From contig JABDLS010000049.1 of NCBI GenBank assembly GCA_013002885.1, positions 1-60,395 on the forward strand: DNA of 60,395 bases, given 5' to 3'. The first letter of the stretch is position 1. Each line of letters begins with the position of its first letter. Of the stretch, positions 1-60,395 are shown one piece after another. The notes under the pieces were generated by a model that did no database searches, had not been told where the DNA came from, and saw only the letters and a program-made list of their open reading frames with translations. The DNA comes from Gemmatimonadota bacterium (GTDB lineage: Bacteria; Gemmatimonadota; Gemmatimonadetes; Longimicrobiales; Gaopeijiaceae). The translations under genes were made by a program, and so were the position numbers.

Positions 1-14
1 GGCCGGCCCTATTT

Positions 15-31
15 TTCGGTGCTCCACCGAA
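15..31 (-). terminator. Hairpin just after tatA
   Basis: A perfect 7-bp stem with a 3-base loop lies two bases past the tatA stop codon. On the tatA transcript the stem is followed by A-rich rather than U-rich sequence, so it is not a textbook intrinsic terminator. It may act as a 3'-end stabiliser or a factor-assisted stop. Confidence 0.3.
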
Positions 32-32
32 G

Positions 33-314
33 CTAGGCGTCGGTGGTGGAGACGCTATCGCTGAGCTTTCGGGGTTCGCCATCTTCGCTCGCGTCGTTGG
101 ACGCGGGCTCGGGCGGGGGAGTGGAGCGATGGATCTTCTTCGTGTCGTCGGGAACCTTCAACTCATGCTCGATTTCCCGGACTGAGCTCTTGAACTCCCG
201 GATGCCCTTGCCGAGGGAAGATCCGATCTCCGGAAGGCGCTTGGCGCCGAAGAGAAGGAGCACGATGAGGAAGATGAAGACCATCTCCCCCATTCCGAAT
301 CCGCCTAAACCCAT
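33..314 (-). CDS. tatA: Twin-arginine translocase subunit TatA
   Basis: TatA forms the pore-like part of the Tat system, which exports folded proteins carrying a twin-arginine signal across the inner membrane. The 93-residue protein has the family layout: a short N-terminal membrane helix (about residues 8-22), the hinge FGAKRLPEIG, an amphipathic helix starting SSLGKGIREFK, and a charged disordered tail. TatA and TatB are hard to tell apart by length alone, but the FGAKRLPE hinge and short tail favour TatA. GGAGG lies about 9 bases before the ATG. The stop codon is TAG. The partner tatC is about 9 kb away in this window, and a probable Tat substrate is encoded at 45423-46895. Confidence 0.93.
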   Translation of the reverse strand: MGLGGFGMGEMVFIFLIVLLLFGAKRLPEIGSSLGKGIREFKSSVREIEHELKVPDDTKKIHRSTPPPEPASNDASEDGEPRKLSDSVSTTDA

Positions 315-354
315 GGTTCCATTCCTCCATCGGGGCGTCGCCCCGTAGAACTCG

Positions 355-639
355 TCAGATCCAGGATCGCACGATCATTGCGACGATCGCGATCCCCACG
401 AGTGTCAGTACGTTCAATGTGAGTGTAACGGGTCCAAGTACGAACGCGACAGCCACGAGGTCCACCGCGAGGGGCCCGATGGATGCGTCCACGGAGGTGA
501 GCAGAAAGACCCGTGGCGCCGCATCGGGGTCAATGGGAGACACCTCGACCAGCTTCGTGAGAAGCCCTCCGAGGAAAAGGCCGAGGACCAGCGTCCAGAG
601 GAAGCGGACCACCTCTCGACGCCCCGTGTTAACGAGCAT
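355..639 (-). CDS. Small membrane protein, DUF4321-like
   Basis: A 94-residue protein with no known function. It has one hydrophobic helix near the N terminus (about residues 12-30) and a second hydrophobic stretch at the C terminus (about 68-92), joined by a segment with several Asp and Pro residues. The arrangement (N-terminal helix with LGLFLGGLLTKLVE, then a proline-containing linker, then a C-terminal helix) resembles the small membrane family DUF4321; this is recognition from memory. It ends 40 bases before tatA and starts 58 bases after the prenyl synthase, so it probably belongs to one transcript with both. AAGGAG lies 7 bases before the ATG. Confidence 0.7.
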   Translation of the reverse strand: MLVNTGRREVVRFLWTLVLGLFLGGLLTKLVEVSPIDPDAAPRVFLLTSVDASIGPLAVDLVAVAFVLGPVTLTLNVLTLVGIAIVAMIVRSWI

Positions 640-696
640 ACGTGAGCTCCTTGGGGTAGGTTCCCCCGACAGGAGCCTGCCTCGAATCGGTCATTT

Positions 697-1692
697 TCAG
701 CGTCGCCGGTCGACGGCGTAGCTGACCGCGTCGGCCAGGGCGGTCTTGGCAGGCGAATCAGGAAGGCCCGAGAGGGCTTCCGTCGCCCGATCCGCATACC
801 CCTCGGCGGCCTCGGAAGCGTACTCCAGCCCGCCGCGGAGGACGACGATCTCGACAATCCGCGCGATCTCGTCGTCCGTAGGATCGATCCGGGTGAAGAA
901 CGACCGGATCTCCTGGCGTTCGTCGTCGTCAGCCCGGGTCAGGGCCTGCACCAGCGGGAGCGTGACCTTCCGCTCCCGGAGGTCGTGGCCGGTCGGTTTA
1001 CCCGTGACCGCTTCGGTCCCCGTGTAATCGAGGAGGTCGTCGGCTATCTGGAATGCCATACCCAAACTGTGACCGAAACGGGCCAGAGCTCCCCGGTGCT
1101 CGGGAGCTCCAGCGATCGCACCCATCTCGCAGGAGGCCGACATCAGCGAGGCGGTCTTCGCGGCAATGAGTCGGTAGTAGTCGGCCTCAGTGAAATCGAG
1201 CGCGTCGTACGACGTGAGCTGTCGCATCTCCCCCACGGACATCTCGTTCGCCGCGTTGGCCAGCACCGAGAGAGCCTCCAGGTTGCCAATGCGAGCGAGC
1301 TCCGAGACACCCCGGGAGTAGAGGTAGTCTCCCATGATGATGGCGACCTGGTGGGTCCACAGGGCGTTCACGGTAGGCAGTCCACGCCTCAGCGCCGAAT
1401 GATCGACCGCATCGTCGTGGACGAGGGTGGCCAGATGGACCAACTCCACGACGGCGGCGAGCGTCAACGCATCGTCGTGGTCGCGACCAGACGCGTGGCT
1501 CGCGAGGAGGAGGAGCGTGGGCCGGAACAGTTTTCCGCGCATGAAGAGCAGATGCTCGTTCACCTCCTCGATGTCGTCGAAGTCCGACAAGACGATTCGA
1601 CGTATCTCATCACCGACTCGCTCCAGCGACTCCCTCACGGGGTCCTGGATGGCGGACAGCTTGGGAGGCACTCCACGAACCGCTCGGCTCAC
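697..1692 (-). CDS. Polyprenyl diphosphate synthase (trans-isoprenyl chain elongation)
   Basis: This enzyme condenses isopentenyl diphosphate with an allylic diphosphate to make long prenyl chains, typically the tail of quinones. From the chosen start it has 331 residues. The first aspartate-rich motif is DDAVD (residues 93-97), followed by the conserved region around RRGLPTVN. The second motif is DDLLD (218-222), preceded by FQIA. Chain length cannot be read with confidence; it resembles IspB/HepT-type long-chain enzymes. I chose the GTG at 1692 because GGAGA lies 6-7 bases upstream. A TTG at 1734 would add 14 low-complexity residues. It follows the TPR gene by 55 bases. Confidence 0.88.
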   Translation of the reverse strand: MSRAVRGVPPKLSAIQDPVRESLERVGDEIRRIVLSDFDDIEEVNEHLLFMRGKLFRPTLLLLASHASGRDHDDALTLAAVVELVHLATLVHDDAVDHSALRRGLPTVNALWTHQVAIIMGDYLYSRGVSELARIGNLEALSVLANAANEMSVGEMRQLTSYDALDFTEADYYRLIAAKTASLMSASCEMGAIAGAPEHRGALARFGHSLGMAFQIADDLLDYTGTEAVTGKPTGHDLRERKVTLPLVQALTRADDDERQEIRSFFTRIDPTDDEIARIVEIVVLRGGLEYASEAAEGYADRATEALSGLPDSPAKTALADAVSYAVDRRR

Positions 1693-1747
1693 GTCTTTCT
1701 CCGAGGAGGACGGGGCATCGACACTGGAACTCAAAGTACCCGCGGCA

Positions 1748-3664
1748 CTACCGAAGTTCTCTGAGTCGCTCGGTGACGTCGGCGAAGTTGATGTCCAGCG
1801 CGAACACCCGATCGTAGAAGTCGACGGCGGAATCGCTGTTTTCCAGCGCCTCGTACGCCCTACCGAGGTAGTAATAGATGCCGACCAACTCGTCCTCCAC
1901 GGTATCGGCCGAATCCAGCGCCCTCTCGAGCGAACGCACCGCAGCCTCAGGCTGGCCCATCTCTATGAACGTCTGCCCCATCATCTCGTACGTCGGGAGA
2001 TGGTCGGCCGAAGCCCGCAGGGCCGCCTGGAACGACGTGATGGCCTCATCCAGTAGCCCCATCTCCTTGTAGGCGGTACCCAGGTCGTAGTGCGCGCGGA
2101 CATCGCTGCTGTCCAGGTTCTCCGAGACCTTCTCCTTGAACTGTGACAGCATCTTGGCGAAGTCGGCCTCCTCGTCACCGCTGGGCTCTTCGTATGCCAC
2201 CGTAAAGCGGGTCGATTTCTCGTCACCGCCGCCGAGGATCATCGCACCCAGGTCGACGTAGCCTCTGTCGCCGGTGTCCCTCGACGGTGGAGGCTCTGCC
2301 TCGGCAGGCGAGGGAGCAGCTTCCACGCGATCCGATTCAGGTGCGGCGGCCGAGACCTCCTCGGCAGCCTGGGGCGCGGGCTCCACTTCCTCCGGTTCGA
2401 CCTCCGTAGCGTCAGACCTCGACTCCTCGACGGCCTGTTCGAACGAATCGCCGGCATCGTCCGACGAGGGAGCATCGCCAGAGTCCACGTCGTCGTCGAA
2501 GCTCATGATCGGCAATTCGACGACCTCGTCCTCGTCATCGTCTGTCTCGAGCCCGAGATCTTCGGCTTCCTCTTCGTGGTCCGTCTCGAGTCCGAGATCT
2601 TCAGCTTCCTCTTCGTGGGCCGTCTCGAGCCCGAGATCTTCGGCGTCCTCTTCGTGGGCCGTCTCGAGCTTCACTTCGGACGCATCCTCCGCGTCGTCGA
2701 AGCTCATGATCGGGAGCTCGACCGCCTCGTCCTCGTCGTCGTCGAAGTCCACGGGATCGCGGTCCGAGTCCAGGGCCTCATCACCACCGGCCTGAATGTC
2801 GAAGCCCTCCAGACCAGCGTCGATCTCGGCTTCCGCCTCCGTCGATTCCGGTGCAGTGGCTGCGGACGCCTGAAGTTGCTCAGCGGCCTTCTCCAGGTCC
2901 GACGCCGCCTCCTCCATGGCATCGGCCACCGTGGCAGGTGCGACGGATTCGTCGTCACTGCCGAAGGCATCGCCCCCGAGGGAGATCTCGCCGAAGCCTT
3001 CGAAGTCGTCATCGAGAGCGGTCTCCCCGAACCCACCGGCGACCACGGCGGTGAGATCGGCATCGGGATCGAGCTCGCGGATCTGCGCTTCGATCTCATC
3101 GGCTCGGTCGTCGTCACCCGACTGGGTGTAGTGACGATGCACGACAGTGAGCTGCTCAACCGCCTCGTCGGTGCGGCCCTGCGCCGCCATCTGTTCCGCC
3201 ACGGTCACCCTCACGCCCACGTCCTCCGGCGCGAGGTCACAGAACTCGATGAGGGCTCGGAAGCTCTCGTCGAGATCGCCGGCAGCCTGCATTCGCTCCG
3301 CATAGGTCAGGAAGTTCGTCCGAGCATCCGGCAGAAACCCCTGCTCCGCGCGGATCTGGCCGATGACCAGGTACGCCGCGTGATGATTCGGAACATTCCT
3401 GATGATCTTCTTGCAGACCGCGATGGCGTTGTTGGGGAGGTACGCCTCCCGGTACAGCTCCACGGCCTTCTCGTAGTGCTCGACGGCGGGCTCCAGCCGA
3501 CCGACCCGCACGTAGAGGTCCCCGACTCGATTGTACAACCCGATGTCGACCTGATCATCCCTCGCCAGCTCCGTCAAGGCCTTGTCGTAATGCTCGAGGG
3601 CTTTCTGCCAGTCCTCTTTCTGCTCGGCCTTGCGTGCCTTCTGCTTGAGCGACTCGATGCTCAT
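1748..3664 (-). CDS. Large TPR protein with acidic repetitive middle
   Basis: A 638-residue protein. The first ~200 residues are tetratricopeptide repeats (for example YNRVGDLYVRVGRLEPAVEHY). Residues ~200-470 are very acidic and low in complexity, including four tandem 13-residue units. Residues ~500-638 are again TPRs (AHYDLGTAYKEMGLLDEAI). No signal peptide or membrane helix is visible, so it is probably cytoplasmic. TPRs bind proteins, but no partner is indicated. Its ATG overlaps the ftcD stop by four bases (ATGA), so the two are translationally coupled. The ELPIMSFDD motif occurs twice, flanking the acidic repeats. Confidence 0.85.
   Translation of the reverse strand: MSIESLKQKARKAEQKEDWQKALEHYDKALTELARDDQVDIGLYNRVGDLYVRVGRLEPAVEHYEKAVELYREAYLPNNAIAVCKKIIRNVPNHHAAYLVIGQIRAEQGFLPDARTNFLTYAERMQAAGDLDESFRALIEFCDLAPEDVGVRVTVAEQMAAQGRTDEAVEQLTVVHRHYTQSGDDDRADEIEAQIRELDPDADLTAVVAGGFGETALDDDFEGFGEISLGGDAFGSDDESVAPATVADAMEEAASDLEKAAEQLQASAATAPESTEAEAEIDAGLEGFDIQAGGDEALDSDRDPVDFDDDEDEAVELPIMSFDDAEDASEVKLETAHEEDAEDLGLETAHEEEAEDLGLETDHEEEAEDLGLETDDDEDEVVELPIMSFDDDVDSGDAPSSDDAGDSFEQAVEESRSDATEVEPEEVEPAPQAAEEVSAAAPESDRVEAAPSPAEAEPPPSRDTGDRGYVDLGAMILGGGDEKSTRFTVAYEEPSGDEEADFAKMLSQFKEKVSENLDSSDVRAHYDLGTAYKEMGLLDEAITSFQAALRASADHLPTYEMMGQTFIEMGQPEAAVRSLERALDSADTVEDELVGIYYYLGRAYEALENSDSAVDFYDRVFALDINFADVTERLRELR
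2544..2699 (-). repeat. Four tandem 39-base coding repeats
   Basis: The element GTCTCGAG recurs at exact 39-base spacing (2544, 2583, 2622, 2661), each in the same codon phase. Each unit encodes a 13-residue acidic block such as LETAHEEEAEDLG (residues about 322-374 of the TPR protein). The array is flanked by a longer direct repeat: a 22-base identical stretch at 2491-2512 and again at 2692-2713, encoding the ELPIMSFDD motif. In-frame unit length and conserved phase point to expansion of coding sequence. Confidence 0.85.
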
Positions 3665-4602
3665 TCGCGAATGTCCAGGGTCTCCGTGCGCTCGCCACCT
3701 CGCGCCGAGATGTAGTCGGCTACACGGCGAGAGAGGACCCGGGCGGTTCCCAGGTCGGGGAGCTTTAATCTGCCCAGCGAATCTGTGAGCACAAGGGTAT
3801 CGGGCATCATGCCGATGACTTCGGTTTCCACCACATCGCCGCCACGGCGGCGGACTTCAGCCTCGATGCGACCGAAAACCTCAAGGGGAAGAACCCGCGC
3901 CGGGTCCTCGAGATTCATGGAGATCTGAACCCGGTTCTGCCTCTCCAGCCGGAGGCCAAGGGCCCGTAGACCCGGAAATCCCCCGTCTCGCTCCCGGATC
4001 ATGGACGCGATGTCCCGGGCCTCCGCCACATCGATTCCGTCCACCACGACGTTCCAGGCCAGGAGGATGGGGCGGGCCCCCACACATGTGACTCCCGCCG
4101 TCGAGTGGGGCCCCACGGCGTCTTCTGGAAGATCGGGGCTTCGCCCTCGAGGCCAGCCGCCGCGCAGCCCTTCGAAGCCACCCCGACGAAGTTCGGCGAG
4201 GGATCGCCCCGGTGGGTCGGCCGCCTGACCGTAGAAGTACACCGGCACCCCCAGAGAGGCGATCGCCTCCCCTGCCCTCTGAGCCAATGCGACCGCGTCC
4301 GCCATCGTGACCCCGTGCAGGGGTACGAAGGGAAGCACGTCCAGCGCCCCGACGCGGGGGTGAACGCCCTGGTGGCGGGTAAGGTCGATGTTCTCGATCG
4401 CGAACCGAGCCGCGACCACTGAAGCAGCGAGCACGTCATCCGGGGCTCCGATGAGGGTCACCACGGAACGGTGGTGATCAGGATCTGCCGACCAGTCCAG
4501 CACCTCGACGTCGCAAGCGCCGATGGTGTCGACCAACGCCTCCACCGTCGCCAGGTCCCGCCCTTCCGAGAAATTCGGCACCGCCTCCATGACCTTGACC
4601 AT
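3661..4602 (-). CDS. ftcD: Glutamate formimidoyltransferase
   Basis: This enzyme moves the formimino group from formiminoglutamate to tetrahydrofolate, a step of histidine breakdown that feeds one-carbon metabolism. The 313-residue protein starts with the family hallmark EAVPNFSEGRD and carries HQGVHPRVGALDVLPFVP, both typical of the transferase domain. It is the transferase domain only; there is no C-terminal cyclodeaminase domain as in the animal bifunctional protein. No other histidine-degradation gene is in the window. The start could be the ATG used here or the one four codons later (MEAVPNF), which matches the family N terminus equally well. Confidence 0.9.
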   Translation of the reverse strand: MVKVMEAVPNFSEGRDLATVEALVDTIGACDVEVLDWSADPDHHRSVVTLIGAPDDVLAASVVAARFAIENIDLTRHQGVHPRVGALDVLPFVPLHGVTMADAVALAQRAGEAIASLGVPVYFYGQAADPPGRSLAELRRGGFEGLRGGWPRGRSPDLPEDAVGPHSTAGVTCVGARPILLAWNVVVDGIDVAEARDIASMIRERDGGFPGLRALGLRLERQNRVQISMNLEDPARVLPLEVFGRIEAEVRRRGGDVVETEVIGMMPDTLVLTDSLGRLKLPDLGTARVLSRRVADYISARGGERTETLDIRE

Positions 4603-4684
4603 ACATCCAACCTACGGTGCCACCGCCGCCGGTCCACGGTGGAAGCCAATCGCCCAAGGCTGCTCGGGGACCCTTGAAGGACCT

Positions 4685-4716
4685 CGAGCCGGGCATCCCG
4701 AAGGACACCCGGCTCG
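4685..4716 (-). other. Hairpin in the gap before ftcD
   Basis: A 9-bp perfect stem with a 14-base loop lies in the 161-base gap between the fibronectin-type lipoprotein gene and ftcD. No T-run follows on either strand. It may be part of a 3' end for the upstream gene or a leader structure for ftcD. Confidence 0.3.
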
Positions 4717-4742
4717 TTTCGGTCGGGGAGGACCTGGTTGCG

Positions 4743-4763
4743 CCCCGCACTGCCAACGCGGGG
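4743..4763 (-). terminator. Possible terminator hairpin after the lipoprotein gene
   Basis: A 6-bp GC-only stem (CCCCGC/GCGGGG) with a 9-base loop begins directly after the TGA of the lipoprotein gene. It lacks a U-tract, so intrinsic termination would be weak. Confidence 0.3.
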
Positions 4764-5897
4764 TCAGCCCCCGCTGCCGATGACCAGGTCCGGGTTGTTG
4801 GCCTGGAGCTGGTATGCCCAGTCGAAGATCATGAGATCGTCACCATTCTGGTCCGTGCCAAGGTGCGTCACCCGGATGATGCCGAAGTGGAGTTCTCCGT
4901 CGCTCCCGACGACTCGCAGGACGTAGCTCGTCTCCGTGAGCAACTGCATGTCACCCGTCACGTATCCGCTCACAGGCGCGACAGGCACGTCGACACACGT
5001 CGCGTCGGCTCCCACGCCGCACTTCAAGGCGGTAGTCGCGAAGCCGTCCTGGTACACCGCCGCGTTGTCACCGAGGACCATCCACCAGCCGTTGATGTCC
5101 TGCTCGAGACGGAAATCGAAGTCGGCGGGGTCCGACCCGTCGACTACGGGGACCACCGACTCGTCCTCGGAAAAGAGGAAGCCGGAGTTGGCCGGCACGT
5201 CGGCAAAGTCGTAGAGAAGCTCGCCGGAGAAGTCCGGACGAGGCGTGCCCTCGCCTATGACGCTTCCGTCGCTCTCATGCCCGTCTGTGTCCACGGCGGT
5301 GACGAAGTAGCCGTAGGTCGACCCGTTCTGGGCGAGGAGATCCAGGAAGCCTTCGGAATCCGTCTCGCCCAGCAGCAGGGACGTGCCGGCGTCGTCGAGA
5401 TAGATCTTGTAGTGCGAGAAATCGCCGGCCGCCCGAGAAGCAGCGCCCCAGAGAATGTAGTTGGCGCCATCCAGGGCGATGACCGACGTGGCGTCAGGGA
5501 TGGGCGGAGCCACCCACTGGGGGACGAACACCACGACCGTGGTCGCGGCGTCGGTCTCGGTTCCGTCATCGTCCACTGCCGAGACCAGATACTCGTAGGA
5601 CTCGTCGGCGACGACGTTGATGTCCTCGTACGTGCAGAAGTCCTGGGAACAGCTCGTCACCTCGGCAATGAAGAACCACTCGTTGTCAGTCGTCCGGCGG
5701 GAATAGACGCGGAAGGCCTCGCCGTTCCAGTCCGGGGCCAACTCCCACGTTACGGTCACGGAGCCGGCGTAATAGCTCGCAGCCACCGCACGCGGAGCCG
5801 CTGGTGCACCGCCAGGCTCTTCCACGAAGATCAGTTCGTCCCGACACCCGGTCAGGGCAACCATGGAAAGGGTCAGGCCCAGAAGTATGCTTCTCAT
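4764..5897 (-). CDS. Lipoprotein with two fibronectin type III-like domains and a C-terminal beta domain
   Basis: The start at 5897 gives a lipoprotein signal (MRSILLGLTLSMVALTGC, lipobox LTGC) and has GGAGG about 9 bases upstream; an earlier ATG at 5972 would bury the signal. The mature protein would be lipid-anchored, probably in the outer membrane. Residues ~33-125 and ~130-215 look like fibronectin type III folds (VTVTWELAPDW, FRVYSR, YEYLVSAVDDDG; then HYKIYLDD, YGYFVTAVDTDG). Residues ~220-377 form a separate beta-rich domain ending HFGIIRVTHLG...IFDWAYQLQ. To my eye that tail resembles HmuY-type heme-binding lipoproteins, but this needs a profile search. Function is unknown. It lies downstream of lptD after a 210-base gap with a terminator-like hairpin, so it may have its own promoter. 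Confidence 0.72.
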   Translation of the reverse strand: MRSILLGLTLSMVALTGCRDELIFVEEPGGAPAAPRAVAASYYAGSVTVTWELAPDWNGEAFRVYSRRTTDNEWFFIAEVTSCSQDFCTYEDINVVADESYEYLVSAVDDDGTETDAATTVVVFVPQWVAPPIPDATSVIALDGANYILWGAASRAAGDFSHYKIYLDDAGTSLLLGETDSEGFLDLLAQNGSTYGYFVTAVDTDGHESDGSVIGEGTPRPDFSGELLYDFADVPANSGFLFSEDESVVPVVDGSDPADFDFRLEQDINGWWMVLGDNAAVYQDGFATTALKCGVGADATCVDVPVAPVSGYVTGDMQLLTETSYVLRVVGSDGELHFGIIRVTHLGTDQNGDDLMIFDWAYQLQANNPDLVIGSGG

Positions 5898-6025
5898 CGG
5901 TCCATCCTCCGTCGGTCGGGCCCGTCCTCGACGGCAGCGTGCCGCCGGCCGTTGCGGGCCAACACGTGGCACACCCGGTGCACAGGGCGTACCGCAAATC
6001 TATCTTCTTGCGCTACAACATCTTA

Positions 6026-6049
6026 GCAAAACGCGAAAGCTCGCTTTCG
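6026..6049 (-). terminator. Intrinsic terminator-like hairpin after lptD
   Basis: On the lptD transcript, CGAAAG-CGAG-CTTTCG forms a 6-bp stem with a 4-base loop, followed directly by CGTTTTGC. The hairpin plus short U-run, about 60 bases past the lptD stop, fits rho-independent termination of the pal-to-lptD transcript. The surrounding ~60 bases are unusually AT-rich for this window. Confidence 0.55.
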
Positions 6050-6107
6050 TCCACTATTAAGGACACAAGAGGACGTCGGGTGCGGACATTCGAGCACCCC
6101 CTCGACA

Positions 6108-9086
6108 CTAGTTCGACGGGAGCCCCAGACCCTGGTTCCTCTGCCGGTAGTCGAACTTGAGGTCCCGGTTGTCCAGGAGAGACACCTCGAAGCGGAACGA
6201 CCAGTTCCCCGTCGCCGTCTGCAGGAAATCGAAGTTGGCTTGCCAGCGGTGAAGGTCGCGCGTCAGCCGGATGGAGTGATCGTTGAATGCGCCGGCCTCC
6301 AGATCGTAGGCCGTGCGCCAACTCACGCTCCAGTTCTGTGTGGGTTCCAAGCGGACGGTACCGCTGAGCATCTCGCTGGCGACGCGGGTGGGATCGCGCG
6401 GGCGCTGAAGGGAATAGCTCAGGTTGGCCGACCAACTTCCCCGCGATCCCCGACCGGCCTGCGGCTGCGGCGTGGGCTGGCGACCCGTTACCGGCACGAT
6501 CATGGACTCGTCGGTGACGCTCTCGGGCATGGGATCCGTAACGTCCGGTTCCTCTGCCTCCTCGGCCCCGTCTCCGGTGAGCCCCAACCAACGGAAGATG
6601 GACGAACGTGACCCGATGGAGAACCCGAGGTTCACCTGGCTCAGGTGCGGCGAAAAGGTCCGGCTACCCACCGACCCGTCGGACAGGATGTCGTCATCGA
6701 AGAGCTCGTGATCCATCGAGATGGAGAGCCCGCGCAGGTAGTCCGAGGAGAACTGGTTCGACAGGCGCGTCGTCTCGAAGCCTGCCAGAAACAAGCCTGT
6801 CTCGTCGGCCTCGACGAAATCGTAGCGAACGACACTGGTGCGCCAGGCGAGGAGTGTCACCGATGGCGTGGTCTGCATGCGCCGCGGTCCGTCTTCATTC
6901 TGCCCACCGGCGGTCGGGCCTCCCGGCGTTGCTGCCCCGGGCACCCGCGGATCGACGGCGCCCAGGGAGTCCGCCTGTGGGCCCAAGCCAGCGGTCTCAT
7001 CACCCAGATCGGAGCCATCGGTCGCGTCGGCATCCTCGTCCTGTCGACGCTTCGCTTCGAACGTCTGGGTCAAGGACACCGACACCGTGTTCTTCGGCTG
7101 CAGCGCCCTCGATCCGAAGACCATCTCCTGAAGGTCGGAGGGGCTCGTCTTGGGGGTCCACTGATAGTCGAACGACGGCGAGATCTTGTGGCGAATGGCT
7201 TCGAAGGGGCCGACCCCGCCGAAGAAGCCGTACACGTCGGTCCGTAGTTGGGCACCGAAGGACAGGCGGGACGGCGCGGACACGAAGCTCGAAGCTAGGG
7301 TGTCCAGGTCCGACTGGAACATGCTCCCCGAAAGGCTGAGTCGCGGAGTAAGCGTCGTGGACCCGATGAGCTGCTGCTGGTAGTTCACCGACGTCGACCA
7401 ACCCAGGTTCATGTCCGCGAGGTCCATGGCCGGCGGGCCCGTTAGAACCTCCGGCGGTTCGGAACCGGAACCGATGAGGAGGTAGGCATCGGGCACATCG
7501 AGCGTGCGCGCCTCTTCCAGATCCACCGATTGGGAAAAGGTCAGATTCCCGATGCTGAGGTTGCTTCGCGCGAAGCCCGACGTGGTCACGGTATTTGCCT
7601 GACCGATGTCGAACGTGTCGGGCTGGATTCGATCGAGCGTGTTTCGGCGGAGCCCACTCGAACCCGACCACGTCATGTTGTTGAGGGGGCCTCCCTGTCC
7701 CGGCGGCGCGCGAAACAGGGTGATGGGCGACAGCGACAGGTTCACCGACGGCAGGAGCCAGGTCGTGCGGTCATCGGAGAGGTACTTCTGACGGTTCGCC
7801 GAAGCAGACACGGTCCCCCAGTCGAACCTCCGATTGATGCCCGCCTCCGAGTCGATGGACTGGGTCACTTCCCTGGGGTTGAACGAGTTCTCCCGGAGAA
7901 AGTCGTTGTTGGAGATGAAGCGCCCCGAGACACGAAGCTGTGTGCGCTCGTCTACCTGCCACGAGTGGCGCGTGTCGAATGCCAACTCGCTGGAGCCATC
8001 GGACCTCCAATAGCGGCGGAAGCTGAGATCGCCCTCGAGGAACTGGCGGCGAAAGCGATACCGCAGGGAGCTCGTGAGGCTGAAGAACGTCTCGCTGAAC
8101 CAATCCATGGCGACGAGGGCGTCGGAGTAGTCGCTCATGGCCCAGTAGAAGCCGACGTTGCTGAGTCGTCGCCGGTAGCCGCCGGACGTGCGAACGATAT
8201 CGTTGACGCTGAAGCGGGGCGTCAGTAGGCCGGAGGATCGCCCTCTCTCGAGGCTCTGCGCCATGAAGGGAAGCCACGCGACAGGCACGTCGGCGAAGTA
8301 GAGCCGTACACCCCGGGCCACCAGGACATTGCCGGCGACGATCTTGATCTCGTCCGTCTCGAAGTGGTAGTGGGGATCGTCGATATCGCAGGACGTGAAC
8401 TGGGCATGGGAGAGGAAGGTCGAGTCCGGGGCGGCGAAGGGCATGTCGCCGCGGACAATCCAGTTCGCTCCATCCTGGGCGTACGACGTACGGGCACCCA
8501 CCGCCGTTCCTCGCCCCTGACCGAGGTCGAAAACCATGTCGGCTGCGTCCACCGGGTCGCCGTCAGCCGGGATGAAGGTCCCCTCACCAACGGCCCGGAT
8601 GGAGCCACGCTCCTCGTCGAAGATGATGGCGGTGTCGGCCTCGAAGACCGTTCCCTCCTGCGATACCCTCGCCCGGCCGCCCGTAGGAGCCGAAAGAACG
8701 AGCACCCTCCGGCCGGCATCGAAGTCGGCGTCTTCGCCGTCATATTCGGTGAGCGCGAAGCCCGGCATTCCGAAGAGGGCCGTAGACACCGAATCGGGCC
8801 CGGCCCCTGCCCCCCGATTCCCTTCGGCCGCCTGCGCGAGTCGGACGGAGTCCTGGACGTAGAGTACGCTATCGGCGCCGGGGCGACGGGCCAACCGCTC
8901 GAGGCGGTTGATGATGGCCAGCCGCGCCGAATCGGCCGCGGCTTGCAAGCTGTCGTTCGGTGCAGCAACCGTCGTGTCGGCGCCGGCCACCTGTCCCTGC
9001 ACTCCAAGTGGGATCATCCCGAAGAGCGGGACGAGCACAAGGAGGGCGGGAGCACGCAAGCGCGTGACCCGGACACCGCGCGTCAC
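6108..9086 (-). CDS. lptD: LPS-assembly outer-membrane protein LptD (OstA family)
   Basis: LptD is the outer-membrane beta-barrel that inserts lipopolysaccharide into the outer leaflet. The 992-residue protein has an N-terminal signal region, an OstA/LptA-like jellyroll domain (about residues 105-260; ADTAIIFDEERGSIRAVGEG) and a long C-terminal stretch of alternating beta-strands ending in the short tail GLGLPSN. Two low-complexity insertions interrupt the barrel (about residues 690-740 and 850-890). I find only one cysteine (in FTSCDID), whereas the E. coli protein uses two inter-domain disulfides. The start is a GTG 12 bases after the tatC stop. The stop is TAG. No lptE is in the window. 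Confidence 0.85.
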   Translation of the reverse strand: MTRGVRVTRLRAPALLVLVPLFGMIPLGVQGQVAGADTTVAAPNDSLQAAADSARLAIINRLERLARRPGADSVLYVQDSVRLAQAAEGNRGAGAGPDSVSTALFGMPGFALTEYDGEDADFDAGRRVLVLSAPTGGRARVSQEGTVFEADTAIIFDEERGSIRAVGEGTFIPADGDPVDAADMVFDLGQGRGTAVGARTSYAQDGANWIVRGDMPFAAPDSTFLSHAQFTSCDIDDPHYHFETDEIKIVAGNVLVARGVRLYFADVPVAWLPFMAQSLERGRSSGLLTPRFSVNDIVRTSGGYRRRLSNVGFYWAMSDYSDALVAMDWFSETFFSLTSSLRYRFRRQFLEGDLSFRRYWRSDGSSELAFDTRHSWQVDERTQLRVSGRFISNNDFLRENSFNPREVTQSIDSEAGINRRFDWGTVSASANRQKYLSDDRTTWLLPSVNLSLSPITLFRAPPGQGGPLNNMTWSGSSGLRRNTLDRIQPDTFDIGQANTVTTSGFARSNLSIGNLTFSQSVDLEEARTLDVPDAYLLIGSGSEPPEVLTGPPAMDLADMNLGWSTSVNYQQQLIGSTTLTPRLSLSGSMFQSDLDTLASSFVSAPSRLSFGAQLRTDVYGFFGGVGPFEAIRHKISPSFDYQWTPKTSPSDLQEMVFGSRALQPKNTVSVSLTQTFEAKRRQDEDADATDGSDLGDETAGLGPQADSLGAVDPRVPGAATPGGPTAGGQNEDGPRRMQTTPSVTLLAWRTSVVRYDFVEADETGLFLAGFETTRLSNQFSSDYLRGLSISMDHELFDDDILSDGSVGSRTFSPHLSQVNLGFSIGSRSSIFRWLGLTGDGAEEAEEPDVTDPMPESVTDESMIVPVTGRQPTPQPQAGRGSRGSWSANLSYSLQRPRDPTRVASEMLSGTVRLEPTQNWSVSWRTAYDLEAGAFNDHSIRLTRDLHRWQANFDFLQTATGNWSFRFEVSLLDNRDLKFDYRQRNQGLGLPSN

Positions 9087-9098
9087 GTCGGCCCCCGC

Positions 9099-9926
9099 CT
9101 ACCCGTCATCACGGGTTTCGACGGACTCCGAAGGAGGCTCCAGACTCGCCTCGTACTCCTTCTCCATGGCCTTCTCGGCCTTAGCCCGGCGCCGATAGAC
9201 ACCGGCCGAGAGGAAGATCCCGAACTCGTAGAGTAGAATGAGCGGGACCATCATGAAGAGGGTCAGCGTGATGGCGTCACCCGGCGTAATGAAGCTCGCC
9301 AGGATCGTGATGAGCACGATGGCATGCCGTCGCTTCGACCGGAGAAACGCCGGGGTGACCAGACCCATCAAGCTCAGCGCGAGGATGACGATGGGAAGCT
9401 CGAAGACGACGCCAAAGGCGATGAGCATCCTCACGATGAAGCCCAGCGTGGCGTTGATCTCGAGTTGGGCCTCCAACGATGTCGTCAGGAAGGCCTTGAA
9501 GAACTCCAAAGTCACCGGGAGAGCGGCGAAGTACGCCAGAGCCACGCCGGCGACGAACAGGACCAGGCCCAAATAGAGCGCCGGCATGATCGCCCTCTTC
9601 TCGTCTTTCTCCAGCGCCGGCGAAAGGAACGCCCAGGTGTGGTACACGAGGATCGGGAAGGAGAGGATGACCCCGCCGTAGATAGCCAGCCGAAGGGTCA
9701 CGAAGAAGGGATCGGCCGGCGACAGGTTGATGAGCCGGAGATCCGGATCGTCGTACGCCTCGCGGATGGGCTCCACGAGGAGATCCAGGACGTTGAAGTA
9801 GTAGACCAGCCCGAACGCGACGATGGAGCATGCCACGAGCGCGAGGAGCGACCAGAGGATTCTCCAGCGCAGCTCCTCGAGATGATCCAGGAAGGGCATT
9901 TCGCCCCGTGCATTGCGGTGTCGCAT
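9099..9926 (-). CDS. tatC: Twin-arginine translocase receptor TatC
   Basis: TatC recognises the twin-arginine signal peptide and recruits TatA for export of folded proteins. The 275-residue protein has the diagnostic N-terminal motif MPFLDHLEELRWRI, the loop segment PILVYHTWAFLSPAL before the third helix, and six predicted membrane helices. The C-terminal tail is charged and about 40 residues long. The conserved family start is the ATG ten codons in (MPFLDHLEELR), so the true start could be 9899. It lies between nrdR and lptD on one strand, probably in one operon. Confidence 0.95.
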   Translation of the reverse strand: MRHRNARGEMPFLDHLEELRWRILWSLLALVACSIVAFGLVYYFNVLDLLVEPIREAYDDPDLRLINLSPADPFFVTLRLAIYGGVILSFPILVYHTWAFLSPALEKDEKRAIMPALYLGLVLFVAGVALAYFAALPVTLEFFKAFLTTSLEAQLEINATLGFIVRMLIAFGVVFELPIVILALSLMGLVTPAFLRSKRRHAIVLITILASFITPGDAITLTLFMMVPLILLYEFGIFLSAGVYRRRAKAEKAMEKEYEASLEPPSESVETRDDG

Positions 9927-9992
9927 CTCGTGGGTGTTTGGTCGGTGCTTCCCGCGGGGTCACGCCGGTGGGGACGCCGCGAGAAATCCGAA

Positions 9993-10490
9993 TCAGATGG
10001 GTAGCTCGACCTGATTCCGGCGCTGCTCTTCCCGGGCCTGGGCCTCCGCCATCTCGTCGACGAACTCTTGGAACTCACCCGCGTCCTGGAAGTTCCGGTA
10101 GACCGAGGCGAAGCGCACGTAGGCCACACGGTCCAGAGGGCTCAAACGCTCCATGACGAGTTGCCCAAGTCGCACGCTTGGGACCTCGACACCGGCTTCA
10201 CGGGAGAACCCGTCCTCGACGTCATCGACGAGTGCCTCCATGTCGTGGGCCGAGACGGGTCTCTTGGCGCAGGCGATCTTCACGCTTCGAAGGAGCTTGC
10301 CACGATCGAAGTCCTCGACCGCACCTGATCGCTTGAGCACCTGGATGGGCCGCGCCTCCACATACTCGTAGGTAGTGAAGCGGGAGCCGCAGACCGTGCA
10401 TTCCCGTCGACGGCGAACGGCGCGTCCACCCCGACTCGCCCGGGTGTCCACAACCCTGTTCTCGGTGGCATCGCAGTCGGGGCAGCGCAT
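9993..10490 (-). CDS. nrdR: Transcriptional repressor NrdR
   Basis: NrdR senses ATP/dATP and represses ribonucleotide reductase genes by binding NrdR boxes. The 165-residue protein opens with the four-cysteine zinc ribbon (CPDC ... CTVC, residues 3-34), including the conserved RRRREC and SRFTTYE stretches. An ATP-cone domain follows from about residue 48 (VLKRSGAVEDFDRGKL). Length and architecture match the family exactly. No ribonucleotide reductase gene is in the window, so regulation would act at a distance. It starts 18 bases after cpoB stops. Confidence 0.97.
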   Translation of the reverse strand: MRCPDCDATENRVVDTRASRGGRAVRRRRECTVCGSRFTTYEYVEARPIQVLKRSGAVEDFDRGKLLRSVKIACAKRPVSAHDMEALVDDVEDGFSREAGVEVPSVRLGQLVMERLSPLDRVAYVRFASVYRNFQDAGEFQEFVDEMAEAQAREEQRRNQVELPI

Positions 10491-10508
10491 TCAGATCCCC
10501 GAACCCAC

Positions 10509-11306
10509 TCAGCCGATCTCGCGCAGCTTCTCCCGGGCGAGACTCGAGACCAGAGCGTCCGGGTACGTGTTCATGATGCGCTCGAGGACCGCCTTGGCTT
10601 CGTCCACGTCGCCGAGCTCCTCGTGGAGGAGGGCGACCCGGTAGAGGGCCTCGGGCACGCGGGGTGAGGTCGGGTAAAGCTGCTGGATCTGCTGAAAGCT
10701 CTCCAACGCCTCCTCCGGTTGATCTTGCTGCGAGCGAAGATCTCCCAGGTGGAAGTACGCATCAGCAGCCCGTGGATCATCAGGATGCTCCGCAAGGAAC
10801 TGCTCGTACGCCCGAACCGCCGAGTTCAATGAGCCTCGATTGCGTTGCTGGCCGGCCGCGTTCCAGAGCTGGTCGGCGTTGCCGGAGGACCCCCCGATCA
10901 GGCTCTCACTCCCCCCGGGCGACGTCTCGTCCGCGCCCGATCCGGGAGCAGGAGTGACCCCTCCACGCCGGAGATTCGCGAGCTGGTCGCGAATCGAGGC
11001 CATACCTCGTTGGTTCTCGCCAGCAAGCGCCTCGAGACGGGTGAGGCTCTGTTCGATCTGCTGGAGCCTACGTGCGATGTCGCCCCGGAAGTCGAACATC
11101 TGGTCCGACTGAGTCCGAATCGTGTCCTGAGTCTGCTGCGTCTCGAGAGCGAGCATGGTGATGAGGGAGTCCTGCCTGGCAGCGACAGACCGGAGCTCGT
11201 CCTGGAGCGTCCGGATGTCTCCCTTCATCGCGCAGCCGCCCGAGACGACCGCGACGGCCAACGCCGTGAAGACGCGAGCCGTCGTGCGTTCAATCATACG
11301 TTTCAT
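10509..11306 (-). CDS. cpoB: Cell division coordinator CpoB / YbgF (tol-pal system)
   Basis: CpoB is a periplasmic protein that links peptidoglycan synthesis to Tol-Pal driven outer-membrane constriction. The N terminus carries an export signal with a lipobox-like VSGGC-A, so here it may be lipid-anchored. Residues ~28-115 form a coiled coil (ELRSVAARQDSLITM ... IEQSLTRLEAL) and residues ~150-260 are TPRs (AYEQFLAEHPDDPRAADAYFHLGD), the YbgF layout. A second ATG three codons in would also work. It follows pal after a strong hairpin. Confidence 0.88.
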   Translation of the reverse strand: MKRMIERTTARVFTALAVAVVSGGCAMKGDIRTLQDELRSVAARQDSLITMLALETQQTQDTIRTQSDQMFDFRGDIARRLQQIEQSLTRLEALAGENQRGMASIRDQLANLRRGGVTPAPGSGADETSPGGSESLIGGSSGNADQLWNAAGQQRNRGSLNSAVRAYEQFLAEHPDDPRAADAYFHLGDLRSQQDQPEEALESFQQIQQLYPTSPRVPEALYRVALLHEELGDVDEAKAVLERIMNTYPDALVSSLAREKLREIG

Positions 11307-11322
11307 CCAGAGTGACCGGATG

Positions 11323-11351
11323 GCCCCTCCCCCGTAAGCGAAGGGAGGGGC
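11323..11351 (-). other. Strong GC-rich hairpin between pal and cpoB
   Basis: A perfect 9-bp stem (GCCCCTCCC/GGGAGGGGC) with an 11-base loop fills the 64-base gap between the pal stop and the cpoB start. No U-tract follows, so it is unlikely to be a full terminator. It may reduce read-through or protect the pal mRNA 3' end, giving more Pal than CpoB. Confidence 0.5.
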
Positions 11352-11370
11352 TCCCGGTAATGATCCGTCG

Positions 11371-11970
11371 CTAGTTGCTTGGCGGATTTATGGCGTTCAT
11401 GCCGGCCGTGATGACGAACTCGGCTCGCCGGTTTTGAGCCCAGGCCTGCTCGTTCGAGGCCTGAACCATGGGCCGGGACTCGCCGAACGAGACGATGGCG
11501 AACCGGTTCTCCGCCAAGCCGAAGCCCGTCAGGAACTGGCGCACCGACTCGGCACGACGGTTGCCCAGCGCGAGGTTGTACTCCGTAGAGCCCCGCTCGT
11601 CGGCGTGCCCTTCGATGCGAAGCTGAACCTGCGGGCTCGCTCGAAGGATCGCCACCTTGGCGCGAAGGATTCCAGCGGCCTCGGCCTCGATCTCGGACTC
11701 GTCGTAGGCGAAGTTCACCATCTCCATGAGGGTCTCGCGCGCCTCACGGATCGCCCGCTGACGGGCCTCCTCGGCGCGACGGGCAGCTGCCTCCTCCTCG
11801 GCACGCCGACGGGCCTCTTCGGCGGCTGCGGCGACAGAGTCGTTGTACCGCTGCAAGGAGTCCATATCCGGACCAGGCGGCGGCGGCGGTGGCGGCGGCG
11901 GGTCACCCCCGCACGCGCCCACCAAGAGCGTGGCAGCAAAAACTGTGACGAAGAAGCGGCGGAGGATCAT
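11371..11970 (-). CDS. pal: Peptidoglycan-associated lipoprotein Pal
   Basis: Pal anchors the outer membrane to peptidoglycan and receives the TolB signal at division sites. The 199-residue protein has a lipoprotein signal with lipobox VGAC (Cys20). Nine consecutive prolines follow (residues 24-32), then a charged helical stretch rich in Ala, Glu and Arg. The OmpA-type peptidoglycan-binding domain is at about residues 90-190: FAYDESEI, then the signature IEGHADERGSTEYNLALGNRRAESV. The stop is TAG. It is the fifth gene of a tolQ-tolR-TonB-like-tolB-pal-cpoB series. Confidence 0.95.
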   Translation of the reverse strand: MILRRFFVTVFAATLLVGACGGDPPPPPPPPPGPDMDSLQRYNDSVAAAAEEARRRAEEEAAARRAEEARQRAIREARETLMEMVNFAYDESEIEAEAAGILRAKVAILRASPQVQLRIEGHADERGSTEYNLALGNRRAESVRQFLTGFGLAENRFAIVSFGESRPMVQASNEQAWAQNRRAEFVITAGMNAINPPSN

Positions 11971-12088
11971 CCCAACTCCTGGGTTGAGCGAACGAGTGGA
12001 AAGTGCTTGTTACGTAAAAATGCGTGCGGGGGCCACGCCCTTACGACACAGAAAAGTAATGCTCTTTTGGCACGTGGAAAGCCTCTGC

Positions 12089-12118
12089 CATATAGGGACA
12101 AATCCCCTGTCGGCGCAA
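12089..12118 (-). promoter_or_regulatory. Candidate sigma-70 type promoter for pal
   Basis: Reading toward pal, TTGCGC and TATATG are separated by 18 bases, predicting a transcript start near 12082 and a leader of about 110 bases. The 259-base gap between pal and tolB is among the longest here and more AT-rich than its surroundings, so an internal promoter for pal-cpoB-nrdR-tatC-lptD is reasonable. The match to consensus is partial. Confidence 0.4.
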
Positions 12119-12187
12119 CGGTTTTCGTGGGCCGGCCGAGGGCACCGCCACGCCTCCAGAAACAAATGTTCCCGAACGTGGCTCTAC

Positions 12188-12211
12188 GGCGGGTCGGAGA
12201 CCGTCCCCGCC
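12188..12211 (-). terminator. Possible terminator hairpin after tolB
   Basis: A GC-rich inverted repeat (GGCGGG ... CCCGCC with an inner CGG/CCG step) lies about 20 bases past the tolB stop. There is no T-run, so support is weak. Confidence 0.25.
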
Positions 12212-12229
12212 CTGACCGAGGCTTGCGGA

Positions 12230-13657
12230 CTACGTCGGTGGCAGCGCTGGCGACCAGTCGGGGAGCCCAACGCGCTGCCCCGAAAGAAGAGAGCGCACAT
12301 TACCCGTCGCGATGTCCACGACCATGAGCCCGTGACCCCACCGCCGTTCACCCACGAAGACCAGGTGTCGACCGTCAGGGGCCCAACTCGGCGCTTCATT
12401 GTTACCCTCCGACGTGAGCTGGCGTAGCACCCGTCCGCCATCCTCCAGGTTCGCCACGAGGATGTGGTACCGGCCGCGGCGGTCGATACGGCCATGGAAC
12501 GCTACGAGGTCGCCCGTGGGCGACCAATCGGGAGCGGCGTAGAAGCCGCCGCTGCCGTACTCGTAGGGCGACAGAGTTTCCGCGGAGCCTCCTTCGGCGG
12601 GCATCATCATGACCTGAGGCACGGCCGTACCGAATCTCAGGGTGTTGAAGGCCAGCCAGCGCCCGTCCGGCGAGTAGGTGGGCGACAAGTCGTACCAGGG
12701 TCCGCCGGACAGGTACGACAAGCAGCAGTCGCGCTCCAGGTCGTATGTGAATATCCCGCTCTGTGCATTGCTCCCGAGGACGGAAAACGCGAGGACGTTT
12801 CCGTCGGGGTGGTACGTTGGCGAGATGTAATCCCCGTCACCTCGAGCGGCCGGAAGCATGCGCTCGTTCCCTCCGTACAGATCGGTCTCGTAGATCCGGG
12901 GCACACCCGACTTCCACGAGGTGAAGGCGACGCGTCGGGCGTCGGGTGACCAGGTGGGCGATTCCACGAGATCGCCATAATCGGTGACCTGGCGCAGATT
13001 CTCACCGTCGGAGTCGATGGCGTAGACCTCCTTGCCGCCCTGGCTGTTGCCCATGGTGAACACGATGCGGCTCGCCGCCATCCCCGGGTCCCCGGTGGCC
13101 CACGTCACGACCTCGTCGGATGTCCGGTGCACCGACATGCGGAAGTCGGAGTCCAGGGAATTGGGCAGCCGAAACCTGCCACGCTCACGGACCTCGCCGT
13201 AGACCACGTCGTGGAGCTCCAGGACCAGGACGTACCCGTCCCCCGTCCCCTCGACCTCGCCTGTCACCAACCAGACGGCTCCCAGGCGGTCCCAGAGAGA
13301 ATAGTCGACCTCTGATCCCACAAGCCCTGCAGGAAGAGAATCGAGCACCTCGAAGCGGTCCGAGTATCGCAGGTCACGGCCAACGATGGCCTCGACCTGA
13401 GAGGCCACGGCCTCTCCTCCGAAGGATCCGGAGAAGGGCTGTAGCGCCAGAGCGGGCCGGTAGCTGTTGGCGTAGACGAGCCCCAACTCGACACCGGGAA
13501 GTTCATCCTGGGCCGTCAGGTGGCCCGGCGCCACGACCCCGCCGGCCATCACCACTACCGCTGCCGCGAGCCACCCAGCGCGTCGTCTCACCGTCGTCTT
13601 CTCCAAGTTCACCTCACCCACCGTCGTCGATATCGTCATTGTCGTCCCGTTCACCAT
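12230..13657 (-). CDS. tolB: Tol-Pal translocation protein TolB
   Basis: TolB is a periplasmic beta-propeller that binds Pal and is controlled by the inner-membrane Tol motor. From the chosen start it has 475 residues: a basic leader plus signal segment (RRAGWLAAAVVVMAGGVV), an N-terminal domain, then the propeller with repeated blades of the type SPTWSPDARRVAFTSWKSG, SPTYHPDGNVLAFS, SPTYSPDGRWLAFN, APDWSPTGDLVAFH and APSWAPDGRHLVFV. The ATG at 13657 has AGAGGAG four bases upstream and overlaps the end of the TonB-like gene by 7 bases; an ATG at 13639 is also possible. Confidence 0.92.
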   Translation of the reverse strand: MVNGTTMTISTTVGEVNLEKTTVRRRAGWLAAAVVVMAGGVVAPGHLTAQDELPGVELGLVYANSYRPALALQPFSGSFGGEAVASQVEAIVGRDLRYSDRFEVLDSLPAGLVGSEVDYSLWDRLGAVWLVTGEVEGTGDGYVLVLELHDVVYGEVRERGRFRLPNSLDSDFRMSVHRTSDEVVTWATGDPGMAASRIVFTMGNSQGGKEVYAIDSDGENLRQVTDYGDLVESPTWSPDARRVAFTSWKSGVPRIYETDLYGGNERMLPAARGDGDYISPTYHPDGNVLAFSVLGSNAQSGIFTYDLERDCCLSYLSGGPWYDLSPTYSPDGRWLAFNTLRFGTAVPQVMMMPAEGGSAETLSPYEYGSGGFYAAPDWSPTGDLVAFHGRIDRRGRYHILVANLEDGGRVLRQLTSEGNNEAPSWAPDGRHLVFVGERRWGHGLMVVDIATGNVRSLLSGQRVGLPDWSPALPPT

Positions 13658-14424
13658 CCGACTCCTCTGCCGCTGACCCCCGCTGCGTCCCAAGGAAGGA
13701 TCAATTGGGGTGCACCCATGGGCCGGAAGCTGAAGCGCACGGGGAAACGGTCATACGGCAGATCGTCGGGAAGAGGTCCGAATCGACCGCCGGCACACTC
13801 CACGGCCCCCAGCGCCTCGATATCGAAGGCGGCGTTGCCCGACCGGCTCACCCAGTCCACTTCCCGGGCCTGCCCCTCACGGTCGATGTAGAAGAAGACC
13901 GTCGTCTGCCAATTGCCGCCGTCACGCCAGCGGAAGCAGCGCTGAATCTGTCGGATGATGTTGTTGTAGTACTGTGGGTAGTCCCGCCTCAGACCCTCGA
14001 TGCGCACGTTGAGCGCCTCTCCCGTAACCTCTGGCTCTTCTTCAGGGGGATCGGGCGTCTGGGTCACGACGGGCTCTTCGGCTACGTCTGGTGGCGGCTC
14101 CTCCACAGGGGGCTCCTCCCGGACCGGTTCGGGTGCGGGGTCCGGCTCTTCCACCGGGACGATCTCCTCTGCTTCCGGCTCGGGCGGGAGTGGATCGGGC
14201 TCCGGCCGTTCCACCACCAACTCCTCGGCAGGCGGTTGGAACTCGACCTCTTCTTCCTGTTGAGCCGGTGGCGCCGGCGAAACGAGTTCGATCTCGTACG
14301 TCAGGAACTCCATCTGCTGCGGTTCATAGAGCGTGCTGGCCCATGCCAGGGCGATGAGCGCGACATGGAAGGCCGCCGACAGCGCCATGGCACGGCGATC
14401 GAAAGGGTCGAGGCGACGACGCAT
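13651..14424 (-). CDS. TonB/TolA-type energy-transducing protein
   Basis: In the Tol system TolA spans the periplasm and carries the force made by TolQ-TolR. This 257-residue protein has a single N-terminal membrane helix (about residues 12-30, AMALSAAFHVALIALAWA), a long Pro/Glu-rich linker (about 40-125) and a C-terminal TonB/TolA-like domain (about 130-240; FYIDREGQAREVDWVSRSGN). A Pro-rich linker is TonB-like, whereas E. coli TolA has a long Ala/Lys helix, but position between tolR and tolB makes a TolA role most likely. The ATG shares one base with the tolR stop (TGATG). A TTG at 14442 is an alternative. Confidence 0.85.
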   Translation of the reverse strand: MRRRLDPFDRRAMALSAAFHVALIALAWASTLYEPQQMEFLTYEIELVSPAPPAQQEEEVEFQPPAEELVVERPEPDPLPPEPEAEEIVPVEEPDPAPEPVREEPPVEEPPPDVAEEPVVTQTPDPPEEEPEVTGEALNVRIEGLRRDYPQYYNNIIRQIQRCFRWRDGGNWQTTVFFYIDREGQAREVDWVSRSGNAAFDIEALGAVECAGGRFGPLPDDLPYDRFPVRFSFRPMGAPQLILPWDAAGVSGRGVGW

Positions 14425-14867
14425 CAGCGGGAGGGGCTCCAAGGTTCGGCGACGACCGACCAGTTCACCCCACTGTTGACGGCGATGGCCATGGTCTTGA
14501 GCACTGGCCCATACGGCGCCAGCGAATCGGCCCGGATGAAGACCCGCTCGATCTCGCCGGTGGAGAGGAGCTGAGGTAGCCCACTCTCCAACTCGTCCAA
14601 GGTGACCGCCGTCTCCTCCATCATGATCTGCCCGTCCCGCATGACGGTAATGAAGAAGGGCGACTCCTGGGAAGTGAGTGGCGGTACGTCGGCCCGGGGG
14701 ATCGCGACCTCGATACCGCCCTGGAGAATGGGCGCCGTGATGATGAAGATGACGAGGAGTGTGAAGGCCACGTCCACGAGGCTCGTGACGTTGATCTCGG
14801 CGTTGAGCGGCAGATCGGAGCGGCTGCGCCCACGCCCACCCCTCCGGTGCGACCCGAGCGAGCTCAT
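14424..14867 (-). CDS. tolR: Tol-Pal biopolymer transport protein TolR (ExbD family)
   Basis: TolR pairs with TolQ to form a proton-driven motor in the inner membrane. The 147-residue protein has a basic N terminus, then LPLNAEINVTSLVDVAFTLL: the aspartate in the single membrane helix (about residue 32, VDVAF) is the conserved proton-carrying residue. A periplasmic domain follows (ISLAP-type VFIRADSLAPYGPVLKTM). GGAGG lies 4 bases before the ATG, a strong ribosome site. It lies 42 bases after tolQ. Confidence 0.95.
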   Translation of the reverse strand: MSSLGSHRRGGRGRSRSDLPLNAEINVTSLVDVAFTLLVIFIITAPILQGGIEVAIPRADVPPLTSQESPFFITVMRDGQIMMEETAVTLDELESGLPQLLSTGEIERVFIRADSLAPYGPVLKTMAIAVNSGVNWSVVAEPWSPSR

Positions 14868-14909
14868 GGAACCTCCAACCGTGCCGACGTCGGGGTGCGA
14901 TCCACGAGC

Positions 14910-15629
14910 CTAGACCTGCCCTTCGCGTGCAAGCGTACCGATGAACTCACTGGAAAAGCCTTCGAGCTCGCCGCTCACCAGGTTGAGCTTGCCGACGAAG
15001 TGGTTGTAGGCGATGACAGCCGGGATCGCCACCGCCAGTCCGGCGACGGTGGTGATGAGGGCCTCGGCGACACCCGGCGCCACGGCCATGATGTTGCTGG
15101 AACCGGATGACGTGATGCCGAGGAAGGCGTTCATGACGCCGATGACCGTGCCCATGAGGCCGAGGAGCGGCGACACGGATCCGATGACGGCGAGCCATCC
15201 AAGGCCTCGGGCCAGTTCGTCCCGCTCCTCCGCCTCCTCCTTCTCGAGGATGAGCCGTAGAGCCTCCAGTTGGGTCAGCGAGAGCCCCCGAGTCTGGGGC
15301 GCGCCTTCTCGGAGAGCTCCTGGTCGGAGTTCACTGAAGAAGTTCACTCCCTGGCGAAACACCCGGCCGTAGGGGGAATCCGGGAGGGACAGGATGGCCT
15401 TGTACGCGTCCTCGAGGCGCTGAGCTCGTTCCATACGCTCGAGGAACTCGTCGCCTAGGCGACGAACCGACCGGAATTGTCGAGCCTTCGCAAAAATGAG
15501 CCACCATGAAGCCAGCGAGAACAGGGCGAGTATCGCCAGGACGATCTGCGTCGGAAGCGTCGCACCGACGATCATCTCGAAGGAGGTGGTCGGCGGTCGC
15601 GACTGCAGGAGAAGGTGGGAGAGGCCCAT
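14910..15629 (-). CDS. tolQ: Tol-Pal proton channel protein TolQ (ExbB/MotA family)
   Basis: TolQ forms the proton channel of the Tol motor. From the ATG at 15629 it has 239 residues and three membrane helices: about residues 22-40 (VLAILALFSLASWWLIFAK), about 135-155 and 170-195. The MotA/ExbB signature is present: LAVIGSVSPLLGLMGTVIG followed by APGVAEALITTVAGLAVAIP. An upstream start would add 27 residues without helix character and overlap the epimerase gene; the chosen start leaves an 8-base gap. The stop is TAG. Confidence 0.95.
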   Translation of the reverse strand: MGLSHLLLQSRPPTTSFEMIVGATLPTQIVLAILALFSLASWWLIFAKARQFRSVRRLGDEFLERMERAQRLEDAYKAILSLPDSPYGRVFRQGVNFFSELRPGALREGAPQTRGLSLTQLEALRLILEKEEAEERDELARGLGWLAVIGSVSPLLGLMGTVIGVMNAFLGITSSGSSNIMAVAPGVAEALITTVAGLAVAIPAVIAYNHFVGKLNLVSGELEGFSSEFIGTLAREGQV

Positions 15630-15637
15630 CGACGATC

Positions 15638-16591
15638 TCAGTCCCTCTGGTTGGCGATGTACTCGTACGTCTCCCGCAGTCCTTCTTCCAACGAGTGGGC
15701 GGGTGACCATCCTCGTTCCTGCAACTTGCCGGAGTTCAGCGTGCTGTGCTGCAGCTCTCCGGGTCGCGCCGGCTCGTGATTCCGTGGAAGATTCGTGCCG
15801 GCGATGCCCTCAAGGACTTCGGCGAGTCGCAGGACACTCGTCCCGACGCCCGTCCCGACATTGAAGCCCACGGAGTCGAGGCCTCCGCCTTCGATCTTCA
15901 ACTCAGACGCCAGCATGTTTGCCGAAACGACGTCCTTGACGAAGACGTAGTCGCGAGTCTGCTCTCCGTCCCCGAAAATCGTGAGTGGCTCGCCCCCGAG
16001 GAGTCGGTTGCAGAAGATGGCTACTACACCGGCCTCACCATGCGGATCCTGACGTGGTCCGTAGACGTTCGAGTACCGGAGGGCGACGTATTCCAGGCCC
16101 CGAATGACGCGGTAGTAGTTGAGGTAGTACTCGCCGCCGAGCTTGGTCACACCATAAGGAGACAGGGGTAGCTTCGGTGCTGACTCCGGCGTGGGGATCT
16201 CCTCGGGCTCACCGTATACGACGCCCCCACTGCTCACGTATACGATGCGACGAGTGCCCACCTCGACTGCGGCCTCGGCGATGTTGAGGAGACCCATGAG
16301 GTTGATGCTCGCGTCTCTGGGCGGGTCGGCCACCGAAACGCGCACGTCGATCTGCGCGGCATGGTGGTTCACGACGTCGAACCGGACCTCGCGGAAGAGG
16401 TTCCGGAGTTCGGGGTCCCTGATGTCCATCTCGACGAACTCGGCTCCATGAGGGACGTTGGAACGCCTGCCCGAGGAGAGGTCGTCGACGATCCACACGT
16501 CGTCCCCAGCTGCGAGGTACGCATCTGCCACGTGGCTGCCGATGAAGCCTGCGCCGCCGGTAACCAGGACCTTTCTCTTTGAGTCGGTCAT
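15638..16591 (-). CDS. NAD-dependent sugar epimerase/dehydratase (UDP-glucose 4-epimerase type)
   Basis: An extended short-chain dehydrogenase acting on a nucleotide sugar. The 317-residue protein begins with the NAD-binding loop VLVTGGAGFIGSHV, has the catalytic Ser-Ser and YGVTK (Tyr and Lys) and the substrate-region motif RYSNVYGPRQDPHGEAGVVAIF. It is closest in style to GalE-like UDP-glucose/UDP-GlcNAc 4-epimerases, but exact substrate cannot be told. It is directly upstream of tolQ (8 bases) yet likely feeds cell-surface polysaccharide. The ATG at 16591 is supported by the family N terminus; the reading frame upstream of it is not protein-like. Confidence 0.85.
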   Translation of the reverse strand: MTDSKRKVLVTGGAGFIGSHVADAYLAAGDDVWIVDDLSSGRRSNVPHGAEFVEMDIRDPELRNLFREVRFDVVNHHAAQIDVRVSVADPPRDASINLMGLLNIAEAAVEVGTRRIVYVSSGGVVYGEPEEIPTPESAPKLPLSPYGVTKLGGEYYLNYYRVIRGLEYVALRYSNVYGPRQDPHGEAGVVAIFCNRLLGGEPLTIFGDGEQTRDYVFVKDVVSANMLASELKIEGGGLDSVGFNVGTGVGTSVLRLAEVLEGIAGTNLPRNHEPARPGELQHSTLNSGKLQERGWSPAHSLEEGLRETYEYIANQRD

Positions 16592-16660
16592 GCGAGAAGC
16601 ACTGCCTTGTATGATGGATTCGGTGCGCCGGTCGCGGTGCGGCGCGGTCAGGAACGAACG

Positions 16661-16692
16661 GAGCCCCCGTCGGATGAAACCGACGGGGACTC
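16661..16692 (-). terminator. Terminator-like hairpin after the LysM gene
   Basis: A 13-bp stem containing one G-U pair, with a 6-base loop, lies 48 bases past the stop of the LysM protein gene and before the epimerase start. The U-tract is poor, but the long stem and position between two same-strand genes suggest a transcription boundary. Confidence 0.5.
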
Positions 16693-16739
16693 CGGTAGAG
16701 GCGAGTGGGCGAGGAAAGAACCGTTCCCCGCCGGGGGCA

Positions 16740-17822
16740 TCAGCGCATCTTCCTCGCGAGCCGGACGATGACACCCTGCTTCCAGACGTCGTCGTCCATT
16801 GTCAGCACGCGGGCTGATGCCGTGGTCGGTGTCGTGAAGACCACCTGCAACGACCCGTGAGTCTCGGTGGTAACCGCCTCGCCGTAGAGGATGAACTCGT
16901 CGCCGATGGCGACGCCATCATCGCTGCCCAGATCGAGGAAGGCGATGTGGCCGATGTCGGTAATGACCTGGTCACCGGCGAAGCCCATGATCATGGCTTC
17001 CGAACCGCCTGTGACCACTTCGGGATACTCGCCTCGCTGGACGGTATAGTCCGGAAGAGCCCTCACCAGGTCACCGGCCTGGATCCTGTCGTAGACCTTG
17101 CTGATCTGGGCTACGACTTCCCCGTCGCCGAGGACCGATACCGTCGCCACGCCCACCGGCCGCGCAACACGGCCGACCATTGGGATGGTCCTCGTGATCC
17201 GGAAGAGCTGGAGATTCGCTCCCACTCTAGCGGGCGCCGGCATCTCGATGCGGATCTGGTCGAACATCCGCATGGTGGTGCCACGCTCACCGGGCTCGGC
17301 GAAGCCAGCCACCCGTCCGCTGCTGCGGGGCTCGATGTCCTGGCGGAGCAGCCATGGCGCTGAGTATACCCGATCGGCCGAAACCGTCGCGTAATCGCGG
17401 TTCTCGGCCGCCAGAGCCTCAGCGCGCTCCTGCTGCTCATCGGTGTAGAAGATCGTCCGGGCGCCCTCGGAAACAGGACGAGCGGGCCTCAGGCCGAAAG
17501 GCACGAGATCCGACGGAACGTCGTCGGCCAGGGGCTCGTCCGTGGTCTCCGGCATCGTCTCCATCGGGGGCCGGTCGGTCGCGGTGCCCGGCAAACCCGG
17601 GATCACGAGAACCTCCTCCGGAAAGATCCAATGCGGATCCTCTACGACGCTGCGGTTGGCTTCGAAAATAGTCCGCCACTCCCACGGGCTGTCGTAGTAG
17701 CGGATTGCGAGATCCCACAGGGTGTCGTCATCCACGACGGTGTGGGTCCCCTGCGGCACTTGGCCGTGGGCGAAACTCGGGAGAATCAGTACAGCGACCA
17801 GGGCCGCGGCCGAGCGAACCAT
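16740..17822 (-). CDS. Secreted LysM-domain protein
   Basis: A 360-residue exported protein of unknown exact role. The signal peptide is MVRSAAALVAVLILPSFAHG. Residues ~25-80 are a LysM peptidoglycan-binding module (THTVVDDDTLWDLAIRYYD ... FPEEVLVIPG). The rest is a beta-rich region without a family I recognise, including SDDGVAIGDEFILYG, a pattern seen in proteins that cap or scaffold the cell wall. The start at 17822 has AAGGAG 6 bases upstream and sits just downstream of a good promoter; an earlier ATG at 17894 would fall inside that promoter. Likely a periplasmic or outer-membrane wall-binding protein. Confidence 0.8.
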   Translation of the reverse strand: MVRSAAALVAVLILPSFAHGQVPQGTHTVVDDDTLWDLAIRYYDSPWEWRTIFEANRSVVEDPHWIFPEEVLVIPGLPGTATDRPPMETMPETTDEPLADDVPSDLVPFGLRPARPVSEGARTIFYTDEQQERAEALAAENRDYATVSADRVYSAPWLLRQDIEPRSSGRVAGFAEPGERGTTMRMFDQIRIEMPAPARVGANLQLFRITRTIPMVGRVARPVGVATVSVLGDGEVVAQISKVYDRIQAGDLVRALPDYTVQRGEYPEVVTGGSEAMIMGFAGDQVITDIGHIAFLDLGSDDGVAIGDEFILYGEAVTTETHGSLQVVFTTPTTASARVLTMDDDVWKQGVIVRLARKMR

Positions 17823-17875
17823 CTGGGCTCCTTCGGCAAGTAGGACAGGGCTTTTCGCCCGGCGAACGCTGACCG

Positions 17876-17905
17876 AAGATACCCACCCCTCCATTCAAAG
17901 GTCAA
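17876..17905 (-). promoter_or_regulatory. Sigma-70 type promoter for the LysM gene
   Basis: TTGACC and TATCTT are separated by 18 bases, reading toward the LysM gene. This predicts transcription from about 17869 and a leader of about 47 bases carrying AAGGAG. It is the best housekeeping-type promoter match I found in the window. Confidence 0.65.
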
Positions 17906-17972
17906 CGCATTTTTCAGAGTTGACTTCATATGTTTACGCCCGGTCGAGGCAGGCGGGGGTGCATTCCCAGGG

Positions 17973-18671
17973 TCAGGTGCGCGGGGGCCCTGAACCGCGG
18001 GGCGATCCGAGCTCGGGGGCCAGCGAAACGTAGCGGCCCCTTCCGATGACCACGTGGTCCAGAACCGGGATGCCGAGAGATCTGCCAGCAGCCGCCAGCT
18101 GACGTGTGACGGCGCGGTCCTCGGCCGAAGGCGTCGGGTCGCCAGAGGGGTGATTGTGCACGAGAATCACGCTCGCCGCACCTTCGCTGACCGCCAGCCG
18201 AAAGACTTCGCGCGGATGGATAAGAGATGCGTCGAGGATTCCCCGAGTCACCAGCACTTCCCGGAGGATGCGATGCCGGGTGTTGAGGAGGAGCGCGTGA
18301 AATTCCTCCTGGCAGACGTCGCGAAGACGTGGCCCCATTCGTCGGAAGACGTCGGCAGGCCCGCGGACGGGCTCTTCATCGGGCGCGTCCACGGTGGCGA
18401 CACGGCGCCCGAGTTCGAAGGCGGCCGCCAGTCGAGCGGCCGTGGCCGCTCCGACTCCCTCCACGCCTTCCAGCAGGGCCACGTCTGCGGCAGCCAGTCG
18501 ATGAAGGCCCCCAAGGGCCGAGACGATCCTACCTGCGATCTCGACGGCCGAGCCATGGGCACTGCCACTTCCCACGACGAGGGTGAGTAGCTCGGAGACC
18601 GTCAGGTTTCTGGGCCCTATCCGGCGGAGGCGTTCACGAGGACGGTCGGTGTTGTGGACATTTACGGACAT
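17973..18671 (-). CDS. radC: RadC/YeeS family JAB-domain protein
   Basis: The 232-residue protein has a helix-hairpin-helix region (about residues 25-85, LLEGVEGVGAATAARLAAAFELG) and a C-terminal JAB/MPN metalloprotease-like domain with the metal site HNHPSGDPTPSAED. It was historically linked to DNA repair, but the role is not settled. Start 18671 (MSVNVHNTDRPRERL) matches the family N terminus; the much longer open frame upstream overlaps rimI and is not protein-like. No strong ribosome site is seen. Confidence 0.92.
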   Translation of the reverse strand: MSVNVHNTDRPRERLRRIGPRNLTVSELLTLVVGSGSAHGSAVEIAGRIVSALGGLHRLAAADVALLEGVEGVGAATAARLAAAFELGRRVATVDAPDEEPVRGPADVFRRMGPRLRDVCQEEFHALLLNTRHRILREVLVTRGILDASLIHPREVFRLAVSEGAASVILVHNHPSGDPTPSAEDRAVTRQLAAAGRSLGIPVLDHVVIGRGRYVSLAPELGSPRGSGPPRT

Positions 18672-18763
18672 CCGAAAGGATGGCAGGCCAGGTCGGGCCG
18701 TTCCATGCTGCGAAGGGACGAGAGTGCCGCATGGAGTCGCCCGTGCGGGAAGCGCCGCTCCCC

Positions 18764-19249
18764 TCAGGATCCGAAGGTCGCCAGCATGACCCTCGCGTCT
18801 TCCTTCGGAGACTCGTAGTAGGCGCGCCGGATGCCCACGTCCTCGAAGCCGAAGTTCCGGTAGAGGTCGATGGCACGAGCGTTCGAAGCCCTGACCTCCA
18901 GGAAGAGCTTCTCCACCCCGCGTTCCCTGGCTCGGTCCAGCACGTGCCGAAGGAGATGTCCACCGAGACCGGCACCCCTCCGGTTCGTCGTCAGCGCAAG
19001 GTTCGCGAGCTCCCCTTGATCCAGAATCACCCAGAGGACCGCGTAACCGATGACGCCGTCGTCGACGTCGATCATTACCAGGAGCTCGATCCCGTCCCTG
19101 CCCAGGAGACCCTCGAAGGTCGACGCCTGCCAGGGGGTGGTGAACGCCTCGGACTCGATGGCGACGACGGCCTCGATGTCCTCGCGGCGGAGAGGACGCA
19201 CGTGGATGCCATGGGGCAGGCCGGGGGCGTCGGTCGTCACGTCGCCCAT
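18764..19249 (-). CDS. rimI: Ribosomal protein alanine N-acetyltransferase RimI
   Basis: RimI acetylates the N-terminal alanine of ribosomal protein uS5/bS18-type substrates; a GNAT-fold enzyme. From the ATG at 19249 it has 161 residues with the acetyl-CoA loop RRGAGLGGHLL (preceded by LANLALTTN), and the C-terminal LEVRASNARAIDLYRNFGF typical of RimI. It overlaps the end of tsaB by 13 bases. The tsaE-tsaB-rimI order is common in bacteria and supports the call. Confidence 0.93.
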   Translation of the reverse strand: MGDVTTDAPGLPHGIHVRPLRREDIEAVVAIESEAFTTPWQASTFEGLLGRDGIELLVMIDVDDGVIGYAVLWVILDQGELANLALTTNRRGAGLGGHLLRHVLDRARERGVEKLFLEVRASNARAIDLYRNFGFEDVGIRRAYYESPKEDARVMLATFGS

Positions 19250-19932
19250 AGGCGCTCCGCGCCCGACACCCGCACGTACTCCGGTTCCCACGACGCAGGG
19301 TCTGCCAATGGCTCCGCCTCCGGTGAGCGACGGAGCCACGCCAGAAGCCCGTCGGCGCACGTCGCCTCGCTGGAGCCCTCCACAACAGGGAAGCCCGCGC
19401 CCTCGATCACGCCGCGATGCCTCACGGCTCCGTCGCCGACGAAGGTCGCGCCAGCGGGCACCTCTCCCGCAAGAAGGTCCCGCAATTCAGCTGCGTGCGG
19501 ATCCACCAGCGTCTCCACGCGGGCCGACCCCACACCGTAGCACGCACCGTACACCCGCTCTGCCCTGGCGTCGAAGAGAGCGTATCGGATGGGGAAACCG
19601 GTATGGGCCAGCGCCTCCCCGGCTAGACTCGAGACGGCGTGCAGAGGCCGTTCCAGGGCGAGCGCCAGCCCTTTTGCGGTCGCCGCAGCGACCCTCACAC
19701 CCGTAAACGACCCGGGCCCCTCCCCAACCACCAGATCGTCGAGCTCCGATGCACCGACTCCAGCCGCCTCCAGGGCTTCGTCCACCGCTGGGAGTAGCGC
19801 CGCCGCGTGACGGGACTGTTTCGTCAACCGCGCTCGTGCGACGACCCGTGCTCCGACGGCAACCGCAACAGAGCCTACGGACGTGGAGGTGTCCAGCGCC
19901 AGGCGGACCCGCTCGAGGCCCTCACCCTTCAC
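19237..19932 (-). CDS. tsaB: tRNA t6A biosynthesis protein TsaB
   Basis: TsaB works with TsaD and TsaE to add threonylcarbamoyl to A37 of ANN-decoding tRNAs. The 231-residue protein has the ASKHA-fold start LALDTSTSVGSVAV and the diagnostic GEGPGSFTGVRVA. The GTG start overlaps the tsaE stop by four bases (GTGA). The catalytic partner tsaD is not in the window. Confidence 0.95.
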   Translation of the reverse strand: MKGEGLERVRLALDTSTSVGSVAVAVGARVVARARLTKQSRHAAALLPAVDEALEAAGVGASELDDLVVGEGPGSFTGVRVAAATAKGLALALERPLHAVSSLAGEALAHTGFPIRYALFDARAERVYGACYGVGSARVETLVDPHAAELRDLLAGEVPAGATFVGDGAVRHRGVIEGAGFPVVEGSSEATCADGLLAWLRRSPEAEPLADPASWEPEYVRVSGAERLWAT

Positions 19933-20402
19933 CGGCGTACCGAAACCGACATGGGAAAGGCAGGCAACTCCGGGGGGTCCCCGATGCGCCGCACCTCGAC
20001 TTCCCGGAGGTCAGTCGCGTCAGCGGCAGGCGACAACCTGATGGACCACCTGTCGGCCGGCAGATGGTCGCCGGCCCGCTCCGACCACTCCACGAGAACG
20101 ATCTCCAAGCCCTGCCCCAGCTCCGTCCAACCCAGTTCCCACAACTCGTCCACCGACTCGATTCTGTACAAATCGACGTGGACGACATCGACGCCGGTAT
20201 CGGTCTCGTACCGCAGGAGCAGGTTGTACGAGGGCGAGGGCATCGGGTCCTCAACACCCGCGCCGTGACCGATGGCCCGAGCAAGAACAGACTTCCCGGC
20301 TCCGAGAGGTCCGTGAAGTCCAATGAATACAGGCGCCGTCACGGCACGCCCGATCTGCTCACCCCACTGCTCGAGTCCCTGTTCGTCGAGCCTCAAGCCC
20401 AC
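19929..20402 (-). CDS. tsaE: tRNA t6A biosynthesis ATPase TsaE
   Basis: TsaE is the small ATPase that resets the TsaB-TsaD complex in t6A synthesis. The Walker A is GPLGAGKSVLARAI; the conserved SPSYNLLLRYET and HVDLYRIES segments and the late LVEWSERAG motif are all present. The GTG at 20402 gives a 157-residue protein beginning VGLRLDEQGLEQWG, which aligns well with known N termini; a TTG at 20486 would add 28 basic residues. The start is the uncertain part. Translationally coupled to tsaB. Confidence 0.92.
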   Translation of the reverse strand: MGLRLDEQGLEQWGEQIGRAVTAPVFIGLHGPLGAGKSVLARAIGHGAGVEDPMPSPSYNLLLRYETDTGVDVVHVDLYRIESVDELWELGWTELGQGLEIVLVEWSERAGDHLPADRWSIRLSPAADATDLREVEVRRIGDPPELPAFPMSVSVRR

Positions 20403-20528
20403 GCTCCGCCTGTCATGACATCCCGGATAGAGTCGTCGCCACTTCCGCCCGGTCCCAGCTGGGAAGGCCCTCCGCGAATATAACAAGCTCGTAGTAGCTG
20501 CCCCCAGGGGCGGCGCCCATGCCTGGCT

Positions 20529-21170
20529 TCAGCGGTCGACCCGACGGTACAGCCCTTCCGCCTCGATGATCCGCGCTACCGCCCGGGGGACCAGTGCAAC
20601 GATGGATTCACCACGGTCGACCGCCGCCCGGACTCGCGTGGACGAGACGTCTATACGCTTGACCGGAACGGAAATCACGGTGCCAGGCGGCAGGTGAAGG
20701 GAATTGGGTCGGCGAGCCGTGTCCTCGGCGTCGATATCGCGCCGAAGCGACTCTCCACCACGATCCATCACCGCGAGGCTGGCCAGAGTCAGAATCTCCT
20801 CCGGCGCCCGCCAGGTGTCGAACGTCCGATACTGGTCGATGCCGACGATGAGGTAGAGATCCGCCTTCGGCTCCTTCGACCGCAGCGCCCGAAGGGTGTC
20901 CACCGTATACGATGGACCTTCTCGATTGACTTCGATTTCGCTCACGCTGAAGCGCGGCTCCCCCATCGTGGCCGCCCTGACCATTCGGAGTCTCAGATGG
21001 GCGGGGGTTAGCTGCTCGAGCCGCTTGTGAGGCGGATCGCCGGCAGGAATCCAGACCACCTCGTCGAGATCCAACACGTCCGCCACGTCCAGCGCTACGG
21101 ACCGGTGGCCAAGATGAGGAGGATCGAAGGTGCCGCCGAACACCCCTATCCTTCGACGCCGGCCCGCCAT
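20529..21170 (-). CDS. nadD: Nicotinate-nucleotide adenylyltransferase NadD
   Basis: NadD joins nicotinate mononucleotide to AMP, the step before NAD synthase. The 213-residue protein has the nucleotidyltransferase motif GVFGGTFDPPHLGH at its start, PAGDPPHK, the mid-region LYLIVGIDQYRTFDTWR, and the C-terminal ISSTR-type motif DVSSTRVRAA. It lies 31 bases after bamD. Confidence 0.96.
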   Translation of the reverse strand: MAGRRRRIGVFGGTFDPPHLGHRSVALDVADVLDLDEVVWIPAGDPPHKRLEQLTPAHLRLRMVRAATMGEPRFSVSEIEVNREGPSYTVDTLRALRSKEPKADLYLIVGIDQYRTFDTWRAPEEILTLASLAVMDRGGESLRRDIDAEDTARRPNSLHLPPGTVISVPVKRIDVSSTRVRAAVDRGESIVALVPRAVARIIEAEGLYRRVDR

Positions 21171-21201
21171 GGCAGCGACCTGGGGCGTCGGCGCCCGGGC
21201 C

Positions 21202-21966
21202 TCAGCCGTCCGATCCGTCGGCGGCTTGGACCTGCGCCGCCGCGGCGGACTCGGGGTACTCGTCGAGGAGCCGCTGACGCGCGGCGTCCGCGAGGTCGTC
21301 GTACCCGATTGCGATATTCATCCGATAGATACCCAGAAGGGCATCCGGGACGAAGTCCGACTCGGGGTAGAGATTCACGACGAACTCGTAGTACTTGATG
21401 GCCGAGTCCCACATGTTCCGGTCGGCGTAGAACTCGGCATTCAGGAACTCCTTTTCCGCCAAGGTCTGGCGCAGGCGATTGGAGATCCGAGCCGCTTCCG
21501 CGGATTGCTCCATCCCGGCAAAGTCGATGACCACGTTCCGGCACGCACTGATGGCCTCGCGCGTATAGCCCTGATCGCGCTGGGGAATGGGCGCCAGGGC
21601 CGCCAGGGATCGACACGCGCCCAGGGCGGCGTCCGGCGCCATGGGGTGCCCCGGATACCGGTCCATGAAGCGGTTGTATTCGGCTCGCGCCGTGAGGTAG
21701 TCATCACGGTCGAAATACACGTTGCCTAGCATCAGCCGCGCCTCGGCGACCCGGTCCCAATCCCCGTGCTCGCGGAGGATGCGATCCAGGGCCCGAATGG
21801 CGTTGTCGTGAGAGCCCTCGGCGAACTCGGCCTCCGCCATCTGAAAGAGCTCGTCGGGTGAAACACCCTGGTATCTGCTCTGCCCCCCACCGCAGGCCAC
21901 CAAGCCCATGGCTGCGAAAAGTGCAAGGGCGATCAAAGCGCGTGGGATCATTCGCGTGGTACTCAT
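21202..21966 (-). CDS. bamD: Outer-membrane assembly lipoprotein BamD-like (TPR)
   Basis: BamD is the lipoprotein that, with BamA, folds beta-barrels into the outer membrane. From the ATG at 21966 the 254-residue protein has a signal with lipobox LVAC followed by Gly-Gly-Gly, then TPRs of the BamD/YfiO kind (DELFQMAEAEFAEGSHDNAI, ARAEYNRFMDRYPGHPM, FYADRNMWDSAIKYYEFVV, YPESDFVPDALL). These long-spaced repeats fit BamD, but a generic TPR lipoprotein cannot be ruled out. An ATG at 22008 overlaps the upstream gene and would hide the signal. Confidence 0.78.
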   Translation of the reverse strand: MSTTRMIPRALIALALFAAMGLVACGGGQSRYQGVSPDELFQMAEAEFAEGSHDNAIRALDRILREHGDWDRVAEARLMLGNVYFDRDDYLTARAEYNRFMDRYPGHPMAPDAALGACRSLAALAPIPQRDQGYTREAISACRNVVIDFAGMEQSAEAARISNRLRQTLAEKEFLNAEFYADRNMWDSAIKYYEFVVNLYPESDFVPDALLGIYRMNIAIGYDDLADAARQRLLDEYPESAAAAQVQAADGSDG

Positions 21967-21998
21967 CGAAGAAGCGTACACTGGGCCCGCATGGTGGT

Positions 21999-22964
21999 TC
22001 AGCGACATCGTCCATCTCGGAGGTGCTCCAGGCCCCTCCCGAAGTAGATCTCGTCGAAGCGCGACTGAGCCCGGTCGATGAGGGAACCGGCCTGGTCCGC
22101 GTACCGGACCTGCGAGTACGCCTCCATCGCCGCCTCACATTCACCCATCTCGGCGAGGATCTCGCCTTTCTCGAACCAGGCTTGCGCCTGGATGTTCCGC
22201 GGCTCGCCCACCTCGACCGTCCGATTCACCAGTTGAAGCGCCTGCTCCAGCTCTCGCGTCGCCCGGGTGGCGGAAGCGGAATGGGACCGATCGCGCATTT
22301 GTCGGGCGAGGGTGAACGCGCAACGCCCGATGTACCAGTCGACCTCCCCCTGCTCCCACGGTCGAACCATCTCCCGGAATCGCTCGAAGAAGACCAGGGC
22401 GTGCTCGCAGTCCCCGATCTCATCGTGAGCGACGCCCACCTCGAAGACGATCTCCGGCATCGAGTCCGAACCTTCCGCCATCGCCTTCTGGTAGAACGGC
22501 AGAGCCCGACCGTACTCCCCATTCTCGAAGTAGTGGCGCGCAAGGGGGAGCGCCATAGCGCCCACCCCCACCCCCGGTCGGAGCTCCAGCGCCGTCTCCA
22601 CCGCCGAAGCCATGGCGAAGCTGTCGTCCGTGGACCACGCCCTTCGGGCGAGGTGCATGAGGTCACCGACCGCTTGGTCGACGAGAGCCGGGTCCCGTGC
22701 AGCGGCGTCCAGGTAATACGAGCCCGCGTCGTCGACACGGCTCATGAGGGCGTAGGTGTGCGCAACCCGAGCCGTAACCGAAGGGTCGTCGGCTCCTTGG
22801 CGAATCGCCAGTCGGTACTCGGCAAGCGCCTCGTCGAAGTTGCCGAGTGCGAATGCCTCATCGCCACGCTGGACCGCACTGCGGTCACTCGCCCGCGGCG
22901 AGCAGGCGCCGAGGGCAAGAGCCAGTAGGGCGGCCGCGAGCCGGAAGTGGTGTCGGTGCATCAT
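21999..22964 (-). CDS. TPR lipoprotein
   Basis: A 321-residue TPR protein with a lipoprotein signal (MMHRHHFRLAAALLALALGACS; lipobox LGAC). The repeats run through most of the mature chain (AVQRGDEAFALGNFDEALAEY, ALPLARHYFENGEYGRALPFY, AQAWFEKGEILAEMGECEAAMEAY). It is likely on the periplasmic side of a membrane. It sits between another TPR protein and bamD and may be an accessory of outer-membrane assembly, but no direct evidence says so. Confidence 0.82.
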   Translation of the reverse strand: MMHRHHFRLAAALLALALGACSPRASDRSAVQRGDEAFALGNFDEALAEYRLAIRQGADDPSVTARVAHTYALMSRVDDAGSYYLDAAARDPALVDQAVGDLMHLARRAWSTDDSFAMASAVETALELRPGVGVGAMALPLARHYFENGEYGRALPFYQKAMAEGSDSMPEIVFEVGVAHDEIGDCEHALVFFERFREMVRPWEQGEVDWYIGRCAFTLARQMRDRSHSASATRATRELEQALQLVNRTVEVGEPRNIQAQAWFEKGEILAEMGECEAAMEAYSQVRYADQAGSLIDRAQSRFDEIYFGRGLEHLRDGRCR

Positions 22965-23051
22965 CGTGAAAGTGAAGGGCAAGTGTGGGCCCCGGGCCGA
23001 CCGGTGTCGACTGGAATACACGCCTGGGAGAGAATGGGTCGTAACCGCCGC

Positions 23052-23780
23052 TCAGTCGCCCAACCCCTCCGCCGTCGACTCTACCGACGCGAGGTAGGCC
23101 CGGGCACGCATGTCACGCGGGTCGTCTTCCAAGCATCGCTTCCACTGCTTCATCGCCTCCTCGTCCTCGCCCAACCGGTTGAGTACCACGCCCAACCGGA
23201 TCCTGGCGCCCACGAAGGAGGGCCGCGACTCCAGGATCAGCGTCAGCTCCTCCCTGGCCTGCTCGAGCTCACCCAGCTCCATCAGCGTTTCGGCAAACTT
23301 GGACCGGATGTCCATGAACCGAGGCCGGATCTCCAACGCGGCCCGGTAGTGCTCGATGGCGTTCGACGGATGATCGGCCACCAGATACAGATCGCCGAGT
23401 TGGGCGTGGGTCACCGCGATGCGATTGCCCACCTCCGACGGGAAGACGCGGGAGTCGCGCGTTTCGATCTCTCCCGCCTTGGCAAACGCCTCCTGGGCTT
23501 CTTCGTGTCGCCCCAGGTCATTGAGGATGATTCCCCGGTTGAGGTGGGCTTCTGCATACGATGCATTCAGCTCGAGTGCGGCATCGAAATGGTTCAGCGC
23601 CTCTTCGAGACGACCCAACATCGCCAGGCAGAGTCCTGCCTTGTTCTGCACGTCGGCGAATGAGGCATGGTCCTTGAGGACACTCTGGAATGTCTGCAAA
23701 GCGGACTCGAAGTCCTCCCGCTCCCAAGCGGAGACACCCCGAGCGACGATTTGTCTGGCGTGCTTCGGATCGGTCGGCAT
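23052..23780 (-). CDS. Cytoplasmic TPR protein
   Basis: A 242-residue protein made almost entirely of tetratricopeptide repeats (FESALQTFQSVLKDHASFADVQNKAG, LEEALNHFDAALELNASYAEAHLNRG, NAIEHYRAALEIRPRFMDI). There is no signal peptide. Such proteins scaffold complexes; no partner is indicated. It is the first of a run of three TPR genes ending in bamD. Confidence 0.85.
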   Translation of the reverse strand: MPTDPKHARQIVARGVSAWEREDFESALQTFQSVLKDHASFADVQNKAGLCLAMLGRLEEALNHFDAALELNASYAEAHLNRGIILNDLGRHEEAQEAFAKAGEIETRDSRVFPSEVGNRIAVTHAQLGDLYLVADHPSNAIEHYRAALEIRPRFMDIRSKFAETLMELGELEQAREELTLILESRPSFVGARIRLGVVLNRLGEDEEAMKQWKRCLEDDPRDMRARAYLASVESTAEGLGD

Positions 23781-23844
23781 GGCGTAAGCTTGGGGGCGGG
23801 GGGAGCTAGGGTAAAGGGCGACGACGGCAAAGCACCGAGGGCGC

Positions 23845-25752
23845 CTACTTCACCATTCCGAGGTCCCGCAGCCGCACCATCAGTTCCGCAACCAGATCAT
23901 CTGGGTCACGATCGACGGTCTCGAGTCTGATCTCCGGGTCCTCCGGTGCCTCGTAGGGGCTGCTTATCCCCGTCATGTGTGCAATCTCACCCTTGCGGGC
24001 CTTGGCATACAGGCCCTTCGGGTCGCGGCGCTCGCACTCCTCCAGCGGGGTATCCACGAAGACCTCCACGAAGCGCCCCTCGGGCACCAGGCCCCGGGCC
24101 CTCTCACGGTCCTCGCGGAAGGGCGAGACGAAGGTGCAAAGCACGAGGGAGCCCTGCCGGAAGAAGAGGGAGGCCAGCTGACCGATCCGCCGGATGTTCT
24201 CCGTCCGGTCCTCCGGCGTGAAGCCCAGATCGCCGTTGAGCCCGTGTCGGACCTGATCTCCGTCGAGGAGCATGGTCTGCATCCCTTCCTCGAAGAGACG
24301 GTGCTCGAGTCGCCGAGCGATGGAGCTCTTACCCGAGCCGGACAGGCCCGTGAACCAGACGACACCCGCCTTGTGACCACTGCGCCGCTCCCGTTCGGCG
24401 AGCTCGATGTTCCAACTCTCCCACACGACGCCCGGCGACACCGGCCGAAGCTCTTCCGCCTCGTGCTCCTCCGCCGGGAGGTCGTCGACACTCTGCACCG
24501 CCCCGCGGATCATTCCCGCGGCCACCGTCGCGTTGGTGTGGGGATCGACGAGGATGAAGGAACCCGTCTCCCGATTCAGGTCGTATCGATCGAAGAAGAC
24601 AGGGAGGGAGGTCGTCAGGTGGACCCGCCCGATGTCGTTCAGTCCAAAGGTCTCCGCCTCGTCGCGGTGTAGCGTGTCCACGTCGATTCTGTACACGACC
24701 CGGTTTACGAACGCCTTCACTTCCCGAGTGGTCTGACGTAGCCAGTACTGGGTCCCCGGACGCATCGGCTCTTCAGCCGTCCAGCAGATGTTCGCGTCGA
24801 TCTCGGACGACGCGTCCGGAAGATTCAGAGGCCGCACGATCATGTCGCCCCTGCTGATGTCCAGCTCGTCCGTGGTGGTGATGGCCACCGAATCCCCGGC
24901 CGCGGCCTCGCCGACAGCGCCCTCGAAGGTGTCCACGCTGGCCACTTTCGTCGTCTTCCTCGACGGCAGGACCAGGATTTCCTCGCCGGGTCGGATCGAG
25001 CCGGAGGCGACTCGCCCGGCGTAGCCCCGATAGTCCTGGTCGGGGCGAATCACGTATTGAACCGGGAAGCGGAAGTCCACCAGGTTGCGGTGGGCTCCTG
25101 CGTTGACGTGCTCCAGGTGATGAAGGAGCGTCGACCCCCTGTACCACGGCATGTTCTCCGACGGGTCGACGACGTTGTCCCCGAGGAGGGCCGAGATGGG
25201 GATGAAGCTCAGGTCGTTGACACCGAGCTTGTCGGCAAATTCCGAGTACTCCGACTCGATGGACTCGTAGACCTCCTTGGACCAGTCGACCAGATCCATC
25301 TTGTTGACGGCCACCAGCACGTGGGGAATGCCCAGGAGCGCCGAAATGAAGCCGTGGCGCTTCGACTGGGTCAGGACACCGTTTCGCGCATCGATGAGGA
25401 TGATCGCCAACTCGGCCGTCGACGCCCCGGTGACCATGTTCCGCGTGTACTGGATGTGTCCCGGCGTGTCGGCGATGATGAACTTTCGACGGGGCGTCGC
25501 GAAGTACCGGTAGGCCACATCGATGGTGATGTTCTGCTCCCGCTCGGCGCGGAGTCCATCCGTCAGGAGCGCGAGGTTCACATACCCTTCACCCCGTCGA
25601 TTCGAAGCCTCTTCCACCGCCTCCAACTGGTCCTCGAAGATGGACTTGGTGTCGTAGAGCAATCGACCGATGAGGGTGGACTTGCCGTCGTCGACCGAGC
25701 CCGCGGTAGAAAAGCGGAGGAGGTCCATGGGGCGGGCAGTCGAGGGACCCAT
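23845..25752 (-). CDS. cysNC: Sulfate adenylyltransferase large subunit fused to APS kinase (CysN-CysC)
   Basis: The N-terminal GTPase half works with CysD to activate sulfate as APS; the C-terminal kinase phosphorylates APS to PAPS, the sulfate donor. From the ATG at 25752 the 635-residue protein has GSVDDGKSTLIGRLL (P-loop), DTPGHIQY and NKMDLV of the GTPase. After about residue 440 comes APS kinase with WFTGLSGSGKSS, DGDQVRHGLN and FVSPFREDRE. The ATG shares one base with the cysD stop (TAATG), so the two are coupled. A kinase domain means PAPS is made, either for reduction or for sulfotransferases; one sulfotransferase is in this window. Confidence 0.96.
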   Translation of the reverse strand: MGPSTARPMDLLRFSTAGSVDDGKSTLIGRLLYDTKSIFEDQLEAVEEASNRRGEGYVNLALLTDGLRAEREQNITIDVAYRYFATPRRKFIIADTPGHIQYTRNMVTGASTAELAIILIDARNGVLTQSKRHGFISALLGIPHVLVAVNKMDLVDWSKEVYESIESEYSEFADKLGVNDLSFIPISALLGDNVVDPSENMPWYRGSTLLHHLEHVNAGAHRNLVDFRFPVQYVIRPDQDYRGYAGRVASGSIRPGEEILVLPSRKTTKVASVDTFEGAVGEAAAGDSVAITTTDELDISRGDMIVRPLNLPDASSEIDANICWTAEEPMRPGTQYWLRQTTREVKAFVNRVVYRIDVDTLHRDEAETFGLNDIGRVHLTTSLPVFFDRYDLNRETGSFILVDPHTNATVAAGMIRGAVQSVDDLPAEEHEAEELRPVSPGVVWESWNIELAERERRSGHKAGVVWFTGLSGSGKSSIARRLEHRLFEEGMQTMLLDGDQVRHGLNGDLGFTPEDRTENIRRIGQLASLFFRQGSLVLCTFVSPFREDRERARGLVPEGRFVEVFVDTPLEECERRDPKGLYAKARKGEIAHMTGISSPYEAPEDPEIRLETVDRDPDDLVAELMVRLRDLGMVK

Positions 25753-26657
25753 TAGAAGTACCCCTGGCGTTTGCGGTCTTCCATGGCTGCTTCCGACCGC
25801 TTGTCGTCGGAACGCCCTCCGCGCTCCGTCTGCCGCGCTGCCGCAACCTCGGCGATGATGTCCTCCAACGTGGCGGCGTCGGATTCGACCGCGCCCGTGC
25901 ACGTCGCGTCGCCGATGGTACGGAATCGGATCGTGCGCTTCTCGTAGGCCTCGCCCGGCAAGAGCGTATTGTGCTCCGATTCTGCTAGAAGCACGCCGTC
26001 GCGCTCCACGACGCTGCGCTCGTGGGCGAAGTAGAGGGAGGGCATGGGGATGTCTTCATCGGCGATGTACTGCCATACATCCATCTCGGTCCAGTTCGAC
26101 AGCGGGAAGGCCCGGAAATGCTCTCCGGGATTCCGCCGGCCGTTGAACAGATTCCAGAGCTCGGGTCGTTGGTTCTTCGGGTCCCACTGACCGAAGCGAT
26201 CCCGGTGGGAGAAGAAACGCTCCTTGGCCCGCGCCTTCTCCTCATCGCGCCGTCCACCACCCAGCGCCACGTCCGCCTTCAGCTCCTCGAGGGTGTCCAG
26301 GAGGGTGACCGTCTGCAGGCCGTTGCGGCTGGGATTGGGACCGTCTTCTTCCTTCACCCGGCCAGCGTCGAGCGACGCCTGCACCGAGCCCACGTGGAGG
26401 CTCGCGTCGACCTCATCCACGAGACGATCCCGGAATTCGAGGGTCTCCGGAAAGTTGTGGCCCGTATCGATGTGGACGAGGGTGAACGGGATGCGGGCCG
26501 GCGAGAAGGCCTTTCGGGCCAGGTGCACCATGAGGATCGAGTCCTTGCCACCCGAGAAGAGCAGGACCGGACGCTCGAACTGTGCCGCTACTTCGCGCAT
26601 GACGAAGATCGACTCGGATTCGAGCTGGTGGACGTGCGAGCGTTGGGGGGGGGTCAT
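25752..26657 (-). CDS. cysD: Sulfate adenylyltransferase small subunit CysD
   Basis: CysD carries the ATP-pyrophosphatase active site that makes APS from sulfate and ATP. The 301-residue protein has the PP-loop [16 protein letters not shown], the conserved [15 protein letters not shown], and the typical C-terminal [20 protein letters not shown] ending in GYF. It overlaps the stop of the UDP-xylose synthase gene upstream by four bases (ATGA) and shares a base with cysNC. Confidence 0.97.
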
Positions 26658-27619
26658 TCGATGGTCCGAGCCTGCGCGTCATGGCGCTCGATTTCCGACC
26701 GGAAGTGGGGAATGGTCTTCTGGATCCCTTCTCGGAGGTCGACCTGCGGCTCCCAGTCCAGGAGCTTCCTCGCCAACGTGATGTCGGGCTGCCTCACCTT
26801 CGGATCGTCGTCCGGCAAGGGCATGCGTTCGATGACCGAAGAGCTTCCCGTTTCCTCGATGACGATATCCGCCAACTCCTGGATGGTGAATTCGACGGGG
26901 TTGCCGATGTTCACGGGCTCCGCCCGCTCGTTCTGGTGGAAGAGCCTATAGATGCCCTCGACCTCGTCCTTTACGTAACAGAACGAACGGGTCTGACTAC
27001 CGTCGCCGTACACGGTGAGCGGATCCCCACGGAGAGCCTGAACGATGAAGTTGGAGACCACGCGCCCATCGCCGGGTCTCATCCGCGGACCGAACGTGTT
27101 GAAGATCCGTACGATGCGTGTCTCGACGCCGTGGTATCGGTGGTACGCCATCGTCATGGCCTCGGCGAAGCGCTTGGCCTCGTCGTAGACCCCCCGGGAG
27201 CCGACAGGGTTGACGTGCCCCCAATACGTCTCTGGCTGTGGATGGATGAGCGGATCGCCATAAACCTCCGACGTGGACGCCAGGAGGAAGCGGGCGCCCT
27301 TCGCCATAGCCAACCCCAGGGCGTTGTGCGTTCCCAGGCTCCCCACCTTGAGCGTCTGGATAGGGAGCTCCAGATAGTCCACCGGGCTCGCCGGCGAAGC
27401 GAAGTGGAGGACACCGTCGATGTCTTCGTCGATGAAGAGCGATTCGGAGATGTCGTGTTCGATGAGGCTGAAGCCCTCGAATCCAGCGAGGTACGCGGTG
27501 TTGTCTTTCGACCCCGTGATGAAATTGTCGACTCCGATCACCTCGTGACCATCGTCCAGAAACCGCTCGGAGAGGTGCGACCCGAGGAAGCCGGCCGCAC
27601 CTGTGATGAGGACCCGCAT
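26654..27619 (-). CDS. UDP-glucuronate decarboxylase (UDP-xylose synthase)
   Basis: Makes UDP-xylose from UDP-glucuronate, the product of the gene just upstream. The 321-residue extended SDR starts [14 protein letters not shown], has [16 protein letters not shown] and [15 protein letters not shown], both distinctive of the family, and the catalytic YDEAK. It begins one base from the stop of the dehydrogenase gene, so the pair is a two-step pathway made from one transcript. [13 protein letters not shown] and [18 protein letters not shown] strengthen the assignment. Confidence 0.93.
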
Positions 27620-28978
27620 CTACGACACGGCCTGAGGTTCGGAGGCCTGCACACCCCCGGCGTCCGCCACCGGAATCGACCGTCTTCCGATGGAGACGTA
27701 CTCGAAACCGTGGGCCGCCATATCGGCGGGATCGTAGAGGTTTCGGCCGTCGAGGATCAGTGGCCGGGCCAGCGCCTCCCGAATGCGCTGGAAGTCGGGG
27801 TTCCGGTACGGTTGCCATTCAGTGTGGATCACCAGAGCCTCGGCTCCGACGAGGGCATCGTAGTTCCGCTCCACGTACTCGATTCGGTCGCCGAGATGGT
27901 GTCGAGCCTCATCCATGGCCACGGGGTCATGGGCCACCACCCGCGCGCCCCTCTCCAGGAGGCCCTCGATGGTGATCAGACTCGGGGCCTCTCGCATGTC
28001 GTCGGTATTCGGCTTGAAGGAGAGCCCCCACACCGCCACGGTCTTCCCGGACAGGTCCTCGCCAAGCCTTGCCACGAGCCTCTCCAGCAGGGTGTGTTTC
28101 TGGGTCTCGTTGACGTCCTCCACCGATTGGAGGATGGACGCATCCACACCGTACTCGCGCATGGTACGCACCAGCGCCTTCACGTCCTTCGGAAAGCAGG
28201 AACCGCCGTAGCCCGCTCCGGGGAAGAGGAAGCTCGGCCCGATACGCCGATCGGAGCCTACACCTTTCCGGACGGCGTTCACATCGGCACCGGTCTCCTC
28301 GCAGAGTCGGGCGACGGCATTCATGAAGGAGATCCGTGTCGCCAACATGGCGTTGGCGGCGTACTTCGTGATCTCTGCCGCTGGCACATCCATGAACATC
28401 ACCGGGCTACCGGTGCGCACGAAAGGCTCGTAGAGGTCGGTCAACACCTGTCGAGCGTAATCCGAATCCACGCCGATGACGACCCGATCCGGTTTCATGA
28501 AGTCGTCGACCGCCGCCCCTTCCTTCAGGAACTCGGGGTTCGAGCACACGTGGACCGGATGGTTGGTCTCGGCCTCGATGGCCTCCCGGACGCGACGAGC
28601 CGTGCCCACGGGGACCGTGCTCTTCGTGATGACGACTTTCTCGCCTTCCATCGACTGTCCGATGGTCTTGGCAACGGCCAGGACGTGTTTGAGGTCGGCC
28701 GACCCGTCCTCACCGGGCGGAGTGCCCACGGCGATGAAGATGATATGCGATGCCTTCACCGCCGCCGGCACATCGGTGGTGAACGTGAGACGACCTGCTT
28801 CGAGGTTCCGTTCGATCAAGGGCTCCAGCCCCGGCTCGTAGATGGGGATCTCCCCGTCGTTGAGGCGGGCGATCTTGCCCTCGTCGATGTCGGCGCAGAC
28901 GACGTCGTTGCCCGACTCGGCCAGGCAGGCGCCAGCCACGAGGCCGACATATCCGGATCCAATGACTCCAACTTTCAT
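27620..28978 (-). CDS. ugd: UDP-glucose 6-dehydrogenase
   Basis: Oxidises UDP-glucose twice to UDP-glucuronate with NAD. The 452-residue protein has the NAD-binding start [17 protein letters not shown], the conserved NPEFLKEG and [11 protein letters not shown], and the catalytic cysteine in [13 protein letters not shown]. It is adjacent to the UDP-xylose synthase gene with no gap. It probably starts a transcript: a weak promoter-like pair lies upstream in the 109-base gap after uvrB. Confidence 0.96.
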
Positions 28979-29000
28979 CTGTTCGTGGTCCTTTGAGGGG

Positions 29001-29028
29001 GTTCTACGCGCGTGAACCGCTCTACCAA
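29001..29028 (-). promoter_or_regulatory. Weak candidate promoter for ugd-cysNC
   Basis: TTGGTA and TAGAAC separated by 16 bases read toward ugd, in the gap after uvrB, with AAGGA near the ugd start. The match to consensus is only partial. Confidence 0.3.
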
Positions 29029-29087
29029 CTTCGTGTGGTCGGCGCCGCAGGTGAAGGAAAAAGTGATGGCGCTTCGAGTCGCCGCCC

Positions 29088-31070
29088 TCAGGAGGCCGAC
29101 TTCAACTCGAAAAGCTGATCCCGGAGCAGCGCCGCCTTCTCGAAATCCAGCGCCTCGGCAGCCTCCTCCATCTCCTTTTCGAGGATCTTCACGTACTCCT
29201 CGCGGTTCACCTCGTCCGCGTACGAATCGGGCGCTTCGGACACGGCTGAGGGTGCCTGTCGTGCATCGGCGACGCGGGTGGAGAACTCGATCTCCTCGAT
29301 GGTCTTCCGGATGGTCTCGGGGGTGATGCCGTGCTCTTCATTGTGCGCGAGCTGGGCCTCGCGCCGACGGTCGGTCTCGTCGATACATCGGTCCATGGAA
29401 GCGGTGATCCGGTCCGCGTACATGATGGCCTTCCCTTCCACGTTTCGTGCCGCCCGCCCGACGGTCTGGATAAGGGAACGGGCGTCGCGCAGAAAGCCCT
29501 CCTTGTCCGCGTCCAGGATCGCGACCAGGGACACCTCGGGCAGATCCAGACCCTCTCTCAGTAGGTTGATTCCGACCAGCACGTCGATCTTGCCGAGGCG
29601 CAGCGACCGGAGGATCGCCATCCGCTCGATGGTATCGACCTCCGAATGCATGTAGCGTACGCGGACGCCAACCGATTGGAGGTACTCGGACAGGTCCTCG
29701 GCCATCCGCTTGGTGAGCGTCGTCACCAGCACGCGCTCACCCTTCTTCTCACGGTCTCGGATCTCCGCGAGGAGGTCATCGACCTGCCCCTTTACCGGCC
29801 GGACAATGATGTCCGGGTCGATGAGTCCCGTCGGTCTGATGATCTGCTCGACGACAACGCCACCGGCCTGAGCCACCTCCCAGTCGCCGGGCGTCGCCGA
29901 CACGAAGACCGCCTGCGGCACCACATCCACCCACTCCTCGAACTTCAGGGGGCGATTGTCCAGCGCCGACGGCAAGCGAAAGCCGTGCTCGATGAGGACC
30001 TGTTTCCGCGAGCGATCTCCGTTGTACATCCCATTGATCTGGGGGATGGAGACGTGGGACTCATCCACCACCGTGAGGAAGTCCGCCGGGAAGTAGTCGA
30101 GCAGGCACGCGGGCCGCTCGCCGGTGCGCCGGCCACTGGTGTAGAGCGAGTAGTTCTCGATGCCAGGACAGGTACCGATCTCCAGCATCATCTCGATATC
30201 GAAGTTCGTTCGCTGCTCCAGACGCTGAGCCTCCAGCAGCATGCCAGCCGCCCTGAAGTTGCCGAGTTGCTCCTCGAGCTCCTTTCGGACCGCCGGTATC
30301 ATCTGCTCGATGGTCTTTCGGCGTGTCACGTAGTGGCTGGCAGGATAGATGGCGGTCCTGTCCAGGGTCGTGATCACTTCACCGGTAAGAGGGTCGAATC
30401 GACTGATCCGCTCTACGTCGTCGCCCCACAGCTCGACGCGGATCGCCTGCTCGTCGTAGGCGGGATAGATCTCGACCGTGTCGCCGCGTACGCGAAAGGT
30501 ACCTCGCTCGAAAAGGTAGTCGTTGCGCTTGTACTGGATGTCGACCAGGCCGCGAAGAATCTGCTTTCGAGGATGTTGACCACCCACATCGATATGGAGC
30601 ATCAAACCACGGTAGTCGGCCGGATTGCCGAGGCCGAAGATGCACGAGACCGAGGCGACGACGATGACGTCCTCGCGCTCCATGAGCGACGACGTCGCAC
30701 GGAGACGGAGCCGCTCGATGTCCTCGTTGATGGAGGCGTCCTTCTCGATGTACGTGTCCGTCGACGCGACGTACGCTTCCGGCTGGTAGTAGTCGTAGTA
30801 GGAGATGAAGTACTCGACGGCGTTGTGCGGGAAGAGCGCCTTGAGCTCTCCATAGAGCTGCGCAGCCAACGTCTTGTTGTGCGACATCACCAGAGTGGGC
30901 CGGCCGTAGTCGGCGATGACGTGGGCGATGGAGAACGTCTTGCCCGTCCCGGTCGCACCGAGAAGTACCTGGTGCGGGTCGCCACGTTCGAGGCCTTCGC
31001 TGAGCTCCCGGATGGCCGTGGGTTGGTCGCCGGCCGGTTCGTGGGGGGAAACCAGGTCGAAGGACGTCAT
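29088..31070 (-). CDS. uvrB: Excinuclease ABC subunit UvrB
   Basis: UvrB is the damage-verifying helicase-like subunit of nucleotide excision repair. From the ATG at 31070 the 660-residue protein has the family start [17 protein letters not shown], Walker [17 protein letters not shown], the beta-hairpin [11 protein letters not shown], the DESH helicase box ([11 protein letters not shown]) and the C-terminal UVR motif [23 protein letters not shown] (UvrC contact; shown as its two ends). Its ATG overlaps the stop of the Wzi-like gene by four bases. The longer upstream frame is not protein-like. Confidence 0.97.
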
Positions 31071-32710
31071 GCGCCCGGCCGCCAACGAGCGGCGAGAGAG
31101 AGGTTGAAGTTCCAGAGATGAGGGCCGTAGAACCATCGGTTGATCTGACGCGTGATCACAGCTCCTCCCCCCAGCTCGACCTCCCCTCTGAAGACCATGG
31201 CGTCGACGCCGAGGTCGAAGGAGACATGATGGGCGTCGAACGTCTGGTTGTTGGCCTCCGCCCACACCCAGAAAGCGTCGTTGTCATGTACCTGTCGCTG
31301 CACGAACATCTCCACTGAGCCCCAGGCGGCGAACATCTCCAGACCCACGAACTGGCTGTTGCCGCCCGGGCCGACCCAGGCACCCAGAATCTGACCCTTG
31401 TGGGTGTAGCCCTGTGTTACCGCGGAGTTCGTGTAATACGTAGGTCGTGGGCGGAGTTGGAACGTCGTCGACGCCTCGAGATGCGTCAGCTCGGCGCTGA
31501 GCAGAAACATCCGCTGCGTCGACTTCGACGTCACCTTCTGGAGGCCCAAAGTATAGCCCTGGGAGTGCTCCGGCTCCTGCAAGAAGTCCTCGAGGTCGAG
31601 GGCGTGATCGGTGCGGGCCCATTCCACATAGACCTCCGCCCCGCTCTCCGGAAACGCCCACCGGGCGAAGAGCGAGAGAATCTGGTCGCGCCGGTCGCTC
31701 CCGTCGGGCTGCTGATCCGAGACTTGCCCCACCTTCAGAAACCCCTGGGCAACGAGGAGATACTCGCTCGCTGGAAGTCCCGCGTCGGGTACGTGGGTCT
31801 GGAATACACGAGTGCCCCCGACCGTGAGGCCGGCCAGCCAGTCCGGCGAGTACGCGAGCACGATACCCGTGATGAATCGATCGGAAGGTGCCGACGGGTC
31901 GAAGTAGTCCGATTCGCCCAATCCGCCCCAGATCCACTTCCCTTCCAGTCTTCCAATGCCGATGTCTACTGGCTCGTTGGTAGAGAGGGCGGCGTGTAGA
32001 AAACCCGGAGCGTTGTTGCTCATCACGATGGCGTTACGTACCCCCGGGCCCCACCAGAGGCTCTCGTTGCCGACACTGACGCGCCCCGACTTCCAGTCGA
32101 GGGAGACCCGCGAGTCTCCCGGGTCCAAGGTCCAGAACGAGTCGGGTCCGAATCGCTGGGGCCAGTCGACCACCCGCCAGGGGTAGGCCCACGGCGGCTG
32201 GTTCGGTGGCAGGACGGTGGCCAGCTCGTACGAACGGTTCTGATTGAAGACCACTGTCGGATTGGCGACCACGGCAAGTCCGCGCCAACGTGCTGACGCC
32301 CGCGCATCGAAGGAGGAGGTGACGCCCCGCCCGGCCCACATCGCGCCGTCGTTCCAGCCGCGCGGAACCGCCGAATTCAGCACCGTGCGAACGCGTGCCT
32401 CATCAACCGAGAGGGCCAGGGCTCCCGAAGAGGGGGCTGTACCGTACGCCGGGTACGGTCGTTCCCACCAAGGGTGTGCGCGGGTCTCGGGGATCTGCTC
32501 CTCTCTCGCCGGACCGGACAGATCGGTGCCGGGCAGAACGGTGAAGGTTGTGCCGAAATCGGCTCCGGTGAGGCTGAGGGCGCGCACGTACGATGTGGTG
32601 GGATCGCCCGGCCGAACGCTCTGCGCCTCCAGGCTTCCTCCACCGAGCATCGCCGCCCCCATCCCGGTCGAGAGGCTGGCAAAGTAGAGGAATGGGCGAA
32701 TGGAGAGCAT
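31067..32710 (-). CDS. Capsule assembly Wzi family outer-membrane protein
   Basis: Wzi-family proteins are outer-membrane beta-barrels that help hold capsular polysaccharide at the cell surface. The 547-residue protein has a signal peptide ([21 protein letters not shown]) and a long series of alternating beta-strands. Motifs that recur in the family are visible: [19 protein letters not shown] and the Trp/Tyr-rich barrel strands toward the C terminus. A GTG at 32722 would add four residues; the ATG at 32710 has AAGG upstream. It sits between the WecA-like gene and uvrB. Confidence 0.85.
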
Positions 32711-32791
32711 TTGACCTTGCACCCGTCCGGTGTTGACGAGTTCCGGCCTAGGAGGGTGATCGAAGCGGGGAGCGGGCCGGTAGGAGGTGGC

Positions 32792-34321
32792 CTACTGGCG
32801 CGCCTGAGCCTCGTCGGAACGATCGATGCCGCTCGCCAGTCTTCCCAACGTCGCAGCAAGGGCCGGAGCTACCAGCTGCGCGATCAGCCGAATGTCGGTG
32901 AATAGCCGACTTCCCGATGAGCGGCGGTAGAGAGAGAGCCTACCATCTCCACCGTCTGCGAGCTTGAGAGGTATTCGGATCTCGTATTCATCTTCCGACT
33001 TCAGGGGACGCTCGAAACGAAGCTCCACCAGGTAGCCGTCACCCTCCGGACGCGCTTGTTCGTGGTCGGAGAGCGCCCGGGCGTGTCGTGCGTCCAACCA
33101 GAGCTCCAGCGCGGAAAACTCACTCGTCGCGAACGCCCTCTTGAGTGATTCGACGATGGTCCTCGAATCCGCCGCCGAAGTGATGGCACGGGCGACACCG
33201 TGCATTCGGACATTGTGGGAGATCACCGTACGCTGTTGGAACCCCCGCCCCATCACCTTCGACAGCTCCCGCAGCTCGGGCACATTCAAGCGCTGGACAC
33301 CCAGGATCAGCACCGCCGCCGCGACGACGAAGACCGGGATCACCGTGCTGCGCCCGGGGGCCGCCAGCAGCATCGACAGAGACGCGCATCCCGCGCAGGC
33401 GACGTAGAGGAAGATAGCTACGGCGCGGGGGGACAGACCGAGGTCGCGAAGTCGATGGTGAATGTGGCCGCGGTCAGGCTGGAATATGGGCTCGTGGCGA
33501 AGGTACCGCCGCACGATTGCGATGGTCGTATCGAGGAGTGGAATACCGAAGGCGATCACCGGAATCGTGACCGCCAGAATCGTCGACGACTTCTGCGTGG
33601 TGATGACCCCCAGTGTCGCCAGGGTGAAGCCCAGGAAGAGGCTGCCACTATCCCCCATGAAGATGCTTGCCGGGGGGAAGTTGAAGAACAGGAAGCCGAG
33701 GCAGGCGCCGACGAGGATGGTGGCCATCAAGGCACCCAGGGGATCACCGTTGAGCGCAAAGATGATTCCCATGGAGATGGAAGCGAACATGGCAGCGCCT
33801 CCGGCGACCCCGTCGCTGCCATCGATGAGGTTGAAGGCGTTCGTCGTACCCACGATCCAGACCACCGTCACGAAGTAGCCGGCGAATGCAGTGAGTTGAC
33901 TGAACCAGACATCGCCGAAGCCGATGCCGAGAATCCTGATGCCTCCGAAGTATGCCAGGGAGGCGACCGCGATCTGCAAGCCGAACTTCGTAGAGGCGGG
34001 GATGTGACGGATGTCGTCCCACAGCCCGACGCCGAAGATCAGAACGCTTCCGGCCAACATCATCAGGATTTCGGGTCGGGCGGCCATGTCGGGCAACGCC
34101 ACCCGGCTCCACACGATGAAGGAGACCACCGTCGCGAAGGCGACCGCGATTCCTCCGACGTTGGGCGTCGGGTCGCTGTGGATTCGACGCTGGTCGTCGG
34201 GATGGTCGACGTACCCACGCCGAACGGCCCACTGTCGAACCACGAGGGTCCCGAACAGGGCAAGAACCAGTGCGCTCAAGAACGCACCGGTCATGAGAAG
34301 TGGAAGCTCTACAGGAGACAA
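32792..34321 (-). CDS. WecA/MraY-type sugar-1-phosphate transferase with a long C-terminal extension
   Basis: These inner-membrane enzymes start polysaccharide synthesis by moving a sugar-1-phosphate (often GlcNAc-1-P) from a UDP-sugar to undecaprenyl phosphate. The 509-residue protein has about ten membrane helices and the catalytic signatures WDDIRHI (residues 101-107), NAFNLIDGSDG (161-171), FMGDSGSLFLG (221-231) and HIHHRL (286-291). After about residue 345 there is a soluble extension of about 160 residues, not needed by the basic enzyme, that looks GAF-like. The TTG start gives MSPVELPLL; the ATG nine codons later is an alternative. Confidence 0.88.
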   Translation of the reverse strand: MSPVELPLLMTGAFLSALVLALFGTLVVRQWAVRRGYVDHPDDQRRIHSDPTPNVGGIAVAFATVVSFIVWSRVALPDMAARPEILMMLAGSVLIFGVGLWDDIRHIPASTKFGLQIAVASLAYFGGIRILGIGFGDVWFSQLTAFAGYFVTVVWIVGTTNAFNLIDGSDGVAGGAAMFASISMGIIFALNGDPLGALMATILVGACLGFLFFNFPPASIFMGDSGSLFLGFTLATLGVITTQKSSTILAVTIPVIAFGIPLLDTTIAIVRRYLRHEPIFQPDRGHIHHRLRDLGLSPRAVAIFLYVACAGCASLSMLLAAPGRSTVIPVFVVAAAVLILGVQRLNVPELRELSKVMGRGFQQRTVISHNVRMHGVARAITSAADSRTIVESLKRAFATSEFSALELWLDARHARALSDHEQARPEGDGYLVELRFERPLKSEDEYEIRIPLKLADGGDGRLSLYRRSSGSRLFTDIRLIAQLVAPALAATLGRLASGIDRSDEAQARQ

Positions 34322-34417
34322 GGCTGGATGCCTTTACTTGCCGGGAAGGTGGCTCTGGGGGAGCCGCTTGTTTAGAAGGTGTGGTGGGTTACGAGCAAGA
34401 GCAAGGAAATGTGACGT

Positions 34418-36613
34418 TCAGACCCACCCGAGGTCGTCCTCGTCGAAGTGCTCGCGGCGTTCCACGTCCAGAACGCCCTTCACCCGCCCGATGGAACGCC
34501 GGACCTTTTCCAGGTGCGCCAGATCCCGGACCTCGACGACGAATTCACCGTGCATCCCACCCTCGGTGGTCCTCATGTCGGCATGGGAGATATCGGTGCC
34601 CGTGTCGGTGATGGCCTTGGCCACATCCGACAAGAGCCCCCGGCGATCGGTTCCCCTCATGAAGAGTTTCACGAAGAAGCGATCGCCTTTCTCCGCAGCC
34701 CATTCGATCTCGATTCGCCGCTCGGGATCTCGCGACAAAGCGAGGACGTTCGGGCAGTCCTTCCGGTGGATGGAGACTCCGCGGCCCCTGGTCACGTAGC
34801 CGATGACCGGGTCACCGGGCACGGGCTGACAGCACCGGGAGTAGCGAACCATCAGGTTGTCCATGCCCTGGATCCGGACGCCTCGTCCGGAGATCCTGAG
34901 CCGCTGAGCCAGCTTCGAGAGAGCGGATGGCTCCCGCTTCGCCACCTCGGCCGGGTCATGGTCGGCGTGGAACTGTTTGATCACCGCCGTGGGTCCGACG
35001 TCCCCTCGCCCCAGCGCCGCATAGACCTGCTCGAACTCGCGGTAGCCGAGGGCCACCGCCGCCTCCAGGAGTTCGTGTGGATCGGTCGGCAGAGCCAACT
35101 TGGCCTTCTTCAACTCCCGATCGAGCAGGTCGGTACCGAGCTTGAGCGCCGAGTCGAATTCTTCGCGCCGAATCCACTGCCGGATGCTCTGGCGGGCTCG
35201 CGACGTCTTCACGAAGGCCAGCCAATCTCGATTCGGCCGTTGCTTGGCATTCGTGAGGATCTCGACCGCGTCGCCGTTCCTGAGCTCCCGTGAGAGCGGC
35301 GCGATCCGCCCGTTGACCTTTGCGCCTGCGCAGTGGTGACCTACCTCCGTGTGAACCGAGTAGGCGAAATCGATCGGCGTCGCCCCCACCGGAAGGGCCT
35401 TCACGTCGCCGTCAGGGGTGAAAACGAAGATCTCGCCGCGAAAAAGGTCCATGCGGAGGAACTCCATGAATTCCTCCGGCTCGGCGGTGTCCTGCTGCCA
35501 CTCGAGAACCTGACGGAACCAGGTGAGCGCCTCATCGGCCTCGTTGGCACCATCCGTCCCGTCCTCCTTGTACCTCCAATGCGCCGCGATCCCGTACTCG
35601 GCCGTGCGATGCATCTCTTCTGTTCGAATCTGGATCTCGTACCGCCGGCCGCCCGGGCCGAACACGGTCGTGTGGAGTGACCGGTACATGTTCGACTTGG
35701 GTGTCGCCACGTAGTCGTGGAAGCGCTCCGGAATCGGCGTCCATAGGGAGTGGATCACCCCAAGGGCCGCGTAGCAGTCCTCCAGTGTTTCCGTGAGCAC
35801 CCTCATGGCCATGAGGTCGTAGATATCCTCGTACGGGCGGCCCTGCGTCTCGACTTTCCGGTGTATGGACCACAGATGCTTCGGCCGACCACTGACCTGG
35901 GCCTTCACACCGGCCTCGGCCAGAGCTTCCTCCAACGGCCGCTGCATCTCCAGGATCTCCCGCTCCCGCTCCTTACGGCGCTGTCGGATCTTCTTCCGGA
36001 GCACGTCGTGCTCCTCGGGCTCGAGGAACTTGAAAGCGAGATCCTCGAGCTCCCAACGGATGGCCGCCATCCCGAGGCGATGGGCCAATGGCGCGTAGAT
36101 CTCACGGGTCTCGAGAGCGATCCGTCGCCGCTTGTGATCGGGAAGATGCTCCAGCGTCCGCATGTTGTGGAGGCGGTCCGCCAGCTTGACGAGAATCACC
36201 CGCGCGTCGCTGGCCATGGAAAGGAGCATCTTCCGATAGTTCTCCACCTGCTGCTCGGTGGCCGACCGGAAGCGAACCTTCCCAAGCTTGGTGACGCCGT
36301 CGACAATGGCAGCGACGTTGGCCCCGAACCGGTCCTCGACATCACGGAGCGTGACCGCGGTATCCTCGATGGTGTCGTGGATCAGCGCCGCGACGATGGT
36401 GTCGGTGTCGAGGCGGAGTTGAGCGAGGATCGTGGCGACCTCGATGGTGTGGGAGACGTAATCGTCGCCGCTGGCACGGGTCTGTCCGGAGTGGGCTTCG
36501 ACGGCGAGGTCGTGGGCGCGACGGATGGCGTCGATGTCGAGGCGGTCGGAATAGCTCTCGAGAGCGCGCGCGAGGGGGCGCGGGAAGCCGCGGATGGTGC
36601 TTGTCTCTGTCAC
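34418..36613 (-). CDS. rel: Bifunctional (p)ppGpp synthetase/hydrolase (RelA/SpoT family)
   Basis: Controls the stringent response by making and degrading (p)ppGpp. The 731-residue protein has the HD hydrolase domain with intact metal ligands (SHTIEVATIL, ALIHDTIEDT), the synthetase domain (YEDIYDLMAMRVL, HDYVATPKSNMYRSLHTTV, EIQIRT), a TGS domain (VFTPDGDVKALPVGATPIDF) and a C-terminal ACT domain (MRGTDRRGLLSDVAKAI). Both active sites look complete, so it is probably bifunctional. GGAGG lies about 8 bases before the GTG start. Confidence 0.96.
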   Translation of the reverse strand: MTETSTIRGFPRPLARALESYSDRLDIDAIRRAHDLAVEAHSGQTRASGDDYVSHTIEVATILAQLRLDTDTIVAALIHDTIEDTAVTLRDVEDRFGANVAAIVDGVTKLGKVRFRSATEQQVENYRKMLLSMASDARVILVKLADRLHNMRTLEHLPDHKRRRIALETREIYAPLAHRLGMAAIRWELEDLAFKFLEPEEHDVLRKKIRQRRKEREREILEMQRPLEEALAEAGVKAQVSGRPKHLWSIHRKVETQGRPYEDIYDLMAMRVLTETLEDCYAALGVIHSLWTPIPERFHDYVATPKSNMYRSLHTTVFGPGGRRYEIQIRTEEMHRTAEYGIAAHWRYKEDGTDGANEADEALTWFRQVLEWQQDTAEPEEFMEFLRMDLFRGEIFVFTPDGDVKALPVGATPIDFAYSVHTEVGHHCAGAKVNGRIAPLSRELRNGDAVEILTNAKQRPNRDWLAFVKTSRARQSIRQWIRREEFDSALKLGTDLLDRELKKAKLALPTDPHELLEAAVALGYREFEQVYAALGRGDVGPTAVIKQFHADHDPAEVAKREPSALSKLAQRLRISGRGVRIQGMDNLMVRYSRCCQPVPGDPVIGYVTRGRGVSIHRKDCPNVLALSRDPERRIEIEWAAEKGDRFFVKLFMRGTDRRGLLSDVAKAITDTGTDISHADMRTTEGGMHGEFVVEVRDLAHLEKVRRSIGRVKGVLDVERREHFDEDDLGWV

Positions 36614-36634
36614 GGATGTCCCTCCGAAACCCGG

Positions 36635-37729
36635 CTACGCCCGACGATGACCCAGGAACGACTCGAAAGCATCAACAACACGGACCGAAGCCCTTCCGTC
36701 CCAGCCCTCCGGCGTTCGACCGGAAGCACCATGGCCCCAGGATCGCCCGAATGCTTCGAGGATGGCCTTCTTCGACCGGACTGGAACCAGGGTGTTCGTA
36801 CCCTCATCGACGGTGATCGGCCGTTCGGTACTATCCCGTAACGTGAGGCACGGCACGCCGAGCACAGTCGATTCCTCCTGGATGCCTCCCGAGTCGGTCA
36901 GGATCAACCCCGCGTCAGCTTGAAGCGCCAACATGTGTCGGTAGCCCAAAGGCTCAAGGGCTTGTACCCGCTGAAACTCGATCCCGAACGCGTCGAGGGC
37001 CTGTGCCGTTCGCGGATGAACGGGGAAGACGACGCGCACATCGCCGGCGATCTCCTCCAATGCGTCCACGATCTCCTGGAGCTGGCCACGTTCGTCGACG
37101 TTCGACGGCCGGTGAAGTGTCACAAGCGCATATTTGCCCGGCTCGAGGGCCGGGAAGGGCCGAGGAGCAGCCCGCACCTGCTCCAGGCTTCGGACCAGGG
37201 TATCGATCATCACGTTGCCAACGAAGTGGATCCGCTCCCTCGGAACTCCCTCGGCGAGCAGATTGGAGTCGCCGTCTCGACTGGGTGTCAGGCACAGGGC
37301 GGCGAGCGTGTCCGTGACGACCCGGTTCACCTCCTCGGGCATCGCGCGGTCCCCGCTCCGAAGTCCCGCCTCGACATGCGCCACCGGGATGTTGAGCTTC
37401 GCGGCGGCGAGCGTTGCCGCCAGGGTCGAGTTCACGTCACCGACGACCACGACCAGGTCCCAAGCCCCGTCCGAGAGGACCTCCTCGATCTGGGTCAGGA
37501 TCTGACCCGTCTGCCAACCGTGGGGGCCCGATCCGACACCCAGGTGGATATCGGGCTCACGAATACCGAGATCCTCGAAGAACGTCTGGGACATGTCAGC
37601 GTCGTAGTGCTGACCGGTGTGCAGTAGCACACTGTGTGCCCAACTCCGCTCATCGAGCTCTCTCAAGATCGGAGCGATCTTCATGAAGTTGGGCCGCGCG
37701 CCTACGACCAGGAGAATCTTGGAACGCAT
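36635..37729 (-). CDS. wecB: UDP-N-acetylglucosamine 2-epimerase (non-hydrolysing)
   Basis: Converts UDP-GlcNAc to UDP-ManNAc, the substrate for the WecC-type dehydrogenase encoded at 52784-54157. The 364-residue protein starts ILLVVGARPNFMKIAPIL and has HTGQHYDADMSQTFF, AHVEAGLRSGDRAMPEEVNR and LTDSGGIQEESTVLGVPCLT, all diagnostic. I chose the ATG at 37729 on family fit; the frame extends 41 more codons upstream across a palindrome. It is divergent from the methyltransferase gene. Confidence 0.96.
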   Translation of the reverse strand: MRSKILLVVGARPNFMKIAPILRELDERSWAHSVLLHTGQHYDADMSQTFFEDLGIREPDIHLGVGSGPHGWQTGQILTQIEEVLSDGAWDLVVVVGDVNSTLAATLAAAKLNIPVAHVEAGLRSGDRAMPEEVNRVVTDTLAALCLTPSRDGDSNLLAEGVPRERIHFVGNVMIDTLVRSLEQVRAAPRPFPALEPGKYALVTLHRPSNVDERGQLQEIVDALEEIAGDVRVVFPVHPRTAQALDAFGIEFQRVQALEPLGYRHMLALQADAGLILTDSGGIQEESTVLGVPCLTLRDSTERPITVDEGTNTLVPVRSKKAILEAFGRSWGHGASGRTPEGWDGRASVRVVDAFESFLGHRRA

Positions 37730-37789
37730 CGAATTGGGTGGGCTCAGATCCCGCAGGTCGGGCGAGTTGCTGACAATGGGAACGTCCGA

Positions 37790-37805
37790 CAAAGTAGCTA
37801 CTTTG
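37790..37805. promoter_or_regulatory. 16-bp perfect palindrome in a divergent intergenic region
   Basis: CAAAGTAGCTACTTTG is its own reverse complement and lies in the 152-base gap between the divergent wecB and methyltransferase genes, about 60 bases from wecB and 76 from the methyltransferase start. Its AT content contrasts with the GC-rich surroundings. A dimeric repressor or activator site controlling both genes is the simplest reading. I saw no second copy. Confidence 0.4.
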
Positions 37806-37881
37806 TTCCGGGTTCGGGCCCACCTCCCGATCGTGGGCCAACCGCGCTGCACACGCCAGTCACCGGAAATTCGAGCGCCGT

Positions 37882-38718
37882 ATGCCGACCAACCGAGAAG
37901 TCATCGACCTCCAGCGAGGTCACGACATCGTCCCTACGGAGGATTTCGTCTCCGTCGAGCAGTACTGCGTCTACCTCATGCACCTGAAGGCCTATGAGGT
38001 AGCGAGCGAGCTGGCTCACGGGGCGACGGTCCTGGATTGCGGGTGTAACAACGGCTACGGAACCGCACACCTCTCGTCGGTGGCGAAGCGGGTCGTAGGT
38101 GTCGATGTCTCGGACAGAGCGATCGAGGAAGCGCAGTCGAGGCACGGTGGAGAGAACAGGGATTTCCGAGTTGTCGATGGCTTGACCCTTCCGTTCGAGG
38201 ACGACTCGTTCGATCTCTCGGTGAGCTTCCAGGTCATCGAGCACGTTGGGGACTATGGTCCCTATTTGTCGGAGATTCGAAGGGTGCTGACGCCGGCCGG
38301 AATCGCTCTCTTTACGACACCCAACCGCCTCGTGAGACTCGATGCGGGCATGAAGCCGTGGAACTCCTTTCATGTGAGAGAGTTCTCGGCAGCGGAGCTA
38401 CGAGAGCTCCTGGAAGGGGTGTTCGAACAGGTCACGGTGAAGGGACTCATCGAAACGGTCCCGCCGCCCAGCGTCTACTCCGCCGAGTTGGGCCGAGTAA
38501 CTCGGGTGAAGAAAGAGAATCAGCGGTGGGCCGGGATCCGCCCCAAGTTGAGAGGCGCCTTTCCGTTCCTGGGTCGGCTGGGTCGAATGCTCAGAGGTCG
38601 GCGGCATTCCGCCGGGCTCTCGGTCGAGGAACGTGCCGCCTATTCCACCGATCAGGTCCACTACTCGGAGGAGGATCTCGGACGAGCCGTCGACTTGATG
38701 GCCATCTGTAAGGGGTAG
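37882..38718 (+). CDS. SAM-dependent methyltransferase
   Basis: A class I methyltransferase of 278 residues. Motif I is VLDCGCNNGYGTAHLSS (SAM-binding), followed by VVGVDVSDRAIEEAQ and LSVSFQVIEHVGDY; FTTPNRLVR is typical of small-molecule or polysaccharide methyltransferases. It is the first plus-strand gene of the cluster, ends two bases before wecG and lies among sugar genes, so methylation of a sugar, lipid carrier or polymer end is likely. The acceptor is unknown. Confidence 0.85.
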   Translation: MPTNREVIDLQRGHDIVPTEDFVSVEQYCVYLMHLKAYEVASELAHGATVLDCGCNNGYGTAHLSSVAKRVVGVDVSDRAIEEAQSRHGGENRDFRVVDGLTLPFEDDSFDLSVSFQVIEHVGDYGPYLSEIRRVLTPAGIALFTTPNRLVRLDAGMKPWNSFHVREFSAAELRELLEGVFEQVTVKGLIETVPPPSVYSAELGRVTRVKKENQRWAGIRPKLRGAFPFLGRLGRMLRGRRHSAGLSVEERAAYSTDQVHYSEEDLGRAVDLMAICKG

Positions 38719-38719
38719 C

Positions 38720-39451
38720 GTGGCTCATCCGCTTCCGTCGGCCGTCGAGGTAGGTGGCGTCCCCGTGACCCCTTTTTGCGGCGTGGGCGAAGCTGCTGAG
38801 AGCCTCTTGAGCGCCGCCGGTGGTGGTCGAGGCGGCTTCGCGCTCGCCATCAACGCCGAGAAGATCGTGCGGATCCGCTCGGAGCCCGAGTGGAGCAGGA
38901 TCGTTCAGGCGGCGACGACCTGCTATGCCGATGGCGCGCCCATCGCATGGACGCTGCGACGGCGTGGTGCCCCTCACGCGGTGCGCGTACCAGGCGTCGA
39001 GCTGTGGGAGGAGATCATGAAGCTTGCTGCCCTCCGCGGCCTCCCGGTATACCTGCTCGGGGGAAAGCCGGATGTCCTGGACGGTGTCCGAACGCGGCTC
39101 ACCCAGGAGTTCGGAGTCACGCTGGTCGGATCCCAGCACGGGTACTTCGACGCTTCCGGCGAAGTATTGGACGCGATCGTAGCCTCTGGAGCCCAGATCG
39201 TAACCGTCGCGATGGGAACGCCAGGTCAGGAGGAGTTCATTCTCCAGGCCCGGGAACGACACCCGAGCGCGCTATACATGGGCGTTGGAGGCACCTACGA
39301 TGTCTTCGTGGGAAGGGTTCCTCGGGCACCCGTCTGGTTTCGGGAGCGAGGATTGGAGTGGTTGTATCGACTGCTGAAACACCCGACTCGCTTCCGCAGA
39401 CAACTCAACTTGGTGCGCTACGCGCTACTCCACGCGAGAGGCGAGATCTGA
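38720..39451 (+). CDS. wecG: WecG/TagA/CpsF family glycosyltransferase
   Basis: Family members move N-acetylmannosamine or its uronic acid onto the lipid-linked GlcNAc made by a WecA-type enzyme. The 243-residue protein has the conserved AINAEKIVRI, ADGAPIAW, the loop RVPGVELWEEIMKLA, YLLGGKPDVLDG and the end VGGTYDVFVGRVPRAPVWFRERGLEWLYRLL (shown here as a description of the C-terminal signature region). With wecB, a WecC homologue and a WecA-like enzyme in the same window, a ManNAc(A)-GlcNAc lipid intermediate is a good hypothesis. Starts with GTG. The 3' end overlaps the convergent deacetylase gene by 27 bases. Confidence 0.9.
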   Translation: MAHPLPSAVEVGGVPVTPFCGVGEAAESLLSAAGGGRGGFALAINAEKIVRIRSEPEWSRIVQAATTCYADGAPIAWTLRRRGAPHAVRVPGVELWEEIMKLAALRGLPVYLLGGKPDVLDGVRTRLTQEFGVTLVGSQHGYFDASGEVLDAIVASGAQIVTVAMGTPGQEEFILQARERHPSALYMGVGGTYDVFVGRVPRAPVWFRERGLEWLYRLLKHPTRFRRQLNLVRYALLHARGEI

Positions 39452-40438
39452 GGTGGCTTCGCCAATGCTCTCCTCATACCAGGTACGGGTCGCGACGAAC
39501 CGATCTTGAGGATGTGCGGCCAAGAACGCGTCGAGCAGTGCCAGGGAGCGAGGCGTCTGGGCCTTCGGGTGGCCGATCGCCACCAATGGTCCCCGGCCGC
39601 GGGCTACGCGGCGGGCGGTGCGGAGAGTCATCGCCTTCGTGCCATCCAGTCCGACCGGAACGATCGAGGTTCGCGTCATCGCCCTCAGTAGCCGATCGCG
39701 GTCACCCGTCAGGGATCGCCCATCGCCGAAGGCACGATCCTCCGATCGCCGTGCCAGTCGCGATGCGGCGATGCGCCAGTAGAACGAAGGGCTGACCTTC
39801 ATCGCCGTGATAGGGAGTTCGACGAACCTCCCACCCCGAACCGGCTCGAGAGGGTCGCTCTCGAACCTCCACCAGGGCGCGACTGGAGATCCGGTGAAGT
39901 CATAGCCTCGACCGCGGGACATCGACCTGGCCCCCGGCACCACCGTGCTTTCTACCCGGATGCCCGAACGAAACAGCGCGTCCGCGAAATGAGCGAAGGG
40001 TTGGCAGCACCAACCTCCTGCGCGGTAAGCCACCGGCCGTTGACCGACCGCCGAGGACAGCGAGTCCGAGTAGGAGTGGACGATCCTGTCCGCTGCCTCG
40101 CTGGAGAAGTCGGCCAATCGATAGCGCGCGGGGTTCATCACCCATCGCGCACCCTCGAAGACCGCATCCTCCCAGTGAGGATGAACGTGAAGCTCGACGC
40201 CATGGCCACCTGCTCGCAGCCGCCGCAGTTGCGCCGTGACCTCGGTTCTCCCCCGCTCGTCCGCCCCAAGGCCCTGGCATCGCACCAGATAGCCCGCATC
40301 GACGTAGAAGGTCGCCTTCGCCCCATGCCGATCGAGCACATCGAGGATGCGTCTGGTCGGCTCCAACATGCACCGCTCCACCGATCCCGCATCCTCCCCG
40401 AAGAAGAGCTCGTAGTCGTACGTGAGCAGGACATCCAT
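39425..40438 (-). CDS. Polysaccharide deacetylase-like protein
   Basis: A 337-residue protein with NodB-fold features: an N-terminal LLTYDYELFFGEDAG (the first acidic motif), ATFYVDAGYLVR, and the His-x-x-x-His type HVHPHWED. Such enzymes remove acetyl groups from sugars, but a different hydrolase activity is possible. No signal peptide is seen, so it probably acts in the cytoplasm on a precursor. Its ATG shares a base with the sulfotransferase stop (TGATG). Confidence 0.75.
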   Translation of the reverse strand: MDVLLTYDYELFFGEDAGSVERCMLEPTRRILDVLDRHGAKATFYVDAGYLVRCQGLGADERGRTEVTAQLRRLRAGGHGVELHVHPHWEDAVFEGARWVMNPARYRLADFSSEAADRIVHSYSDSLSSAVGQRPVAYRAGGWCCQPFAHFADALFRSGIRVESTVVPGARSMSRGRGYDFTGSPVAPWWRFESDPLEPVRGGRFVELPITAMKVSPSFYWRIAASRLARRSEDRAFGDGRSLTGDRDRLLRAMTRTSIVPVGLDGTKAMTLRTARRVARGRGPLVAIGHPKAQTPRSLALLDAFLAAHPQDRFVATRTWYEESIGEATSDLASRVE

Positions 40439-41304
40439 CAAAGCCGATACCGGTTGACGATGTTCAATGGAAGCGTGGCAAGCCACACGAAAAACCGCGT
40501 GCTGCGTCCCATCGTCTTCGGCCACGTCACCTGGCGAGAGAACGATATCCTCGTCCTGGATCGCAGCCGGTTCCCACCGACGAGATGGCCTACCGCGACG
40601 TCTCTCCCCTGGCGGATCGCGTCGGAGGTAGGACTCAGATCCCTGTCGACGAAGCGACCCAGTCGTGCAAGCGTTTCTTCTGGGCGCTCCGCGAGATCTT
40701 CGAAGCGGACTTTCATCACTCGACCACGGAGTAGGGTCCGCGCCACGACCTCGGCGGTCAGATTCACCACGAGGTAGTAGAGCGTTGCGCTCAATGGCCC
40801 TCTACTCGTTTGCACCTTCTTCCCGAACGATTCCACGACGCCCCGCGGATCCCGGACCATGTAGAGGAATCGGAGATCCAGGGCTTCGACTCTCGAGAGC
40901 GCCAAGGCGCGTCCGATATACTTCGACGAGTCGACGACCAGATTGCGATCCTGCTCCAACGTCCGGAACACCGTCGTCTCACCGCGCTGATACTTGCTAT
41001 CCCGTGCGAACTTCCCCGAGACGAAATACCGCCAGATCATGCCATGCCGATGGAAGTGCTCAGCCCTTTCCGCGTAGGCCTCCTCACCTATGCACGAGAT
41101 GACTGCCGTGTATTCTCCCCATTTCGGACACTTGCTGAGTGGCATGCCACACCCGCAGTTCTCTCGACCTCGGACGTGATCCGGGAGTTGGTGTAGCTCG
41201 CCCGGTGCGACGACGTCCGGGGACGCCGCCAGGAGTGCAGCCATGACGGTCGTTCCGCTTCGGCCCGCGCCCATGATATAGAGCGCCGACGGCTCACGAC
41301 TCAT
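40438..41304 (-). CDS. Sulfotransferase
   Basis: Transfers a sulfuryl group from PAPS to an acceptor. The 288-residue protein has the 5'-phosphosulfate loop [14 protein letters not shown] (residues 12-25) and the 3'-phosphate region [13 protein letters not shown]. The acceptor is unknown; its place between a deacetylase and an acetyltransferase in a polysaccharide cluster suggests sugar sulfation. It carries a Cys-rich segment, [14 protein letters not shown], near residues 49-62. The C terminus ends in a hydrophobic helix ([16 protein letters not shown]), which could tether it to the membrane. Confidence 0.87.
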
Positions 41305-41818
41305 TTCGAAACTTCAGCACTTTCGCTGGGTTTCCACCGACGACGGCCCAGTCGGGCACGTCCTTGGTAACGATGGCACCAGCCGCCACGACCGCGTGAT
41401 CTCCCACGGCCACGCCGGGGAGGATGACGACGTTCGCGCCGATCCAGACGTCGTCACCGATGATCGTCGGCTTACGGATCTTGCCCTGGAGTTGAATGGG
41501 GACGGTCAGATCGTCTGTGCGATGGTTCCGCGCGTAGATCTTGACGTCCGGACCCATGATGACATGTGATCCAATCGAGACGCCGCCGTGGATCAGAGAC
41601 CGTTGCCCGAGCTCGGAATGGTCCCCGACCGAGACGTTCATCGATACGTCCGCGTTGTGCTTTACCCGTAGGTCGCTCCCGCACTTCAGCAGGAACTGCT
41701 CGGCGAGTTTGCGTCTCAACCACGGGAAGAAGAGCCCATACGGCCGGTAGTCTTCGGGCGTGAATCGGAAGAAGGCGATATACCAGAAGTACACGAACAT
41801 CCGCCAAGCACGCTTCAT
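41294..41818 (-). CDS. Left-handed beta-helix acyltransferase (likely sugar O-acetyltransferase)
   Basis: The 174-residue protein has an N-terminal hydrophobic segment ([12 protein letters not shown]) and then hexapeptide repeats ([59 protein letters not shown]) that build a left-handed beta helix. Catalytic His in NHR and the C-terminal [12 protein letters not shown] match the family of sugar O-acetyltransferases. Its start overlaps the glycosyltransferase stop by four bases. Confidence 0.87.
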
Positions 41819-42834
41819 CTCCCGGCCTCGTAAACGTCCACGAGACGCGCACACACGGCGTCCAGGGCGTATTCAGGATTCAACCGGATCGCCCCTTCCG
41901 AAAGCTTCTGGTAGTCCTCGAAATCGAGATTCAGTGCGACCTCCATGACTGTCGCCAGAGCCTCCGCCGTCGAGGGACGGACGAGGAGCCCGTTCGCGTC
42001 TTCCGTGATCTGCTCGAGCATCCCGTCGACAGCGGTCGCCAACACGGGCACTCCGCAACTCATCGCCTCAGCCACTACGAGCCCGAATGCGTCCATTCTG
42101 GTAGGTAGTACGAGGAAGCGTGCACGGTTCATCTCACGAGCCACCTCCTCAGGAGGGAGGCTCGCACGATAGACCACGCCCTCCAGGTCGCCGAGATGGT
42201 CGGCAAACTCTCCCGACCCAACAACGCAGAGGGTCGGCTTCCCAGCGAGACTCCTGTAGGCCTCCATGAGCAAGTCGAACCCCTTCGTCCGGGTCAGGGA
42301 CCCTACGAAGATGAAGTCGTAGACGTCGTCCTCATCGGGCATTGGCCTGAAGATACGTCGGTCCACGCCAGCGGGGAGCACCAAATCGACCGGTCGACGG
42401 AGGAGTCGCGTGGCGTCTTCCGCCAGCGTCCGACCCACGGCGTGGAGTGTATCCACCCGCCGAACGAGAGCGGCATACAAGGCCCGCGCCACCCGCCGGT
42501 GTTCCAGCCTGCGGACGCCACTCCCGTGGACCGTCAGCACCAGCTTGGATCGTGGGTGCACCACGGCGTACAACCAGGCCGGGAACAGGAGTGGCGAGAG
42601 GAAGTGCACGTGCACAACGTCATAGCTACGAAGTAGCTGCGGCATGAAGCGTGCGAAGGCGCTCAGGTATTTCAGGACCGAACCCACCCGCCCGGTGAAC
42701 GTCCGCCGCATTGCGAAGACATGGGCATCGACTCCGAGGTTCGAAAGGCGTGCCACCTGATTGCGCACGAATACACCCGCGTACGGCTTTTCGTCGGAAG
42801 GGTAGGCATTGGACACGACGAGCAGGCGCAACAC
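41815..42834 (-). CDS. Family 4 glycosyltransferase
   Basis: A retaining GT-B enzyme of 339 residues adding a sugar to a growing chain. The N-terminal half has [20 protein letters not shown]; the C-terminal half has [19 protein letters not shown] and the donor-binding [20 protein letters not shown] with its conserved Glu. Donor and acceptor cannot be inferred. The GTG start shares one base with the TAG stop of the next gene (TAGTG). Confidence 0.9.
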
Positions 42835-44024
42835 TACGCCTCCCGCACTCGCTCGAGGTTCCGGGCGAGGTAGACCCCGGCAAACGGTACGATCAGTGTC
42901 GACTGGACCACGTGGCCCGCGATCGTGAGGGTGACGAGTAAGATCGCCGATACGATGGCGAAGAAGGCATCGTCACGGCGCAGCAGAAACCGGCCCAGAA
43001 GAAGCCGGGGCAGCGTCGGGAACAGGAGGGCGATCCACGCGACGAAGAGAGCGAGTCCGAAGATCCCGAAAGCCTGGACCAGGTCGACGAGGTTGTTCTC
43101 GGCGGCGCCGCTCCAGCCCCTCCCTGTCACTAGAAGGGTGGGGTCATAGCTGATGGAGGATAGGTACTTCCGGATCTCTTCGAGCCTCTTGATCCCACCC
43201 AGGAGCGAAACCGACGTACCGTATTCAGCGGCGAGGAAAGTCCATCGATTCCAGGCGAGTTGGAACGTGGCCGCCACGAGTTCCCAGAAGCGCCACCCGA
43301 GCCCACCGACCACCAAGCACAGGGCCAGGAACTGGACCTTGCTCCGCCGGAAGACGAACAGCAAGCCCATGACGGCAGTCCCCCCAAGGGCGGCCCTGCT
43401 GAGGAGAGCGGTAGCCGAAAACACCATCGCGGCCAAAGATGCGGGCAGTCCGATGGTCGAATCCCGGTAAAAGACCATCAGGGCCGCCGTGCAGAAGAGG
43501 ATCGCAGCACTCACTTCGTTTCCCGCGTAGAAAAAGCCGGATCCCCCGATGGGAACGCCATCCTCGGTCAGGTACGTCGGAACACCCATACCCAGCCAAC
43601 TCAAGACCAAGTTGGCCACCAGTACCGCAGCGTTGATGGCCACGATGCGTCGACACCAGGGGTCATCGTGAGTCGTGTTCACGGCCAGCACTGCGGTCGC
43701 GGCCACCAGAGGCATGCTGAGCTTGACGACGATCTCCACGGTTCGGGGATCCAGCTCGCCCCGCAGTAGCAGCACCACAAGGCTGCTCGCGAACAGGGTC
43801 CCTACGGCAAGGGCCATCCGGGCGCCCGATGGCCGACGTAGCGAAGCCACGAGAAAGAGCAGGAAGAGAACGACCTTCACTGCTCGTGGGAGTACGGCCA
43901 ACCCCGAGCCGCGTGACGACAGGAATCCCTGGAGGCTGTCGAGGACGAGCCAGCTACTGAGGGCGACGTTTACCATGAGTCCGAGGAGTGGGACACCGAT
44001 CCACCTTCCCCCACGGGCTGTCAT
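42834..44024 (-). CDS. O-antigen polymerase/ligase-like membrane protein
   Basis: A 396-residue integral membrane protein with about ten helices and a large loop around residues 265-330 (RKYLSSISYDPTLLVTGRGWSGAAENNLVDLVQ). The loop bears GRGWSGAAENN, in the position of the conserved loop of Wzy polymerases and O-antigen ligases; which activity it has cannot be told. Placement between a flippase and a glycosyltransferase favours Wzy. The ATG overlaps the flippase stop by four bases. Confidence 0.75.
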   Translation of the reverse strand: MTARGGRWIGVPLLGLMVNVALSSWLVLDSLQGFLSSRGSGLAVLPRAVKVVLFLLFLVASLRRPSGARMALAVGTLFASSLVVLLLRGELDPRTVEIVVKLSMPLVAATAVLAVNTTHDDPWCRRIVAINAAVLVANLVLSWLGMGVPTYLTEDGVPIGGSGFFYAGNEVSAAILFCTAALMVFYRDSTIGLPASLAAMVFSATALLSRAALGGTAVMGLLFVFRRSKVQFLALCLVVGGLGWRFWELVAATFQLAWNRWTFLAAEYGTSVSLLGGIKRLEEIRKYLSSISYDPTLLVTGRGWSGAAENNLVDLVQAFGIFGLALFVAWIALLFPTLPRLLLGRFLLRRDDAFFAIVSAILLVTLTIAGHVVQSTLIVPFAGVYLARNLERVREA

Positions 44025-45400
44025 GGCGAGCCTCTCCTGGTCCGGGCGAAACGAGCCACAGCCCTTGTCAGGGGCCCCCACCCGACGTGCGTCCAGATAC
44101 CACAGTGCTGCCGAACCATCCAGAGGATCAACAGGTTCTGGAAGACCACGCCGCCGGCTGCCGCCGTGGCGACGCCCAAGGCTCCAAATCGCTCAGCGAG
44201 CAGAAGTCCACCGAGCACGCTGAGCGCCCCACCGGCCAGGGCCGCTTTCATGAGCGAACCCTGGTGCCCTGTCATGATGAGTACGTACCCACACGAGCCC
44301 GCGAAGACATTGGCGCACTGGCCAAAGCTGAGGATCGCGAGGATCGGATAGCTGGCAGCGTAGAATGGTCCGAAAGTGAACTCGAGTATCGGTCGGCCGG
44401 CCACAATGAACACCAGCAGGACAGCAGCGGCCGGAAGTCCAGCAACGCTAGCGGTCGATCTCGCGAGATTCTGCAGACGGTCGCGCTGATGTGGTTCGGT
44501 GAGCTCGGCGATGAGGGGTGGTAGCACCGCATCGACGATGCTGAGCGCCGCGCCTACGAGGAGCACGAGGCGGACGGCCACCGCGTAGATCGCCAATTCC
44601 TCGGCGGGCCGGAAGGCTCCCAGAATCCACAGGTCGGCGTTCCTACTGGTGAAGAACGCGAGGTTCGTGACCAACAACGGGGCGGTGATACCGAGCACCG
44701 TCGCGGTGCGCACCTGGGTCGTTCCCCCTCCTTTCAGGGACAGCGCCCGACTGGCGAGGATGATCGACCCTGGTACCAGCGCGGCCACGCCCGCAACCAC
44801 GGTCATGCCGACGACCGCCTCCAGTGGAGCTTCTCCCTGCACCGACAACGCGACGAGGCCAATGACGGTCAGGAGACGTGCTGCGGCTCCCCCGAAGATG
44901 CTGGCGAGAGGAATGGCATCCAGACCCCGAAAGGTCTCGGCAAGGAGCATCTCATACGCGAGGTAGGCCACCCACCAGGCGACGAGCGGGACGATCTGGG
45001 CAAGCCGCGGCAGCTCGAACACCCCTTCGGCTACAGTCGGCCCAAGCAGAGCCGTTCCGGTAGCCGTCAGAACGACGAACACCAGGGAGACAGCATAGAC
45101 CCTCACCAGGGCGGAGTATATCTGATGCTGCTCCTTTGATGCCCGATGCTCGGCCACCAAGCGCAGTACGGTCTTCTCCAGGCCACCTCTGGCGAGCACG
45201 GCCAACGCGGCAGCGACACTGAAGGCGAGGAAATAGACGCCAGCGTCGACAGGTGGGAGCATCCGAGCGACGAGTACCGAGATCGCCAGGTTCGATCCAG
45301 ACGACACCACCCGTCCACCTAGGGCCCAAGACCCTCCAGACAAGAGACGCCGGGCGAGCGAGGATGCGGGCGTGGTCCTCAATCGAGCATCGCCGGCCAT
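44021..45400 (-). CDS. Polysaccharide flippase (Wzx-like, MOP superfamily)
   Basis: Flips lipid-linked oligosaccharide across the inner membrane. The 459-residue protein has about 12-14 hydrophobic helices; the start SLARRLLSGGSWALGGRVVSS followed by NLAISVLVARMLPPVDAGVYF is typical of Wzx/RfbX proteins. From the ATG at 45400 it begins 22 bases after the beta-helix gene. Specificity is not predictable. Confidence 0.88.
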   Translation of the reverse strand: MAGDARLRTTPASSLARRLLSGGSWALGGRVVSSGSNLAISVLVARMLPPVDAGVYFLAFSVAAALAVLARGGLEKTVLRLVAEHRASKEQHQIYSALVRVYAVSLVFVVLTATGTALLGPTVAEGVFELPRLAQIVPLVAWWVAYLAYEMLLAETFRGLDAIPLASIFGGAAARLLTVIGLVALSVQGEAPLEAVVGMTVVAGVAALVPGSIILASRALSLKGGGTTQVRTATVLGITAPLLVTNLAFFTSRNADLWILGAFRPAEELAIYAVAVRLVLLVGAALSIVDAVLPPLIAELTEPHQRDRLQNLARSTASVAGLPAAAVLLVFIVAGRPILEFTFGPFYAASYPILAILSFGQCANVFAGSCGYVLIMTGHQGSLMKAALAGGALSVLGGLLLAERFGALGVATAAAGGVVFQNLLILWMVRQHCGIWTHVGWGPLTRAVARFARTRRGSP

Positions 45401-45422
45401 CGAGTCGCGTGCCAGTCGGTGG

Positions 45423-46895
45423 TCAGAGGCGTTCCCACACCCCGGGGCGACCGGACTCGACGCATACAACCCTCGCCAAACTCGGAGTCACCACGGTCAA
45501 GGCTGTCCCTTTCTGCCACATCCCGGATGCAGGCACGGCATTGGCGCTGTCTTGAATCCCCCCGTTGTAGCCGTACTCGCGAACGTATGGTCCCACGTTG
45601 GTTTGCCATTCCGCCCCCCGGACAGCTCGCCCGGGATTCGCGAGTCCTACCGCCCGGAAACTGCCAGGCACCCCTTCGTCGACCACCTCCATCATCACCT
45701 GGACGTCGATCCATCGGCTCCGACCGTCCCCCGGATCCGTCGCGAACAACGCCTGATAGATTCGATCTTCATGGTGAGAGCCCGAGTCGACGATCGCCAC
45801 GCTCCAGTTGGAGATATCGATCGACCGGACACCCCGAAAGTCCAGGAATCGAGACGGAAGGGCGTCACGGCGACCAAAAACACATCGAGCGACCAGGTCT
45901 CGAATGGCAACACGCTCCACCATCCCATTCTGCAGGCTTCCGAGAGCGATCGGCTCAACGTCCGCCACCACGGAGTCGATGACGAGTTCTGTCGATCTCT
46001 CGTTACCTGCTCGCGTCCGCCAGAGCACTCCGACGGACTGCCCATCGACGGTGTGGACATCGAGTCGGCCTATCCAGACCCTTCCCGCATTCTCCAAACC
46101 AACCGCGCAGATCCCTTCCCCCCGCACGCTCACGGTCGACGCCGATAGGTCGCCCTTCACGACCAGAGCCTCCTCCTTCCCGTGATATTCGAGGCGGCCG
46201 AGGGTGAGGCGACCGCCGAGGAGGTATAGGCCGTTGTCTTCGGCTTCGTACATCTCGATGGACTCGACCCTTCCGTGTCCTGTCTGGGCACCCACTACGA
46301 GACCGGACGTGACTCCAACGCCTCGGACGACGCTGCCTCGGTATCGATCGGCTCGCCCTTGCACGGTGACGACTCGCGGCGTGCTGTCATTGCCGTGCCC
46401 GGTATTCAGGAACGTCTCCGCCTCTATGGAGAACTCACAGTCCATCCCCGTCACGACGATTCCACTCGTCGAGACCGGGGCTCCAGGATCCGCAGTGACG
46501 CCCTCTGCCGAGATGTGGGCGGAGCAGCGCGACCCCGTCAGGGCAACGCACGACCGCCCCGCCTGATTGCCGTGGAAATGGATCGATCGGATGAAGGACC
46601 CTTGATGGCGTAGTAGGACGCCAGGCTCACGGCTATCGGTGCCGGAGAGTCTGATCACGGACAGCCGATGCGCGCCGACCAGTCCCACTGGACGGGTACT
46701 GACGACAGAGCCGACCAGATACTCGCCGGCAGGCACCCAGATCAGTCCTCCATGATTCAAAGCTCGCTGGAACGCATCCGTGTCGTCGGTGCGCCCATCG
46801 CCGATGGCTCCGAAGTCCCGAACGTCCGTTGCCGCCGCGGTCTGCAGCGCGAGTGGCCCCAGAGCCGATCGCTTGAAGAACCCCCGACGATCCAT
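45423..46895 (-). CDS. Exported right-handed beta-helix protein with a twin-arginine signal
   Basis: The 490-residue protein starts MDRRGFFKRSALGPLALQ, a close match to the Tat signal (R-R-x-F-x-K). The mature N terminus carries the pectate-lyase-3/polygalacturonase opening VRDFGAIGDGRTDDTDAFQRAL described as a family signature; the rest is repetitive beta-strand. Such proteins are polysaccharide lyases, hydrolases or epimerases. I could not find catalytic residues with certainty. Position in the polysaccharide cluster, upstream of the flippase, suggests it trims or modifies the exported polymer. Confidence 0.8.
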   Translation of the reverse strand: MDRRGFFKRSALGPLALQTAAATDVRDFGAIGDGRTDDTDAFQRALNHGGLIWVPAGEYLVGSVVSTRPVGLVGAHRLSVIRLSGTDSREPGVLLRHQGSFIRSIHFHGNQAGRSCVALTGSRCSAHISAEGVTADPGAPVSTSGIVVTGMDCEFSIEAETFLNTGHGNDSTPRVVTVQGRADRYRGSVVRGVGVTSGLVVGAQTGHGRVESIEMYEAEDNGLYLLGGRLTLGRLEYHGKEEALVVKGDLSASTVSVRGEGICAVGLENAGRVWIGRLDVHTVDGQSVGVLWRTRAGNERSTELVIDSVVADVEPIALGSLQNGMVERVAIRDLVARCVFGRRDALPSRFLDFRGVRSIDISNWSVAIVDSGSHHEDRIYQALFATDPGDGRSRWIDVQVMMEVVDEGVPGSFRAVGLANPGRAVRGAEWQTNVGPYVREYGYNGGIQDSANAVPASGMWQKGTALTVVTPSLARVVCVESGRPGVWERL

Positions 46896-46945
46896 CCTGT
46901 CCGCCTATCCAGTGGGCCCGTCGGGGCAAGCGACCCCCGTGCGCC

Positions 46946-47482
46946 CTAGACCCGCCCGTGACACTTCTTGTACTTCTTCCCGGAGCCGCAGGGACACGGA
47001 TCATTCCGCCCCGGCTCGTCCTCCACCGTCACCGGCGTCTGCTTCCGTTCCGCCTCGCCGCGGTTGGTGGCCAACTGAGCCGGATCCGGCCCTGACGCCC
47101 CGGCCGGCACAGCGGCCCCCGAAGCCGCGCGAGCCGACATCCCCAACTCGTCGACCTGCTTCGCCGGACGACGTGCCCCAGGCTGGCCACGCTGACCAGC
47201 GGCTGCGGCCTGTTCGGCAAGGGTTCCACCAGGGGTGTCCGAGGGCCCGCTGAAGCTCAGGCGCTGAGGGGTCCGCGGTTGTGGCCTCGGCGCACCGAAC
47301 TGGGCCCGGAAGAAGTAGCTGGCCAGGGTCTTTCGAAGGTCGCTCATGAGGTCCACGAACATGTCGTAGGCCTCCTTCTTGTACTCCACGAGGGGATCCT
47401 TCTGGCCCCATCCTCGGAATCCGATGGACGCCTTCAGGTGGTCGAGGTCGTAGAGATGGTCCTTCCACTTCTCGTCGATGAC
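46946..47482 (-). pseudogene. secA: C-terminal part of SecA, cut off by an internal stop
   Basis: In the same reading frame as the SecA gene upstream, the 178 codons after the TAG encode the rest of a normal Sec[39 protein letters not shown], a flexible Pro/Gly-rich linker, and the zinc-binding SEC-C tail [15 protein letters not shown]. These residues complete the two-helix finger and add the linker and SecB/ribosome-binding zinc finger. This fragment alone would lack the ATPase and is not expected to work. A GTG at 47389 could start a 147-residue piece, but no convincing ribosome site precedes it. The terminal stop is also TAG. Confidence 0.85.
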
Positions 47483-47485
47483 CTA
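47483..47485 (-). other. In-frame TAG stop inside secA
   Basis: Reading the gene strand, the codons are ATG CTC TAG GTC ATC GAC GAG AAG TGG. Both sides stay in the same frame and match SecA. In relatives I recall this position as Arg, Gln or Asn (for example VMLQTLD in E. coli), so one C-to-T change of CAG would give TAG. Confidence 0.9.
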
Positions 47486-50257
47486 GAGCATGATGAAGCT
47501 CATGACCTGCTCGGAATGCTCTCCCAGCGTGTCGATCTTGCGGTGGAACGAATCCTTGAGCCCGTCGAGGACCCAATTCTCGACCTCGTGTCGCTCGACC
47601 TCGTGCTCGGCGTCATTCTCTTCGGGCAGTTCGGAGACGAGGATGAAGAAATCGAGGGTGAGGCGGCGGCGCAGCCCCGCCAGGTCCCAGTGCTCGGGGT
47701 TCGCCTCGGCCGGTGCGTATTCGTCGATGGCGTCCCTGGCGGCGTTCTCGATCATCTCCCAGATCTCACCCTTGAGATCCTCACCACCCTCCAGGGCGAA
47801 GAGCCGGAGGTCGTAGATGACCTCCCGCTGCTGGTTCATGACGTCGTCGTAGTCCAGAAGCCGCTTGCGGGCCTCGAAGTTGTTGGTCTCGACACGCTTC
47901 TGGGCCCGTTCAATGGACTTGGTGACGAGGCCGTGGGTGATGACTTCCCCCTCCTCGGCGCCCCACTTCTCCATGACGTTGGCGATCCGCTCCGACCCGA
48001 AAAGCCGCATGAGGTCGTCTTCGAGCGAGAGGTAGAACTGGGACGACCCCGGATCACCCTGACGGCCGGCCCGCCCACGCAACTGGCGATCGATTCGGCG
48101 TGAGTCGTGGCGCTCGGATCCCAGGATCTGGAGACCACCCTCTTCCAGGACGTCGTCTTCGCTCTCGAGACGCAGTTTGTCGGCCCTCACAGGATCGACG
48201 GGGAGGACCTCCTCCGGATCGATATCCCGCTCTCCGAGCCATGAAACGGTCCGTGCCTCCGTGACCCCTTTCCCGAGTTTGATGTCGGTGCCGCGACCGG
48301 CCATGTTCGTGGCCACCGTGACGGCCCCGGGCTGGCCCGCATCCCTGACGATGTCCGACTCGGACTTGTGGTGCTTCGCGTTCAGAACCTGATGTTGGAT
48401 TCCGCGGCGTTTCAGCATGCGCGACAACGTCTCCGACACGTCGACGTTGGTCGTGCCGACGAGTACGGGAAGCTCGAGCTTGTTGAGGCGGTCGATCTCG
48501 TCCATGATCGCGATGTACTTCTCGCGCTTCGTCTTGAAGATGAGATCGTCGCGATCGTCGCGGGCGATGGGCCGGTTCGTCGGGATGACCAGGACGTCGA
48601 GTCCGTAGATCTGGTGAAACTCGCCCTCCTCGGTCTCGGCGGTACCCGTCATCCCGGCGAGCTTGTCGTACATCCGGAAGTAGTTCTGGATGGTGATGGT
48701 GGCGAGGGTCTGGGTCTCCCCTCGGATCTCCACCCCTTCCTTCGCCTCCACCGCCTGGTGGAGACCATCGCTCCACCGGCGCCCGGCCATCTGACGGCCA
48801 GTGAACTCGTCGACGATGACGACCTGACCGTCCTCGCCGATGATGTACCGCTCGTCCTTCTGGAAGAGCGTATACGCCTTCAACAACTGGTGCAGGACGT
48901 GGATCTTCTGGCTCTTCGCCGCATACTCGGCCTCGAGCTCCTGCATCCGCTCCCGCTTCTCGTCCACCGACATGGCTTCGGAGTGCTCGATATCGCCCAT
49001 CTCCGCCGAGAGGTCAGGCACGAGGAAGGCATCCGGATCGTTCGGCGAGAGCTCGTCGAGGCCGCGGTCCGAGAGGTGCACGTTGTGCCCCTTCTCGTCC
49101 ATGGCGAAAAGGAGCATTTCGTCGACTTCGTGGAGGCGCTTCTCCCGCATGTAGTCGGCTTCGACCTTGTTGATCAGCGTCTGGAGTGATGGATCGTCGG
49201 CGGTGAGCTTCATGAGCTTCCTGTGCTTCGGCGTGCCGCGCTTGACCGCCAGAAGCTTCTCGCCGGCTTCGAACTCTTCCCCGGCCTCCAGGTGCGCTTC
49301 CGCCGCACTCACCAGCTCGTTGGTGATCCGGAGCTGCTTCTTGTAGAGGGAAGCCACAAGGGGATTGAACTGCTTGAAGGGGGTCGACGTGTCGCGGCCA
49401 ACCGGCCCGGAGATGATCAGCGGCGTCCGGGCCTCGTCGATGAGAATCGAGTCGATCTCGTCGATGATGGCGTAGGAATGCTCCCTCTGGACCCTCTGCT
49501 GGAGGGAGTGGACCATATTGTCGCGGAGGTAGTCGAACCCGAACTCGTTGTTCGTCCCGTACGTGATGTCCGCCCGGTACGCAGCTTGGCGCTCCGGTGA
49601 GCCGGGATCGTGGCGGTCGATGACGTCCACGGTGAGGCCGAGGAAGTTGTAGACCGCCCCCATCCACTCTGCGTCACGTTGGGCCAGATAGGAGTTCACC
49701 GTGACGAGGTGAGCGCCCCGACCGGCCAACGCGTTTAGGTACATGGGCATGGTCGCCACGAGTGTCTTACCCTCACCCGTAGCCATCTCCGCCACCTTGC
49801 CGCGATGGAGCGTGATGGCGCCGACGAGCTGGACGTCATAGGGAATCATGTCCCACGTCAGCTGCTGGCCGGTGACCGTGATCTCCTGACCCACCAAGCG
49901 GCGGCAAGCATCCTTCACTACGGCGAACGCCTCGGGCAGCAGGTCCTCCAGTGATTCCTCGATCTCTTCGAGCAGGTCGGCCTCGAACTCACCGATCTCC
50001 AGGGACAGACGCTCCCGCTCCGAAGCGTCTTCAGAATGCCGTTTCTCCTCCTTGAGGGCCTCGATCTTTCCTTCGAGTTCGGCCGTGCGCTCCTTGATGT
50101 AGGCCCGGAACTCGTCGGTCTTGGCCTTCAGTTCGTCATCCGAAAGAGACGAGAGACCTTCGTAGGCCGAGTTGATCTCGTCGACGAGGGGTTGGAGTGC
50201 CTTCGCCTCCCGTCGATGACGATCGCCGAGGAGCTTCTTTATGGCTGCTTTGAACAT
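47483..50257 (-). CDS. secA: Protein translocase ATPase SecA, N-terminal 924 residues up to an internal stop
   Basis: SecA is the motor that pushes unfolded proteins through SecYEG. The start at 50257 ([17 protein letters not shown]) matches the family. Walker A is ATGEGKT (159-165), Walker B-like [13 protein letters not shown] (264-276), followed by the second ATPase domain ([32 protein letters not shown]). A charged helical insertion lies at residues ~55-105. The frame ends in SFIML-TAG inside the conserved two-helix finger. Read through, the full protein would be about 1103 residues, normal for this kind of SecA. If not, the product lacks part of the finger that contacts the substrate and channel, and should not function. 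Confidence 0.93.
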
Positions 50258-50388
50258 GGATCCGTGGGTGGAACGCCCGAACAGTCGGGAGAGTGGTGGG
50301 CCCGGCGATGCCGTAGCCGTACAAATTACACCGACCGTACACGAAAGGTCGGACTCGACGGGCCCGACACCCGGCGCCAGGGCCTTCG

Positions 50389-50417
50389 TTGTTGCCGAAC
50401 CGACCCAATGGTACATT
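50389..50417 (+). promoter_or_regulatory. Candidate promoter for the polysaccharide export gene
   Basis: TTGTTG and TACATT are separated by 17 bases, reading toward the export protein, in the 249-base gap between it and the divergent secA. The predicted start lies near 50424. Matches to consensus are moderate. I saw no equally good promoter for secA in the same gap. Confidence 0.4.
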
Positions 50418-50506
50418 GCGCGCTTGGGTCTTTGTAGTGTCTGGCGACTTTGCTTCGCCGGCGTCGAAGCGGCTGCGTGTCAAACCGAACCGAAGTGGGC
50501 CAAGGA

Positions 50507-52714
50507 GTGCGTATTCTCAAAGGTGTAGCCGGGCCGATGGCCTTGGCGTTTTTTTTGGCCATCGGAGCCCCTGGGGTGCACGCGCAGCTGCCGGGTTCGG
50601 CTCAGGAAGCGCAACGCCTCCTTCTGGAGAACCCGGAACTGGTCCGCCAGCGGCTCCTCCAATCGGGGATGACGCCGAGTGAGATCCGGGGTCGACTGAG
50701 CGCGCTGGGCATTCCCACCGACGCACTGGACGCCTTTCTGGCCGGCGGCGAGATCGACCCGGACCTCGCATTCACTCCCGCAGCGCTGGAGGGCCTCCAA
50801 GCCTTGGGCCTGGCCGTGGAGACGGCAGACGGCCTCGAGCTGGTGGAGGTCAGCACGGGAATGCAACCTCTGATGGGAATCGACTCCCTGGATATGGGCT
50901 TCCCGGTCTTCGGCCACCGCGACTTTCGTCGAGCTACGACCCAATTCCAGCCCCTCCTGTCGGGTCCGGTGCCGGATGACTACCTCGTCGGCCCCGGTGA
51001 TCAGTTGCTTCTCCTCATCACGGGTGAGGTCGAGGCTGCTCACGACCTCACCGTGACACGGGAGGGCTTCGTCGTCATCCCGAACGTTGGGCGCGTCGCT
51101 CTGGCCAACCTATCGATGGCCGATGCCCGAGCACTCCTGCGTCGAAGACTGGCCCAGGCGTACTCCGGCATCGACCGTGGCACGACCACCATCTCGGTGA
51201 GTATCACCGAGCTCCGCACCATACAGGTCTACGTGGTCGGGGCCGTTCGCCAGGCAGGTGCGTACCAGCTCGCTTCGGTCGCCACGGTCCTCAACGCCCT
51301 TTATGCCGCCGACGGTCCCACGGAGCTCGGGAACCTCCGAGGCGTCCGCGTGCAGCGCCGCGGCGGCGAAGAGGTCACCGTCGACCTCTATCCTTACCTC
51401 ATCACCGGCAGCGTGACCCGAGACATCGGCCTGCAACAGGGTGACGTAGTCCATGTCCCTCTCCGCGAGTCGCGTGTTGGACTCCACGGAGCGGTGGGCC
51501 GTCCTGCGTTCTACGAGACCGCGGACGGCGAGAACCTCATCGACGTTCTTCGCCTCGGCGGTGGCTTCGGTCCTGACGCCAACCGGCGGCGCCTCACGAT
51601 ACACCGGGTCGCGCGCCCGGCCGACCGAGGGCCCGGGCTGGGTGACCGCCAGGCGATCGATCTGGCCCTGGCGCCATCCGACGACCCCACGGCCCCCAAC
51701 CACCTGGGTGGCGTGGTCATCCCACCCGTGGGTCTGCAGGACGGCGACTCCATCGTCGTGGACTCCGTGGGCGCCCTTGCCGACGGCTTCTACGTCATCG
51801 TCGGAGGGATGGTCGCGAAGCCCGATACCTTCCCATGGACCGAAGAAATGACCATTCGGGATGCTGTCGAGCTTGCACGCGGACCGATCACGGGGGCGGA
51901 CCTCCGAACGGCGGAGGTGACGCGACTCCCCGACGATCGATCCATGGGCGAGCTCGCCGAGCGCCTTGAGGTGCCTCTCGATTCCAGCTATCTGGGCCAA
52001 CGGGGCCCCGACGGGCGGTACGTCGGTCCCCCAGGGGTCCCCTTCCCGCCACCGGGAACAAGCCCCGAGTTCCAGCTCTCTCCTTACGATCAGGTCAGAA
52101 TCTTGCGACAACCCGACTTCGAGATGCCCCAGTCCGTGAAGATCATGGGAGAGGTATCCGTGCCTGGGGAGTACGCTCTATTGAGCAAGGACGATCGGGT
52201 CGCTGATCTCGTCACGAGAGCCGGGCGGATTCTCGAGACGGGCCACGTAGAAGGAGCGCGACTCTACCGCTCCCAGGACGACATGGGGCGTATCGACCTG
52301 GACCTTCCCACCGCCCTGACCGAGCCAACGAGCGATGAGAACATCACGCTGCAGCCCGGCGACTCGCTGTTCATCCCGGTCTTCTCGCCCACGGTCCGCG
52401 TCAGAGGAGCCGTGAACTCGCCGGTTTCGGTTCTCTGGCGCGAGGGACAGGACTTCGACTACTACATCGCAGCGGCAGGCGGATTCCGCTCCGACGCGGA
52501 CAAGGGCCGTGCCTCCGTCCGTTACGCCAACGGACTGGCACGGACTCGAGACAAGTTCCTCTTCTGGTCGTCTTTTCCTGCGCCGGGCCCAGGAAGCACC
52601 ATCAGCATCCCGGCCGAAGACCCCGCGGACCAGTTCGACACCCGCGGACTCATTGCGGACCTGGTGGCCGTCCTCGGATCCATCACCACGGTGATCGTGG
52701 TCCTCACCCGGTGA
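50507..52714 (+). CDS. Outer-membrane polysaccharide export protein (Wza/OPX family, SLBB domains)
   Basis: Forms or contributes to the outer-membrane channel for polysaccharide. The protein has an export signal (ILKGVAGPMALAFFLAIGAPG), the polysaccharide export domain (YLVGPGDQLLLLITGEVEAAH ... VPNVGRV region) near residues 165-260, and several SLBB domains (YVVGAVRQAGAYQLAS, IMGEVSVPGEYALLS, VRGAVNSPVSVLWREG). A C-terminal membrane helix (LIADLVAVLGSITTVIVVL) is present. With 735 residues it is much longer than E. coli Wza. The start is uncertain: GTG 50507 gives a signal with basic residues; ATG 50537 gives one without. It is alone on the plus strand here. Confidence 0.85.
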   Translation: MRILKGVAGPMALAFFLAIGAPGVHAQLPGSAQEAQRLLLENPELVRQRLLQSGMTPSEIRGRLSALGIPTDALDAFLAGGEIDPDLAFTPAALEGLQALGLAVETADGLELVEVSTGMQPLMGIDSLDMGFPVFGHRDFRRATTQFQPLLSGPVPDDYLVGPGDQLLLLITGEVEAAHDLTVTREGFVVIPNVGRVALANLSMADARALLRRRLAQAYSGIDRGTTTISVSITELRTIQVYVVGAVRQAGAYQLASVATVLNALYAADGPTELGNLRGVRVQRRGGEEVTVDLYPYLITGSVTRDIGLQQGDVVHVPLRESRVGLHGAVGRPAFYETADGENLIDVLRLGGGFGPDANRRRLTIHRVARPADRGPGLGDRQAIDLALAPSDDPTAPNHLGGVVIPPVGLQDGDSIVVDSVGALADGFYVIVGGMVAKPDTFPWTEEMTIRDAVELARGPITGADLRTAEVTRLPDDRSMGELAERLEVPLDSSYLGQRGPDGRYVGPPGVPFPPPGTSPEFQLSPYDQVRILRQPDFEMPQSVKIMGEVSVPGEYALLSKDDRVADLVTRAGRILETGHVEGARLYRSQDDMGRIDLDLPTALTEPTSDENITLQPGDSLFIPVFSPTVRVRGAVNSPVSVLWREGQDFDYYIAAAGGFRSDADKGRASVRYANGLARTRDKFLFWSSFPAPGPGSTISIPAEDPADQFDTRGLIADLVAVLGSITTVIVVLTR

Positions 52715-52783
52715 AGTGAGGAGCTGAGTTCCATCGACGGGAGAGGTGATGGAGCGGCGGGAATGAAGCCCGACAGCGGTGGG

Positions 52784-54157
52784 TCACGCCTTCACGATCC
52801 AGCCTAGTGCCCCACCCTGTCCTGCAGCCCTCGGGGCCACATGGCGGGCGTCGATGAGAGCTCGGGCCTGGTCGACGACACGACCGTAGTCGAATCCCGA
52901 GTGGTCCGTGAGGATCACGACGGCGTCCGCTCCCGAGAGCGCCCCGTCTGTGAGTTCCACCGACTCGAGATGATGTCCGTCCTCATCCAGTTCGGGAACG
53001 AACGGGTCGTGATAGGACACGCTCGCCCCGTCATCCTCGAGAAGCCTGAGCACGTCGAGGGCCGGTGATTCACGTACATCGTCGATATCCCGCTTGTACG
53101 CAACGCCGAGCAACAGCACGGAAGACCCATTGACCGCCTTCTTCTTCCGGTTCAAAGCCTCCCGCACCTTGTCGGCCACGAAGTACGGCATCTCGGAGTT
53201 GATCTCCGACGCCAACTCGATGAAGCGGGTCTTGTAGTTCAGCGTCCGCATCTTCCACGAGAGGTAGTGGGGATCGACCGGAATGCAGTGCCCACCCAGC
53301 CCCGGGCCGGGTGTGAACTTCATGAAGCCGAAGGGCTTCGTGGCCGCGGCATCGATGACTTCCCAGACATCCACACCGAGGCGGTCGGCGATGAGCGCCG
53401 TCTCATTGACCAGTCCGATGTTCACGGCCCGGAAGGTGTTCTCGAGGATCTTCGTCATCTCGGCGGCCTCGGTCGAGGAAACCGGCACCACGGTATCGAG
53501 GAAACGCTCGTAAAATGCCTTGCCCGCCGCTGTACATCCCTCCGTGATGCCACCCACGACTTTGGGCGTGTTCTTGGTCGTCCACACCTCATTTCCCGGG
53601 TCGACCCGCTCGGGGGAGAAGCACAGGTGGAAGTCCTCCCCCACCGTGAGGCCACTCGCCTCGAGGGCGGGCAGCATGACTTCCCGGGTCGTGCCCGGAT
53701 ACGTCGTCGACTCCAGAACGATGAGTTGGTCCTTTCTCAATCCTGCGGCCACGGCTTCGGAGGCGGCCAGGATGTATGAGACATCCGGGTCGCGCGTCTT
53801 CGACAGAGGCGTGGGAACACAGATGGAGACGACGTCGCACTCCGTCAGCCGACTCATGTCCGTAGTCGCCTCGAGCATGGAGGCCTCCCGAAGCTCGGCC
53901 ACCTCGTCCCCGGCGACGTCCTGGATGTGTGACAGACCCTGGTTGACGCTTTCGATCACCGAGTCCTTCACATCGAAGCCGATGACGCGAATCCCGGCCT
54001 TGCCTGCCTCGACGGCGAGTGGGAGGCCGACGTACCCGAGACCGATGACTCCCAGTGTGGTACGACCTTCTCGATGGGTGCTCACAAGGATGTCCGTTTC
54101 ATTGGAGTTGAGTTGACCCAGAGCGGCTTCCGGGGTCGAGGGGTGACGCGGGAGCAT
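52784..54157 (-). CDS. wecC: UDP-N-acetyl-D-mannosamine dehydrogenase type (WecC family)
   Basis: Oxidises a UDP-HexNAc to its uronic acid; after WecB this would be UDP-ManNAc to UDP-ManNAcA. The 457-residue protein has GVIGLGYVGLPLAVEAGKAG, the conserved VPTPLSKTRDPDVSYI, the catalytic Cys in GPGLGGHCIPVDPHYLSWK and VAYKRDIDDVRESPALD. Related enzymes make other uronic acids (for example WbpA/O), so the exact substrate is not certain. The start is uncertain: ATG 54157 or GTG 54085. It follows rfbB by 74 bases. Confidence 0.9.
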   Translation of the reverse strand: MLPRHPSTPEAALGQLNSNETDILVSTHREGRTTLGVIGLGYVGLPLAVEAGKAGIRVIGFDVKDSVIESVNQGLSHIQDVAGDEVAELREASMLEATTDMSRLTECDVVSICVPTPLSKTRDPDVSYILAASEAVAAGLRKDQLIVLESTTYPGTTREVMLPALEASGLTVGEDFHLCFSPERVDPGNEVWTTKNTPKVVGGITEGCTAAGKAFYERFLDTVVPVSSTEAAEMTKILENTFRAVNIGLVNETALIADRLGVDVWEVIDAAATKPFGFMKFTPGPGLGGHCIPVDPHYLSWKMRTLNYKTRFIELASEINSEMPYFVADKVREALNRKKKAVNGSSVLLLGVAYKRDIDDVRESPALDVLRLLEDDGASVSYHDPFVPELDEDGHHLESVELTDGALSGADAVVILTDHSGFDYGRVVDQARALIDARHVAPRAAGQGGALGWIVKA

Positions 54158-54231
54158 CGCGAAGAACGATAGCAATTCCGCCCGATTTGCCCTAGACGGC
54201 ACAGCCCACCGTACTGCCTTGACACCGCCTC

Positions 54232-55272
54232 TCAGCGGTCGGCCACCATCACCGCTTCCACCCACTCACCGTTGGCCCGGTACCATTCGACGGTTTCCTC
54301 CAGGGCTTCGTCCAGGGTACGAAGAGGGCGCCACCCCAGCTCTTCATCGGCGCGGGAGAAGTCCACCGCGTAGCGCCGATCGTGGCCTGCCCGGTCCTCC
54401 ACGAACTCGATCAGTGAGTCTGGCTTGCCGAGCATGCGCAGCAGGCTTCTCGCGAGGCTCAGATTCGTTCGCTCCGCATTCCCGCCGAAGTTGTAGACGC
54501 GGCCAGAAGCCCCTTGCTCCGCCGCCGCCAGCAACCCCCGACAGTGGTCCGCCACGTGGATCCAGTCTCGAACGTTGAGACCATCGCCATACACCGGCAG
54601 AGGCATTCCCGCCGTGGCGTTTCGGATCATGAGAGGGATGAACTTCTCAGGGTACTGATAGGGGCCGTAGTTGTTCGAGCACCGTGTGATGACGACGTCC
54701 ATGTCGTGCGTCGTGTGGTACGACTGGACGAGAAGGTCCGCCGCTGCCTTGGTGGCGCTGTACGGCGAGCGGGGAGCAAGCGGGGTGTCTTCGGTGAACC
54801 CGCCAGGATCGACCTCATCGTCCGAGCCTACAACTTCACCCCGGACTGCCCCTTCCACACCGCCCTCGGGATCCACCCAGGGCAGCTCACCGTACACCTC
54901 GTCGGTCGAGACCTGCACGAAGCGCGCGACTTGCTCTTTTCGGGCGGCCGACAGAAGCGTCGCCGTCCCGACCACGTTGGTGCGGACGAACGGCTGGTCG
55001 GAGACGATGCTGCGATCCACGTGGGACTCGGCGGCGAGATTGAAAACGACGTCGACGCCGGCCAGGAGCTCCGTGACGAGCGGACCGTCGCAGATGTCAC
55101 CGCGAAAGAAACGGTGGCGGGGGTGATCCAAGACCCCCTCCAGATTCTCGAGATGCCCAGCGTATGTGAGCCGATCGAGATTCGTCACCTCCACGGCGGG
55201 CCGTTCCGCCAGTAGGTGGCGTACGAAGTTTGAGCCGATGAAGCCGGCTCCCCCGGTCACCAGATAGCGCAT
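54232..55272 (-). CDS. rfbB: dTDP-glucose 4,6-dehydratase RfbB
   Basis: Second step of dTDP-rhamnose synthesis. The 346-residue extended SDR has YLVTGGAGFIGSNFVRHLL, the conserved AAESHVDRSI, STDEVYGEL and the catalytic SPYSATKAAADLLV. An acidic insertion (about residues 130-160) lies between STDEVYG and the SPYSATK motif. The stop is followed by the WecC-type gene; the start is two bases from the rfbA stop. Confidence 0.95.
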   Translation of the reverse strand: MRYLVTGGAGFIGSNFVRHLLAERPAVEVTNLDRLTYAGHLENLEGVLDHPRHRFFRGDICDGPLVTELLAGVDVVFNLAAESHVDRSIVSDQPFVRTNVVGTATLLSAARKEQVARFVQVSTDEVYGELPWVDPEGGVEGAVRGEVVGSDDEVDPGGFTEDTPLAPRSPYSATKAAADLLVQSYHTTHDMDVVITRCSNNYGPYQYPEKFIPLMIRNATAGMPLPVYGDGLNVRDWIHVADHCRGLLAAAEQGASGRVYNFGGNAERTNLSLARSLLRMLGKPDSLIEFVEDRAGHDRRYAVDFSRADEELGWRPLRTLDEALEETVEWYRANGEWVEAVMVADR

Positions 55273-55274
55273 GG

Positions 55275-56063
55275 TCAGTGGGTGCCCGCCGGCGGTTGGG
55301 CACGATCGGTGCCACCGTCGATGCCGAGGTCGGTCAGCACCGGGTTCTCACGGTCCGCCGCCACCAGTCCCGTCGCTCGGTGGAGCGAACCGACAGTCCC
55401 GGCGTCCGCCCACCATCCGGACACCACATGGTGCCGTAGCGCGCCCCATTCAACATATCGGTTGTTGACGTCGGTGATCTCCAACTCACCCCTGCCGGAC
55501 GGCTCCAACTCCCGGATGACCTCAAAGACCCGAGGGTCGTACAGATAGCAGCCCGTCACGGCCAACCGGCTCTCGGGACGCGCAGGCTTCTCCACGATCC
55601 TGGTAACCTGATCGCCCTCCACTGTGGCGACGCCGAAGCGCTCGGGGTCGTGCACCTCCTTGAGGAGGATCTTCGCCCCATCGGGATCGTCGCGGAAACG
55701 GGCGATGGGCTCCGCCAGGGAATCCTGAAAGATGTTGTCACCCAGGATGACGGCGAGCGGCTCTCCAGCCGCGAAATGCTCAGCCAGGCCCAGGGCCTCG
55801 GCGATGCCGCCCTCGCCCTCCTGGTATGCGTATCTGAGGTGCCCGAGACCGAAGTCGTGACCGTTGCGAAGAAGCTTGAGGAAGTCCCCGGCATGATCGC
55901 CCCCGGTCACCACCAGGATGTCCCGGATTCCCGCGTGGACGAGCTGTTGGAGAGGGAAGTAGATCATTGGCCGGTCGTAGACCGGTAGGAGGTGCTTGTT
56001 CGTTACGCGGGTCATAGGCAGAAGACGACTGCCCAACCCCCCGGCCAGGAGCACGCCCTTCAT
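55275..56063 (-). CDS. rfbA: Glucose-1-phosphate thymidylyltransferase RfbA
   Basis: First step of dTDP-rhamnose synthesis, making dTDP-glucose. The 262-residue protein has the nucleotidyltransferase start GVLLAGGLGSRLLPMTRVTN, LLPVYDRPMIYFPLQ, and the later GDNIFQDSL and ITDVNNRYVEWG. Related enzymes use other nucleotides, but presence beside rfbB and rfbD supports thymidylyl transfer. Confidence 0.93.
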   Translation of the reverse strand: MKGVLLAGGLGSRLLPMTRVTNKHLLPVYDRPMIYFPLQQLVHAGIRDILVVTGGDHAGDFLKLLRNGHDFGLGHLRYAYQEGEGGIAEALGLAEHFAAGEPLAVILGDNIFQDSLAEPIARFRDDPDGAKILLKEVHDPERFGVATVEGDQVTRIVEKPARPESRLAVTGCYLYDPRVFEVIRELEPSGRGELEITDVNNRYVEWGALRHHVVSGWWADAGTVGSLHRATGLVAADRENPVLTDLGIDGGTDRAQPPAGTH

Positions 56064-56106
56064 GGGGCGCCGTGCCCTTCACTCACGGTCCCCCACTCGC
56101 TGTCGA

Positions 56107-56892
56107 TCATCCAGCCTCCTGGAACCACTCCTCAACGGCCAGCCTACCGACCTCGCGTCCGGCCGCGACGAAGTTCGGAAAAACCGGCTTGGTCTGGTTG
56201 AACGCCGGCGCGCTCCCGTCGGCCAAGGTCACCACGCCGCCGGCAGCCCGCACTAGAGCCGTTCCACCGGCCACGTCCCACTCGCTCTTTCCGACCAGGG
56301 TCCATGTGGCGTCGGCGAGACCGGCGGCAACGAGCGCCATTTTATAGGCGACGGACCCGCATGGTCTCACGGCAAATCGCCCATTCTGGAATCGCTCCCA
56401 CTCCCCTCGCCGGATCTCGGAGCGGCTCGCCAGGACGCTCACCTGATCATCGGTCGTCGGGCTCGTGACGGTGACGGGCGACCCGTTGAGCGTCACCCCC
56501 TCAGAGAGTGAGCCTATCACCATCTCCTCCGTGGCGGGGTTGTAGATCCCTCCAGCCACCGGCACACCTCCCTCCAGCAGGCCAATGGAGACGCACCACT
56601 CGGGAACGCCCTCGATGAACTCACGCGTGCCGTCGATAGGATCCACGACCCAGACGCGATGGCATCCGAGGCGGGTGGCGTCATCAACGGACTCCTCGGA
56701 GAGCCAGCCCTCACCATCGCGGGGCAGGATCTCCCTAAGTACAGCGTCAGCTGCCTCGTCTGCCGCCGTCACCGGATCCCCGCGGACCTCCTTGCGCTCG
56801 AAGGCCACGTTTCCCGGCTCGAAGGGGGCCACCGCTTCGGCAGCCGCCATCAGTCCTTCTTCAATCCTGCTCAGATCGTCGTTTCGACTCAC
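56107..56892 (-). CDS. cysQ: 3'(2'),5'-bisphosphate nucleotidase CysQ-like (inositol monophosphatase family)
   Basis: CysQ removes the 3'-phosphate from PAP, the by-product of PAPS use, and may act on inositol phosphates in relatives. The 261-residue protein has the metal-binding EES, DPIDGTREFIEGVPEWCVS and the late SEWDVAGGTALVRAAGG. The GTG at 56892 is preceded by GAGGAGAAC, a strong ribosome site. It lies inside the rhamnose gene run, between rfbD and rfbA, an unusual place that fits a role in a sulfation pathway. IMP-family members are easy to misassign, so the exact substrate is not certain. Confidence 0.82.
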   Translation of the reverse strand: MSRNDDLSRIEEGLMAAAEAVAPFEPGNVAFERKEVRGDPVTAADEAADAVLREILPRDGEGWLSEESVDDATRLGCHRVWVVDPIDGTREFIEGVPEWCVSIGLLEGGVPVAGGIYNPATEEMVIGSLSEGVTLNGSPVTVTSPTTDDQVSVLASRSEIRRGEWERFQNGRFAVRPCGSVAYKMALVAAGLADATWTLVGKSEWDVAGGTALVRAAGGVVTLADGSAPAFNQTKPVFPNFVAAGREVGRLAVEEWFQEAG

Positions 56893-56908
56893 GTTCTCTC
56901 CTCGAAGT

Positions 56909-57853
56909 TCACCCTTCTCGCGTCCCCACATACCGCTCCAACGCATCCCGCCACGGCATCATCGACCTCCCCAATGCCGCTTCCGTCGCCGCCAGATCCA
57001 ACACCGTGTATGTCGGCCTCGGCGCCGGCGCCCCCCATTCCTCGGATGACACGCCCTCCACCCCGACGTCGAGCCCCCGCAAGCGCACTGCAGCGCGAGC
57101 CAATTCGAGCCAGGTCGCATCGCCGCCGTCCGCCAGATGCCAGACCCCGGTCAGGTCCTGGGCCCCACCGCCGAACCGCCCGCCAACCGCGGCAGACGAG
57201 TGCCCCACCAACAACTCGACGACGCCCTCAGCAACGTTCTTCGTCCAGGTGGGTCGCCCGCGCTGATCGTCCACCACGCGAAGTGACTCTCCCCTCTGGG
57301 CCCGTCGGAGGATGCCATCTACGAAGTTGCCACCACCGGCGCCGTACAACCAACCCGTACGTACGGCAACGCCCCCGGCAGCGAGTGCGGTCTCTTCGCC
57401 GGCGAGCTTGGTCTCGCCGTATACGGACAGCGGCGCCACCGGGTCAGAGGGCAGGTACGGCTCATCCTTCCGCCCATCGAAGACGTAGTCTGTGGAGATG
57501 TACAAGAGCCGAACTCCCTGACCGGCGGCCGCTGCCGCGACGTTCGCCGTACCGTCGCGGTTCACGCGCATCGCCTCCTCAGGCTCCTGCTCCGCTCGGT
57601 CCACCGCGGTGTACGCTGCGCAGTGCACCACCCAGTCGGGCTCTAGATCGCCCATCGCCTGAACTACCTGCGGACCGTCCGTGACGTCCAGATCCGTCCG
57701 CAGAAGGCCGACGATCTCGACGTTCACCTTCGCTTCTGACGGTGGCGTGGTGCCTGGCGAGGCGCCACTGGCCTCTGCCTCACCCCTACCCATCCCGAAC
57801 CGCACGAACTCCGACCCCAGCAGTCCCCCGGCTCCAGTCACGAGCAGCCTCAC
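56909..57853 (-). CDS. rfbD: dTDP-4-dehydrorhamnose reductase RfbD
   Basis: Last step of dTDP-rhamnose synthesis. From the GTG at 57853 the 314-residue protein starts LLVTGAGGLLGSEFVRFG, contains STDYVFDGRKDEPY, the catalytic YGETKLAGE and HCAAYTAVDRAE. There is an extra segment (about residues 20-45, low complexity) after the first loop. RfbC, the 3,5-epimerase, is not in the window. The stop is 16 bases from the CysQ-like gene start. Confidence 0.93.
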   Translation of the reverse strand: MRLLVTGAGGLLGSEFVRFGMGRGEAEASGASPGTTPPSEAKVNVEIVGLLRTDLDVTDGPQVVQAMGDLEPDWVVHCAAYTAVDRAEQEPEEAMRVNRDGTANVAAAAAGQGVRLLYISTDYVFDGRKDEPYLPSDPVAPLSVYGETKLAGEETALAAGGVAVRTGWLYGAGGGNFVDGILRRAQRGESLRVVDDQRGRPTWTKNVAEGVVELLVGHSSAAVGGRFGGGAQDLTGVWHLADGGDATWLELARAAVRLRGLDVGVEGVSSEEWGAPAPRPTYTVLDLAATEAALGRSMMPWRDALERYVGTREG

Positions 57854-57959
57854 GGTCGTCCCCTGGAAGGATGTTCGGAAAGCGGAGCACTGACCGCCCG
57901 GGGCCTCTGCGTACAACGCGCGGGGGACGGGCCGTGCCGCGACACCCTGGCACACACTG

Positions 57960-57994
57960 ACAAGAAAGCCTCCCGGGACTCGCTCCCAGGAGGC
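57960..57994 (-). terminator. Intrinsic terminator of the ribosomal operon
   Basis: An 11-bp stem (GCCTCC-T-GGGA with TCCC-G-GGAGGC, one G-U pair) with a 5-base loop is followed by TTTCTTGT on the transcript, 65 bases past the rpmB stop. It is the best rho-independent terminator in the window and separates the ribosomal operon from rfbD. Confidence 0.8.
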
Positions 57995-58058
57995 TCACTC
58001 TCTCGATCGGCCTCGTCCCCTACGAGGGTCGTGGCCATGTGTCGGAACTGTCCGGACG

Positions 58059-58274
58059 TCAGCCTTGGGCCACCGTCACCGGAGGCGCCTTGACGATCTT
58101 CCCGGCAGAGATGCACCGAGTGCACACACGGACACGCCGGCGTACTCCCTCCGAGTCGACGATCTTCACCGTCTGAAGGTTGGGCAGCCAGCGGCGCCGG
58201 GTCTTGTTGTTCGCGTGGCTGACGTTGTTGCCCGTCGCCGGACCCTTGCCACACGAGTAGCACACTCGAGCCAT
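58059..58274 (-). CDS. rpmB: Large ribosomal subunit protein bL28
   Basis: A 71-residue ribosomal protein with the family start [20 protein letters not shown] and the C-terminal [13 protein letters not shown]. It has two CxxC pairs, so it is the zinc-binding (C+) form. It closes this operon and is followed by a clear terminator. This gene is usually placed near rpmG elsewhere, so its place after rplQ is a small rearrangement. Confidence 0.96.
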
Positions 58275-58316
58275 CGTTCTATTCCCGCTTGATCGTTTGG
58301 TTGTATCGGAGGCTCG

Positions 58317-58895
58317 TCAGTTGCCCGACGCGCCGTTTCCTTCGTTGGCGTTCGTTTCACCAGCACCGCTTTGCCCACCTCCATCGGCCGCTTCGATCTC
58401 GGTGGCCTCGATGAAATGGGTGGCGAACTCCGCGACGATGCGATCACCCTCGGCAATGGTACCTGCATCGGTCCAGGCCGTGAGAACCGAATCGCCCATA
58501 GCGTGCACGGTGCCCACGACCCCCACCGCAGATCCCGGGGTGACGGTGACACCCGAGGCCATGACCTCAGGCCCCTTCGAAATCAGGAATGGGTTCCCAC
58601 TGGGCGTCTCGAGCCAAAAGCCCTGATCGCCGAGAAGGCTCGCTACGTTGGTGGCCGCGATGCGGACTTCCTGGCCAACGAACGGTGTCCCGTCCGTTTC
58701 GATATCGCCCACAGGGACAGCCCCCGTGGTGGGCGACGTGTCCTCGACAGGGACCTCGTCGATCTCACGCTGGGCGCGCTCGGCCGCGGCCTGCGCACTG
58801 AGCCAGTACATGAAACCGCCGATGACCACGAAGGCGACGATCATGAGGGGGGTGCCCAGATTCGTCGCACCACGTCGAGAATCGTTCTTCGGCAT
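58317..58895 (-). CDS. Small membrane-anchored protein of unknown function between rplQ and rpmB
   Basis: A 192-residue protein. A membrane helix lies at about residues 16-34 (TPLMIVAFVVIGGFMYWLS), after a short basic N terminus; the remainder (about 50-192) would be outside the membrane and is rich in Gly, Thr and Asp, with the pattern of a small beta domain (VGQEVRIAATNVASLLGDQGFW ... GSAVGVVGTVHAMG). I do not recognise the family. GAAGGA lies 2-8 bases before the ATG. It sits inside a ribosomal operon, so it is probably expressed with growth rate. Confidence 0.7.
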   Translation of the reverse strand: MPKNDSRRGATNLGTPLMIVAFVVIGGFMYWLSAQAAAERAQREIDEVPVEDTSPTTGAVPVGDIETDGTPFVGQEVRIAATNVASLLGDQGFWLETPSGNPFLISKGPEVMASGVTVTPGSAVGVVGTVHAMGDSVLTAWTDAGTIAEGDRIVAEFATHFIEATEIEAADGGGQSGAGETNANEGNGASGN

Positions 58896-58944
58896 GTCCT
58901 TCGTCCTGTCCTTTGGAGAGTCGTCTCTAGCGGAGTCGGGCAAA

Positions 58945-59298
58945 CTAACGGACCAGTTCGATGAGCGACATCTCTGCCGCATCACCCTTTCGGCTGCCCA
59001 GCTTCAGGACCCGCGTGTACCCACCGGGACGCTCCGCGTAGCGCGGGGCGATCTCGTCGAACAGCTTCCCGAGAACCTCTCGGTCCTGGATCTTGGTCGC
59101 GGCTAGACGACGGGAGTGGACGTCACCACGACGAGCGAGCGTGATGAGCCGCTCGGCATACGGCCGCAGTTCCTTCGCCTTGGCCGTCGTGGTCTCGATC
59201 CGCTCGTGCCGGAATAGCGACGTCGCCATGTTGCGCATCGTCGCCTTCTTGTGGCTGGCGGTTCGGGAGAGCTTCCTCCCTTTCTTGCGGTGCCGCAC
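58945..59298 (-). CDS. rplQ: Large ribosomal subunit protein bL17
   Basis: A 117-residue ribosomal protein with the family start [19 protein letters not shown] and [20 protein letters not shown]. The start is GTG. It lies 6 bases from the rpoA stop, the usual rpoA-rplQ pair. Confidence 0.97.
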
Positions 59299-59304
59299 GG
59301 TTCC

Positions 59305-60351
59305 CTACTCCTCGCCGCTTGTGGCGGCCTCGGCCTCGTCTTCCTCGACGAAGAAGAGGCGCCCGTCTTCGCCTTCCTCGAGCTGCATACCGAAACGCAG
59401 GCTGTGCTCCTCCAGGAAGTCCGAAATCTCCTTCAACGACTTCTTGCCGAAGTTTTCGATCTGCAGCATCGAGTCCTCGGTGCGCTGAACCAGATCGCCC
59501 AAGGTTCGGATGCTCTCCTTCTGCAGGGAGTTACGCGAACGGACGGAGAGCTCGGCGAGGTCCTCGATGGGACGCTCGAAAAGATCCTGCAGCCGCTCGG
59601 GAACCGGCGACGCGCCGGGAGGGGTCACCTCGGGAATGCCGCCCTCGCCGAAGTACAGCATGTACTCGAGATGCTTCCGCACGAGCTCGGCGGCATACGC
59701 GACCGCGCCCTCGGGATCGACGGATCCGTCCGTCTCGATATGGAGGGTCAGGCGATCGAAGTCCGTCCGCTGGCCCACTCGCGTCTCCTCGACGGAGAAG
59801 TTGGCCCGGCGCACGGGGTTGTAGATGGAGTCGATGCGCACGAGGTCGACCGGCGCACCCTTGGGGATCTCATGCTGATCGGCCAGAACAAAACCACGCC
59901 CCTTGTTCACGTGGAGCTCCATGTTCAGGGAGCGATCCTCCTGCAGCGTGAACAGGTGGTGGTCTGGGTCCATGACCTCGGCCCCGGACGGCGCCTGGAT
60001 CATGGAAGCCGTCACCGGTCCGGCCTTGTCGACATGCAGCTCCAGAACACCTTCTTCGACGTCGTCGTCCAGCGTGACCACGAGGGATTTCAGGTTCTGG
60101 ATCACCTGGTGGACGTCTTCGACGACCCCCTGGATGGTCTGGTGCTCATGCACCACCCCGTCGATCCGGAACGCCCACACCGCGGCGCCACGAAGGGACG
60201 AGAGCAGCACGCGCCGTACCGAGTTGCCAAGCGTGTGACCGAAGCCTCGCTCGAGCGGCTCGATGACAAACTGAGCCGACCGCGCTCCCTCCTGAGGGTC
60301 GACGTTCTCGACGCGCTCTGGAAGCACGAGTCCGTTCAGATCTATCTCCAC
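59305..60351 (-). CDS. rpoA: RNA polymerase alpha subunit
   Basis: Alpha dimers nucleate RNA polymerase assembly and contact activators and UP elements. The 348-residue protein has the N-terminal assembly domain (EPLERGFGHTLGNSVRRVLLSSL; to about residue 230) and the C-terminal domain with LGDLVQRTEDSMLQIENFGKKSL (about 280-325). A strong AGGAGG lies 5 bases before the GTG start. The tail after residue 325 is acidic. It is preceded by what looks like the end of a uS11 gene. Confidence 0.97.
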   Translation of the reverse strand: MEIDLNGLVLPERVENVDPQEGARSAQFVIEPLERGFGHTLGNSVRRVLLSSLRGAAVWAFRIDGVVHEHQTIQGVVEDVHQVIQNLKSLVVTLDDDVEEGVLELHVDKAGPVTASMIQAPSGAEVMDPDHHLFTLQEDRSLNMELHVNKGRGFVLADQHEIPKGAPVDLVRIDSIYNPVRRANFSVEETRVGQRTDFDRLTLHIETDGSVDPEGAVAYAAELVRKHLEYMLYFGEGGIPEVTPPGASPVPERLQDLFERPIEDLAELSVRSRNSLQKESIRTLGDLVQRTEDSMLQIENFGKKSLKEISDFLEEHSLRFGMQLEEGEDGRLFFVEEDEAEAATSGEE

Positions 60352-60372
60352 ATTGTCCTCCTGAATGTACCG

Positions 60373-60395
60373 TTACCGGCGACGGGCCCGACAAG
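60373..60395 (-). CDS. Partial: possible C-terminal end of uS11 (rpsK)
   Basis: Only six residues and the TAA are in the window: CRARRR-stop. They resemble the Cys-Arg-x-x-Arg/Lys-rich end of uS11 (NGCRPPKKRRV in E. coli) and lie 21 bases before rpoA, where rpsK is found in many bacteria. Six residues cannot prove it. Confidence 0.3.

What the first reader, a model, noticed from the sequence alone, without database searches (positions are those of the whole stretch)
47483..47485. An in-frame amber codon splits the essential secA gene
The sequence shows TAG between two parts of a single secA frame. All 31 codons just after it match the conserved SecA finger region and the frame then continues to a normal SEC-C zinc tail. 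The finger is needed to push substrate, so truncation should be lethal. TAG is the ordinary stop of tatA, lptD, tatC, tolQ, pal, the methyltransferase and secA itself, so global recoding of TAG is excluded by the window. Remaining options are a sequencing or assembly error, a real mutation in a dying lineage, a second intact secA copy, a suppressor tRNA or programmed read-through giving two SecA forms.
Basis: partly seen in the sequence, partly recalled or inferred. Interest (0 to 1): 0.75.

Follow-up and report, generated by a model that had tools for sequence, protein, structure and literature searches.

The report
Lone stop codon in secA
In one draft bacterial genome the essential secA gene is cut by a stop codon that none of the related copies examined carries at that place; it is most likely a one-base sequencing error, or else a passing mutation, and so probably ordinary.

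Summary
secA lies on the minus strand (ATG at 50255-50257, final TAG at 46946-46948); codon 925 is TAG at 47483-47485, in frame, inside one SecA wing/scaffold domain just before the two-helix finger. It is a singleton: of 121 family genomes searched, 107 have a secA match spanning this codon and only the window's own shows a stop. All 9 same-genus genes read have serine there, as do the 120 listed best proteins. The frame after the stop shows no decay: 0 of 60 finger residues differ from the nearest relative. No second secA was found; RF1 is present; no PylS and no CUA tRNA were found, though the tRNA set of this 89%-complete assembly looks incomplete. In 834 kb of this genome no other in-frame TAG read as an interruption of a gene (by eye). 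Best reading: a one-base consensus error of a (presumably metagenome) assembly; second, a real nonsense mutation caught before selection removed it. Read-through is not excluded but lacks positive support. In passing: a probable selenocysteine TGA in an OsmC-like gene.

The parts
47486..50257 (-). secA, first 924 codons: nucleotide-binding domains, preprotein cross-linking domain and first 138 positions of the wing/scaffold domain
   Evidence: PF07517 391 bits, PF21090 269 bits, PF01043 90 bits, PF07516 positions 1-138; TIGR00963 898.7 bits, cut-off 800
47483..47485 (-). in-frame TAG, codon 925, in a column where relatives read have a sense codon (serine in all 9 same-genus genes read)
46949..47482 (-). 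secA, 178 codons after the TAG: two-helix finger, rest of the scaffold domain, variable linker, SEC-C zinc tail
   Evidence: PF07516 positions 140-200; PF02810; first ~60 residues match the same stretch of solved SecA chains such as 3din
46946..46948 (-). normal final stop (TAG) of secA

Best explanation
The in-frame TAG in this secA is most likely a single-base error in the consensus of a draft assembly, and the living cells would then make an ordinary full-length SecA, probably with serine at this place. Shown: one TAG in an otherwise intact and conserved secA frame, seen in this assembly and in no relative read. Shown: no duplicate secA in the assembly, RF1 present, no other TAG in the sampled part of the genome that reads as an interruption of a gene. 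Inferred: that the base is wrong rather than truly mutated, and that the assembly is a metagenome-assembled genome; raw reads are not available here.
For: Of 121 family genomes, 113 have a match and 107 a match spanning codon 925; a stop inside that match is listed for the window's own genome only, 0 of 106 others (counted by me from its rows). All 29 relative loci and all 64 GTDB loci that fitted my motif, of 80 fetched, have a sense codon; the 120 listed best proteins, from 7,999 scored, have serine. TAG is one substitution from the serine codon most relatives use. The stretch after TAG evolves like its homologues: 0 of 60 finger residues and 0 of 19 SEC-C residues differ from P0001, and distances to the outgroup proteins P0004, P0005, P0006 and P0013 are close for the window and for P0001 in each region; dN of the 60 finger codons is 0.007 with dS 0.90 and 0.72 against the same-genus genes L004 and L005. 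[quoted passage not shown] Broken secA proteins occur in public assemblies: of the 128 SecA proteins listed have a SEC-C-like end; of the other 9, P0121 is the window's own, P0056, P0100 and P0124 look cut short (two of them are labelled partial or end at SEC-C), and by eye P0120, P0122, P0123 and P0126 have out-of-frame tails and P0125 a foreign, adapter-like tail. One unexplained nonsense codon in 834,359 bases needs only about 3e-5 errors per base (my estimate, assuming that about 4% of random coding substitutions make a stop).
Against: No reads, coverage or second assembly of the same species were available; the nearest intact proteins are 95.0% identical, so probably another species. The rest of the sample is clean: apart from secA and an OsmC-like TGA, no interruption among 578 gene-like ends (by eye), so the assembly is not generally error-ridden. 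The window's own protein cluster P0121 lists 2 member sequences on 1 contig; I could not see the second member, and an independent record with the same end would speak against an error.
Confidence: 0.66

Rival explanations
1. A real nonsense mutation: some or most cells of the sampled population carry the TAG, very recently, as a polymorphism on its way out.
For: The frame after the TAG shows no decay, as a very young mutation would. [quoted passage not shown] abstract, part 1 of the results and passages read).
Against: SecA is called essential (PMC5963308, abstract start in the listing), no second secA was found, and the lost part includes the finger; such a cell should not grow, so it should not dominate a consensus (inference).
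Confidence: 0.2
2. The TAG is decoded: a suppressor tRNA or leaky termination lets a fraction of ribosomes through, giving full-length SecA plus a 924-residue form.
For: Purifying selection on both sides of the stop. The assembly is rated 89.5% complete and the Rfam search gave only 22 ordinary tRNAs, with none for Ala, Asp, Glu, Gln, Ile, Cys or Trp by anticodon, so a CUA tRNA could be missing from it. The genome has the genes to read UGA as selenocysteine.
Against: No CUA anticodon among the 22 or in the 40 sampled stretches scanned with ARAGORN. The only match of a CUA-tRNA pattern is the arginine tRNA already known; the same pattern form fits 21 of the 22 tRNAs with their own anticodon. 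No PylS above cut-off; RF1 present. Of 170 TAG-ended gene-like ends in 834,359 bases, 15 were flagged for coding signal after the stop and only secA reads as an interrupted gene (by eye). The TAG is in no relative read.
Confidence: 0.06
3. A second, intact secA exists in the part of the genome missing from the assembly, and this copy is a dying duplicate.
For: About 10% of the genome is rated missing. One same-genus genome, G003, has a second partial secA match on the contig of its full secA.
Against: Only one secA in the assembly; the one other, weak hit is RecG. A dying copy should evolve faster after the stop, which is not seen.
Confidence: 0.05
4. SecA is made as two separate polypeptides, the second started again after the TAG.
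For: In-frame start codons exist at 957 (GTG) and 966 (ATG), and the protein database holds a 147-residue piece of the window that starts at 957 (P0130).
Against: The GTG lies 32 codons after the TAG, so the first part of the finger would be in neither piece. Stand-alone fragments in the database start at many different places, mostly 807, 835, 919 and 923, with no peak just after 925 (4 of 120 at 926).
Confidence: 0.02

Closest known systems
SecA, preprotein translocase ATPase (TIGR00963; PF07517, PF01043, PF21090, PF07516, PF02810)
   Same: All these domains present, in order, in one frame; proteins 95.0% identical over 1103 residues without a gap exist
   Different: One in-frame TAG at codon 925, not seen at that place in any relative read
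Short-lived in-frame stop codons in bacterial genes (PMC7918605; abstract, part 1 of the results and passages read)
   Same: One-base nonsense change in a gene otherwise under purifying selection; that paper names sequencing errors among the sources of such stops
   Different: Its large-scale part required the stop to be shared by two or more species; this one is in one assembly only, in a gene called essential
Two SecA isoforms of E. coli (PMC13178939; passages read)
   Same: A shorter SecA form occurs in cells
   Different: The E. coli short form lacks the C-terminal ~70 residues; the product here would lack 179 residues (925-1103) with the finger

Membership tests
SecA | SecA motor domains and SecA equivalog score | tested here: met
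   TIGR00963 898.7 bits over cut-off 800 for the first piece alone; PF07517, PF21090, PF01043
SecA | wing/scaffold domain with two-helix finger in one uninterrupted reading frame | tested here: not met
   PF07516 is split by TAG between profile positions 138 and 140
SecA | SEC-C zinc tail | tested here: met
   PF02810 44 bits in the second piece; that the tail is optional in the family is recalled
Conserved TAG read-through | stop conserved in related genes | tested here: not met
   stop in 1 of 107 family genomes with a match spanning the codon, the window's own; 0 of the 120 listed proteins
Amber suppression by tRNA | tRNA with CUA anticodon in the genome | tested here: inconclusive
   none among 22 tRNAs, none in the sampled stretches, none by pattern, but the tRNA set looks incomplete
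Pyrrolysine decoding of TAG | pyrrolysyl-tRNA synthetase | tested here: not met
   3 weak matches, best 23.1 bits against cut-off 178.15
Global TAG reassignment | TAG not used as ordinary stop, RF1 lost | tested here: not met
   170 of 578 gene-like ends are TAG; RF1 488.1 bits, cut-off 423.25
Old pseudogene | relaxed selection after the stop | tested here: not met
Sequencing or assembly error | reads disagree with the consensus | not testable with these tools
   no reads or coverage held

The most novel reading that the evidence does not exclude
This lineage reads TAG in secA as a sense codon by a suppressor tRNA that is missing from the draft genome, so that full-length SecA is made only at a fraction set by read-through and a finger-less 924-residue SecA is made beside it: a translocation motor dosed by stop-codon decoding.
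Probability: 0.04. Interest if true: 0.8.

Novelty: not a real feature. Interest (0 to 1): 0.12.

Why it matters
If the TAG were real and read through, a stop codon would be dosing an essential secretion motor, which would be very surprising. As it stands the case mainly shows how one base in a draft consensus can make an essential gene look broken, and how comparing the codon across a taxonomic family, plus a check of the codons after the stop, narrows the question without reads.

Tried and rejected
Global TAG recoding: rejected, TAG is an ordinary stop in window and sample, RF1 present.

Pyrrolysine: rejected, no PylS above cut-off.

Second secA: the only other hit of the SecA DEAD profile in the genome, 19.6 bits on contig C55, is RecG.

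Conserved split SecA: I searched the 178-residue second piece for stand-alone relatives (7,998 candidates scored, 120 listed). The listed fragments start at many places (most often 807, 835, 919, 923; 4 at 926), many of them on contigs of about 1 kb. P0123 (84% identical, 920 residues) ends within about five residues of the window's stop, but by an out-of-frame tail as I read it.

General decay or error load: 33 candidate in-frame continuations among 578 gene-like ends in 834,359 bases. I judged them by eye as starts of the next gene or as antisense shadow, except secA and an OsmC-like gene with TGA; I printed the longer pieces of five of them and ran Pfam on the pieces of secA and OsmC only. 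Gene-like ends were picked by a codon score and include some wrong frames.

First pattern for a CUA tRNA had too long a gap: only 6 of 22 known tRNAs fitted it with their own anticodon. That negative was discarded and the search repeated with a shorter gap, which fits 21 of 22.

ARAGORN on the second 20 stretches gave a tRNA-Arg already listed, the tRNA-Sec, a tmRNA and a 96-base tRNA-Gly(acc) that the Rfam tRNA search did not list, which I take for a false positive.

dN/dS script: only 4 of 10 loci gave a usable gene by my pattern (L004, L005, L007, L013); the other 6 were dropped for that reason. Over the whole stretch after the TAG, dN of the window against the three full-length genes is 0.143-0.198, against 0.116-0.210 among those three; before the TAG 0.089-0.100 against 0.057-0.089. 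Motif script: 17 loci (16 GTDB loci and L187) did not fit the motif and were left out of the counts. The genome sets overlap.

Fold after the OsmC TGA: z-score -0.65, 52 of 200 shuffles at least as stable; no evidence of a SECIS element.

Paper searches: (0 papers). I make no claim that something is not in print.

Full report
What is in the sequence. secA lies on the minus strand of the window. From ATG at 50255-50257 the frame has 924 sense codons, then TAG at 47483-47485, then 178 sense codons and a final TAG at 46946-46948. The first piece matches the SecA motor, cross-linking and P-loop domains and positions 1-138 of the 200-position wing/scaffold domain; the second piece matches positions 140-200 of the same domain and the SEC-C motif. 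By alignment to solved SecA chains, residue 926 is position 757 of 3din (T. maritima, named so) and residue 927 is position 763 of 2fsf (E. coli, recalled). The finger positions named in PMC4907695 (E. coli 793 and 795; T. maritima 780; passages) therefore lie about 24-34 residues after the TAG.

Where it comes from. The window is contig C75 of a 4.0 Mb, 156-contig genome, rated 89.5% complete with 2.8% contamination. The nearest named SecA genes fetched are Gemmatimonadota MAGs such as UBA2960 (85% identity, which may leave out the window's own genome). That the window's assembly is itself a MAG is inferred, and its habitat is not known to me.

Is the stop shared? Not in anything read. Among 121 genomes of the family, 113 have a secA match and 107 of them, the window's own included, have a match that spans residue 925 (counted by me from the rows; 6 have only matches elsewhere in the protein, 8 none). 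A stop inside that match is listed for the window's genome only, so 0 of 106 others. Two other listed rows of that call show a stop, but they are short, weak matches to the SEC-C tail region (G104:C290, G074:C44). In 29 relative loci read by motif, every one has a sense codon, and all 9 of the same genus have serine. In GTDB species genomes 64 of 80 fetched loci fitted the motif and none has a stop. The 120 listed best proteins all have serine there (only the 7,999 candidates sharing most words were scored). The three nearest proteins are 95.0% identical over 1103 residues with no gap. The only closer protein listed is the window's own 924-residue piece (P0121); its cluster has two members on one contig and I could not see the second.

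Is the part after the stop decaying? No sign of it. Against P0001, the window differs at 32 of 771, 9 of 153, 0 of 60, 13 of 99 and 0 of 19 residues in five successive regions, the last three being after the stop. Distances of the window and of P0001 to the four outgroup proteins P0004, P0005, P0006 and P0013 are close in each region, for example 19 and 17 of 95 linker residues to P0004. dN in the 60 finger codons is 0.007, 0.007, 0.021 and 0.076 against four relatives, with dS 0.72-1.25. The stop is therefore an error, or very young, or read through.

Could it be decoded? RF1 is present. TAG is an ordinary stop: it ends 170 of 578 gene-like ends in the sample and the window genes matching LptD, TatC, OmpA and MotA/TolQ/ExbB. 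No pyrrolysyl-tRNA synthetase above cut-off. No CUA tRNA among 22 found, nor by a pattern that in the same form fits 21 of those 22. ARAGORN on the first 20 sampled stretches found 9 tRNAs, all already in the Rfam list; on the second 20 it found one listed tRNA, the tRNA-Sec, a tmRNA and one doubtful tRNA-Gly(acc). So the Rfam search is not blind; but tRNAs for seven amino acids were not found at all, so the assembly or the search lacks part of the set and this negative is weak. In the sample, 15 of 170 TAG-ended gene-like ends were flagged for coding signal after the stop; by eye only secA is an interrupted gene.

Could another SecA do the work? No second secA is in the assembly; the only other, weak hit is RecG. 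The missing tenth of the genome could hold one.

How common are broken secA records? Of the 128 SecA proteins listed end in a SEC-C-like tail. Of the 9 that do not, one is the window's own, three look merely cut short, and five have out-of-frame or foreign tails by eye. Frameshifts are not the same kind of fault as a substitution, so this is only a loose yardstick.

Verdict. One unexplained nonsense codon in 834 kb, in one draft assembly, in a gene where relatives and selection on both sides say that full-length protein is made, is best explained by one wrong base in the consensus. A real, short-lived mutation is second; in-frame stops that last only briefly are reported in bacteria (PMC7918605; abstract, part 1 of the results and passages). 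Read-through stays possible only because the reads and the full tRNA set could not be examined.

A side result. The same scan flagged a gene whose frame is cut by TGA (L153:19500-19502, minus strand). The piece after the TGA matches OsmC (39.7 bits, cut-off 27.5, profile 23-100); the piece before it, searched alone, matched no family. I read the TGA as standing at the family's active-site cysteine (by eye; motif recalled). The genome has a tRNA-Sec (69.4 bits, gathering 47; ARAGORN agrees) and a SelB over its cut-off, and OsmC-like selenoproteins with a UXXT motif are listed in PMC1088965 (passages). Against it: the residues after the TGA are L-A-G-T, so threonine comes one place later than in UXXT, and no stable fold follows. 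So this genome likely recodes UGA in the ordinary way, which does not bear on TAG.

Noticed in passing
L153:19239-19694 minus strand (G000 contig C70, 79239-79694): An OsmC-like gene interrupted by in-frame TGA at L153:19500-19502, probably selenocysteine; the genome has tRNA-Sec (contig C27) and SelB (contig C150). The fold after the TGA is no more stable than shuffles and the UXXT motif is off by one.
   Followed up: partly
G000 whole assembly: Only 22 ordinary tRNAs came from the Rfam tRNA search, none for Ala, Asp, Glu, Gln, Ile, Cys or Trp by anticodon, although the assembly is rated 89.5% complete; two tRNA-Ser(CGA) genes lie on contigs C100 and C144.
   Followed up: partly
G003:C59:1-1149 (same-genus genome): A second partial secA-like match (75-77% identical, residues 592-974) lies on the same contig as the full secA of that genome, possibly a tandem secA or a misjoined contig end.
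   Followed up: no
P0123 (database protein, 920 aa): A SecA from another assembly, 84% identical, ends by an apparent frameshift within about five residues of the window's TAG.
   Followed up: no
L200:714-809 (G000 contig C34, 20714-20809): ARAGORN calls a 96-base tRNA-Gly with anticodon ACC that the Rfam tRNA search did not list; likely a false positive.
   Followed up: no
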